This document shows, piece by piece, positions 1 to 64,000 of a stretch of DNA of 64,000 nt. The translations under genes were made by a program, and so were the position numbers. How positions within the stretch are numbered: position 1 is the first letter of the stretch; each line of letters opens with the position of its first letter. This stretch comes from Ascaris suum (lineage: Eukaryota; Nematoda; Chromadorea; Rhabditida; Ascarididae). Below the pieces are notes generated by a model. That model saw only the letters and a program-made list of their open reading frames with translations. It was not told the DNA's origin and ran no database searches. The stretch spans positions 3,550,501 to 3,614,500 of the forward strand of contig CM024191.1 of NCBI GenBank assembly GCA_013433145.1, read 5' to 3'.

Positions 1-3000
1 AAAGGATATTTTTTAATTCTTATAAAATTTAAAAGGTTTATTTATTTTTGAATCAAAAATTAAACGAAAATATTTATTTATTTCGATAAATCCACTTTTG
101 CTAAGAAAAAATGATGAAATATTTTATGAGCACAAAAGTAGAAAACTTTCAAACGATTAGAGATATTTCTTTCAAATTTATAAAAAAAGGGAATTCTTTT
201 CAACTATAATAATATGATGATATATGAAATATTATAATTGCATAGAAAAGTTGCACTAAATTGATAAAGATAAGCAGTATTTCATTTGTTTTCCAATCAA
301 TGTAAATGGTTATATCAACTTCAACAGTTACTAAACGAAAGCACCCCAACGAGAATTGCTTTTAATGGCTGCACAAGAAGTCAGATTGAAGTAAATCGTA
401 AGCATCGCAATTATACACGACTGTGGTGAACCAGATTTGCAAAGCGTTTCACCAAAATTGCACGATCCGGCGTTGCACTCTTCAACGCCAGGTTACATCT
501 ACGAACAAAACTCCAATCGAAGATGTAACCTAAATGATTGAATGTTTTCTAATGGTGATGCTCCAGAATCGATATCTTTTCCGCGAAGAATTAAAGTAAG
601 AAGTGATTTCAAGGAAACAACTATAAATGATAGGAAGTTTAAGCGATTAAATGAAATTCTTTGCTCCAATAATAGAGATATAACGAAACTTAAATCATTC
701 AATAAAGTGTTCAAATTTCTAAATTAATCATTTTTGAAAGCATTTTACTCACTTTTCGGAGCATCTGCATTGCTTATCTGCTTTGTCAGCTTATTTCCCA
801 GACGGAATCCAGCTTCATCGCAATCATGAATTTTGATGTGTCGCTATGAAGATTAAATGTTATTGGCTATTTCAGAGTTTTCTGCGTTATTCATTCGTTC
901 AATTCTATTTCCTCACAAATTATTTAAACAAATTTTGAATGATCGATAAATATTTGTTTAATTAAAAAGTGAAAGAGGCTGAAAAATATTTTACAGCACT
1001 GAAAATTCCGTAGAGAAATTAAAGTTGAGTATAGAGATGGGCGGATTATTATGTGCAATGATTCACATCACGAATAGAAGACACAATGAAAAATCAAAGA
1101 TTGTCACATTAGATAATACGCGCTCAATTTGACAGGCTCCCGTTAATTTCGGTTTTGCTGCATGAGATTAAATACGACACGTACATATCACCACTCTCAC
1201 TATAGCGAATAAAAATAGTTCAAGAATGTGCATTAACTGTTCACGAATATTACGGGTCAACTATAGTCTCTCGCATTAATTTACTCACCAGTCCCTTAAA
1301 TTATAACGAAGCCGATTGGGGAGGGGAGGGGGAGGGGAAGGAGAAAAACTTTTAAGTAGGTACGCTTAGCTTCTGATATATACATGACGACATCAAGCAC
1401 ATATGGGGTGCTCAATCTACTGGATTATATGCGTGATAGCTAATATTGTTTGCTGCATAACAGGCGAAATATTAGATGAATAACTTTTATAAGTGTATTT
1501 TTCTTAACTTGCAAAGCATATTGGGATCTTACGTCTGTGCGTATGTGTGCGCAGCCGTGTGAAAGTATTTCCATTTGAACGCTGAAAAGCACTGACGCTA
1601 GTTTAGAAAAATTTGTGGATAAGCTGCCAATAGGGAAACGTCGCGCCGACTTTTAAGTTGATCTATCAACGTTTAAAGAATATGAAGACATTTAAATATG
1701 CCAAAAGCTTACAACTGGTCGGTCGGTCCAAAAGCTGGATAAAAACGAAACTTTTGTTGGACATTTGCACAAGAGGGCAATTCGATAAAATTACGAGTAC
1801 ATCATGCTAAATGGTAGCATATTTCTTGGCAAATTATGAAACTAGTTGACACATTGTCAGAAACTGTAAAAGTGCGTATTGTGGCAGCTTTCGTGAAGCG
1901 TTTTCTCGCTTTTTTAATGAAAATAATGCGAAGCTAGTTCGCAGCTAATATCTGCTCATTCCTTAGCTGGATGGCGGAATTAGCCACACTGATCGCAAAT
2001 GAGGCACTATCCTAATAATTTCTAAGTTGATAGGCGAATACCTTAAAGGCTTATGGTTTTCGTCAGAGAAATCGCAATTTTGAAAGAAAATAGCTAATTT
2101 TCCACAAAAAAGAAAAAACGCGATCGTTTCGTGCAATTTTTCAAAGGACTATCAACTCGTCACCATTTGTCTACGGAAGGTCGAGCAGCGTGACGACTTC
2201 CTGAAACAACTACTCCTGAGGCAACGAACATTTCCTCCGGTTTTTACACATAAAACCTCAAAATTTGTTGAGGAAATATCACATTCCTTTTGGAAATACA
2301 ACCATAAGCAACCATAGGACCTCTTATGCAGTTGCTAAAGGTCAGACTAAGACATATTTCTAGTATAAGAATGAGCTAGAATCATCTGATGCTGTAAAAC
2401 ACATTTGAGAGCAAAAGGTTGAAGAGATAGTGAAAAAAAAAAGCGGAAAATTTCTTTCGACATAAGTGTAAAAGCAGCAAATGACTGTGCTACATAGCGG
2501 CCTTAGCTCGCAATTTTTTTTTTTTTTAATGGAAGAATTTCGCGTATAAACGCTAGCAACAGATAAGATATTAGATAGATCCGCATTTACTGTGTGCAGT
2601 ACTATAAACTATGTACTGTATATGGAAATTCACATATTGATGTCTATCGTGGATTATGGCCCTTCGATTCTTCATCCTTGCCTCATAGGAAAACACCTCA
2701 ATCACTACGTTCGCTCTTCGTTGTGCATACCTATTACCTTTGTCCATAGAGCATTTTTTTTTTTGAACTTATCACATTTCACCGATACAAAGTGAAGAGC
2801 ACTACAATTGAGACTGACCTTGAAAAAGTAATTCTTATTCTACACTGCAGAGATTGTTGGACCAGCCTGCGCTAAGGCGTAGTTTAGCGCCACGTCGGTC
2901 GCGATCTCAAATATGGAACACTGATCTCTTAAATCTTGTAAATAAGCAGTGCTGTTGGGTAGAGATCTGTGTCATGCACATGCCATCCGGGGAGGGAGAG

Positions 3001-6000
3001 GGGAGGAATGACAATGTTCGCCTCGATAGCAAAGTTATTGCAGTTCGTCGCCATTACAAGGTATATTGGTAGCGGAGGCTTGCAAAGGGTGGACTGTCAG
3101 CCCTTCTTTGTGTTGGAGAGAAATCGAGGACGGGATAAAAAAACAATCGAGGTATCCTAGACGGTTTTAGACTCCTATGCACAGTTGTTTGTGACGAATA
3201 CAAACTTCACATTCCTCTTTCTGGTGCCTTCTATTGTGGAATGCTATTTAAATTTGGTGCGTTCGTGCTATAACGTTGATTACCACATCGGACATCAAAA
3301 ATGTTCGGCATGTTTTAACGAATGCATCGCCGAAAAAAGGATATCTTTACGATAGATATAAAGGAGGAAAACTTGTATATATGACGAGCCTAGAAGTGAT
3401 ATATATCCCTTTAGCGTGTGCAATCCCCAACGCTCGGTTTAGCAATATTTCTCGATGGTCGCCTCTTGAAAACGCTTTCGCGGCATTCTTCACCATTATT
3501 CGTTGAAGCGCGCTATTCCATAGCCATAAAATGTGCCAACCTGCTGGCAATAAATTTGTGAACGGCATTTTTTTTATTTTGCAATAAGGAAAGCATACAG
3601 GTGTATGTTTAAAATCCACAAAAAAAGAGACTAAAGAAATGACTATCACATAAAAATGCAATAACTTTGAGTTATATAAATAACTAAAACGTCATGTATT
3701 GTATACATTGGAGAGAAAAAATTGCTCCAAATACCTCTTAAAAATGAAAAATTATCGCCCACTACCACGTCAGAAGAATGTTCCAAAAAAGAACGACATG
3801 AAAAAGAAAAGAATTAAATACGTGTCTTTTCTCCTTGCTAATTTCCTCTTGAACTGGTTGAGCACATTGAAAAGGCTGCAAAAGAGAAAATCCTGTGGAA
3901 ATGGATTTCTCGAAGCAAAGATATGGAACAAGATGAGCTTTCTAGGGTTATCTCACTGTCGAAAATTTCATACACAATCTAACTGAAATTTCGAAGAAGG
4001 TAATCTGCAACTCGTTCACTTCTACCACTCGTTGATCTTCTCCCCACAAGACATCTACAAAATGATTACGCGAACTCAAAAAAACATCCACGTCCTTCAT
4101 CACCTCCTTCGCCAGAAGATGTATACCGAGCAAATGCGAAGGACATTCAAACAATAAGGTAAGACGGAGAAGGAAATGCACTTTCTGACCGATGCATAAA
4201 GCTATCAAAGCTGTTAGAGTCAATAGCCCTCTATATTTTTATGTCATCGGCGTATAATCCGCAGTATGTCACTTAATTCTCCAGACAATCACTGCAACGG
4301 CGAAAAACAGCTCTAACGCACCCCACTCAGGACGGTATGAAAAGGGGAGAAAGCATTTAGGATTTTCATTCACAAACCTTCACCCATAACAAAAGCCTCT
4401 GAGTCAAGCTGAGCCGGCGCCACCTACCACACTGGCATAAGCTTAATCAACAGTTTCTGATGGATACTTCCATCACTCTTGTTTTGCAATTCTCGTCTTC
4501 CTCCTTTTTACAGAACTACCTTTATTATCCAACTGATGAAAAAACTGATGAAAAAAAAACATGAAAAACATTTAACACCTATAGGGCAATTGATCTCACT
4601 TTGGTGGTTGTGCAAAGTACCACGACAGATCTACTTTCGCATCAACTCTTATAAAAATAGCGAGAGAGAGGTTGCTCCACGATGTTTCAATTGGCTGCCT
4701 GCCTCATCGAGCAAATAAACACCGCTGCGAGAGGATTCAAATCCAGGCTGTTTGTGCTGACTATCTCAAAGTTTTGTGACGCAGTGAGTAATAAAAAGCG
4801 GTCGCTTAAACTGAAAGACTAAGGATTTGCTTGCTTGATAATGAAAGAGACAGTGCTTCCTCTTTCGTCGTTCATTCAAGGCAAGGATCAACGATGTTCG
4901 TATCCATGTTCTCGATTAGTCATCAATGGATTCCCACAAACACATATTAAGAGCATACTTTTCTGTTGTAGATATCCATAATGCGTGCGCTGGCTAGAAC
5001 AATGTATCACGCTGTTTGCGGAAGAACTCAACACCCACTGCCTCCTGTTCGACTTCGTGACTTTCACATGTTGCCGGGCTACCTAGAAGTTTTGCTTCAA
5101 TGTTCTCGAAATCGCATCCACACATTTCTCATAAAAACGCTCCCTATTTCGTGATAATTGCAGACCATGCGAGCTCTTTGCGGCTATAATGGAAAGCTAC
5201 TGCCGCTATCCGATGGCAACTTTCATATCTATGCGAAAGCATTTTGATAGTCGCTTGATGAAATAATCTGCGATCAAAGCGTAAAGATACGTCGTGACCC
5301 GTGATCGCACCTGCACTGTTCCGAAAAGCTTGCCAGGCGCTTCAATGTAGTCAATAGTATCCTATGTGCATTACAACAGCACTATGTTAACAATCATCGT
5401 CACTATATATTAACATCCGAATTTACAGCACTATGTGCAGACCTACCCATCCCACAGTACTTTGCACATTCAGATAGCGATGAATATCTACGAAAGTCTT
5501 GACTCAGATGGTCGTTCATCAGCTTCTCTTAGAAATAATTAATCATAATTATGCTACCCGCTTCCAAACTGTCGAGTCCCTGGAATATCATTAGGTAGTT
5601 TCGATCTGGCCTTTTAACAAAAACTACCAACAAGTTTTGAGACATTATTTCCGAAAGTCCTTTTCAACTTGCGCTATCCCTCCCTTACCTTCCCCGTCCG
5701 TTCACCCGCTATTTACAGTTCGCGCCAAAAACCCACCCGATAAACAACGTTCTCAGTATTTCATTTCATTCATTTCAAAGTCAATCGGATTTGGAACGTT
5801 GCTCCTCAAAATTTTGCCTACATAAAAAAGAAGTTTAGACACAGAACCTCTTGCCCTTCCTAACGCAACCGGGAAGACCTAACCTGTACTCTACTGTGAT
5901 TTTGTGAATATCGTCCTGTGGGGGTTCTATTTCACTACCATCTTCGCGCCCCTTTTTGAAGCTTTGCTGCTATATTTAAGGTTTATATTTAAATGATAAC

Positions 6001-9000
6001 TACTACTTATCTATAAGAGGCGGATTCAAGGCAGAATACGATAGCACGGGACCCAAGATTGACGTGCCTCAGCATTCAGTGTTTGAATTTTCAGCAGATT
6101 TTCAGCCTCCTAGCAACATTCTGGACCGCGAGGCAAAAATGTCAAGAGAAAGCGTTACGCACCAATAAGCCCTCCCGGCTCACAGAGCGCATAACCCTGC
6201 TATAGCTAAGAGCGGCACCTTTTTGGAGATGTCCAAATTTTTTTTTTTAACGTTTCGTCATCCTCCATTTCATCCCCTTCATCCTCCATTTCACCTCCCC
6301 TTTCCTCCACTCCGCTTAAAACACTCTGTTCCACATACATGCAAAATTTGTTTGAACAAGGAATTTAAAGCAAGAAAAAGGCAATGCATCATTGGCAAAT
6401 GTAGCGTTATTAAATGTTATCCAAACAAGCCTTTTAAAGCAACAGCAAAAGCTTTCAGTAAAAAAGGTATCGACGACAATCCAAAGTCACATAAAATCAC
6501 AGCAAACATCCATCGTAGTTAAAAGTTAACATCACATCTAATCATATAATCGTAATAGCAATCCATCAACTCTCATATAAAGCACTGCAACGAAAAGCTT
6601 ACCAAATGCATAAATTCTTTCAATGCACGCATACACCTCTGCGACAACAAATGAATACAACCTTAATTAAGCTCATAACGTATCCCAATGTTCATCGAAT
6701 GGTTCTGCAGATTCAGGCAACATCCATCAACTACCTCAGCTCCCACCAACTTTCTCCCTATCAATTGTGAATTAGACTCCGGTGATGGCTTATAAGGTAA
6801 GGGGGAATGAGCATGGAACAAAGCACAGAATCCTATGAACTCAGAACTGAAATTAAGGCAAATCAAGGCAATATTCATGCGAGAGAGACACAGCATTTTC
6901 GAACGTTGTATCTAAACACCTGCCGAGTTACTACAGAGTACGAGAGTGCAGGAGGTGTTCTGCTATAATTGAACACATTTTTAGCAACACGATGCACGCC
7001 ACATTCTATGCCCCTCTAAATATGAGCTCAATAGCTGAAAGTATCATTTTCTAATTCATGCTTTTTATGGAAGATTTCACGCTCAAAGCCCATGCACATT
7101 CAAATACTTTCTTGACGTTCACTATATCGCAATCTAGACCACTGGAGTGAATAAAGTGCTGAGAGTAAGCTGCCCAAGTTTCTCCGCAATATTTCGACAT
7201 CTGTGTTAGAAAATATTCCGAAACGGGTCATTTACTGCTGTCCGCTTTTCACAAATAGAGAAGGGTAACCAAACAAGCTGATACAATTCATGCTTTCGCA
7301 TTCCATTCACCTGTCCATCCAATTTTGCCACTGATCGATGAAAAATAAATGTGTTGTAACGTCTTCGTATGTTATTCATTCAAGGGATCATAAAAATCTA
7401 CGAAACAGTGATCATTTTGTTACCCGACCGCTGCAAAATACCTAAAATACCTCTTTATACATCTGTAGTCGTTCTTGACAAGAGGATATACAGACAGGAA
7501 GATATACGTGGACACGCAATGACACGACTTTGCTACAAGGTGTATTGCTAATGCAGGTCTATAAATTGCGCAGAAACAGATAAGTAACAAATTGTGAAAA
7601 TCAAGTAACACTGTTTCAAGTTTTGCCCACTACTGTCCAGAAGATATACCTAGACTTCCACCGGTGCTACGACAAGAACCGAGAAAGTGCGAACAACTGA
7701 CGGCAGAAATTTAGTGTGGCTGATAGTAAGTGGGGGAAGGAAAATTTACGGCAATGGATACCATTTGAGGGGCATTAATCACTCTAGGAAACAGCAACTA
7801 CGAGCAAAATATTGAGGCGAAAAAGAAATGCCCCTATGAGGGACAAGCACGACCTTGTAAACAACTCCCTCTTGGGCGCCAAATGTGTCCTGATTGGTGG
7901 ACAGGTCAGAGTTAGCTGTTACCTTCGACATTTAAGGAGGAGAATTGCATCAGACAGCAAACACACCTAGAGAATATTGAAAAATTTGCAAATAAACATT
8001 GAACTGACTTAAGAACTTGGAAATTTCAAAGAGAAATCAACAACATTAAGGAGCAACTAAGGTTTCATTCGCCGGGCACTGAAATAAAACTATTTCTAGC
8101 AATGATGTCTTCTCCTCCCTCATCTAGTTGCAACGTTAATGAATAAAAAACTTGCTGGCAACATACCATTTAAAGAAGGATAAATTTCCATAAAAGTAAT
8201 GAACCGCAAAATAAAGATTGAATGAAAGGATCGATCTATTTCGATAAAAAGCTATCCAAAATCTTCTAAATAATAGAGCGTAAACGGCTGGAAACGATGT
8301 AGAAGTCGACCAAACTCCATCCCAGGAGGAAATCGAGAATAAAAGCGATCGTCCGAAAAGCTCACTCCAATCAACTACAATATACACAATGTTGAAATAA
8401 GCACATTCAACGGTAATCTATTTCGAGAGAGGAAATTCACGAATCGAATATTTCAGCTCTCTATTCCCATTAAGTATCCTCCAAATCGTCCTTAAACAAC
8501 TGCCTACTTTCAAGGGTGAAATCACCAAATTTCTCAATTACATCAACAAACAACTATTTACATTCAAAGCAATGATCATCGAATTCCTCATTCACGAGAA
8601 AATTAACGTAGTATAACGGCATGAAATTATGTATGCAAATATTCACGCAATATCGCAAACGCAAACAAAGGGAAACGAACGTTCACGTTAGCTCTTCTGG
8701 GCATTTTGCTCCAATGAGCTCCCAAAATTTGGGCTCATTTCACTCACTTCAGAAACCATTTCGCTCTTCCCAGCTTATGCATTTGCTTCTCTTCAGCTCG
8801 AATAGATCGTCTTCTTTGCTCGCCTTACCATTCCGGGCTCCTTTCAAGAGGCAAAATCAACTGTAAATCCAACACGTGAAAATATTAACATTCATCTCAG
8901 TTTTGCACTTTAGACGTAAGACTCTCCAATATTCGAAAAATTACTCGAATCACACAGTCCTCCCTCCAAGAGAAATATTACTGAACAGCCTATGCATTTC

Positions 9001-10585
9001 TGAGCGGAGAATTGAACAGGGAAGGGAGGGGGATGGGAACGAATGCGGTTAAAATTCTTGTTCGATTTTTTCTACAAATGTAGGTTTATCTGGGTCGTAA
9101 TTCTACGTTTCGAAGCAATTCGTTGGCCATCCCATCCTTGGCTGCAAGACATAATGCAAATAAGAGCAAAAATTTGGACAGTTAAAGGACTTTCGTGTAG
9201 AAATTTTGCTCTAGATAGGGAAGCGAGATTACTTCATATGCGATTCCTGTGATGGTGAAGACATCTGTAATAATATGAATGACAAATACTGTCTCTTGGT
9301 TTAATGACTGCAGAAAGTGTAGTCTTTTCAATTAAAGTCCGTCATTTTCTAAAACGGTTTACACAAACAGACTCATCACCTAGCAAGAATCTCGTGTTCA
9401 GCAAATGAACTTCTCCATGAAACTATGCTTAGGAATTAAAGAAGGGTGGGAGGGGGGGGGGGGAGTGGGGAGACGAAAAAAGTCGTCTCTAAAAAACATC
9501 GAGTTACTGAAGTTTAAAAATACATCAAATTTGGTGCGGTTCCTCCCACAAATTGCTCCGAACAATTCATCTCTTGCACTTTGCAAAAAATTTTGATGTT
9601 TGCACTTTCGGTTTACCACCAGAATAGAAAATACTTTTTTGGGCGATCTGAAGCTACCATTCGGATGTTTATTTCAGTTAGACAACGCTCCAGCTGTGTT
9701 CTACTTATCGTTGAACAATTTAGGTTGTGCTTAGATAAGGTTACCTTCACCCCTACAAAGAACTCGTCACGTCATTACCTCAGAGGTGCTATACCTATTT
9801 TTCGCTTCTTCTTCCTCCGCCACTCCTCCCCCTCCAAAAACGATTAAGGAACTAACTTTCCGCTCGCATTCCAGTTCCAGTTGAATATTGTGAGAAATTA
9901 TGGCTATCCATTACTGCTGCTGTGTTTTCTGAAGAGGGATAAGAGAATGGGGAGGGGGATGGGGGGGACATCTTTTAATACGTTGATGTATCCCAACTGC
10001 ACAATGGCAGCCCACCTAACACCCGATTTAGAAATATGAAGCACAAAAATGAGAGAAATCCACTTCATTAACGTGGTCCCTTCGAAACGACGAGGTATTT
10101 TCCCATTCTATTTTGCAATCTACAGTTTTGTAATTCATATTCTTTTAAGCGAGACTAAACTTATTTATAATCATTTAATATACTCAATTAATTATGGGAT
10201 GAGTGTTAAACACTTAATCGAAATCCTACAAGCAAATAGAAATATTGCAAAATTTGCATAAAGAAACTGTTTCAGAACTCACCAACGATATATCTAAACT
10301 CTTTCCATCGTGACAGTCGAAATTGAAATCGTAGTCCAAGAAGAGTTATGAGATATCGATGACCACCACATTGACTCTAAAAATGAAATTCATTTTTGGA
10401 CAGTTTCAAAGAATTATGGGCAACGTAACGAAAGATTAGAGGAGAATAGGAGGACGGAAAAAGAAAAGAGAATAAACCGCTTGTTAGAATTGAGTTGCTT
10501 TCATTGTGTATAAGAAAAAAAAAAAGAAAATACCCTCCGAAAGAAAACGATCTTGAGCGTTCTAACAGTTGATGACGTATAGCAA
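1..10585. other. Long stretch with no supportable gene
   Basis: AT-rich DNA with only short reading frames (under about 105 codons). None has a recognisable domain, and none chains to a neighbour through matched splice sites in a way I could follow. Several polypurine or G-rich tracts occur (about 1319-1345, and a run of 12 G at 9452-9463). Some patches look like decayed repeats, but I could not assign a family. Short exons separated by long introns could be missed here. Confidence 0.5.
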
Positions 10586-11066
10586 ATGGAAAAGCACGCC
10601 GAGGTCCCTTCTATGGTCTCCTCCCCCTCCTCCTCCGATATCCCTTCTATGCTGCAGAAAACTTCAATGCCTTTAAAAGGCCTGCCACAAACATTTTTAC
10701 CGAATCGAAACTTACATGGCCCAGTATGCCCTGGCGCAAGGCTCCGCAGCTCGACCCCCTCTCCGTTACCATTTGGTCATCCCATCAGTATCATTATGGC
10801 ATTCTTCACGGCTATGGCGGATATTTGCAGAAGTGGGGTCTGCACAGTAAAGGCATACGAGTTTCTACCTCAAGTTATTTGGCCTCGTGCAGATGTTTAA
10901 ATCGCGTCTTTGGTGGGAATCGGCCTCTCACATTGTTGGCCTTAAGGATTCATGGAATGAAAAGACAATAGAAAGTTACATTTCGTACAAGCCCCCAGAT
11001 GCCGTGGACATCCATTATGTAAAATTTCATTTAAATCGGTTCAGTGCTCTTTTGAGGAAAGTTTAG
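10586..11066 (+). CDS. Possible two-exon small gene, unrecognised
   Basis: A reading frame opens at ATG 10586 and a second frame runs from ATG 10893 to a TAG at 11064-11066 (57 codons). They can be joined across a 47-nt intron with a GTAAAG donor after the Cys-Thr codons (near 10845) and a GTGCAG acceptor just before 10893, giving about 144 residues. The first part is rich in Ser and Pro, and the second is mixed and basic with several aromatic residues. I recognise no domain. Three overlapping frames stay open here, so this may be chance or the remains of an older gene. It is listed because the intron is well formed and the phases match. Confidence 0.18.
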
Positions 11067-11090
11067 ACTGCCACCCCAACTTTTCTGCAA

Positions 11091-11520
11091 TTAAAGCGTC
11101 ACCTCGCGTTCCCCCACTTTCAGGTGTCCCCCCCTCTCACTCAAAAAAAAAACGTTTGTCACTACGTAGTACGAATACAGATAACGTCCATTGTACAACC
11201 TAAGCAATAGCAACCACCTTCCCGGATGGATTTGAGCTGGTCGAAACTTCATCTTCCACCATGCCTTGGAAGAAGTAATTGAGTTGGCACCGACCCGGTA
11301 TCGTTTGCAATCAACCTGTTCAAAACCCGCTTTAAATAAATAAATTTTAGAACTTAGCAGCGAATGTTTTTTTAAAGATTTCTTGGGCGTGTCGAAGTTG
11401 ATCGAGCAAGCGCGGAATTTCTGAGGGAGGCGGTGCCAAATAAGCATCTTAGGAGAGCGGTTGCCCTGCCGCATGGAATAAACGCCGCGTTGCAGACACC
11501 CAAGTGAGCATTGTAAGGCG
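11091..11520 (-). repeat. Candidate interspersed repeat with a basic 127-codon frame
   Basis: A 127-codon minus-strand frame (11474 to 11091) is rich in Arg, Lys and Ser and has no known domain. Just beyond its start lies a GC-richer patch around 11465-11515. My impression is of a dispersed hookworm or strongyle repeat rather than a gene, because there is no splice structure or family resemblance. A genome self-alignment is needed to confirm that it is multicopy. Confidence 0.25.
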
Positions 11521-12471
11521 AGCGTCGACTGTGTACTTTATTCTAACGTATTTCGCACGTTTCACGTTCAAGTTTCCATGTTCTTTTTTTTTTTTTTCAA
11601 TTTCTTCTCGTCAAATTTTGTTTTAATGCGTTCCCACTTAGCACTTTCTCTTATATCCTCTCATTTCATTTGAATTCCTCTTTTACCTTATTCAGCATAT
11701 TCAGCATTTTTTTTTCAACCATCTTGCTAAGGTGTGTTTATTGTTCTCAAACTGAAATAAACACAAAAATGGAATTTCGTAATTTGAAATGGTCGATGAT
11801 TTATTAGGCATTCGGTGTTTTTTTTTTGCACTTTATCATCGTTTTTTACCGCTTATGTTTATATTATAATTCATAATTAAACGCTTTTCCGGACGTGAAT
11901 GGTGAATCTGTGGTAATCGTATAATTGATTTTGGGCAAAGAAAGATGATTATAATTCCGAAAATCAGTGACCGGAAGAAGTAAATGAGCCAGCTACCATC
12001 GTAAAATCTCACATTCATTTACCTACTATCAACGAGTACCGATATTTTTTAGTTAGTCATCGTTTGCTTGAAAAATCCACAATCCACAATTTGAATTCAA
12101 TACTATCATATTGTAAAATTCTCGATCGTTGTTGTTGATTCTTTTTCTGCTTCGTTTTGTTCGTAGCACTCCACTTGGAATATTTCTAGATCTCATAAAC
12201 GTACATAGAGAAAGTTGAAAAAATACTGCGAATGATCCTCAGCAGTAAAGTTGGAGATGAATTTCGGGACATTTGAATATCGTCCCGAGGTTTCTTTCTA
12301 TGACAAATTTTTAGAAGCATGTTTAAGTAATTTTCTGCTTAATGACAGAAGCTTTTCCTCTCTCTCTTTTCTTTTTCCAAATCCTCAATCATTAAATTTC
12401 ATTAAATTTATCCTCAGAAAGTTTCCTTTGTTACTGTGGAAAAACCTCCCCTCTCAGGAAATTGTGGAAAA

Positions 12472-12484
12472 GTTTTTCTTTCAG
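12472..12484 (+). promoter_or_regulatory. Putative splice acceptor upstream of the elongase ATG
   Basis: The pyrimidine-rich stretch TTTTTCTTTCAG ends at about 12483, 97 nt before the chosen ATG. It is a strong nematode 3' splice consensus and could take either a spliced leader or an upstream cis exon. It marks the probable 5' end of the first coding exon of the elongase. Confidence 0.45.
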
Positions 12485-12580
12485 GACATTTGTGAATTCC
12501 GCCATTATTACAACGTCAGTATACGACATTTGCAAGGCATCTTAGCCGATACGTTAATTGTCACATCCGTATTACTGAAT

Positions 12581-15500
12581 ATGGCTTCAATGAAACAATC
12601 CGAGGATGACTACCACATTTGGCGTAGCGAAGAGGGTCAAATAATTCATGTGCCTTATCATTATACGCGCACGTGGGAAATCGAAAAATTTTGGAATGCT
12701 GAATTTGTACATTGGTTCTTCAATAAGGCATGCTTTCTATTCACTATTATACTCAAACCTGATCGACCATGATACAATCTAAGGCGAATCATAATTATCC
12801 GGACTCCATTTTCGTCCGGTCATTCCGGAGTACTTTTTATTACCATCTCTTAAGTGATCGTTTCTGAATGAACGTATAGTTTGTGAGTGAAGCTATGTGA
12901 ATTGATGAACACACTCCTATCAGTGATCGTTGATGCGGTCCCCATGACCGACCGATTATTAAAGATAGCCGACGTCGATAAAAGTAAACGCGACTTTCGT
13001 CGTCTGTGAGTTGCAACCGTCTAGCAAATCCTATAGGATAGAAACATGCGCCGCTATGCGAGAACTGTTTCTACGACGAGAAAGCTAAGTAAGTGCTTCA
13101 CGTCAAAAATTACAAAGTATGAGGTCGAAAAGAAAGTTAATCTCTCCCGATTTATGATTCGATAACATTAGAAGACCTTACCGGAACGGATTTTTGATCT
13201 TATAGAATGCACTTCATAAATACTGACTAATTATCGATTAGTCTCCATCGTTACTATGCTCTTTTCATCCACTTCAATCACTATCCTCCCTCAAAAAAGA
13301 AGCGGAACAAAATCCAAGTTTGAAAGAAATGCCCAAAGTTTGTGTTCCGCTCATCTGAAAAGGTTTAAAAATGCTTTTGACGATTCCTTAACGTACCCCC
13401 GGGAAAAGTTTTTCAAAATTGGTAAACACGGCCACTTAGAGATAGGTTGGAATCAACGATAATGTAAACGAATGCGCTGAATAGTGTGCCTAATCAGATA
13501 ATGTTTTTTTTCTTCAGTTGTCACAGTGTCCGCGTCGTCAATTCTAAGCTAAATCCCTAATTATTTATGTTGGAAGCGTTATCGAGTTTTGAGGACACAA
13601 CAAAGAATTGAGTTTTTATGCATAAAGCAAAAACGCAGTAGGATGGCCTAATCACGGTTTTTGTTGATAGAGTGAGATGATCCCTCCGGTCTGTATAAAC
13701 ATTTAGTTTTGCGGTCACTTTCATAGAATAGCGTAGACATCTGCAGTGTTGCGAATGTACCGCTGAATTGTTGCACGTGACAGACTGATCGGCCGAGTAG
13801 CTGAGGATGAGCTGGCTAGAGAGGAAAGGGAAAGGGTATGTTCAGTCCGGCCGGCACAGTGCAGACTGATAGGAGTCATGCGAAATTTTGAAAAAAATAC
13901 ATAATATGCAAATTCACGACCTTCTCCCCCTCCCCTTTCCTCAAGAAATTCTGCGGAAAACACGAATCCGTTTCTCCGTCAGACTCAAAAGGGAAGGGGA
14001 CCGTAATGCACTTTTCCCCTGTCTTATAGAACATTTTCTCATACCAATGATTTTCCCCATGGGAATTTTTTTTTCAGTTTCCCACGCAAAAATTTCTTCT
14101 TATAAAGGTCCGAAATGCTTCGAATTATTCATGATTTTTAGTGACCATAAAATCGTTATATTATTTCTCATCTGTAGGAAAAAAAAAGTGAAAATTTTCC
14201 TTTATAATCAAATCGACCAACAAAAAAAAAAATTTCCTACTCAAATTTTAAAAATGCAAAAATGCAAAAATCTTTTAAAACACAAGAAATATGCAATGTT
14301 TTGAACTGAAGTGGAAATTAAACACTCCACCTAACGATCACCAATCGGATCCGCGCATTCAAATGATGCCACCCTCTTATAACCTTTTTTTTTCGTCGTT
14401 CTATTGAGCACTTGAAGTGTTCTTTTCGATAGCAATCGTTTTACGCGCATAAATTTAAGATCGCTAGTTGAATACTTCCGTTGTTTTAATTTGTGTATAT
14501 GACACGAAATGCGCACAAAAATTTTGTTTGTTAATTTTATTGAAATTTTTCACGAAGAAATACAATCAATGCATCCGTCGCAATTATATGAAATAAGAAA
14601 AATATACAGATATCATTTACTTCCGCAGCTTTTCCGCTTTTTTTTAAAAAGAATTTCAGACGTCATAGAGGTAACGAATATTTCCGCTTCTTGAAGAGTT
14701 CATTTCAAACGTTTTTTTTTTTTTTTTGATGCGTGGAAAATATGTATGAGGATATCTTTTCAAATGAATCAATAAATCATACGGCAGTTTTTATTTTTCT
14801 ATTTCAGTATTGGAGTTGCTCTATCTATATAGCAATATTGTACGCGTTGATAGTGCATAGCTTACAACGATATCAACAATCAAGGAAACCATGGGAATTA
14901 CGCTTGCCGTTATGTATTTGGAATGCTTCATTGGCTATCTTTAGCGGCATCGCTACTTACAGGTTAATTACTTATTACTTACCTGTTAAATTACGAGCTG
15001 TCGATACCACAATAGTGTATGTTGATTTACGTACAAAGTACAAACCGAACAAGCCATAACCAGGGAACAAACGCAGAAATCTTCCTTTCCCAATACGATA
15101 TACGGTATAACGATATAATCCTCCGAGTATCCTGTCATACAGGCCTCCGTGTTTAAAAAATGCTCGTGCAGTTGGTGTGTACCCAAAGCTTGATGGTTAT
15201 GTTTGTGATGCAGTTAGAGCAATGCTTCGCATCGATATTAGACTAGTGTGGTTAGTTCACCGAGCGCTGAAGTTCAGAGAGGCAGCCAGCATGGTCTGTT
15301 GGCAACAGGTAACAATTAAACCTACTTTCGTTGCTTTTTCAATTCCTCGCCCTTCATTTGCCCACTTTTTTTCGAATTTCCTAGTGGTATTTGAAAATCA
15401 TTGAAATGCTTCTATGAGGTAATTTAATAAAAGAACTGGGCTTAAATCTTTTTTTTTTCGAAGGTGGAAGACGAATTAAAAATGCCGATCTCATCAAAAA

Positions 15501-17621
15501 TTCAACAATATTACCAAATTTTTTCGTTATCCCACAATTTTTTGAGACATATACGCTCTTTTTGCATTATATATTGATAACCGTTTGTACTGTTGCTCAC
15601 ACGAAGCATAATCAGGTTTGATATTTTGTCTTTACGCCAGAATGCAGTAAAGTATGATGAAATGAACTGCACGTGGAAGTATTTTTTGTACATCACTTCG
15701 TAAGGAGGATTATTATGTGTTGGCATTCGATGATGAATTTTACGCGGTTTATTAAGAGTACCAGGCCTTTCCCTGATTCTCGTTACCTTGGCATTACCTG
15801 GCAGTACCTCTGGCACCACTCCCCTCCCCCGACAATGGGAAAAGCTGTGAAAACACAAACTTTTGTAGGAGCGCCCTCGGCCATTTCCAGAGCACTGTTT
15901 TGCTCAGTACTCCCCACACAATTGCCAGTTGTGATAGACAATTACTCTCACCAACTCAGCATCGACTGTCCAGATTCAATACGGCTGCAATAGATCCTTT
16001 CAGAGCTCGAGTTTTAGAAGCTGTCAGAAGGGACTCAGCTTAAGTAAACAGCCTGCAGCGATAGAAAATCTAGGTACAACACCTTTTATACAAGCCACTA
16101 TAAAGTGTTGAATAACAGCACGTCAAAGTGTGACTTTTTCCTTCACATAATTACGCAGTACTGACTATCCAATTTTGCCTCTTCGCAAACGAAGGTTGGT
16201 AAGCAGTCACCTGTACGATGGGAGTTCTTTGTGGTAAGGCATGACGGGAGTGGACAAATGTGGCATCAGAAGATGCCGGCTTGTGGGGCGATAAGACTCG
16301 CTAACCTAAATGCACAAAGCTGCAGCTTTTTTTTTCAGATTTGGAGAGGAGTTTGTATATACAGTGGGAACTCGTCCTCTGTTACATTCAGTGTGCTATT
16401 CAATAAATCCGACGAGTCCAGCAGCGTTTTGGGCATGTGCCTTCGCGTTATCGAAGGTTGCCGAACTGGGTGATACGTTCTTTGTGGTTATGAGGAAGAA
16501 ACCACTCATTTTTCTACACTGGTATCACCACGCGGTCGTTCTCGTGTATAGTTGGAACGCAGGTATGACAAAACCAACGGGGACAACAAGGAGGAAGAAA
16601 AGAGAAGAGAAATTTTTTTGACATGGGCACAGATAGGCGTACAGGAGACGCCTCAACGTGTTTGGGAAGTGGACACAATGGGTATGCAAACGATGGGGAT
16701 GATGATGGAGTATGCCATAATTGTGGCGGAAAAGGGGAAGAAGAGGCAGCAAAATTGCCGCAAAGAGATTGCTCTTCTATGGTACATTTCTTTATAAATT
16801 GATGGTTTAGTGGGCGGTACAAGCGACGCCTATGTTGTCTTCACTAAAAATTTAGATTTTCAGCGTGTGAGCTAACGGCGGCCGGTCGTTGGTTTATCTT
16901 CATGAATTTCTTTGTACATTCCATCATGTATACATACTATTCGTTCACCGCATACGGTATACGACCGCCACGTATACTATCGATGTGCATAACTGCATTG
17001 CAAACGTCGCAGATGTTGGTCGGCGTTGCCATTTCGATTACGGTACTCAACATAAAACTAAAAGATACTGTAAGCAACGGTTTGTATCTGCTTGCGATGA
17101 GTGTTGCAAAGGGTTACGCCGACTTAGTTCGTACGTGATCATGGGGCTCCGCAGAAAGAGCGCTAAAAATTTAGGTAGTAGGGAACGTTAAATCATATAG
17201 TCTTCTTTCTTTCGTCTTCTAGCAGCTGCCTTCTCAGGTTCTGTTGTCCCCTTCCCCTTTCCAACGAAGATGTCAACTTTTGCTTCATCTTCCAACCATG
17301 CTCTCGCTTTGAAGTAGTGAGATGTAAGTGATGGTGGCCGTTGAGGTATCGTGCAGTGAGGTTATAATCTTATTCCTATAATGAAAGCTTCTTTCGTCAC
17401 CCATGCCAGATGTGAATGCTTACCTGCAGCTGGCTTTAAGATTCAAGCGCCCACAAAGTTGATATGGATTTCAGCTTTGCCAGCAATCGATGGATAATTT
17501 GGCGCTATGTTTTGCTATTTATGCATCGTTTGCCGTGCTCTTCATGAGGTTCTTCTATGACGCATATATGAAGCCGAGAAAGGCACAACAAGTGAATCAG
17601 CCGACGAAGAAGACCGAATAA
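12581..17621 (+). CDS. ELO-family very-long-chain fatty acid elongase (ELOVL6-like)
   Basis: Condensing enzyme of the ER elongation cycle (3-ketoacyl-CoA synthase), joining acyl-CoA and malonyl-CoA. Exons: 12581-12727, 14808-14962, 16339-16562, 16864-17069, 17475-17621; 292 residues, normal for the family. Visible landmarks are a Lys-Pro-Trp-Glu-Leu-Arg then IWN segment near residues 73-85, a LSKVAELGDTFF helix around 138-149, the catalytic box LHWYHH at 160-165, an MNFFVHSIMYTYY membrane segment near 190-202, and the tail KKTE, a dilysine ER-retrieval signal. The arrangement resembles ELOVL6 more than ELOVL4 or ELOVL5. All five exons are phase-matched. The first intron appears to start with GC rather than GT (AAG|GCATGC at 12727/12728); a GT donor at 12707 is possible but would delete the conserved HWFFNK piece. 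The start is Met 12581; Met 12590 is an alternative. The frame is also open upstream to 12251. Confidence 0.9.
12728..14807 (+). other. Elongase intron 1, apparent GC-AG intron
   Basis: A 2,080-nt intron that ends in TATTTCAG at 14807. The donor that keeps the ELO-family tryptophan segment before the second exon is AAG|GCATGC, which keeps G at +5 and AAG upstream, as GC donors often do. It contains unrelated reading frames and a run of T near 14720, with no gene that I can recognise. Confidence 0.55.
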
Positions 17622-18640
17622 GCTACCTCGTGGCAACAGATCCAATCCGCAGTCTTTTGGGCGCGTGCCGTAAGACGCGAAATTTTAATAAGTATTGTCA
17701 TAGGTAGTCACCAACGGTCAGTATACCTGCTGTGGTTCAATACTCGAACACTGGGCACAGCCTCAAATGCGGTTCCCAACCATGAGGGCCTCTCTTCTCC
17801 TTATTGACAGTCAGCTGCCATGCAGCAAGTGATATCTTGCCCGGTTGTTCTCGTGTTCTTTCTACAAATTTGCAACGCCCTCTTCTTATGATCCACTGAA
17901 GTGAAACTGCAGCAGACATAAAGCAAAACAAGCACGAGCTTCTTCACTAATTCTCTGCCTCCTCCCTCCAATCTGTTTTTTTCCACAGGTCAGGTGCTTG
18001 GCAAGCATGCGTCTTTTTGTGTCGGAAGCGACAACAGATAAAAGCGCGAATCCCAGAGCCGATACAGGGTTCGGCCCTAGGTGTTCGGAATCCGAGCAAC
18101 AAATCATCTCCATTCTTTTGATCCTCGATGGTTAAGCAAGTAGAAGGGTGGGAGACAGGGAGGAGAGTCAAATTTCCGGTCCGCTGATCCCATTTTGTTG
18201 GAGGTATCTATTATCGGCTTAGCGGCTGAGGCCAATGACACAGTTTATAAATATGATGCGCCTTATCCTATCAGGATGCTAAAAACACGCGAATATCATG
18301 ATGGGCTCACACCCTCTCCATTACTATCAGAAGGAAACGAATATCACACTATCCGTCATCCTTTGAGTGTATTAAAACATGCGTGAAACCCTTGCATTGC
18401 AGTCCTGGGCTGGCCACTATCAACGGTTCAAGCTTTGCATTTCTTCAGCAAGCAATAAATGCAGCGAATGGTCGGCGGCAACAAGAACAAAAAACAACTT
18501 TCTTGTGATGACATCACATCGTCACACATCAAAAAACAACAAATAAAAACCCTGCTCGCAGGCTTTAACATTTCCGTTGATAAATCACCAATAAATACAA
18601 CACCACAACTGAAGTCACCCGACTTGGACAGCGTAATGAC
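17622..18640. other. Convergent intergenic gap between elongase and BRAT1-like gene
   Basis: About 1 kb separates the two stop codons, which face each other. I see no coding exon here. It must hold both 3' ends. I did not find a clean AATAAA on either strand that I would assign with confidence. Confidence 0.6.
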
Positions 18641-21600
18641 CTAGAAGCAATCCAGGCTCTCACTGAGACGAGGCGGCTGCTTCAGCTGTTCGAGCAGCTG
18701 CACTAAAATCTCCTCCGCCTCATTCTTTCCAACATGACGAGCTTCCTCCTTTCCAAGAGCTACTTCAGCGGCTTCGCGACAAGCCTTGTCATCCTCGTCC
18801 TTCTAGAAAGCTTTCGTGATTAGATCTCTTTTCCAAGAGAGGATAGCATCGAGGTTGCAACCCTAATGAACCCACCGTGCTGCGAAGCGAATCAATCATT
18901 TTTTCTTAGACGATCTGCCCATCTATCTTAGGCACTACGAAAATTTAATCATTGAAACAGCATGCTTTGTCTTCGGCCATACATCGCTGCACGGCGACGA
19001 GTAGCCTAATAATATACGAGAATAAGAGAAAGAATGTTTGTGAATCCTGAAAATCTTCCTTCAAACCGGGCAACTGATGTTTCCGGCGATTTTTTTTTTC
19101 AAATCGAGCAACGAAAACTGATTGGCCAACACCACTTTTAGAAGGCCTTGTAAAGCAAACAAAACTAATAGTCAAAACAAACATTACGACTCTCCAGGAT
19201 TGCTTTCGTCTCCTCGGCAATACTGCCGCCCATCTGAATCAGTTTCTCTGCGAACTGGATCGCCTTCAGACGGACACAGGGCTCCAAATCGGAGACCAGC
19301 CGCTTTAAGAACGTTTCCCTGAGCTTGACGCTGTCATCAAAATTCTCCAGTAGACCCTCCAGTGCGGCCACTCTTAAAAATAACTTAATAGAAATAGTAA
19401 GGGCCGTGTTGAATTGGTGTTATTCGTTTCGTCAGTGTTCCCCAACCGATATGGGATAACATGAAATTAGCCTTTGATATACAAGTCACAAATTATGGAA
19501 AGCCTCTCATCTATTACGATTTATATGCTAAAATAGTCTTCTAAAATATCACCTCTATAAATAGGAATTCTATGAGAAGATATTTTTCGAATATATCTAT
19601 AGCAGCGTTAATATCCTTGCAAGCAAGTCGGCGAGGGCTCCTAACTGCTGATCTGATTGCTGACGAGAAAGCAACTTCCCATCGCACTGAATATTTCGTT
19701 AAAACCTACTCAATAATGGACCAATAGGGGATAGTTGAATGTACTCAACACATGTGAGGATCTATGCTTCTTGCTTCTCTTCTTCTCTAGAACAAAACGC
19801 TTCATTTTATTGAATCTTTATCGCATAAACAATGCATCCACATTGCAAAAACCATTTCGCAGCATTGTTTTTTTGTTGTTGTTTTATACTTTTATATGAC
19901 TGTTCAAGTTTCGTTTATTTATTCGATTCCTTTCTATTCGTTAATATCAAGCATCCTTTTCTAAAGTACCCAATATTCATTTCCTTGCTGTTTTATTTCC
20001 CACTCATTTTCGAAAGATCAATTTAATGCTCGTTGTTTCGAGGAACGAAAATCTTTCAAATGCGTTTCTCTCATCATCACTTCGTGTTAACGTTGTCATT
20101 CGCTATTTAAACGAATGTTTGCACATTTCGTGAACACTTTTATGAATGACCTCTTCTTCTTTTTACTACGATTGCTCGCTGTTCATTTCTTTGAATTTCT
20201 TGAACTTGTTTCTTTCCATGCCATCGTACAACACCATTTGAAATGCCACTCTGCATGCTCTATATTTGAAGTCGGAATGGCCACGAATGGATGAGAGCGC
20301 TACTGGCTCTGCAAGAAATCGACGGCGGCATAAAAATTTCGGACACTTACCTCGACAGATACTTAGCTCTACGGAGTTCTCGTTTCCGCGCGATCTAAGA
20401 GAGAAAGGAAGAGAAAGACAAAGAGAAAATCGCACGGCTATATTCGAAGAAAAACGAGTGTCTCTTTTGTTAGCGTAAGTGTAGCTTCAAGTGGATGCGG
20501 CTCAACAAGAAGCAAATCAATGAACTAAATGACGTAATGTGAACCAAACATGTGCAGAGCTCTTTACGACGCTCGATCAGTTTTTACTCGATCCTGTGTG
20601 AACTAGGTTTCTAGTCGCATTTCCGGAGATTAACAGGCGGATAACCCATGGAACGCGATAAGCGTGAGGTGATAGACATGAGATGATGAGCACGAGGTGA
20701 TAAATTTATTCGCCCTTTTCGACCGTTCTAATGTTTCCTCCCCCCCCCCCCCCCCCTCATCTGCCCGGCGCTCATCTTCAGCTGATATTATTGTTCGAGC
20801 ATGCTGAAAGCTTTATAAAATCCACTGCGTGTTCCTAGCTTAGGTCAACCTTTCATACCGTTCTACAAACTTGCAACATCGTGCCATAAGCCAAAATATT
20901 ACTCGCCCCTTTTTAAGCGAAAACCAAATTTGGTTATTCGAGAACAGTTCAAGAAAGAGTTGGCTGCACAGGCCTTAGCCACGTCCACTGCGACTCCTTT
21001 ATCCTCGGCATTTGCATAAAAACATTTGCAGGGTAACACAAGACGGCGTCTTCCTACGAAACCCGGAAAAAGCGGGGAGGGAGGGGGGAGGGAGAAATCG
21101 ACAGTTTTTAAACATCCTACTTCGTAGATGAGCTTCTTCTCCCAAGATCATGTATCGCGACCAGGTTACCACCTCAGCAGGTAACAGGGAGCGAGAGAAG
21201 GAATAACAAACCTTAGATGACAATAACTCACGACCCACGCGCGACATGGCAAAATCAGGCCATTTTCTTCGATGCTTGATTGAGGAGTTCTCTTACACAT
21301 AAAATGTAAAAAAAAAAACTGTCGTCGACCACGATTTTGACAGTTTTGCTTCGTCTCACATCTGCGGATACTTTTATTCCACTAAAGATCTATAAGGATT
21401 ACCGATCTGTAATACTTGCTAAGCACTTTCCGAACGCTGATCCGCAACTCCACCTTCCAATTGAAGATCAATCTGCGCTCTCATGCCCTAACTATAACTT
21501 GCTTCGTGATCTCAAATTGTAATTACAGACCGATTTATAACCTTAGCTTTCAACCAGAAACCGAATTGTGACCTGATACTCAACACAAATCAGTCTTAAG

Positions 21601-24600
21601 TCCCAACCTTCGAGTGAGGGCCAGTCTGCGAGCCCAATTTTCAAATGTAAGCATGGCTCCGAGCCTTTTTCGACTGGGAATAGAGTTGCAACCCTCAATC
21701 TTCAATTAAAAATCGGTATGCGACCTCATTTGTTCGACGTTTTCCATTTCCCTCGATTTCTTTTTCTTTCCATCTGCTTTCACATTATCTTTTGGCTCAT
21801 TTGTGATCTCAGTCCTGAACATCGAAATGCGACCTCCGGCTATAGACTTCTAATTGAAGAATGGTTAGGAAGGTGCGAAAGCACTATCTCAAGAAATGGA
21901 CGCACTTCCTCACTGCTAACTGGAATACTTTTGCATCATCCGATGCATTTCTCTTGGATTGCCCCTCACCGCAACAGATGTTTCCCAGGCTGCGTACTTT
22001 CGCAGCCAAAACCCCATAGCTTTAGTGCACCATATTCTTCTGCACAACATATCACTTGTTGGCCTGAGTAGAAAGCTGATTTATTGGATCTGACAAGGTT
22101 AGATTCAGAAATATTCAAGAAGGTCAGTCTCCTGCAACAGTTTTAAGGAAAGGGAAGTTAGCAGTAAATGCCAGACAAGCTTGCATGGATAAGGTCTAGT
22201 TACCAAAAATTTTATACGCAATCAGTACGATAAGCTAACCTGGCACTTGGGTCGCAGTCCGAAAGAGCGATAAGCGTAATTTCTTCGAGTGCACATTGCG
22301 GTGCATGCCGAGCCATAAACCTGATGGCATCCACTTGGATAAAGTTATTATTGCTGCGTAACATCCTTCGCACATAAGGAAGCACAGGCTTATCTGTAAA
22401 TTAAACATCAATACTTCTCATAACTGTAGTTATAATATTTTCTCATCATTTTTCTCTCATTTCTTTCGTGGAGTTTTAAAAAAAGTAACACTTTTGGTCG
22501 TATGGCGACAAAAGTCTGAATATGTGAAACTCATGCAAGAATTGCAAGGTCGAAGCAGACCTCGCCCATATGCAATAAATCCTCAAATTTCACTGCCGCA
22601 ATCTCCCCTAATGCGAAGTGAGAGTAAGGGATATATGATGTGTGTGTGTATAAATGCTAAAAACTGTTCGAATCGAACATTCTACGGCGGTTTTTGGGCG
22701 CTTCATTTCGCAGTTTTCATTTTTCGGCATAAAACCAGGAAGATGAGAAGAGCTACAAACGGTGAGATGATTTCAATGCAGCAAAGAAAAGAAGTAATCA
22801 AATGCAACAATCAACACTGACGTTTGTACTAGGGAATCTTCATATACGGAAAGGGAAAATAAGCCGGTTTAGAACGACAGAAATGAACGAGTACATCAAA
22901 ACAGCAAATTAAAGCAAAAACCTCCCTCTCGCATTCGCTGAGAACCTCCAGGTAATTAAATAAGCTAGCATACCCCAGGTAATAAGCTACAGTTAGTATG
23001 CTGCTAAGTTCTGTCAAATTTGTGCACTGCAATATCCGACTTCAATGTTCATTGCTCCCTGCACATACCTCAATACTCCAATTTGCCATGATTCCCCTAC
23101 CAATCTAAAAAAAGTGCTAGAAAATCTTGGTTTATCATGATTTTAGAGCCATTTCTTATAGTGAACGCCCTACTGTTTATCATATGAAGCAAATATCGTT
23201 CAGTCAACGATAATCCAAACCCAAAAAATAAATAAAACTTACAATCAACTACGACATATTTATTTACGTATTCCAAGATTTCAAACGCTGCATCAAGCAC
23301 AGTCCAATCCTCTCGTCCGGAGCTCAATAATTCGGTTATCCTTTCAATAATACCAGGGACTTTCGTTATAGCCCAAGCCGGGCAGCTGTCCAGCAAAGAC
23401 TCGAGAAAGCGCGGGCTTACCTATAAGAAACATTTAGTTAAAATCAGCGAAATATGGGTCACGTACTCGAACAAAACCATCGTTTTTACCGAACAGACGA
23501 CAGAAGCTAAAGGGGGCATGGTGGTCATTATTTCAATTGACATAACGCATCTTCGGCAATCTTCTGATCTATCAAATCTCCAATATATATATGTGAATCT
23601 TGTAGTAATAAGCACCCACTTTTCAAGCGTAATACCAAAAAAAAAACTGCATCCAGCACATCGTATCAAATGTTTTGATACACTGCTCTCAAAATTTTCA
23701 TCCAGACAACTGCGGCGTATCGTCGAGGTGTATAGAACATACGTGAAGCTGTATATCGTGCAATGCTTAACAATACCACAACACTCATTTAAGCAATTTT
23801 TTGGCACTCTGTACATAGCCACCTTGATCGCTCTATCCGATTATGCTGTACTATATATGAGTCAACATAAATGATAAACGCTTATATGCGAGGATGTCAG
23901 GAAGTAATGGTGTCCGGAATTTGAAGGATGGAGGTCCCAGCACAGGTAGGCTTCTGATCGGAAGCGTTTGGCAACGTGGAAAAGGAGACAGAAACGCTCA
24001 CAATTTACCTGATCTTTGATCGCAAGTCTTTCCTGAGATAAACTCTAAATAAAGTGGCACAATTTAATTTAAGAACACTTACTAGCTCGACCTTCTTATA
24101 CAACTATGAGTTTTTTGGGGAGAGGGAGGAGGAGGGAAGGGGAACAGAAAGTTATTGTGACTGCCAGAATTTGACTCCATATCAAGAAAATGAAAGCCTT
24201 CCTCGATCATAAGTTCTTGAACACAATTCTGATCTTTTTTTAAACGAACTACGTTCAATATTCCCTCAAGCATTTGCACAAAAACATGACAAGTTCACAT
24301 AGTAATCACCAGCATAAATGATCTCTGGTCTAAGACGTCTCAGTAAATAAAAAGATTTTTTAATATGTACCTAAACTACTCCAAAGTGACAGATATAGAT
24401 CTGTAAAAACAGAAGCTACTCATGCAAAATGAATCTCTCTTTGGGCACTGCAAAAAAAAAGCCTCAGACTTCTATTCAGCCAAGTACAGGAATTGAAAAT
24501 TTTTTGACGACGTAATACTGTAAAAGGCAGACCTTAAAACTAACGCACCTTACTACTGCTTCAACAAAACTTTTCCGCTTAAACACAAGCCCTTTCCTAA

Positions 24601-27600
24601 AACGCTGGAAACCTTTGTATAAAGCATAAAGCCTCTCATTAACATGGGCTGGTGTCAACTCAACTGATCCATCGATACCTGGCCGCACAACTCACTATCA
24701 CAACCAGGAATCTATACAAAACTAAATCAGCCCATTGTGTAAAGTCATAAAATGTGGTCTCAAATATACCTATCTTATATATACATCCTCGAGCAAGGCA
24801 AAAATTAGACGCGCTCTTCTACCTAATAAAAACAAACATAATACTTGATGAAAAGTAAAGCACAAACCGTATAACGTTCCATCATAATATTAAACATTTT
24901 TTCAAATTCCGCAATCGTAAAAGGTCCACACTTTACGAGGAAAAGTTTGAAGTCAGTCGGAAAGCAGAAGCGACGATCGCCCAAACGTTCGATCCACTCC
25001 TTCTTATAGGTTTGCGCTGCCTTTAAAATATTTCGAAATTAAAATATATAACAACGCTGCCATAATTTTTGGCGCTGAAAATTTTTTCGGCAACTAGAGA
25101 ACACGCAAGTCATACATTAACGAACAAACACATTGAAAATCTATTGCGATCGACGAAGCACTAAGTCATTTCGCAAAACTGCTGTAAGTTTAGAAGAACG
25201 CCGTTGATAATTACTCTCGCAAAAATATAAAAAATATTGGTTCGAACTCTGGGACATAACTTCTGGAAGTAGCTTAATAAGTGATCACTTATATCCTCAT
25301 CTGCACTTGCAATAGTTAATGCTCAAGATGATGAGGTCAAGCTCAATCCATTAAAAATTCGATATTAAAGGTGATGAGGTCAAGCTGAATCCACTAAATA
25401 CTCAACACTTGTTAACATGCCCACGTTTTCGCTGCAATTACGGCAGTTTCATGATACAGATTCCTAGAGTCCTAAAGTCACATCATAATCCTTCAAGAAT
25501 GACAAAGACTGAAGTTCTTACTTCCAGCGTGATACACGAAAAAAAAAATCACTTTCAGGGGTAGCAGCAGCGACACAATGTGACCATCACCCTAAAAGAG
25601 ATCATACAATTGAGAACGAAATACCTCTTCACTGAGATGTGCGTAGGTTACCACACAATAACCCAAATGTGCCTCTGGATCTTCAAGTATCAACGGGGCA
25701 AATCGTCCCACATTGCTGCAAAAAAAAAAAAACAAATTTTTATACGCAAGAAAAATGTCTTCAGATTACAAATTTCAACGGCACTATTAACAGAGCACCC
25801 TAATCCCTCCCCCCTCCCCAGCATAAAAATAGGCATTTTTCGCAGCGATCACTTGTAAAGCAGTGAAATAACGATTTCCTTGCCCATAAAATACACAATA
25901 AATATGGGTTGCAACCCTACAAACTTCAGAACTGGCAAAACAGGGAATGAGATGAGCAGAAATTTAGTCGGAATCGCAGTGATTATAATGCGCCAATAAC
26001 TAGAAATTTATGGACGACAATTTCATCTAAATAACAAAAATAATTTGACAAGGCTTGCTGTAAACTTCATAGTGGAGGTCCTCTCTCAGAGGATATTATC
26101 TTCGATCATCTAAAACAATAAAATAGTGATAATTCCGCAAAATAACTTACCTCTCAACAAGTAGCTTCAAAATTATCAGCCTGAGTTTCATGTTGTTCCA
26201 TTTTTTCGCCTTAGAAATAAGTGAAAAATCGTTGGATTGAACCCTGGAAAAAACACATTTAGTTGAAAATTTCAGGAAAAAAAAAGATCAGCAACGAGAA
26301 ATAATGCCTCACGGCGTTTTCAAAAGAAAAGCATTGAAATTCACAATGTTACAACATTTCTCCTATACCGGATGATATTTAAATAAATCGAAACACAGAT
26401 GTGCAATGACCAAACAGTCTCAACCTTTATAAACCTCAAATTCCATTCACATTGCTCTCAAAAACGTCGCACCAGCAATCACAGTTCGCGATGAGGTTCA
26501 CCCTCAATTACTGACAAATGTTCCTTTGCTGCCAAATTTTAAATATTCAACCGCACTTCGACGCATAATTGACAGCCGTCTGCCCTCCGCTTTCTTTAAT
26601 TATACGTGTTCTTCGATATCATACATTCATAGCATCATAATACTGCACCGTAGAACATCGAAAATGCATTAAAATGAAGAGAGACAAGCGTCCGATTACT
26701 GTAAAAATGTGCGAATACCTCAAGCAGTCAATACTCTTTTACATATGCAGGATTTTAAATCAAACAACCCGTGACCCACAAATTAAGCTAATTAAAAAAT
26801 CCGTGCCCAAAACAGAAAGCGCTCGGAGTTTCCGGCGATGTGGGGATCGGCGTGGGTGTCTTACCCCCAGACAGCCTTTAGAAGAAGAGGAAAAGGCCTT
26901 CCATTAGGGCTACAAGGTTCAACAGATCATATCAAAACAAGCTAAAAAGTATCAGAGTAGCTGACAAATAAACGGTTCTTACAATTCAGCCCATCAGATC
27001 AACAAATCCCATAAACTGTAAATAAATAATATAACATAAACAATAATGGAATCATAATTTAACCGAGCCGACCATTCACTAAAATCATCTACAAAACGCC
27101 TCCGTACATATGAGATATGCTTATTCGAGCCGATCGGTTGTCACGTTCATCGGCAGATATTTAGACACTTCTAGGTGCCTCTAATTTCTCTTCAGGCTAA
27201 CCGATGAAGGTGGAAGTTACTGCAGAGTGCCACTAACGAAGCAAGGAAAAAAAATGGCATCGAGCGCAGTTAACGGACCTCCAAGAAAACTAGTGCAGCA
27301 TGCCGTCCTACGGTGTCTGCCAACTTATGTGACTCTCACTTTAGTGGTTCCCCATCTAAAATCATACGACATGCAAGCATACAAATCTATGATGACAGAC
27401 ATGACGTCACTACAATGCGTGTTTGCAATGCAAATTCGTATCAGCAAATTAGAGAAGCTAATAAAAATATTTTTAAAAAAAGAGAAAGAATGCAAAGTGC
27501 AAAGTGCATTGGAAGTGCAAAGCACCATAAATGTTGATAAAACAAGCGTTATGTACTAGATAAGTAAACACATTAAAAAATTTCTAACGCACATGTTATG

Positions 27601-30600
27601 TCACGAAATTTCTTTATCATGCCATTAACGCAAAGAAAATGTAACACGCTAGGGCGTTTACTATGGGAATAGAGGTTAAAAAACGTGGGAGATGATATAT
27701 CATAGTTACATTTACACAAACCCATCACCCTAATATACCTCCGCTATGGGCAACTATGTTACCAGAGTGTGTAATGCTTTCCTTCTGGATGGTTTCGTCA
27801 TCTATATGTGAATAAAGACGTCAAAATCTGAACGAGATTCAAAAACGATGAACTATCAGAGGTTGAAATCGCTGATCAATAAGGAATAATATTCGCAAAT
27901 AAAAAGCCCTACTAGTAACCCCTCGTCTCTGCTTCCTTAAAAGTTTCATTCCCGTAAAAAAATCGCTCATCGTAAACTCACTAAATTGGGCAGTAGAAAT
28001 ATGCGCATATGAAGCAGGTGAAAGCAGCAGCTGGACGACTACCACCTTGCTCGGTAACCCCTCACGGCATCGCGATTACCCACTCAATACTTTGCTCGCT
28101 CTCTGACAGCATCGAATATCTCTGGTTCGGTCCTTTTGTAGCCGACTGGCTTGGCGACCTCCAAGAATGCCATTTCCCTCATAGATGCGATGAGCTCGGT
28201 ACGTTCAATTAACAACACTAAATTAAATTCATTCAAAAAACTTACATGAGGCTGGAGACAAGTTTGCAAAAATCCATTGAAAGCATATCCCTTTCTGGCG
28301 CCAGCCATATAATCTGACGAATAACTTCAGGTGACATTTTCTTCGTCAATTTCAACAGTAAACTAGAGACGCTGCAAAGCATTCCAACGCTAATTACATA
28401 AACCCATTAAAAATACCCTTCTTGGAAAAAATTTTCGCACCTAAAACGGAAGCTTAACCAAAGAAAAGTATCCCTAGTAAGCATACCGACTCATGAGCCT
28501 AATAATGCTTGATCGATAAAAAACTTTGAGATTAGCTTATTTAATTTTTTCTTCTACATTGCAACCGATCGGACTCGTTTCGATAAACACTAAACGCTAT
28601 TTTTCTCACATTTTCACAAATGAGAGGTGAGTACAAAAAAAATTTTTTTTCAAAGACGGAAGATATAAAAACGAACCAATCGAAAAAACAACCACTGTTG
28701 GCAATAAGCGCCTCCACTAAAGACGGCAGCAACAAGTGAGCTTCGTTAATGCTACCACTATCGATTAATGCCGCCAAAAATTGCATGCCAACCTTGTCGA
28801 GCATCTCACCGGTTCCGTTTGAGCGTATGGCGCGAAGACCCAAATTTATCGCTTCTATAATATATCAGTTTATAGTTTTGAAAAAACCAAAACACTGATA
28901 TAAAAGAGTTCAAAAAAAAAGCGGAAGCGATCACCAGGAAAAAATATTTTCAAAAACCACTGAAAAAAAGGAAAAGAAAAAAACAGAGAACTGAATGTTC
29001 AACAATTCTTGCCATGAACAGAATATGCACGTGTATTTGGTTGCAACAAACCAATCGACTTAACCTCATGGGAACATCGCTTACAGCACCACAGAAAAAG
29101 AGAAAAAACTCGCTGAAAATAAATCAGTAGCAAGCGAACAAGCAGCAAGATTGCACTATGTGAACAATACTGCATAAAGGCTGCAATGGAAAAGTTTGAA
29201 GAAACCGGAACCGGAATCCCAGAAAAGTATTGAATACGAACCCTGGTACAATCTTAACAAACAGGACTCATGCGCAGCTCTAAAATCTTTATTACTGGCT
29301 CGGAGTTCACCTCCTGGACCTAGTTCAGACCTCGGTTTGGGACGGGGGAAGGTTGTTATAAAATTTCATTTTGTTGCTGAAATCTCGTTTTTCCTTCTCT
29401 CCCTTGATTTTTTTAATCTACTTTCGATCTCAGCCTGAAATAGGGCCGAGATTAGCAAAATACCATTCGCTCAAGTGCAGGATGATATTGAATTTAGCCG
29501 ATCTATGGTCCACCTTCGGTCAAACATACTTAGCCGTCTTTCTGACAAGGTTTACGACCCCTAATGCTTCAAGTGGTGCTGTTCTTATGTAAGATATGTC
29601 TTGATAAAAACGCAGACCATATATTAAAGTACTACTAATGAAAGTTGCAACCGACGCACCTTATGAACACACAGCTTCCCGAGCTATAAGATAAGGTCTT
29701 TTCATAGTTTCATGCCGAAAGAAAGATGCTGCCCAGAAAGAAACCAACCAGTTGGGATATATTCTATTTCCCACGGCACCTTGTCTTGTCTATATAATAG
29801 AGAAGTAAATAAAAGCAGCAAATCGATTCACCATGCTTCCACGAGTACTTCACATCATATATTTCGAGTATCGTCGCCGCCTCAAGCACTTGGGTGAGAT
29901 AAGTAAAACGAACGCCACGTCGAAATGTATTAATGAAATTTTCAATGAATGGGCTCACCTTAGCGCTCACTAAGTCCACAATGACTTCGTTACGTTGCAG
30001 TGCCTATAAATTTCGAAGAAACAATGAAATCTGTCGGCATTTTCAACGCTAGTTTACAAAAAGAAACCAACTATCAAAAATACCTTTAAAAATGTCACAT
30101 TCAACTTATTCACTTCGACAGGACGACTGATCCGATGTGACAATATTAGCACAAAAATTTGCAACAGGAGAAACTAATTTTAGTATCATCGTAGCTATTA
30201 GTGCTATCATCATCAATAAAATACGTTCGCGTGGGATATGAATCACCAAGCACGAATAGCTTGTAGATGAATTCGATCGACAGAGTTTCTCTAAGAAGTA
30301 GCCCTACTACTCTGTTGTAAAACCCAAGAAAAAAATTTCAAGAAACATAAATGTAAATGAATCACTGACAAGAACTATATTTCGTCCTTGCTTTCTGAGC
30401 TAAGGTACCTAAAGGCTTCATGTACACACTCCTAGAACAACCGATATTTCAAAGAAATCAATCATCAATCTGTTTCCCATTAGAAATCATAGCTTAAGCT
30501 ATTCGCTTCAATGACTGTATAGCAAACAGAAAGCAAAATAACGAAATTCTTTGCTTAAATCATCACATATTGAATTGTTTTATGATCACATAGAAAATTA

Positions 30601-31620
30601 GTGGATCATTCTGACATCTAAAGAATATTTCAATTAAAACTGACCGTTAAACATTAATTTCGACAATATAATACTAATACATAAGTTCTTGCATGAAATA
30701 CTGACAGAAATCTAGCATCGGCTAGTCCAACTGGTCGAGAGCAGTGGTCATCTATATCGATACTTCCATGAAGCACCAAAAATATAGTTAACTTTCTAAA
30801 ATATGCGAAGAAATATCTCACCGCTACTATCAGCTGCATTTTCAAAAATACAGCGGTAGGATGATTATCGCCCGTAATCTTCTCGAGTGAATCCACCAAG
30901 GCGTCGGTCATTCTAGCATCTGAATGAAAACTTGCTCTTTTTAAGCATTAGTGGCATTAATTCGATAACAACGTCAATAAAATTAAACTTCGAAAAATAT
31001 TGGAATTGAGCAGAAGAATTGGTGCATAATCCACGCGATCCATTAGCCCTTTGCAAAAAAAAATTGAAAAAAAGGAGTGGAGATAAACCGCTTAGGCTTA
31101 GAAAAAAAGATGACAATGAGCTGCAAAATTTGACAGCTGCCCAAACGGAAACGCCTAAACGGATGAAACAACAAAAGAAATAAGGTAATACAAAAACTTC
31201 CTAGGAGCATGACATGAAAAAAGGACTTTTTTGATGACATTCTTAAGTTCAGGAAAGTCGGCCCACTGGAAATGTTTCTGTGGCAACTAGACTTCGTGCT
31301 ATACGAAAATTAACGCTGGGAGAAAATAGCTTACTGCTATTAGTGAGTACAGTGTGCTATCACCTTCGCCTTATTTCCTTCAGCTCAAGCTCAACTTAAT
31401 TGAGGTGCGAAAAATGCGCTGGCCACACTTTACTCTGCTCATAATGGCATAAATGAAAAATCAAAAAAAAAAAAAAAAACAACTGATTCTCAATCATACC
31501 GAATTCGATACAGGCACTCAATCGACGGGCGTCAGCCTTGCTGATAAAATAGCCGAAAAATGGGTCTGTGGATGCCTCAAGCAATTCTTTGAAGTGCTGG
31601 AAGAACAAATCCGATCCCAT
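18641..31620 (-). CDS. HEAT-repeat protein, probable divergent BRAT1 (INTS11/INTS9 partner)
   Basis: A long minus-strand gene built from helical-repeat exons. Phase-linked exons: 31620-31500, 30919-30822, 30003-29849, 29634-29530, 28854-28677, 28371-28246, 28177-28091, 26243-26151, 25715-25625, 25020-24868, about 24680-24554, about 24270-24160, a short piece near 24108-24088, 23420-23243, 22393-22240, 19372-19188, and the last exon 18802-18641. Estimated length is 700-750 residues, near the 821 of human BRAT1. Repeats are clearest near the C-terminus (23420-19188), where alternating amphipathic helices read as HEAT units. The last exon is acidic then helical and ends SLDCF-stop; human BRAT1 ends in DCY, a tail known to enter the INTS11 active site. 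Start: a TTTCTTGCAG acceptor lies 2 nt before ATG 31620. Unresolved: the 29530/28854, 24554/23420 and 19188/18802 links (possible small exons at 29155-29085 and 18934-18912). The family call rests on length, repeats and tail, so another HEAT protein is possible. Confidence 0.6.
19373..22239 (-). other. Large intron of the BRAT1-like gene
   Basis: A 2.9-kb intron between two phase-matched exons (CCAG|GTTAGC donor and TTTTTAAG acceptor). It holds a 17-base C run at 20740-20756 and, around 21400-21750, loosely repeated phrases of the type 'tctgcgacctca', spaced roughly every 35-60 bases, that may be an old decayed tandem array. No gene was recognised on the plus strand. Confidence 0.5.
20740..20756. 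repeat. 17-base C homopolymer
   Basis: Uninterrupted C run in an AT-rich intron. Similar G or C runs of 10-16 bases occur at 9452-9463, 35394-35405, 36600-36609, 36851-36866, 39577-39586 and 48811-48823. Confidence 0.9.
25327..25410. repeat. Short imperfect tandem duplication
   Basis: The phrase 'gatgaggtcaagct', followed by a similar AT-rich tail, occurs twice about 43 bases apart within an intron of the BRAT1-like gene. This is a recent small direct duplication of about 38 bases with a few mismatches. No function is evident. Confidence 0.7.
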
Positions 31621-31637
31621 AGCTGCAAGAAATTATT
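31621..31637 (-). promoter_or_regulatory. Probable spliced-leader acceptor of the BRAT1-like gene
   Basis: Read on the minus strand, TTTCTTGCAG is followed by CT and then the ATG of the first exon. A 3' splice site 2 nt before the start codon leaves no room for a normal 5' UTR, which is the pattern of trans-spliced nematode messages. Confidence 0.65.
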
Positions 31638-34600
31638 ACCTGCGGTTGTACTAAATATTTCAGGGATTTCTCGACAAAAATCAACAAACGCGTTTACAAC
31701 AGAAATCGACATTCAGTTTAATCCACGACCGAATCACCGCAGCGATGAATGGACCGAGTTTTATTTGGCTAAAATGGGAAGCGCAGCCTACTTAACCTAT
31801 CTGATTTGGTCAAGGATCAGATCGCCGGTCCGACACCATCCCTCATCGCGGCCGGAAATGAATCTGAATTTGATTCAGACTTCGAAAAATAACCACCCTA
31901 CCAATCGAATAATTGAATGACTAGATCAATAAGTGAAAAAATCATTTGGATGGGTAAAACTTAACACTCGTATGAATATTCAAATCGATGAATCAACAAG
32001 TTGGGATAAAAAAAATTGAAGTGGAACGGCGATGCGAATCGAGAAATGAGATTTTTTTCAGGCGGAATCGACGGAACCTAATGGATCCAACTTGCTAACA
32101 ACTGACTGCCACGATTAATAATATGAGCGAAACTTCAATTTATATTACAACGCTTACTAGTGAGAGATAAAAATTAAACTTCGTTAAAATTTTCCACCCG
32201 AAAATATTACAAACTTGAATTCGGAACAATACGAGTTTCTAAAATATTCCACCATTTTCTCTTTCTATTTCCGTTATCGATTCGCTTCCCGTCCGAGAAG
32301 CCATTAGACCAGCTAATAAAAATTTCCCAAATATAGCATCTATACTCTATGATAGGTAGCAGCAACCTTAAGAATTAAGAGAGTCTGCTGAGGTAGTACT
32401 CAAAATGTCGAAATATCAGCGCTCAACAATCTCGTTGCTCAGCATTTCGGACATACTCTATTTTCCTCTCCAAACTTGGTGCATTAAAGAAAACGGTGCG
32501 GGAAAAAAACTTCACAAATTCCACCGCTATCCATAAATCTTGGCCATCACACCGAGAAGAAAAACACGAAAGAACAAAAAACAACTTTGCAATTTGCAGT
32601 TCTTTGCGAAAAAGAAAGTTTCACTAGTTGAAGAAAATCTTTTTTAAACGTAAAACACGTTTCATCGATGTAACAGTAAAGGCAGCTTAGTATTCCCGCA
32701 CTTTTGCCCACACAATGAATCCAACTCCAAATGCTACTTACAAGAGAACATCAGCTCCTTTAAAAAATGTCTAAAACAGCGCAATTCAATTGCTTCAGAT
32801 GGCAAAGTCTATTTTCTCACTCTCCAACATGACGTGACAACCGAAAACTTGGAATTCTCAGCAAAGTATTCCAACTATTGGATCACTACCGACAAACCAC
32901 GACCGTCACCACAACTCTTCCTATCCGACTAACTGAGCATACATCGCCACAACCACTCTCCGGCTCAATAGCAAACTTGCGGAAACTACAAGGTTCGCAG
33001 TTTCGGATCACTCTTGTCTCATAACGACAATGTCTTACAGGTAGAGGTCGAATCGAATAATTCAAATTCCCCAAATGAAGCTCAAAAAGATGCTATGAAA
33101 CTCCGAATCGGACGTCGATTTTTGGCATTTCGGCTTTCCCGTGTGAAATGCAAACTTGTTCACTAATTGACGAATACTGCTCAAGTTATCAAAGTTGCAG
33201 TGCTAGCCGATCGTACCAACAATGCGCCCAACAAGTAATTACGAAAGATTAAATCCCTTCCAAACTTATTTCATTACTACCGTACAGTATTTCTGGAAAA
33301 GGTGCAAATTCCGGCAAATTACTACTTACTAAAATTTAGATGAATCGCGTTTAAAAAGATTCGAAATTCCCGCCACATCCATCAAGGCTATGGAAATTCA
33401 AAAAAAACTCCAATTTTTGGTGCGGGTCCAAAAACTTGAAAGTTTGGCCGCTCCGCAATGTCCCACTGGGACGAAAAGTAGTACTGTTGGATTTGCCCAT
33501 CAAAGTTGCCTTACTCAGATATGCCAACAAGGGGCATACATCCGTCGTAAAAAGCCAAGCATGAGATTCCCTTGATTACAAGCTACCTCCTCCTTCCCTA
33601 AACATAAAAAAGCTAAATTTACCCACTAAAAGGTAACTAATTAAAAGCCCAGGTAGGCCGCATTCATATGATTAAAGGCCAGCTATTAGCAGTTTATAGT
33701 GATTTCACTGTATGCCATAAATTTTATTAGAAGAAGAAATATGCAAAGTTTGAGCACATAAAAAATTCGACGGCCAAAAGTTGACGATGAAAAATGGAGA
33801 GATCGAACAATCGGTGCAGCAGTCAGTAAATTTTAACGATACAAAATGCAAAACGTTGGAAACCAATTTTGTATTAGCAGCTCTCTCCCTTCACAGCAGT
33901 GCCTCTCTTGGAGCATATACCTTTGAGAGACACCTCAGAAACCGTTTTGGAGCTACGACATATTTGATAGGATACGAGCGAAAAGTCCCTTCAAAAGTCA
34001 TTCCAACAAACATCCTAACCATATCGACCTTTGAGCTAAGCTTAACCTTTAAAAAAAATCGTGAAATCAGCATTTCCCGCTGTAACAATAATTTAAGAAA
34101 TATACGATATGAACTGCAATCTCTCATCAACAGCTCTTTGATCCAGTGCCATAATCCACAACATCGCCACTGAACGGTGTATCCGGCCCACAGCCCCTGC
34201 TTTCTTTTCAGTAGCACGTAGGTGGTCCCCCTAACCCTCACCTCATTCTTCCGTTCATTATTGGCAGCCTCAGCTATGGCATAACAATAGCATGGGCCAC
34301 TTCAAGCTTCCGAATCATTTAAACGGAATGATGCACAGTGAAAAGAAAGGAGGCGGACGGCCAGTTGAACAGCGCATTTGATGATGTGGAGAAAAACTTG
34401 ACCGAATCATGCTCAAAACACACCCCGTTCAGGCTTAATTCAGGTCTCATTGAAGCCTCCTATTCCAGGTGTATTCAAGCATAACACTCATCGACCATCT
34501 CACTGTCACTGTTCAGTGTAATATATACCGATCAATCGCTCGTACTAACTGTGCATATCTGTTAATCATCTCTACCATCAGCACGACACCCGCCAACCAC

Positions 34601-35988
34601 AAAATGCACCATATTCAATCACCTCTACCACCTATACAATCATCATTAACCTCTAGTGCTATAAACAGCACGTCCGACCTGTACAGGTACCCACCACTAA
34701 TGCAGTATCACCGGTATTAATTCTGAACGATCCCCTTTGGTACAATCTTTAGTGTAATGCCCACCTGCACCAGCTGATATGTGATAAGCGTGGGAAGTTC
34801 ATTTCGTTATAAATGGCCAGACCTAAAGCCTTTCTTATGCGGTCTTTAGGAGTAAAAGTATCATAAACCTGATCATAAGAAAAACCGCCAAGAAAAATAT
34901 CAAATTAATCCCCAAATCTGAGATTAGGAATGAATAATCCCATTCAAATATTAAGCAGTAAGCAATGGTAACATAGGTTTTACTGAGGTAGCATTCCGTA
35001 ATCTACAATCTGTAAACAAATATCGCATGGATGAGATAAAACAAAAAAATGACCACTAATTCTTAGGCCAATGTTCTTCACGTTCCGCATTTAACTACGA
35101 AACTCGTTGCAATTTTGCACAGGTATTCCGGGCAACTTGCACTCACTACAACACCTCTTCCCTCCCACCTTCACAATCACTTTTGAGTCCAAAAAAATAT
35201 CGGCAACACACTTGCTACACACCAATAAAAGTAATAAAAAAATAAAGGTACAATATACAATTAAACGGAAATCTTAATATACATCTACAAATAACAATAT
35301 ACAACTACAAACAACGTGATCGCTTTCTGGCAGTCCGCAGTTTGGCCCGCCCAGAAACTCCTCGGGGCAGAAATCTTGAATAAGAGGAAAAGAGGGGGGG
35401 GGGGGTGGTAGAAGAAGAATTGCACTTGGAACGAACGTATCGAAACTCGAAATTGCAACGCTTTATAACTCAGCCTGAAATGGCTTTGTTCAAAAAATTC
35501 CAACCTTCACTGGAATTTCTCCAATTTTCTTCGTGCTCGAAACATCCCTAGACTAAATGCAAATTACTTACACCACATTTTAATACACGGAATGCTTAGA
35601 AAATTTACTTTCGCTTTCATCTCTCCTCCTCCCAACTCCTTAACGAATAAGAAAATCGTATAGGGCCATCAAGATGGAAATAATGCGCATCAGAAAATTG
35701 CAAAAGCGAAGATGACAGATAAACGATCGTTCAGCTCCGCATATCACTCAGAGGTCATTCAGCCGTCCCGAACTCGTCTTGGTAAGAAAATTTTTTAAAA
35801 CAAAGTAAAATGACCATTAGAAAAACGTAAAACTTCACTGCAAAGAAGTATTTAAAAACTAAGAAACTTCACTCAATGAAATAGACTCATTCTGTCGATA
35901 ATATTGCATAAAACTAATAGCATTTCCTCTGCAAAGTAGAAGAATATAAGATGAAGTTCATGTCGGCATTTGTATGTGGCGAAATCGT
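31638..35988. other. Intergenic region between GPX and the BRAT1-like gene
   Basis: 4.4 kb on the path between two genes of the same strand. It contains reading frames of up to 130 codons on the plus strand (33781-34173) and 116 on the minus strand (34241-33891) that overlap each other. Neither has a recognisable domain or matched splice sites, so they are not called as genes. A run of 12 G is at 35394-35405. Confidence 0.5.
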
Positions 35989-38858
35989 TCAGACTTTAGC
36001 ACCATTCAGAATCGTTTCGATGTCCTTCACCATATCCTTCGGCTGCGTCTGCGGACTATATCGTTTCACCTGCAACGCATACTGCTTCCGAATTGCTTTT
36101 CATGAGCCCCAAACCGGCTTTTGCGGGTTCGCTTCCATCTCTAATGCCTCACTCTGCCATCCCCACAAACAACAACTGTTTTGTGATGGGTTAGCCAACG
36201 TCTAAACAAAACCATAACGCCGCCTTTCGGAAATTTTAGGCAAGGAATGGAGTTGAACCCAAAACATGTGAATATGAGACTCGCCGCCTTCCATCAATAC
36301 ACGTAGGAAAGAGATAGAACCTATGAAAAAACCGAATTACAGATAAGTGTAAACAGCAAAGCTATCCCGCAATTGGTTTCATTATTCAGAGTCACCTCAA
36401 GACGCCCGTCCGCATCGCTCGGCCTAGGATGACGAATTCGAGTCTATGTTTATTATAAGAAATGTTCGTCACCATCGTTTATGTGCAATAGTGCTCTTGA
36501 AAAATCTTATACTCGACCCAGATCCTAGTAGACTGCTGTCCAGCAACTAAAAACTTCACCACCATCTACTTCGTACACCTCAAAAATAATGTAACACCGC
36601 CCCCCCCCCAAACCCAAAAAACCCCATCCCACGCTTTTGCATCTCATTAGAATATGAGTAGACCGCAATTAACCAACTCTCCTCTCCCTCTTCGTTTCCA
36701 GCAAATGTAATGAATGTTACAAACAGTCATATCTAAGTCTAGAAAATTCCAAAGGAACGAAATGCAAGATCATCGCCTGGTTGCTTTCTAATGGAAGAAG
36801 ATGACTGACGAAAACCAGCATTGCAAAGAGAAGGCCGTCGATGTGGTGGTGGGGGGGGGGGGGGGGTGCAGTCTACACAACTTCCAGGCAAATATTTCAC
36901 CGCTTAGCACACTGAGGAACGCAACGAAATTATAAGCGTCAAAACGTTCATTAAAAACTCGTTAAGAGACAATCTTTAGCAACCTCTGCTGCAATGAATG
37001 TTTACTGCGTGATCGATACAATCCAAACATAATCGCATTTTAAACCCGAAACTTTCGTAGATATGACCATGACAACTGCACTACTAACCACGTGTCCATC
37101 TCTATCGACAAGGAACTTCGTAAAATTCCACTTGATTGCATTCGTGATTGTGCCACCTTGTTCCTCCTTCAAAAATTTATATAGTGGATGCGCATTATTG
37201 CCATTGACTTCAACTTTGCCATAAAGATCAGGTTCAAATTCGTATTTCTTCGTAACGAACTCTTTAATATCGAGCTCGCAACCTGGTTCCTGAAAAGCAA
37301 TAAATTATTTTCCTCATAATTTTTCTCTAAATGCAAAATTCGCTAAATCTTTTCAGAAGAAAACTTAAATTGGCGATCGCTACTCAAAAGCAAGATCGAT
37401 GCTCTCATAAGTGACAGCACATTCCCCTCCAGCATGCTGCAACAGGATTCACCAATTGCATTTTCATCGTCAGTGCACCGCTAACTTTCGTCCCTATCGA
37501 CTAACGGTTCTTTGGATTCTTCCAGCAACGTTCGAAAAAACGTGTGAAAAAATTAAAGGACATATTTTAAACCGGCTGCCGTTGAATAAAATTCTGATAT
37601 AACTTTGGGCTTTCAGAGGAAAAATCGTTGAAACAAAGTCACGCTTTCAAAAAATCGTAACGGCGAAACAAGTACGTAATTAGGAGAATTATAGTCGGCT
37701 TATATGTTGGCTAAACGCTAGTGCAAATTACGAAACGAATCTAGCACACAAACTAAGACGATCTTACCTGGCCACCAAACTGATTGCACGGAAATGCGGC
37801 TATTCGCAATCCAGAATCGCGATATTTCTCCAAGACTTCCTTCAGCTGCGTATAGTTCGACTTTGTGAAGCCACATTCCGAAGCCACATTGACTATGATT
37901 ACAGCATAGCCCCTAAAGCATCACGAGTTTTATCAATGAAAACAATGCGAATAAAATAACACTTAATATGAGAGCTGTATCGATTAGAGGAAACTGCATA
38001 GTTTTGAATTGTTGCTGTGAGCTCGTAACCCTTTTAACTGTTTGTTAATGCATTTGTTTTTCCATTATGTTCCTTCTAGAACTGTATCTAACGAACAGCT
38101 TTGAACCTTTTCATTTGGCTCTACAGTGCCAAAAGACCCTCAAAAAAGCGCATATCGGGCAAGAGCAAGTCGTGAAAATTCAATAAAACAACACCATAAC
38201 CGCATGGATAATACTGAAACGAAAACTTCTTCACTATATAACTGCTCAAATCAGCCATCACAGCTTTATTTGAAAAAGACTGAAATGTGTGGACTACTTT
38301 TAAAAAAGTCGCGACGACCGATAAGTGACTTCAAACATCATGACATTTAACCACACACGACGTCTTCACGATATTCCCTTCTGCTTGATGATACCTAGCA
38401 AAAGTTTTGCCCCATTGGTGGATACATGCAAAGTTTTATATGTTGTTATAAACGGACAAAATAATCGAAGTCCATTTATAGCTGCAGTTAAATACGATTC
38501 GCTTCGACTCCAACATGGACAACTTTGATTCCTGTCAGTTATGCACGTGGACTATGAACACCACCCTTCATGATGGGATTTAGAAATTCACACCATGTGA
38601 TCTGTCTCATCGCATAAAACTGAACGTTCACTTTTTGCATACTATTGCCGATCACTCCACTAATTCTGTGATATGAAAGATGCGCCACCCGGCTATCAAT
38701 CGAATATATAGCACTACTCACTTGTACTTGCTCAAAGAGACGTCCTTACCGTCGACATCTTTCGCCGAGTAATCATATATCGTCCGGGATGACATCGCCC
38801 TTGCCGTCGTCGATAACAAACCCAATGCTGATCCAATGCCAGCCAACCTTGCCAACAT
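35989..38858 (-). CDS. Cysteine-type glutathione peroxidase, GPX4-like
   Basis: Reduces hydrogen peroxide and lipid hydroperoxides using thiols. Four phase-matched exons: 38858-38722, 37912-37768, 37289-37089, 36069-35989; 187 residues. The peroxidatic residue is Cys59 (TGT) in NVASECGFT, where many animal enzymes have selenocysteine. The rest of the catalytic set is Gln90 in FPCNQFGGQ and Trp148-Asn149 in IKWNF. Cys98, in the EPGC that follows, lies in the helix region that supplies the resolving cysteine in some Cys-type members. There is no long tetramer loop, so a monomeric GPX4/PHGPx form is expected. Residues 1-21 are uncharged apart from Arg and start MLARLAGIG, which looks like a mitochondrial leader; Met22 begins the usual cytosolic form of 166 residues. 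An in-frame stop lies shortly upstream of Met1. C. elegans gpx-2 or gpx-1 are likely relatives. Confidence 0.93.
36591..36870. repeat. Homopolymer C and G runs inside the GPX last intron
   Basis: A run of 10 C at 36600-36609 and a run of 16 G at 36851-36866 lie in the 1-kb intron before the final GPX exon. On the transcript strand (minus) these are a G run followed downstream by a C run in reverse order, so they could pair in the pre-mRNA. They are also typical sites of length polymorphism and assembly error. Confidence 0.75.
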
Positions 38859-41035
38859 TCCTTTCACGTACCCTCAACAATCACGCAGCAATCACACAGA
38901 TGAGTGCATTCTTCACATACAAACATTACGAACCGGCCGAAGCGCATAACTTACAAAAACTGAAACAGTTGCAAACACTGATGTCATTCCTGCCTTCCTT
39001 AGAGAGCTCATCAAAACCTGTCTAGGTAACACTGTATTGCACCTGCCAAGGTGATGTTCGCTCACACACCAGGAGTGCATGCGTAAACATCCAGATTTCA
39101 GCAGCTATCTCAATGCTACCATCCACTTCTCTGCGAAATATGTGAGGCACAAACACCCCGTCGATGAGAACAGGCCAAGAGTGTTACATTCGCACCTTTG
39201 CTCTCAAAATCGATTGCACTACACCAAATCAAGAAGTAGGTCACACAACCTGAAATGTTTAAGCTGTGTTGCAGCTCGTTTAGCCGAAATTCAGAGGTGG
39301 GACCAGCTCGACCCGTCCGGCGATAAAAGCACTTCAAATACGCCCACCACGCGAACGAGCTTTACAACTTTACATATATTGTCCCAAATGTCACTTCCGG
39401 CACCACAATGCCCGGAAACAACTTTACTGTCTGACAGTCGAATATATAAAACCTAGGTATTTGAATCTGATCAGCTCGACGACCGAAACTTGTATAATGC
39501 ACTCGATAAACCGCAAAGCTAAGGCGCTTTTGCTCATGCTTGATGCGCAAGTTGAATTTAAAAAGTTGCCCTTGCACCCCCCCCCCTCCCTCCCTTCTTC
39601 GCCTTTCCATCCAAAGTTCAGCAATAAAGCCGGCAACGACCTGAACAAATCTGGAGTAACCTTAACTGACTAGATCCAATTAATTCCTTCATAACTACGA
39701 GTACGGCCTTACCAACCTCTTAGTCATGACCAGGCTGCAGCCACTTGTGAAATCAAGACTGCCAACTTGACAAACACCTTAACATGACCTCAAAAATGAA
39801 AGCACCTTCTCGGAACCTTGCCTAACAAACAGATTCCACCTATGAATTTCACCATATTCGCTCTTTCTTCTCTCAAAAAATACGACTTCCGGTATTCAAT
39901 GCCGATGTGAACATGGCAAATAAGCATCAATACGGGCGACTGCTTAATCAACTTTATAATCCTCTCCAGTAAATTAGTAACAACAATAGCAACAGAACCA
40001 ACATGCAATAAATCAGAGCAACCAAAACAATTTAATTTAATGAACAGATGAGACTGGCTTATCTGCCAACCTGTAAACCCACTTATCAACCACTGCCATA
40101 AGCCACTCCCTTAGGCAATCCAGATCACCTTAGATTACCTACACCTAGCTTACTTTACACTACCCGTATTGCCATAAATCACAAGCCATTGCTACCAACG
40201 AAACACTGGCTTATCTACCATCTCTTTCGCAATACGGGTTACCTAGCATTAACGACTATTCTAGGACCATCATCCAACAACAATTGTACTAAACAAAAAT
40301 AACACGAATGTGGTAATTGCTGTTCCGCTATGCCTTACGCTATACCAAATAAACAACTCAACGCTAGTGCAGAGGATAGAAAAAAACTTTTCACAGTTGA
40401 AGTCAAACATGGGCATCACTAAATCGCCAAAATTTGGGCAAATATATGCGGGAAACTTTGAAAGTTGAAGCATTTTGCGAGCTCCTATCCCATCATGGGC
40501 GGGTGTACACAAAGAAACAAGCTGAAATGATTTTCGTTACCGTTCAAATTTCGATTCAAAAAGGAAAGATATTTTTGAAAAAAAAAAGAGAAGAATAAAC
40601 ATAGGAAAGCTGAAGTTTTAATAAATAAAAAAACAATTTCAAAAAAGGAAAACAAAAGAGCCTTTCATCGAGGAAAGCCGCTTTCAACGACCTTCCCACT
40701 ATGAAAGACTCCTCTAATTTAGCACCCTTCGAAAGAAATATCAATTTCCACTCCATTTCCTTCTGCCAAAAAAAAATCGGCCAACAACGGCTTCGAATTC
40801 ATCAACATACAATGATCCTGACAACAGCGAGGCAGTTATAATGATATAACTGACTGGCGCGCATAGCAAAAGTGAATCGGTTGTGCCGCTCAGTAAGATC
40901 ACCTCTCAAATCCACCAGTGTGGTTTCTGATTAAGTTGTAGTCACAACAACCAATAAAAACATCAAACTCTCAGAGCGCAAACCCATCATAGATATAACA
41001 TCTATGAGTGATATAAAAGCCTAAAAATAATAGCA
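38859..41035. other. Gap between RBM28-like stop and GPX start
   Basis: 2.2 kb between two minus-strand genes. There are several C-rich and A-rich patches, including a run of 10 C at 39577-39586. No exon is recognised. I did not find a clear pyrimidine-CAG acceptor directly before the GPX start that would settle whether GPX is trans-spliced. Confidence 0.5.
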
Positions 41036-44000
41036 TCAAGCCGACAACGTTAAATATTTTCTCAATTCTTTCTGACGATTCTTTCGGGGCTTCTTCTGAA
41101 CAGAATCTCCTTTCACTCCCGGAAAACTCCTCTTCCTTGCACGCTGTCTCATCATCTGGAAAATAATTTTACAACATCACGTGCAATGTCAATCACTTCT
41201 GCAACAAAATTTTTGAAGAACAATTAAACTGCACCACCCGCTCACCAAAACACAACGCAAACTTGACCTCAACCATGCCAGCTACTCAAGTTAACAACTA
41301 TCGCAGCTCATCACCTCACTCATCTTTTCGTTCTTTGCTAGGTGCGGTTATACACCTCCTTCAGTACACACGCTAACCTTCGCTCCACATAAAGCACTAG
41401 CATATCTGCGCAACGTATGCAAACAGCAAGGCGAATCTGCCACCGATTACTCTCACACTTTACCCGCGTGGCGCATTTTCGCTACCTGATTACCAAACAG
41501 GCACGTATCTTTCTCCACTAATTTTTTCAAGTTTTTCGGAAGATGGCTGTTTGTATTCAGTGCCTCCATTCATATACAACAAAACGACAACAACTATGGG
41601 CATAAGCTGATCAAATGTAAGCGAAGACACTGGAAAGCTCAAAGACATTCCTCTTTACGTTAATTCAACTGATGCCTCCTCTCCAGTAATACAGGCAGGA
41701 GCTCGTACCCCTCTAGTGAAAGTTTACTATCACCTCATTTTATACAAACACATTTTCAGCAATTCCTATCAGTCACCCTACCCCCCTCCCTCGTCCAACA
41801 AACTTACATGTATGACAACATTCCCCATATAATGATAGATGTAAGAAAAAACAGCGAATGGCAAACATTCACTGTGATTAGTCAGCACATAAAGTCCTCG
41901 CTAAACTGGAACAAAAATATTAGATTCAGGACGAGTACTTTAGTTCAGTCAAACTCGATTAGATCAGAGCAGGAAAATCAGGTCATTACCTTATCGTTCT
42001 TGCCTTTTCTAGGCAGATTTTTCCTTTGTGAATCGCGATGTCGAATTTTTGGTCCAGTATGCGAGGGAAGTGGTTTCTGCCCTCCAGACGCCATTTCCCT
42101 CTTCGTTTCTTCCACTTCCCTCAACGTCCTTCCGCTCATTCCTCTTCCTTTTGCTAACTTCTCCTTACTCTTCGTCAGACGTGACTCTCGAAGCCTCAGT
42201 GCCGACAGATTCTCGACAGAAAACTCCACTATAGGTCTCTGGAATAACAAGACTATGGAAAGATATCAGAGGTCAACCGAACAAGACAATAAATGCAAAA
42301 TCACTTCTATGGATGTGCAACCTACCTCAGCCACGTCTTTATTCATTACTTGTCGTCTATGGGATAGAGGCTCCACCCTGATAACTTGATATGAAACACT
42401 GGTAACGCGAGAGGCATTGACATGTTGTCGATCTAATTGTTTTGGAATAATGACTTTTCGACTAGTTAACAAAATGGCACATGGACGTGGTTGTTCAGTC
42501 CAGAAGTGATTCACTCCTTGTCATTCAATAATGCTTTGTGGATCCCCCTTCACAAAATGAACACAGCGACCAATGAATTTCAAAATGAATCCGATACATA
42601 ACTTCAACGGTCAACCTCTAACACTGATCTAACCTTTCGCTAATTACTGGCATCACATTTTAAAAAACAATAGGATGGGTTCCTCCAGGGATCCTCGCAT
42701 TGTGCTTCCAGATGCGTTTTCCTCATCTTCTTTCAATAGAAGGCACTCTGGCGGAATTAGCACATATTTGAATGGTAACTAAACTATTCTCCCAAAATAA
42801 GCACCAATTTAAGTAAAAAAAAAGTCGAATAAATCAACCTTCTGATCAGTAAATGTTTTCGGATTGTTGTTGAGGTTTCTAAGTGCTGCCAATGCGTCCG
42901 AATGCTCAGAGAATGCAACAAAACCAAAACCACGCGACTTTCCGGTGCCTTTCTCATCCAGCCTTCCTTTATCACGCCATATACGACACTGCAATTTAGT
43001 TTTTGCAGAAGATTGCTATTCTGCTTAGAATTTCGATAAGAAAAACGAGAAAAAGGTAGTGAGGTGAAGGGCAAATATGAGAGGAAGGGAAGAAAAAGAA
43101 GACTACCACATTGCACGCTATCTGCACTTGTTGCACTTCCTCTTGGCCTAAGTTTAAAATTTCCATAAAAACGAAAAAGAAATGAAAAACCAAACAAAGA
43201 CCTAAAAATGTGTACGTTGTTGCGAGCTGCTTAGATTGGAGTTCTGTGTAGCTTTTACACTCGAATCAATCTAAGACAGAACACTTCAGTTCCTCCTTCT
43301 CTATAAACATTCTCTGTGAAATAATCATTACCCTCCGTGAAATTCCTATTGGTAGATATGTTTATGAAAACTCACTTTAGGAAACACTCTTTCCCTCTAC
43401 CGTAAAGCTATAAAAAAAGGAATTTTTCCCTCTTACACGTTTTCTACTTCGTTTTATTTCAACATCCAGAAATTTGCTTTACTTCCAGAAAAAGGCATTC
43501 AGTTTCACGTCAATGATATCTCCCTTCCAAAAAACTTTGGGAAATTCATAATCCACGCGGTTTGGTGGATTTCGCTTCTCTCACAAAACCCCACCTCCTT
43601 TGCAATCGTCTTTGCTCTTAATAGCAATTCGTACTCCACTGACCACGATAATAACAACCTATAAAATGTGCAACCCTTCATATAAACGAGGTGACCACGA
43701 TGAACGAAAGGGAAGAAAAATCTTGTATGCTCATAACAACGTTGAAAGCCAACATTTCTAATGGATACCCACTTGTACGTACCTAAATTATAATCACACT
43801 CCTTCCGTTACTAAGTTAGTCACAGGAAGACCGGCGCCGTTCCAACTTGTTTCATTATATATTTTGAAAGAGTACCTATTCAGCCGCTTTTTCACGATGA
43901 TGCAGCTTTGATTTAGAGTTAAACAGAAAGGATGAAGGAAAAAGATGCTTACTTCAGTTATTTTCGCGTCGGGATTGCCCGCGGCGAGGAAGCAAAGCGA

Positions 44001-47000
44001 TCTCAGTGCCTTGTCGGTTAACGAAGTCGGTAAGTTGTGCACCACCAATCGTAACGGCGAGACAAACCTGAACTACAAAGGCAGTTAGATCCGGTATTAT
44101 CATACAGGTCTAACTGAACCACGCTAGTTTACAAAGAAATTATGAAGCGAAAGAAAAACACATGAAAACACATGGGGGCTACAAGATACAAAAAATAAAC
44201 GCGCCTCTTCAGACAGCGCCCTCGAGAAAGAAGACGTCTACAGAATTGCCTCTAGATGCTTAATTAGCTCAAAGCGAGTAGCCCACTTGGAAAACATCGA
44301 GCTTATTGCGTTCCAGCGAGAAAATGTACGAGGAATCACAGGGAATGTTCGAAGGAAGTAAGGGATCGATTGGAGAGTGAAAATTTGTGCTTTTTGAGTC
44401 AATTGTGCCCTCTTTGATTCTCTTCTATTTCCAATGACATTTAATATTATTAGTGAACTGAACACAACTAACATATGCAAATTGCGTAGCTTGGCCTTTG
44501 CAGCTAGCGCAAGCTTTGCTCTCTTCTTCGCATCCATTTCGCTCATCCCCTTCGCCGCTGCCGTCCCGGCACGCACAATCCCCACTCGTAACAGATGCAA
44601 ATTCCGTTTATCTTTCAGTCTTTTCTTTAAATTTTCCTATAAAACGAATAAATTTGCAGTTATAACTAAGAACGATGCAATTGCATGACTAAAAATATAA
44701 AAACTGCATACAACTATGCAAGTCTCAGGATTTATAATTTCACGTCTTCTCTTCATCTAAACGAGTAAGTGAACCTTTTCCACGCAATAAATGTGTGCTG
44801 ACTTCTCCGATTGAGTGTGCCTAATACCGGCATATTTGAACGAATTCCGCTATCACATTATAAGATCACTTTAAAAATGGCTTCAGATACCGGAATATGA
44901 ATTAGACAAAAAAAATTTTAAAAAAAGGGCAATCGCTGAAGAAATGAGTCGAATTCCTAAAATAAAACGAGAATACACATAGCGCTAAACAAACATAGCC
45001 CACAAACATCTCAACCGCGTCCACTAGTCTTTTGATAACGGTGTTATTTAAATGTCGGATATCACTGATAGCAATCTACTCTAAGTGAAATATTCACATA
45101 AAACATATAACTAAGCATGCAATTTCATATGGTCTTTGATAAACTAAGGGAACCTCAAAAAACACCATGACAACAACAGAAAGCAATACTGAATTAGATT
45201 AAGATGGAAGAAAAAAAAAGCATGAAAAGAGGCAGAAGAGAACCTTCTCAATCGCAGCTGCATCATTTCTTGGTAATGCACGATGTCCAAATATCCTCCG
45301 ACCATCGATCGTCACTCCCGGATCCTCCAAATAAACTTATTCAACATAGACATCTATGGATGAACACCTTCGAGGGAACAAGTTGATATCACTCAAGAAC
45401 ACACCCAAATACGACCGACAATACGAACAACGAAGTAAGCAGCAATTTTCGCAGGCAGCATTCAAAACTTTGTAAGGTGATGCATCCTTTTCTTTATGAA
45501 CTCTTCTTGAATACTCGTTGCAATGCACATCGAGTGATTTATCTGACAATGGGCATTTACACAAAACAAAACCTAAATCTACACACGGAAGTACTGTGGC
45601 TATCCGCTTGCCTACGCGAACCTATACTTCATCACGTCATCTTTCAGCTACTCTTTCCTTCTTCACTCTGTACTGCAGGCCAGTGAGCCTAACAAAATTT
45701 TTACGAATGTGTCATTCGATTCTGTAAAAATTTTCGCAAAAATTTACCCACAAAGCTTATTTAAAAAAGAAGAAAGAAATGAGACGAACAGTTGTAATTG
45801 CATCGAGACATGTGTCTGCGTCACTTTTCGACTCGAAATATACGAATCCACTTCCTTTTGAATGATCGCTATCCGCGTAACGACAAATTATCGCCAATTC
45901 GATCTGGCCAAACTTCGATAATGCCTCTTTTAGCATTTCATCGGTCGTTTCATACGTCATATTTCTAAACTTGAAATTCCATTAAAAACAGCAATTAAAA
46001 TAAGGTAGCCATTGCAAAGAATTAATTGCTCGTTTTACTTGATACATTTACCCATTAAATTCCAAATCTCATTAACAAGAATAAGCTTACTATCAACAGT
46101 AAATATTTTTTAAAACGTTGTGAACGACCTGAACAAACAATTGTTAATAAACCACTAGAAAAGAACTGCCAATATAACAACTGTCAATGTGGAAATCCCA
46201 CCGAAAAACGTCGAGTATAACCGTCAAGTATCTCTATTTATATTGCATCATAGTCGATGAACAGAGAGAAGACATCGATATAACAGAGCACCACAACGGC
46301 TAATATACATTTTTATTTGATGCTTACAAATAATGCTTCCTCAATCTACTTGATTCTTCATGTGTGATAAATAAAAGCAAGATGAATGAGCTGAGCAATT
46401 AGAAAGCCAGCCGTGGATATCCTACTCCTGCTTTAACTCCCCTCCCCTCTCCCCACCGCTGCGGCAATACTCCAGTTACACTCAAATAAAAGAGCAATGA
46501 GGGTTGCTGCTAACCTAACGAAGACAACACGATGTTGCTGGATCGCCTCGTTTGGCTTCGATTCGCACTCACTTTGTTTTCTGTTAGAAAAACCCTCGTG
46601 GGATTCAAGCTTATCTCTTTCTATTTCATCCTCACTAGGCTCTTCACTTGCACTTTCCTCGTTCTCGTCCTCTTCATTTCCTCTGCTGCCTGACGCTTTC
46701 TCAACATCCACTTTTGCCTCAGGGCTCTTCACTTTTATTCCTTTCTTTTCCTTCTCCACTGTCCTTTCTAAAAAATCATATCGTTGAATTAGGCAAACCA
46801 CTCAACACTGAGCAAGGCACTGCGAACTATTTAAAATCGAAACCTAACTTTGCATAATAAGCAAATTTCACAAGTAAAGTCATACAACACTACAAAAAGA
46901 CTGTCACTGAATAAGAACGCTCACTTAATCAAAAAAAACGCGTAAATAAAATCGGTTACTTCCACTAAGCGCAATACCTTCAAAATTGGCACTCTCATAG

Positions 47001-48131
47001 GTGTCTTTGTCTATCGCCCAATCCACCGCTACCTTCCGACCATTAACCTGCAACAAAACAGTTAATACCTTTAAGGAACACCTTTAAGAATCCGCAGGTA
47101 TTACAACAAGAAAACAACAATGTTTGATTTTTTTTGAACCACTTCATTTGACATTTAGCACAACTAAATACATCTTTACACATGAATTAACACATGTTGG
47201 TGTTTGCTGCCTTTAGGGAGTTGAATGAGCTGAGGGGTAAATACAATGAAGTGACGCAAACCTCAGACATATTAAGCGATTGCATAGCATTCTTAGCATC
47301 TTTTCGATCCCTGAACTGAATAAATGCGAATCCAGCACACGATTGTGGATAGCGAGGATCCTTACATGATGGTAGAACGATTTCAGTGAAAGGTCCAAAT
47401 TTGCTGCATAAAACTTGCAAATCTTCTTTCTTCGTCTGAAAAAAACAACAACAAATAAACCAATAAAAACCTAGCCAATACTAATATAATCTCTCTCAAT
47501 AAAACTTATCAAAACTTGAGGCAAAATAATTTCCAATTGAAAGCATTTGTCATCGTTCTCCTGACACAATACTTGGAAGAAATTTGGTAAACTTCCCTCA
47601 TTGGGTGGTCAAAAATTTATAGATTTTATAAACAGCTAGAACTAAATCAATAGGAAGACAGCGGCTGGGTCGATGAGACAAACGACTACACGATAAAGTC
47701 AAAATATAATTTTGCGAAACAAAAACACCTTTGACTTAACAAAATGAGAACTCTGTGACCCGCCCACACATTGGCCAAACTTGTTCGCTCCGCTTATAAC
47801 CGAACGGAGAACTCCGACCACATATTTGGAACTCCGACCAAGCAGCCGATGTCTACGCCAGTTCAAAGGTACCAGATACTTTGACGGTTTCAATGGCATC
47901 AGCGTTTATACTTTGCTTAATTTTTTTGCAAAAAGAACTAACATTAAATGCAATATTGCGCATTATAAGGCGCCATCCTTTGCGTTTAGCGTCTTGAAAA
48001 TATTTTCGTCCATCGATTTTTTCCACTCCTCGAGCAGTACCTTTTCCACTACCAATGGGCAGCTCGAGATTTTCCTCCTCACTATCGCTATCCTCATCCA
48101 CTCTGTGCTGTGTTCGTCGTCGACTGCTCAT
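41036..48131 (-). CDS. rbm-28: RBM28-like nucleolar RNA-binding protein with three RRMs
   Basis: Putative ribosome-biogenesis or U6-type snRNP factor of the nucleolus (RBM28/Nop4 family). Eleven exons, all phase-consistent: 48131-47943, 47435-47262, 47047-46978, 46767-46515, 45964-45790, 45324-45244, 44636-44473, 44067-43953, 42988-42839, 42238-41990, 41155-41036; 579 residues. The N-terminus is acidic (1-40). The first RRM is at about 54-140 (RNP2 LIMRNI, RNP1 AGFAFIQF), followed by a Glu/Ser/Lys-rich linker at 146-220. The second RRM is at about 223-312 (RNP2 VVFVRNM, split by an intron; RNP1 GSGFVYF). A KDKRNLHLLR segment precedes a Lys/Ala helix, a family hallmark. The third RRM is at about 375-465 (RNP2 LVVHNLP, RNP1 SRGFGFVAF), then RPIVEFSVEN and a very basic tail. 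Human RBM28 has four RRMs and 759 residues; the human first RRM has no counterpart here. The exon 6 acceptor (TTTGGAG) is the weakest site. Confidence 0.9.
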
Positions 48132-49490
48132 TCCGAAAACACAGAATCCTGATTGCAACGAGATTAAGAACGCATCCGAATCAAACAAGTCTTTTATAAA
48201 TATCCATTTGGTATATTATAGAACAGTATCGTCGTTATTATTCTATGTGTAGCACATCAAATATTAAGCTCCGATTGCTAAAACATCGACGGGTTGATAT
48301 TACACCATCCAAATATATTCTATTACCGCCGGCTGTCAGAACAGAGCGTCATCACGGAAAAACAGTTCAATGCGAATGCAAAAAATAAATACAACAAGCT
48401 AGACAGCAAAACAGCACTTATTCCCTTATAAGCGCTTACCGTAAAGCTCAACCGCCACTTATATGCGTAATGCAGTGGGACGGATATTGCGTTTAAATTG
48501 CTTTATGTACGCAAGAGAAAACCATCGCTGAATGCCGCCACTCCTCCCCCCTTTCCTTCACCAATAAAGAACAAAGAGGTAAAAAGCGTGCCCAACCCAT
48601 TTGTCTATATTCGCTGCTTCCTTCGACGACGGCACACTCAACGTTTGGAGGTGGACAAATAGAAAATTTTGACGCATTGATGACATGAAGGTTATAGACT
48701 AAGAAACGAAAAGTCGGAAAGTTGATGAAAAACAGTGTTTTTAGAGGTCACTCAGTTTCCTTAAAATATCCCACAAATTGGGAGAATTCCTTTCCCTCTC
48801 CCCATGCCATCCCCCCCCCCCCCGCCTCACCATTGCAGTTCCGTAGAATGTTAAGTGAAATTTCGAACGGGTTAGGAACTTTTGTATCTCGCATGCATTA
48901 AAATAAACATAAAAATAATGATAAAGATAATAGTAACGTGCGAAAAGCAATAATTTCCTCCTCTCGTTACTCTGTTTTGGAAAGAAAACGTTCCACGTTT
49001 GAATAGATCTTTCGAAGTGATTTTGTGTTCAGAAATGAAAGGAGAAATTCAAATAGGTTCGAAGCAGAGGATAGAGAAAAATTTAGCACACAGTATGCAG
49101 CGGAAGTTGCGACGGTTGAGGATTAAATGTTTCTCCAGTTCCGGTTGCATCCGAGGTCGGGTGCATCATAGACTCCTTTCAGAAGATTCTGATCTTATAC
49201 CTGACAAAATTTCTGAGTTCGAAATTCCAGCCTCACTTGATGTCATCCTTTCTCTCTAGAATGAACAAGAACATCCGAGATACACCGGAAACTGGTGCGA
49301 ATGATCATCGAGAGCACGAGTTGAGTTCTGACGGAAGTTTATGGATAAATACCTAACCGAAAGTTTCACTCTCAAAATCCATTTATCAGTTCCATCCTCG
49401 AAAAATGGATTTCTCGAACCGTCTAACCCCTCAACAGCAGTCCTACAACACCCTTCACTTCGAAATCTAGCGATAACGGGGGTCGACGCA
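48132..49490. other. Upstream flank of the RBM28-like gene
   Basis: This should contain the promoter of the minus-strand gene, but I recognise no specific element. It includes a run of 13 C at 48811-48823 and an 86-codon plus-strand frame (48999-49259) of basic then acidic composition with no family resemblance. That frame ends shortly before the inverted-repeat element and may be chance. Confidence 0.45.
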
Positions 49491-49747
49491 CTTAGCCACA
49501 AGCGCACGCGCACAAGAGAGACGGAGGGAGACCGCGCGCGTCCTCGGAGAGAGAGGCGGTAGTGGCCACTCGGCAATAAAAGTGTCGCAGTAAATATGAA
49601 AATATACCGTAAGGAAACAAAATTGGAAAGACGAGTTTCAGCACATTTTAAAGAGCATTGAATGCTCTATCAGAATCATTAATAAGCTGAGACAAAAACA
49701 AGAACTTTTCTATAAGATCAATTTCTTATGTGACGCGCAGTTGACAT
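49491..49747 (+). repeat. Left terminal inverted repeat
   Basis: Outer end starts CTTAGCCACAAGCGCACGC, inner end ATGTGACGCGCAGTTGACA. It pairs with 52961-52709 read in reverse complement. The GC-rich outer third (to about 49563) followed by an AT-rich inner part is the same in both arms. Confidence 0.88.
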
Positions 49748-50039
49748 AATTTGCAGAGTCGAAGTACATGCGTTACAGAGACTGACGTAAGTTGACACTG
49801 CTGACATATGCGAGCGATTTAAGAAAGCAATCGCTCGACGAATCACCGAAACCCCATCACTGACTCGAAGTGGCAACAGATGTCGTTTCTCAACAGGATC
49901 GTGGGTCTCTTCTAGAGATATGAAGCAAGCATCTGAAATCTCAGATATGATAGGGATCATGGCGAAAAGACTTTATATAAGTAGCGCAAGTTTTGTGTTG
50001 CTTCAATTACGAGCGCTTAACAAGTGAAACACCGCGAGT

Positions 50040-51065
50040 TTGGTGCTACTTCAATTGTGGAAGAAATCAGAGATGTGCTGTTTATGTCTGACGAGGTGGC
50101 GAGGAAAAGGATGTAAGGAATATGGCCTATCGAGCCAGATGTAGCTATTTCATCGAAGTATCCTTGTCAGCCGGAACAGGCGCAAAACAAGGGAACATTA
50201 GTTCCCGACATCCTTATCAACTCTCGAAGGACTCTTGAGAAGATGGAGACTGCAGATGGTTTCAATGTATTCAGCAAATAACTCCAAATGCTTCTCGTTG
50301 CGGACGAAGTGGTACTCATTGCCGATGACCCAAAAAACTTGCAGTATTCACTGAACGAGCTCAACAAGAATGCCAAGAAAATTGGGCTCAGCATTTGCAA
50401 ATGCAAAACGAAGTGGATGAAAAATGCGTTCTGTCGCTAGTTTCTCAGGAAGCTCGATAGTGAAAATATCGAACTTGTGGAGCCGTTTGTACACTTAGGA
50501 TAGACTTGCAAATGAGCGGCGATTTGGGTCAGGAATTAAGCAGATGAAAAAGAGCGCATTGGCTAATATTCACCAAGCTCAACGATGTCTATTGCGACCC
50601 AATGATAAAAATGTCCGTAAAGGAGAACTCTTCACTTCGACGGCCATCCCTGTTCTTCTGTGAGGAGCGAAATGTGAAATATCAGACTCGCTGAAGAAAA
50701 CAAAGTAGCAACGACCCAGCGAGCAATGGAAAGGGGAATGGAAAGTATCAACAAACTGCAACACACCACAAACGAAGAGTTGCGTTCTGGATCCGCTTTG
50801 AAGGATATCGTTGAAGAAATGTACAAAAGAAAACTAAGGTAAGCTGGTCACGTAGCCAGGTTAAATGACTATAGATGGACTAAGTAAATCTTCCAGTGGT
50901 AACCAAGAGACGTAAAACGGTCACGCGGCAGGCCGCAACAAGGGGGGAGGACCCGCTGAGGCGCATATATGTAGTTACTTGGATGCGGAGGGCTCAGGAT
51001 CGCTGTAGATGGAAGAGTTGCTAGCTGCATCGATGGGGGGAACGATGAAATCGACGAAATCACGG
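50040..51065 (+). pseudogene. Decayed non-LTR retrotransposon reverse transcriptase, 3' part
   Basis: Relic of the palm, thumb and C-terminal region of a LINE-type reverse transcriptase (CR1/RTE-like). The plus strand shows, in shifting frames, a line like ADEVVLIADDPK with a following NELNKNAKKIGLSI helix near 50300-50400 (the catalytic FADD box has become VADE), then the thumb and, near 50820-50935, the AGHVAR-N-RWTK and PRDVKRSRGRPQ signature typical of these elements. Several stop codons and frame breaks mean that it cannot be translated. The 5' end (endonuclease, fingers) is absent, as expected for 5'-truncated LINE copies. It lies inside the inverted-repeat element. Confidence 0.75.
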
Positions 51066-52539
51066 CTGTTTAAAGTATTCAAAGTAAAGTAGCCTTGCCA
51101 GACTCCATCCATCGCAGTGCACATATAGATGTCTAAGTCGAAGCATAGCGCTGCATCTATTGAGTCAATGTCGGCTCCCCAACGCAGAGTATCAATAGTG
51201 TTCAGCGCTGTGTTCCGTTTCCATTACAGCATTTCACCCACACTGTTATACGTGGCCGTGGATATGAACATCTCTGAAATCTACTCACACTCATTTATGA
51301 TCTGGCTCTCATTTTAAAGCATTGTTTAGCGATTCCTCTGAAGCAGTGAATTGTTTTGTAACATTCAAAACGATAACTATCCAAAGCTCAGTCTTCTGCG
51401 ATATGTGAAGGTGATGAGAATGATCGGATATCTGGGTGATGATGTCCCGTTAACTTGATGCAACACGCGAGTGCTCTGAAAAGCCGAAATGAATCGCTCG
51501 CTATCTAATGCTAACGCCACATTCCACTGCTAGGAGCCTTTCTTGTGCGAAATAAGCATGCTTGGAGCAGCCCTTAACATCCTAATGGCACTGTGCAAAA
51601 AATGCGTTGCCCATTAACTTTTTGAAGGTTGAGCACTGCATGCGGCTTATGCCGTTAACAAGCTTCCGATCCGCTTGAGTCGACTTAATAATAGGTTGCA
51701 TTGTCGAATGCGCAAACTTTGTTTCGACAGGTTCTGCCCTCGGAACGCTTCGGATGCGAGAAACTGCTTACCATGATGCTGGGTGTAAAAAACAATTGCC
51801 ATCACCTCTGACTGCACCGTCGCTCATTCTCCTGGTTTCTTGATCGACTTGGAATGAACACGAGTCGGTGGACAGGTAACTTGCACGTGAGGCAAGTACT
51901 TCTAAACGTTATTCAGCCATTCTAGATTAGTGGCTGAAAACGAGTGCTCTTGATAGCCCCATCTTCTTTATGATCTCCTCCACATCTTACGCTTTGGCTG
52001 GCTTCTTTGGCTAGAGCTGCGCACTTCAAATGACTGCTTACATTGAAGGTTTCCTGCTTTGTAACCACCTGTGGTCGCCTGCCATGTAATTCGCAATTCT
52101 TCGAATTGGGAGCATGTCGCCGTCGAGCTGCTTTTTCCTTCACAATCCTGACTTGTCTATGTCGGAGAGCAAGTGCTGCATGCAATCAAACTATGTCAGT
52201 GCAATTAACTAGACGCTGAAAGCGTCGATTGGCTTTTTACCATCAAACGAACTTACAATGCCCGTTATCGGTATGCCTATACGGGAAAGAAATGAAGTGA
52301 TGGAAACCTGGAACTGTCGAAGTGAAGAATTCATAACCGATGCATATAACAATCGCATGAAAGATCCATTCATGAAGAGCCACAGGGAGTTTAAAGCAAC
52401 TTAAGAACGATTGGGTCACTTCATTAAACCGTCGAGGGTCGATTCATGAATTCAGTTCACCAATAAGAACACAGTGTCACAGATGCACGAGAATAACGCA
52501 TAAGATAATGCATAACGCGACATTGAAATTTATGGCAAT
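51066..52539. other. Interior of the inverted-repeat element, unassigned
   Basis: About 1.5 kb between the LINE relic and the right arm. It contains a 62-codon plus-strand frame (51129-51317) and an 87-codon minus-strand basic frame (52185-51922), neither recognisable. No transposase motif was seen. Confidence 0.45.
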
Positions 52540-52647
52540 TGCACGTCGCATAAGAAATTGATCTTATAGAAAAGTTCTTGTTTTTGTCTCAGGTTATTAA
52601 TGATTCTGATAGAGTTTTTAATGCTCTTTAAAATGTGCCTAGTCACT
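52540..52647 (-). repeat. Extra partial copy of the right arm
   Basis: About 108 bases matching the inner part of the right arm (from GTCGCATAAGAAATTGATCT through the CTCTTTAAAATGTG phrase), in the same orientation, about 175 bases before the full arm. This copy has diverged more and has lost half of the AGAGCATTGAATGCTCT palindrome. Confidence 0.85.
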
Positions 52648-52708
52648 GTTTCCAAATCTTTCCTTCATACACTTATGGCCCCGATATATCGGTGACCGTG
52701 CAATTTTT

Positions 52709-52961
52709 GTCAACTGCGCGTCACATAAGAAATTGATCTTATAGAAAAGTTCTTGTTTTTGTCTCAGCTTATTAATGATTCTGATAGAGCATTCAATGCT
52801 CTTTAAAATGTGTTGAAACTCGTCTTTCGAATTTTGTTTCCTTATGGTATATTTTCCTATTTATTGCGACATTTTTATTGCCAAGTGACCACTACCGCGC
52901 CGCTCGCCGAGGACGCGCGAGGTCTCTCCATTTGTCTCGTGCGCCTGCGCTTGTGGCTAAG
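52709..52961 (-). repeat. Right terminal inverted repeat
   Basis: Reverse complement of the left arm, starting TGTCAACTGCGCGTCACATA on the plus strand and ending CGCTTGTGGCTAAG. Differences from the left arm are single-base changes and a few short indels, mainly in the GC-rich outer part. Confidence 0.88.
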
Positions 52962-55900
52962 TATACCCACACCATACAAATGATAAATACGATTTATTTT
53001 TATATTAATAAAAATTATTTTCTGTTGCAGGTTATATTTCTGACAACCTAAAGCTGTTCTTATGAGAGGCAACTTTTGTTCGGGAATTGCGGAGCTTATC
53101 GTATTTGCACTTCAACATTACTGTTTGTAGATGCCTGGAGGATTTACTCGTATTTAACTGCTACCAGTCCCATAACACTGTTGGAGGAATCTCTGAGGAG
53201 AGGGGAGGTGGGCATCGGAAGTTAGTATTATATACTAAAGAAATATGGCCATTTAATATCGGTACAAGTTTGTATATTATTGATGAAGACTTGGAAACTT
53301 TCGCATATGACGAAAGAGATCACTTCAATTCTAATATATGTAAATACGCATACGTATATAGCACAACCTTTAGTTTCATATAAAAAAACGTGATACTATC
53401 GTAAATTAAGCGATTTATTAGGTTCTACTCAAAAAGACAAACTTAGAAAAAGATCTGTCGAACTTCTGAGAAATTAGAGACGTAAAAGCACCAACGCTAA
53501 TCTAATGGAATAATTCATGTATAAAGTCTTTTAAAAAAACAGTAACTACATAGAGCTGATTTACAAATTAATGTACTCGAATTGACGTGTAATTCCTTCA
53601 AGAAAATCGTGAAGGGTGAAGTGCAAATTGAAAGTCGGACAATAATTATAACCGTCAGAAAACGAGCTTCTCTATGCAAAATTTCACTCGATTCACATCA
53701 TGAGCTTAAAGCATTCAAGATATAGGACAATATTGATCTGGAAAGAAATTCACATTCGCTTAGGTCGTTGCTGAAGAAATTGCTAATGCGCGAGCAGTGA
53801 TAATTCTCTTCTTATATGTCAAAGAGTCTAAATGGATAGATCAAACTCCTTTCTGATATAGTACGTTCGAATGTGAACGACTCCAACAGCTAAACGTTCC
53901 ATACATAATTATTGGGATAATGGCTCGCTTCGATTAGTTGCACAAATATTCCTTTTGTTTGCAATTTGGCCAAAAAAAAAAACTTTATGGGAATAACAAA
54001 ACATCAAAAACAAGGTACCAGCAAAACAAAAGAAGAATGTGATCTATTCCAAAGTAATAATTCGCAGAGAACCTTCCGAGCAGTTTGATAATCGACGCGA
54101 GTTGCCGAGCTGAGCGCTTAACTGCGAAGTGTATGAATCTAAAATGTGTAGAGCTGAATGGATTTTTAATAGCGTAGCGCGAAGTAGCATATATTGCATT
54201 TCAATGGTGAAATCTTGGGAACTTCGGAATGGCATAGAATTTTCCAACTAGTTGATGTAGAATGTTGGAAGGATTATTCGCTTCGGCTAGTAATATGGCT
54301 CCTTCTCTACTGAGATTTTACTCTTGATGTTCACTTTTCTTCGAGGTACTCCACATGTTATACCAACTGTACCTTTTTTGTACCGTCCCACAAAAAATAG
54401 CCAATTCATTATCCTTTTATCAAATTCACAAAAGGTCAAAAACTGCGTCAAGGCTCAAACCAGAAACCGCTACTTTGCGATGGAACTCATAATGGCCGGT
54501 TCCTTCATGTCGGAGCGAGTTAATACGAACGCAATATTGCTATAAATGATAAGATGCAGCAGCACTGGAGTCATGTAAAACTCCAAAAGACGCCGAGGGC
54601 ATCACCTTAATTATGAGCTTTATATTTTCAATCATCTTTTGATTCAAAAATGACATATAGTGGCGTTTCTTGGAAAATATGCCCGCGTGTAGACGTTTCA
54701 CGAACAGTCCCTTTTAATATTTCATCTGTCGCTTATCGTTTTCCTTATCAACAAAGAAACCAAAAACAAAAAAACAACGCTTATATTTTAGTGACCTTGA
54801 CGGCACACAATACTCCTAGGAAAAGTTCGATATCAACCCAATCATATTAAGTAATGGCCCGCATCATTTATCATTTGTAACACAATCATAAGAGAAAGGT
54901 GAAATTCTGACATCAAGCAATCCAGTTAGTCAACAAACAGCGTCTGGAAAGAGAACACAACACCAACTGGTGCTTTTTGAATCTCCCGAAATAACATATT
55001 CATATTTTAATTGACCAGGGCGATCGCTTTTGCGACCGCTAAGTGCAAAATGCATCCAAATTTTTTCACATCAGAATGACTTCTACTGATCCAAAAATTT
55101 ACGCGTCAACGTCAATTATAGTGTAAGCGGCCACTATACCGGCGAAATTTGCATACCTACCTTCCAAGTTCCTCGAAATGAAACTACCAGACACACAGAG
55201 AAACAAAGCAGAAACCCGCTACAACATATCTCGCTGTTCACGAACGCGAACATCACCCACCCTTATAATAATCTCCCCTTCGCCTCTCCAGTCTCCCTCA
55301 ACACGCTTTACCATCACTTTCTACCCAATCTGTCATGCATTGCACATATGCCTCACTTATCCTCAATCGTCTATCACATGAAGATGATCACAGGCATCAA
55401 ATGAAAGGCGACAGAAATGCAGCGCACCTGCATATTCGTCGGCTTGGACATATCTCACAAGTGTCAACAGAGACTGTTTAAATCATCGCTTCTCCGCCGT
55501 CACTTTGTGCACCAAGTTTATCACATCTGCCTTTGCTCCCCCTCACATTCCCGTTATCTGCACATGACGTTTCGCGTAAAAGAGCTATGATTAGCACACA
55601 GCGCATCCGCGGGTCAATCGGTTTGAGCCTATGAAAGCAGAGAGGAAGAGAAATTTCACTAAGCACAACGGCTGCCTCCAACTACACATACAGAGTGGGC
55701 AGCGACTGTCATATGATTAGACGTCAAGGCTCTATTCTATGAAGAACCATTCAAAGGAAATCTGCTTACTTCACGCATAGCGTAATGCAACGTATATGAA
55801 GCCATCGCTTGTGCAACGTCCATCTCCTTCTTACTGTGGAGATGTTGCGGCACGATACTACTGAAGAAATCATCGTCCCGATATAGAACTGCAAATATAT

Positions 55901-58900
55901 TTTACCACAGATGTGAACTCGAAGAGTAGCCAAAGTGGTTTAAACAGCCCTTCGAGAGAGAGGGACAGAATGGAATGTGAAAAATTGGTTCAGCAAGATA
56001 AAATAAAATGAGCCTTTAATGAAAAGAATAAATTCTTCAAGTTTTCGGAATGGCTGTAGGTGGTCCTAATGTTAAACGCAGCAGACAGTGAGCACATAAA
56101 TATACTCAATTACACGGAACTTTGCACTAGCGTTCGAGCATCCGAAGTTTTCGCAGTTGACTGCGTGCAAACCTCAACAATAAAAGAGTAGAAGCAATCG
56201 CCGCTACCATTTGTCAGCCCATGCTGCACTTGCACCGCTTTCAAATCGCACTTCGTTCGTTTGACAGCGACTCTGACTTTCCTTCCCAACCACACATGTA
56301 TTGTCACCGAACGAGCAAAGTATAAATGCACCGCAACCACTGCTCAACGGGTTCGTATTTATGTGAGCAGACGAGCAGAGATATTTGTCAAAGCGCAACA
56401 GCAGGCGTCAACAGTCGATTGGGCGAACAATGTGGTACGCGACAATTGACGATAGGTTGGTGGGCATCAAGACGCTGTTGCATGAAACAACATTCACCAA
56501 GAAGAAGCCAACTGCAAGCCAAGCCAAAAACCAAGAATACCCCATTCGATGCATTCATTAATGGGAAAGTCGCTTTCCTGCTCGGAATGATGCTATTTTT
56601 TCCCCAAATTTCGCCCAAAACCTCGTTTTTTTTTTATTTGCACTAAGCTAATTCCCGTTTTTCGCACATTGCGTTGTTTCTTTTGTCTTCTTTAACACTA
56701 TTAACGTCATTCGAATCTACACTAATTGCAAATCCTTAAATAGCATTTCATTAATACAAGATTAATTTCACCTGTAGCCGACTTCATTTCAACTATTGCG
56801 AATCGAAGGAGTTTTTTTTTTTTTTTCATCTATGAACGCTTTCTAGCATGATAGTAACCGATTGTGCTGTTGCCTTTCATTGTTTCCAATGACGAATCGC
56901 TGTCTCGAATTTCTTCGAGTCTCGCCACCCTCCCAACGAATACAGTTGTAATATTTTTATTATTTCTTGTGCAGAAATATTCGCTGATTATGTTTTGTGA
57001 GTTGAGTAAAAATTTCTACAATGCAATTGTCTATTGCAATATTAGCATCCGAATCGTGAGCGTTTATTGCAATCTCGAGTCTTAAATCATCATCACTGCA
57101 ACATCGTATCATATCTACTCATGCAATTTGCAAACTTTTTCATTCTGTATGAGTAACACATTTAAATAGCTCACTACGAATATTGTGCCAACATATACTT
57201 TCTTTTCTGACGTTGGCGTTTTCCAGAACATTTTTTTCGGTATTGCTTTAGAGAGAGGGAGAGAGGAAAGAAGTGTTTCTTTCATTAATGACTTTACAGG
57301 TTCTGCGATATTGGTCCCAAAGCGATGAACCAAATTTGCAGACCAGTGGAGGATTGAAGCTGTTTATCTTGAAATTCTAAAGAGATGATAAACAAAAAGG
57401 AGTCAAGTAGAGGCGGCTTGCTCAAGAAAGGAATCACAGCATACCACAGTTTATATCAATTCAGAGTACATAGCAAAATGGCATAAAGGATGCGTTGTTT
57501 GTCCATCTCCAGCGAGCAACGTAATGCTTGCATAATACGAGTAGGCAATCGGGATTGTCCCACGCCCGCGTCGACGACATCAATAATTGCCTGTCATCTG
57601 TGCCTTTTGCACATTACAACTTCGCAGTCCATATATTTTCACGTATCGTTGCATACTAGTCAGTGTTCTTCAATGCCGCTCAGCGAACTTGCAAAGGTTA
57701 TCCACTTGTGGCTTGAAGTTGTTTTTTTCTGATGAGTGCAGTAATTACTGCGTTTTGTTGACCAAATCTATCCTCTTAATGAGATGGAGAGAGTGAAATT
57801 ATAACAAATGAGATGTTGCGCAATTTCCTGTCTTGGGACTGCCCTTGATTTCCGAGTTTGCCTACTTGGAATCAAGCTAGAAGCACTTCTGGATGCGGAA
57901 ATCTACTAGCATATTACACAGAGAAACCACTGCAGTTGTCAGAATACCTCTGATATTATATTGCAGAAGAGATATTTAGTACGTCAATAAACTTTATAGT
58001 CGCTAGGTGAAGAAACGATATCTGAACAGCGACCTTATACAGGGCAAAATATGACGAGTAGCCAGTCCGTGCCAGCTTATGCTTTGGAATACCGTTAAAG
58101 AGAAGAAGCGTTAAGCATCGAAATAAAACCTAAGAGTTAATTGTGGTTTACTCAAGTATAACACCTGTACTTTTTTTACTTCTATACTTCAAATTTAGCG
58201 CTTAAAATGTTTGATGTTTTCCGGGAAGTAATTCTTTCAAAGAGAAAATTGTTTACATAGAGATTACAGGAAGAGTGGTACAGTTACCATGTTGTTTACC
58301 TATGATTAGTTACAGCCAATCATTTCCAATGACTACCACGGTTTCCGTCAACAGAGTATCATGTTCAACATAATGTGCCGTATCGGAGACCGTTGTTATT
58401 GAATGCAGAAGCTGTTTTTTTCCTTACAGCTTCCTTTCCCTTTCCATGAATTCGACATCCTCAATTTCGATGTTTTTAAATGTCCTTTTATACCCGCCGG
58501 TAGTAATGAGATGAAAGTCGGTCTCCGCCGGACAATAAGTCAATTCCAACATTTGAGAATATTGGCCTATCTTTCATGAACAGTTAAATTTTCTCTCCAA
58601 TCAAATCAATTATACTGGAATTAATCCTTGTGAATGAGGTATTATAAGTATCAAATTTCACACCTGTTGGTTTCATACATGATTTGGCAAATGGTGAGCT
58701 CAAAATGATGAATTTAAAAAGCACCATGTTCTTTTGATTCGGAGCTCATCGTTATTGAAATGTACGTGTGCGGTATTGTTCTATTAGTCGGATTGCATTT
58801 TAAAGGCTGAAGAAAAACACAAAACAAAAGAAATTCGATCAAATAAAACTCGATCATTTCGCGTTGAATGCAAGCAGTAATTAATATCAGCAAATAGAAT

Positions 58901-59365
58901 ATAATGTTGAAGGACAGAAGAGGAAAGCGAAACAAATTTGTGTCAACTTAGCTCGGTTTCTAGCGCCGTTTTGGTTTTTTGTTTGAGATACTCAAGCCCG
59001 AAATTTCGAACAAGTACCAGAATACCAGGATAACGAGACCACCAATGGAATTCTAGAGCAACCTCAGTACGCCAACTACATATCCAGTAGAATTCACTTT
59101 GCAAGAATTGCGGAACATGTCGAGTCTTAGTTTGTAAGTAGTGTAGTTGCGATTTACATGCATCCAGTCAACCAATTTTGGAGGCGTTGAAGTGGGAACG
59201 AATCGAATTCATCCTGTGTTCATGGTGTTTAAACCCACTGATCACTGACCACATCCATCCCAGTATTAAAAACAACATATTTCCTTGCTGATCCTGTACC
59301 ATTTGTTTAAAAACAAGTATTAACAAAAGAGAAATGAGGAGAACGTTTTCAAGAAGTGGTGGGGT
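52962..59365. other. Gene-free stretch
   Basis: 6.4 kb with only short unrelated frames (the longest are about 98 codons at 53087-53383 and 106 codons at 56326-56646, both without resemblance to known families). Nothing supportable was found. It may include promoter sequence for the ACBP-like gene. Confidence 0.5.
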
Positions 59366-60605
59366 ATGGATTTCGACGTGGCTGCAGAAGAGATGAGAAG
59401 ACTGGCGAGAGAACCAACTGAAGATGAGAAGCTCCATTTGTATGGCCTTTACAAGCAAGCCATCCACGGCAACATTCCTCCTCAGGATGACTATCGTGAG
59501 TATCGGAATCGCTTTCGTAACTCCTTTATTACTGACTATTTCCTCTGCAAATATTCTCAATCTCCAATCGCTTCTTTACTACTTTTTCTCTTCTCACATA
59601 CATAAGTGGGTGCTAACTGTAATATAGAATGTTGAAGATTTTTAGTGTAGGCAGAGAGCAAGAATTTATTCATTTTTCCATATTATGACTCCACATAACG
59701 TCCACGCGCACTGGACAAGCACTGACTTATTTTCTCGCCTACTAAGACCGTCATGATGATCAGAAAAAAAAGTTGCAGATCCTCAAGTTCAAGGTCGTGG
59801 TGACTTGTAGGTTGGTGCCCATTTCTGACATGATCGTGAATTCATGTCAAATGAGAGATGGAGATAGAGGTGGGGAGGGCGACGGAGGAATGACAGTGGA
59901 GTGGAATTTTGAGAGCTTTTTTGATATGCTTGCATTCATAAACTACAATTTTGCGAAATTAGGCGGCAGTCTGAACAACTTATGGGAATGAGCGATCAAT
60001 GGTGAGGAATCATCTCAACTATGCAGACCACTCCATTTATGGAATAGGACATATACATAGAATAAACCCTCCAAGGTTTACCTTTCCGATGTGGATTCAT
60101 TTATTCGATAATTCAGTAAGCTCAGTGGAGTGCGTTGAGGATGAGTGCAGGAATGCGGCAGATGCGTTGAAAGAGTCTTCCTTAATGATACACGCTTTGA
60201 CGAGATCGGCCACACAGTCAAAATAACTCTACTCCTTGTTCGTTTTTTCCACCAACCATGAATTGCTTTGCAGATTTCCGACTGCCTTGTTTCCTCTTCG
60301 AAGTACTGCATTCTCCAATAGAGGACCTTTTATTCTCGCCATCCTATGACAAAACTGAACGCTGCTTGACTGACAGCTAGAAGTAGACGATAAATGCATC
60401 AATTTCTATATAAGTTTAAATATATCTACTCATGAAACTTTTTGGGAGCTTCCTCTCAAGATTATGCAGTATATTGTTACTAGAGAATATGAGGCAGAAA
60501 AGTGGACGAACTCTCTTCATAACAAAGCAATTCTCTTTTCAGCGAAACCCAATGCAGATAACGAGTGGCAATTACGAAAATACCACGCATGGCACAGCAA
60601 CTCAG
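59366..60605 (+). CDS. Acyl-CoA-binding protein, first two exons
   Basis: Small four-helix protein that binds acyl-CoA thioesters. Exon 1 is 59366-59495 and exon 2 is 60543-60605, joined in phase (donor TATC|GTGAGT, acceptor TTTTCAG). The product starts MDFDVAAEEMRRLAREP, then TEDEKLHLYGLYKQA at 18-32, which is the classic helix 2 with the acyl-CoA-contacting Tyr and Lys. Exon 2 gives KPNADNEWQLRKYHAWHSNSG, where the usual K-W-x-A-W stretch is replaced by RKYHAW. The region before it, with IPPQDDYPKPN, is not the common KPGMFD form, so this is a divergent paralogue. After exon 2 (phase 1) a third exon with the YIxLVEEL helix is required and was not found. It may lie further downstream or be too short to see. 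The 5' side TTTTCAAG near 59352 may be a splice acceptor. Confidence 0.8.
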
Positions 60606-63600
60606 GTGAGAGACGAAGATTTGAGTTGTTTGTTTTGGTTTGCGTGCGAGGAAACTGACTAGGTGCTTCATCGTACACAGTGAGTCGTGTGGACAGTTTT
60701 TTAACCTCTGTCAAGGTGGGGGGAAATAATTACCTGCCACAAATTCAAAAAGCAAAATCAACAATGCAAAAAACACTTGCGACAACATCCTTGCCAGGTC
60801 CCGAGCAATTGGGGCTGCTGCGAATGAATGCCGGACTGCCGCTAACATGATTACAGAATGAACTCTAGCGTTGTTATGTTTCAGCACAACCCTCACTGAG
60901 ATCGTACACTGATGGTGGACTAGCTACTGTGCTCTAATAGATACGTGCTCTAACTCTCCAGTTTCAGTCACTGGTATCTTCTGTGTTAAAAAGTTCACTT
61001 TTTATTGGGTAAACCAAAATTAATCGGCAATAATTTTCCCAAAAATTGTCAATCAAATAAACAACATGTTTTCCTTCGATTTGCTCCAATATGCTTGTCT
61101 ATTTAACTCGCGCAGACGATGACGAGTCGTCAGAAACGAGTTTCTTGTAAGACGCAATCATGCTTATTAGATTTTAGCACAAAAACCCTTCATAAAAATT
61201 GCAAAAGTACTGGAATAGGATAACAGGGTGTGGATTAACAGCACTCTAGAGCCTTTGTTGTCGTCCAATTGCGGCATCTATCCGCCTCACATTGATAAGG
61301 ATGTTAATCTCAATGCGGCTTACTGCAGATTAAAAATTTACCGTATTGACAATAAACGCCACAGTTGAAAACATTTACAGATTACTCTTAAGGACGAAAG
61401 TAGCCTGTCAGGAACACAGGAAGAGACAATCACTACAACACCACAACGAGAACCGCAATACCATCACTGAAAGACTGTATCATTTACACCGAGGCTCATT
61501 CCACCACGTATTATCGCTGCAAGACGCTCAACTAAGCTAAAAAACATTTACGAGATAACTGTTCAAATATAAATAAATAGATGCAGGGATATAAGTGAAG
61601 TACTACTTCGTATTCATACAGTACCCAGTAAAAAATGACGCAACTTCATTTAAATAACATCATAACCGCTTCACCTCTGACCTTTGTCGAGCTTACAAAT
61701 GCTTAAGATCGGCGGCTCAGAGCTGTTAGGCCTGCCTGGCCTATTAGCATTGTCCTGCGGAATGCTGCACAGCTCATCCACCTCAACACATCCGCGGGCA
61801 GTGGCAAGTGGTTCTCCGATCAGCTCACCTCAGTCAAGAAAAAACCTCGAAGCTTAATGAAAAGACAATCTCTTTCAAGTCAGATCAGGAAAGAAATTCT
61901 TGTTTGAGCCTACTCGTCGCCACAAGAGCTAATCTGCGCAATCTTTTTATGCATGAAATAGGGAACGGTTGACTTTGTCGGTACTGAAATGGTAAACGGT
62001 TGCGGGTTTGCGTCTGTCGAGTTCAAATAATGAAGCGCTATACGCCTCGGAGTAAGTACTCGGATGCAAAAAACTCGTGACGCAATAAACCACGACTTGA
62101 ATGACCGGATGGGTAAGTTCCACGGTTTCTGACGGTATCCGTCGAGCAGTTTCTTATGGCGCAACTAAACTCTTTTTAAAACTCTATCAAGCCTTCCCTC
62201 TGACAGCCTAATATGGAGTCGGTCGATTTAGTCCTATTAACCGAACCAGCCTAACGTGCCCAGAACCGCCGATTTCGCACGAAAGAAAGACTCCAATCTG
62301 AGTGCTAAGAAATGAGAATTCAGTGTGAGACAGTAAAATGGATTAAGCAGCAGTTTGAACAAGAATTGAGCAAAAAAAAAAAACAAAATCAAGTGAAAAT
62401 CGTGACAAGATAAGCACCTCATGAAAATAACACTGATAGCAAAGAAAGAGTACTCAATACTGACAATGAGGAATGCGGGAAGTTGGCTGTTTATGGCCGA
62501 CATGCGCCTCCAAGGGCTAAACTTCATGAGTGCTGCTATATTACAGCTCAGCTAGAGAACTGAAATCGTTGGCAGCACTGCAAGAATGGGAGTAACACCT
62601 GACCCTGTGAATCAGAACCATCCCCATGCCACTGCTAAGCTCACCTTTTACGACCACTGCACAAGAAAAATCAAGGAGTTTTCAAGTCTTTGGCAGGGCT
62701 CCGGCAATGGAGGCATTATTCAGTATCATAAAGGACACTTCTTCAGCGAGAACAACGGATTAAATGTTCCATAGCGGTGGGACCTGCAGGCAAGGGCTCG
62801 TCTTCGGTCCCGAAAGTTCTACTGATTTAGAGCGGTGGACATCTTTCGCAAAAAGTCGTTCCTGGCAGGAATCAAAGCCCACAGCTTCAAATGCAATGCA
62901 AAACTGAGCAGTTAATATAAGCGAAACTACGGTCCACGAAGTCCATCTTTCAAAGCAAAGCTAATGACAACCCAAGTATGACCCACTCTGCAAATCTCAT
63001 TCGAGCTGGAACAGCAAATGCCGAAACAGAAGTACGCTGATGAAGAGAAGCGACCTCCAAAGGACTCATTTCCATGAAACAAAGAGAAATGGGTTCGACT
63101 TTTCAAATCTTGTAAGCAACAATGCTGAACATGCGCCATTTTCAAAACCGACGTATTAAACCTCCACTACAACAGAAATCAGCCTGAGAGCACAGTACAT
63201 TACCCAAATGTACATCCACTTGTGACTGTGTAAGTGAAGGCGGCGCATATCAAGCATATTATTTAAAGGGGAGGCAGGAGTGCACCGGATTTCTGCCCGC
63301 AGAGAATCGCATGCCCACTGCTGCGAAGGCCGTCTTTCCCTTCAACTATTCCTCATGCACGGTCCGTCGCGGTACGATGGACAGTCCACCATTTGCCATC
63401 ATCTGTTCTCTGGGATTCACCAGCTCAGTGACCATTAACCCGAAATCGCGAGCGGGGTGATCATAAGCCTATCTTGGAGTAAGAAGCGATGAAAATCGCA
63501 AGAGGAAAAAACTCTTGAATCATACCGCCAGACGAAAAGGTAGTGGACTTTGACAGTTTCAAAGCAGATCGAATTTTCCATCCTAAAACAATCTTTATGC

Positions 63601-64000
63601 AAATCAACCTTCCAGTTTTGTTCTAAGGCTAATTACTGCCAATGCATCCAATTTCCCGCGAAACCGCAGACTTCAATATAAACGAATGCAGAGGAAAGCG
63701 TTGCACATAGAAGAACATAAATGATAACGACGCCTCAGATATGAAAACAAATCAATTGGAGTATACAACAAATAGATGGCGTACTACAACGAAAGTACCA
63801 AGTACACGCACAGGACTGGGAGGAGAGCGTAGCACATAAGGGAATCTAAGTGATAACGGAATATAAATGACAACAACACGATAACGAATCCATTGCAGCA
63901 TAAAATAAATATATGCACGACATCCATGACTAAAAAGAAAAAAAATTCGGCAAAAATGGTTGCCTTTAGAACATCTACGATTCCGCACACATATCCAATG
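60606..64000. other. Unassigned 3' end of the window
   Basis: No convincing exon was found. An 84-codon minus-strand frame (62164-61910) and a 96-codon one (62527-62237) lack domains. The first has the feel of a dispersed repeat-coded frame. Small segments could be intron or the missing last exon of the ACBP-like gene, but none shows the expected C-terminal helix. Confidence 0.45.

Follow-up and report, generated by a model that had tools for sequence, protein, structure and literature searches.

A HEAT-repeat gene of Ascaris suum whose last exon ends in Asp-Cys-Phe, with a plausible link to BRAT1

The closest described systems are the HEAT-repeat proteins BRAT1 of humans (821 aa) and CG7044 of the fly (FI02071p, PDB 8uic, with a chain of 974 residues). 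The BRAT1 mechanism was reportedly worked out in Mol Cell in 2024, by Lin et al. and by Sabath et al., with the C-terminal cysteine of BRAT1 said to reach the metals of INTS11. In PDB entries 8uib and 8r22 the C-terminus of human BRAT1 reads EADCY, and the DCY end that an earlier sequence-only reading of the DNA studied here had given for it was correct. DCY also ends 120 of the 120 BRAT1 proteins listed, which are the best 120 of 710 matches and where every row with an organism name is a mammal.

Spliced leaders go on most nematode mRNAs. In C. elegans, loss of Integrator disturbs the termination of both snRNAs and spliced-leader RNAs (PMC13131478). No nematode BRAT1 was found by name in the open-access listings searched or in passages of PMC13131478, PMC13335351 and PMC9418311. 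Here we describe a gene from a 64,000-nucleotide stretch of Ascaris suum DNA (hereafter, the window) that encodes a HEAT-repeat protein of 571 residues. From its sequence, we consider it slightly more probable than its opposite that this ascarid alpha-solenoid is BRAT1/CG7044-like, with a DCF tail that would enter the metal site of INTS11. The link to BRAT1 is thus plausible, and we refrain from assigning the protein to the BRAT1 family.

The HEAT-repeat gene and its ascarid relatives

The gene occupies the minus strand, from an ATG at 31620 to a stop codon at 18643-18641. Spliced in silico, its twelve GT-AG exons (Table 1), separated by introns of 305 to 2867 bases, produce a single open frame of 571 residues plus the stop, which is shorter than the 700-750 residues or so proposed by the sequence-only reading. 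The joined exons contain only one stop in this frame, the last codon, and 35 and 41 stops in the other two frames; the deduced protein ends in PPRLSESLDCF. The acceptor-like sequence found immediately 5' of the ATG may be a trans-splice site for a spliced leader. In Pfam, HEAT_2 was the sole family above the cut-off (E 1.5e-7, residues 445-535), which bears out the earlier proposal of a HEAT-repeat chain; together with structure models that are mostly helical, although at low confidence, this makes the protein a HEAT-repeat alpha-solenoid.

A search of 5.8 billion proteins retrieved two relatives, both annotated as HEAT repeat proteins: one of 563 aa from Ascaris lumbricoides (P0001; UniRef A0A9J2P10..., HEAT repeat domain-containing protein) and one of 414 aa from Parascaris univalens (P0002; A0A915AJ66, HEAT repeat protein). 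No further relatives appeared among the 7994 candidates sharing most words with the full protein, to which scoring was limited, or among 53 candidates for the dense region 236-352; in particular, the candidates scored included no relative from Toxocara, filarial nematodes or C. elegans, nor any from outside the ascarids. Likewise, scans of viral and prokaryote contigs with P0001 found no relative.

The gene is real, with twelve exons that join into one open frame, and most of these exons are backed by the A. lumbricoides and P. univalens proteins, from which alone the window could be inferred to come from Ascaris. P0001 derives from the same gene and is identical to the spliced model in their common segments: it matches at 100% over exons 1, 3, 7 and 11, and elsewhere differences are confined to the ends of matched pieces and to replaced stretches. 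It differs from our model in that exon 5 is replaced, exon 9 is shortened and the SESLDCF end is swapped for a downstream exon. P0002 is an orthologue over exons 1-9 (90% identity over 70% of the query, with 76 to 97% per exon), and differs in that its model stops within exon 10, in another frame. Neither of them contains extra exons within the stretches common to each and the A. suum protein.

The end of P0002, LWLGMHRNVHSKK, corresponds to exon 10 read in another frame (about 22280-22320 of the window, minus strand). Ascaris has an identical wrong-frame peptide, so conservation is good over this part of exon 10, but the C-terminal end of the P0002 model is probably wrong. In place of exon 5, the A. 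lumbricoides model uses an alternative exon (28091-28218, minus strand); among 1149 open intron windows, each 41 codons long, 0.7% matched or beat its codon score. By our reading this exon has no in-frame join after exon 5, and the P0001 residue at its junction is not explained by canonical splicing of the window.

Table 1. Features of the HEAT-repeat gene and of its alternative exons, in window coordinates
Feature	Position	Strand	Basis or remark
TTTCTTGCAGCT just before the ATG; TTTCTTGCAG two bases before it	31621..31632	-	Splice-acceptor-like (nematode type)
Exon 1, ATG start	31500..31620	-	40/40 identical to A. lumbricoides P0001
Exon 2	30822..30919	-	Spliced frame and comparison with ascarid proteins
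Exon 3	29832..30003	-	57/57 identical to P0001
Exon 4	28677..28854	-	Spliced frame and comparison with ascarid proteins
Exon 5	28246..28371	-	Kept in Parascaris P0002 (95%); replaced in A. lumbricoides model
Alternative exon of A. lumbricoides model, VLLIERTELIASMREMAFLEVAKPVGYKRTEPEIFDAVRERAK	28091..28218	-	Coding-like composition; boundaries approximate
Exon 6	26151..26243	-	Spliced frame and comparison with ascarid proteins
Exon 7	25625..25715	-	31/31 identical to P0001
Exon 8	24868..25020	-	Spliced frame and comparison with ascarid proteins
Exon 9	23243..23420	-	Full length in Parascaris; shortened in A. lumbricoides model
Exon 10	22240..22393	-	Spliced frame and comparison with ascarid proteins
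Exon 11, within HEAT_2 region	19183..19372	-	64/64 identical to P0001
Exon 12, with linker and SLDCF-stop after the last helix (helix by eye)	18641..18802	-	In-frame codon score and P0001 match
Internal splice donor TCA/GTGAGA, last exon base 18664, would remove SESLDCF	18658..18666	-	Implied by P0001
D-C-F codons and TAG stop, proposed INTS11 active-site tail	18641..18652	-	Sequence read
Alternative last exon of A. lumbricoides model, to TGA stop (...RTREQPGKISLAAWQLTVNKEKRGPHGWEPHLRLCPVFEY), ending CPVFEY	17737..17861	-	P0001
Possible poly(A) signal (ATTAAA), lying past both candidate 3' ends	17684..17689	-	Sequence read

Comparison with BRAT1

Among the 6556 stop codons in the six frames of the whole window, only one follows Asp-Cys plus Phe, Tyr or Trp, and it is the end of this gene. 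From the protein's own composition, an Asp-Cys-aromatic end is expected at a frequency of 1.1e-4 per protein end, about 1 in 9000. By eye, the last helix is followed by a linker of about 13 residues and then by Asp-Cys-Phe, and this succession of helix, linker and aromatic end resembles the tail of human BRAT1; the human protein differs in having DCY where the A. suum one has DCF, at a 3' end that is disputed by a public gene model. If a genome holds roughly a hundred divergent HEAT genes, which is a guess, chance would supply about 0.01 such ends, and the BRAT1-like reading would be likely even if the presence of BRAT1 in nematodes were given only modest odds beforehand; sequence similarity that is undetectable and a gene model that disagrees bring it down again to about even. 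It is nevertheless the reading we prefer, since a HEAT protein will seldom acquire an Asp-Cys-aromatic end by chance. This tail is the sole BRAT1-specific evidence for the protein, but it lies at the stop of an independently supported exon.

If the protein is BRAT1-like, INTS9-INTS11 would be held by the solenoid soon after synthesis, and the C-terminal tail would enter the active site of INTS11, where the cysteine would bind the metals; the nuclease would in this way stay inactive and stable until its import and its joining of Integrator. Chaperoned assembly of the Integrator nuclease would then reach nematodes, and it would follow that three residues plugging an active site can persist longer than the scaffold sequence that carries them.

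The foremost alternative, which we find rather unlikely, is that the protein belongs to another HEAT family, or is an orphan scaffold of ascarids, and ends in DCF by coincidence. The frequency given above for such an end on a given protein argues against it, and Pfam, PDB and fold searches did not match the protein convincingly to any other named HEAT family, a placement that the sequence-only reading had named as telling against BRAT1. The presence of HEAT_2 as the only Pfam family above the cut-off speaks, on the other hand, in favour of this alternative, as do the results of the sequence and fold comparisons that follow.

The sequence-only reading had expected BRAT1 as the top match in a profile search, and this expectation failed. 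Our BRAT1 profile was built from 16 mammalian sequences, drawn from the 120 listed, and recovered fly BRAT1 (8uic) with E 9.5e-10 as a positive control. When the A. suum protein and its two relatives were aligned to these 16 sequences, hhalign gave a probability of 0.3% (E 0.19), in a comparison of low power, with two close relatives only on one side and a profile without invertebrates on the other. Searches of PDB sequences with the protein, its tail or its three-sequence profile returned no BRAT1, and a search with the human BRAT1 tail returned human entries only. There were weak hints in favour of BRAT1. In the best hhalign segment, residues 258-291 paired with human 539-573, which falls within the block over which the human and fly proteins match each other, and the paired pieces lie about equally far from the C-terminus. 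Residue shuffles scored as high as the A. suum protein in 36 of 2000 cases (hmmsearch reported 996 of the 2000) and, with a human-plus-fly block profile chosen afterwards, in 31 of 5000 (2747 reported).

Smith-Waterman alignment to the BRAT1 profile, under three gap settings, gave scores of 42.4, 44.5 and 63.6, which were the same with or without the last six residues and were reached by 75, 142 and 65 of 3000 residue shuffles, respectively. As decoys we used sequences of PP2A PR65 and importin-beta, which share the helical-repeat pattern and, in the two versions used, lack an Asp-Cys-aromatic end. They aligned to the profile slightly to clearly better than the A. suum protein, with scores of 45.2, 47.8 and 66.6 for PR65 and of 60.2, 73.4 and 91.4 for importin-beta. 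Likewise, the score of the A. suum protein was reached by permutations of its own 38-residue segments in 1395, 727 and 404 of 3000 cases, by permuted PR65 in 2054, 2359 and 2198 and by permuted importin-beta in 901, 1550 and 1580. Since decoys and permuted segments score as high, the similarity of the A. suum protein to BRAT1 is that of any HEAT protein, in agreement with a coincidental end. The same controls led us to discard as evidence a hand alignment of WTVLDAAFEILEYV with BRAT1 WEVRDSALEFLTQL and of SDLEPCVRLKAIQFA with RDLDWEVRAQGLELA, which Smith-Waterman recovered at two of the three gap settings.

The precomputed Pfam family PF28344 is present on 120 of the 120 BRAT1 rows listed (best 120 of 710) and absent from P0001 and P0002; a BRAT1 protein scanned with the Pfam copy used did not match it either. 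Hence, neither hhalign, nor the decoys, nor PF28344 placed the similarity of the A. suum protein to human BRAT1 and fly CG7044 above that of other HEAT proteins, and it also differs from both in its smaller size.

AlphaFold2 models, obtained from a two-row alignment, had a mean pLDDT of 41.6 for P0001 and of 47.7 for P0002, where ten-residue blocks averaged between 60 and 86 over the first 90 residues. None of the Foldseek matches to these low-confidence models had an E-value as low as 0.001; fly BRAT1 ranked 38 for P0001 (E 0.052) and human BRAT1 ranked 13 for P0002 (E 0.17), in both cases among many generic solenoid matches. VIA-align, run with the P0002 model only, returned other solenoids, and the absence of BRAT1 from the 50 matches listed excludes nothing. 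The models were too weak to discriminate, and the fold results neither support nor exclude BRAT1.

The two candidate 3' ends

The sequence-only reading gave SLDCF as the last residues and made the membership of the exon at 18802-18641 in the transcript a test of its proposal. The frame of this exon does end in that way, and the A. lumbricoides model keeps the exon, sharing it and its frame as far as PPRL; that model then leaves before SESLDCF, splicing out the last residues. Because exon 12 and its frame are independently used by P0001 up to PPRL, the DCF stop follows naturally from a supported exon and was not picked freely by the sequence-only reading. What follows PPRL in P0001 fits, as read from the protein, a splice that leaves exon 12 at TCA/GTGAGA, with 18664 as the last exon base, and enters another exon at 17861.

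It is conceivable, then, that the transcript really ends as in the A. lumbricoides model, at 17861-17737 with CPVFEY, and that the DCF tail is untranslated, in which case the finding shrinks to an ordinary uncharacterised HEAT protein; we consider this improbable. Both sites of the implied join are GT and AG in the window, the ATTAAA lies about 50 nt past the stop of the alternative exon, and weak donors, GTTCGT and GTTTGT among them, are in use elsewhere in the gene. However, in a matrix made from the gene's own donors, the internal GTGAGA scored -0.9, below all of the 11 used donors (2.2 to 6.8 in sample; -0.7 to 5.7 leave-one-out), although only narrowly below the lowest of the leave-one-out values. 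Among the 778 GTs of the gene, 23% equal or exceed it. The alternative last exon also has the weaker codon score: calculated on 17862-17740, it was reached by 5.0% of the 1149 open intron windows, and that of exon 12 in its frame by none of them, both exons being outside the training set.

The same A. lumbricoides model may be unreliable, given that Parascaris keeps both exon 5, for which that model has a substitute, and the full exon 9, which it cuts short. In view of these other doubtful choices, and judging from sequence features, we favour the DCF end and infer that it is the one used. A more elaborate scheme, in which nematode BRAT1 keeps only the active-site plug recognisable and Ascaris switches this plug by splicing, read-through of exon 12 giving a DCF-tailed INTS11 inhibitor and the GTGAGA donor a tail-less isoform that would bind without blocking, seems very improbable to us.

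Other features of the window

The whole window contained no tRNA and no Rfam family reaching its gathering score. Outside the HEAT-repeat gene, the top codon score was that of an acidic ORF of 102 residues at 46454-46759 (minus strand), which had no Pfam match. On the plus strand, positions 50282-50821 hold pieces of ORFs (LQMLLVADEVVLIADDPKNL...) that by eye resemble a LINE reverse transcriptase; neither of the two pieces scanned matched a Pfam family. Also on the plus strand, an exon of an acyl-CoA-binding protein is found at 59336-59500 (Pfam ACBP, E 4.2e-9).
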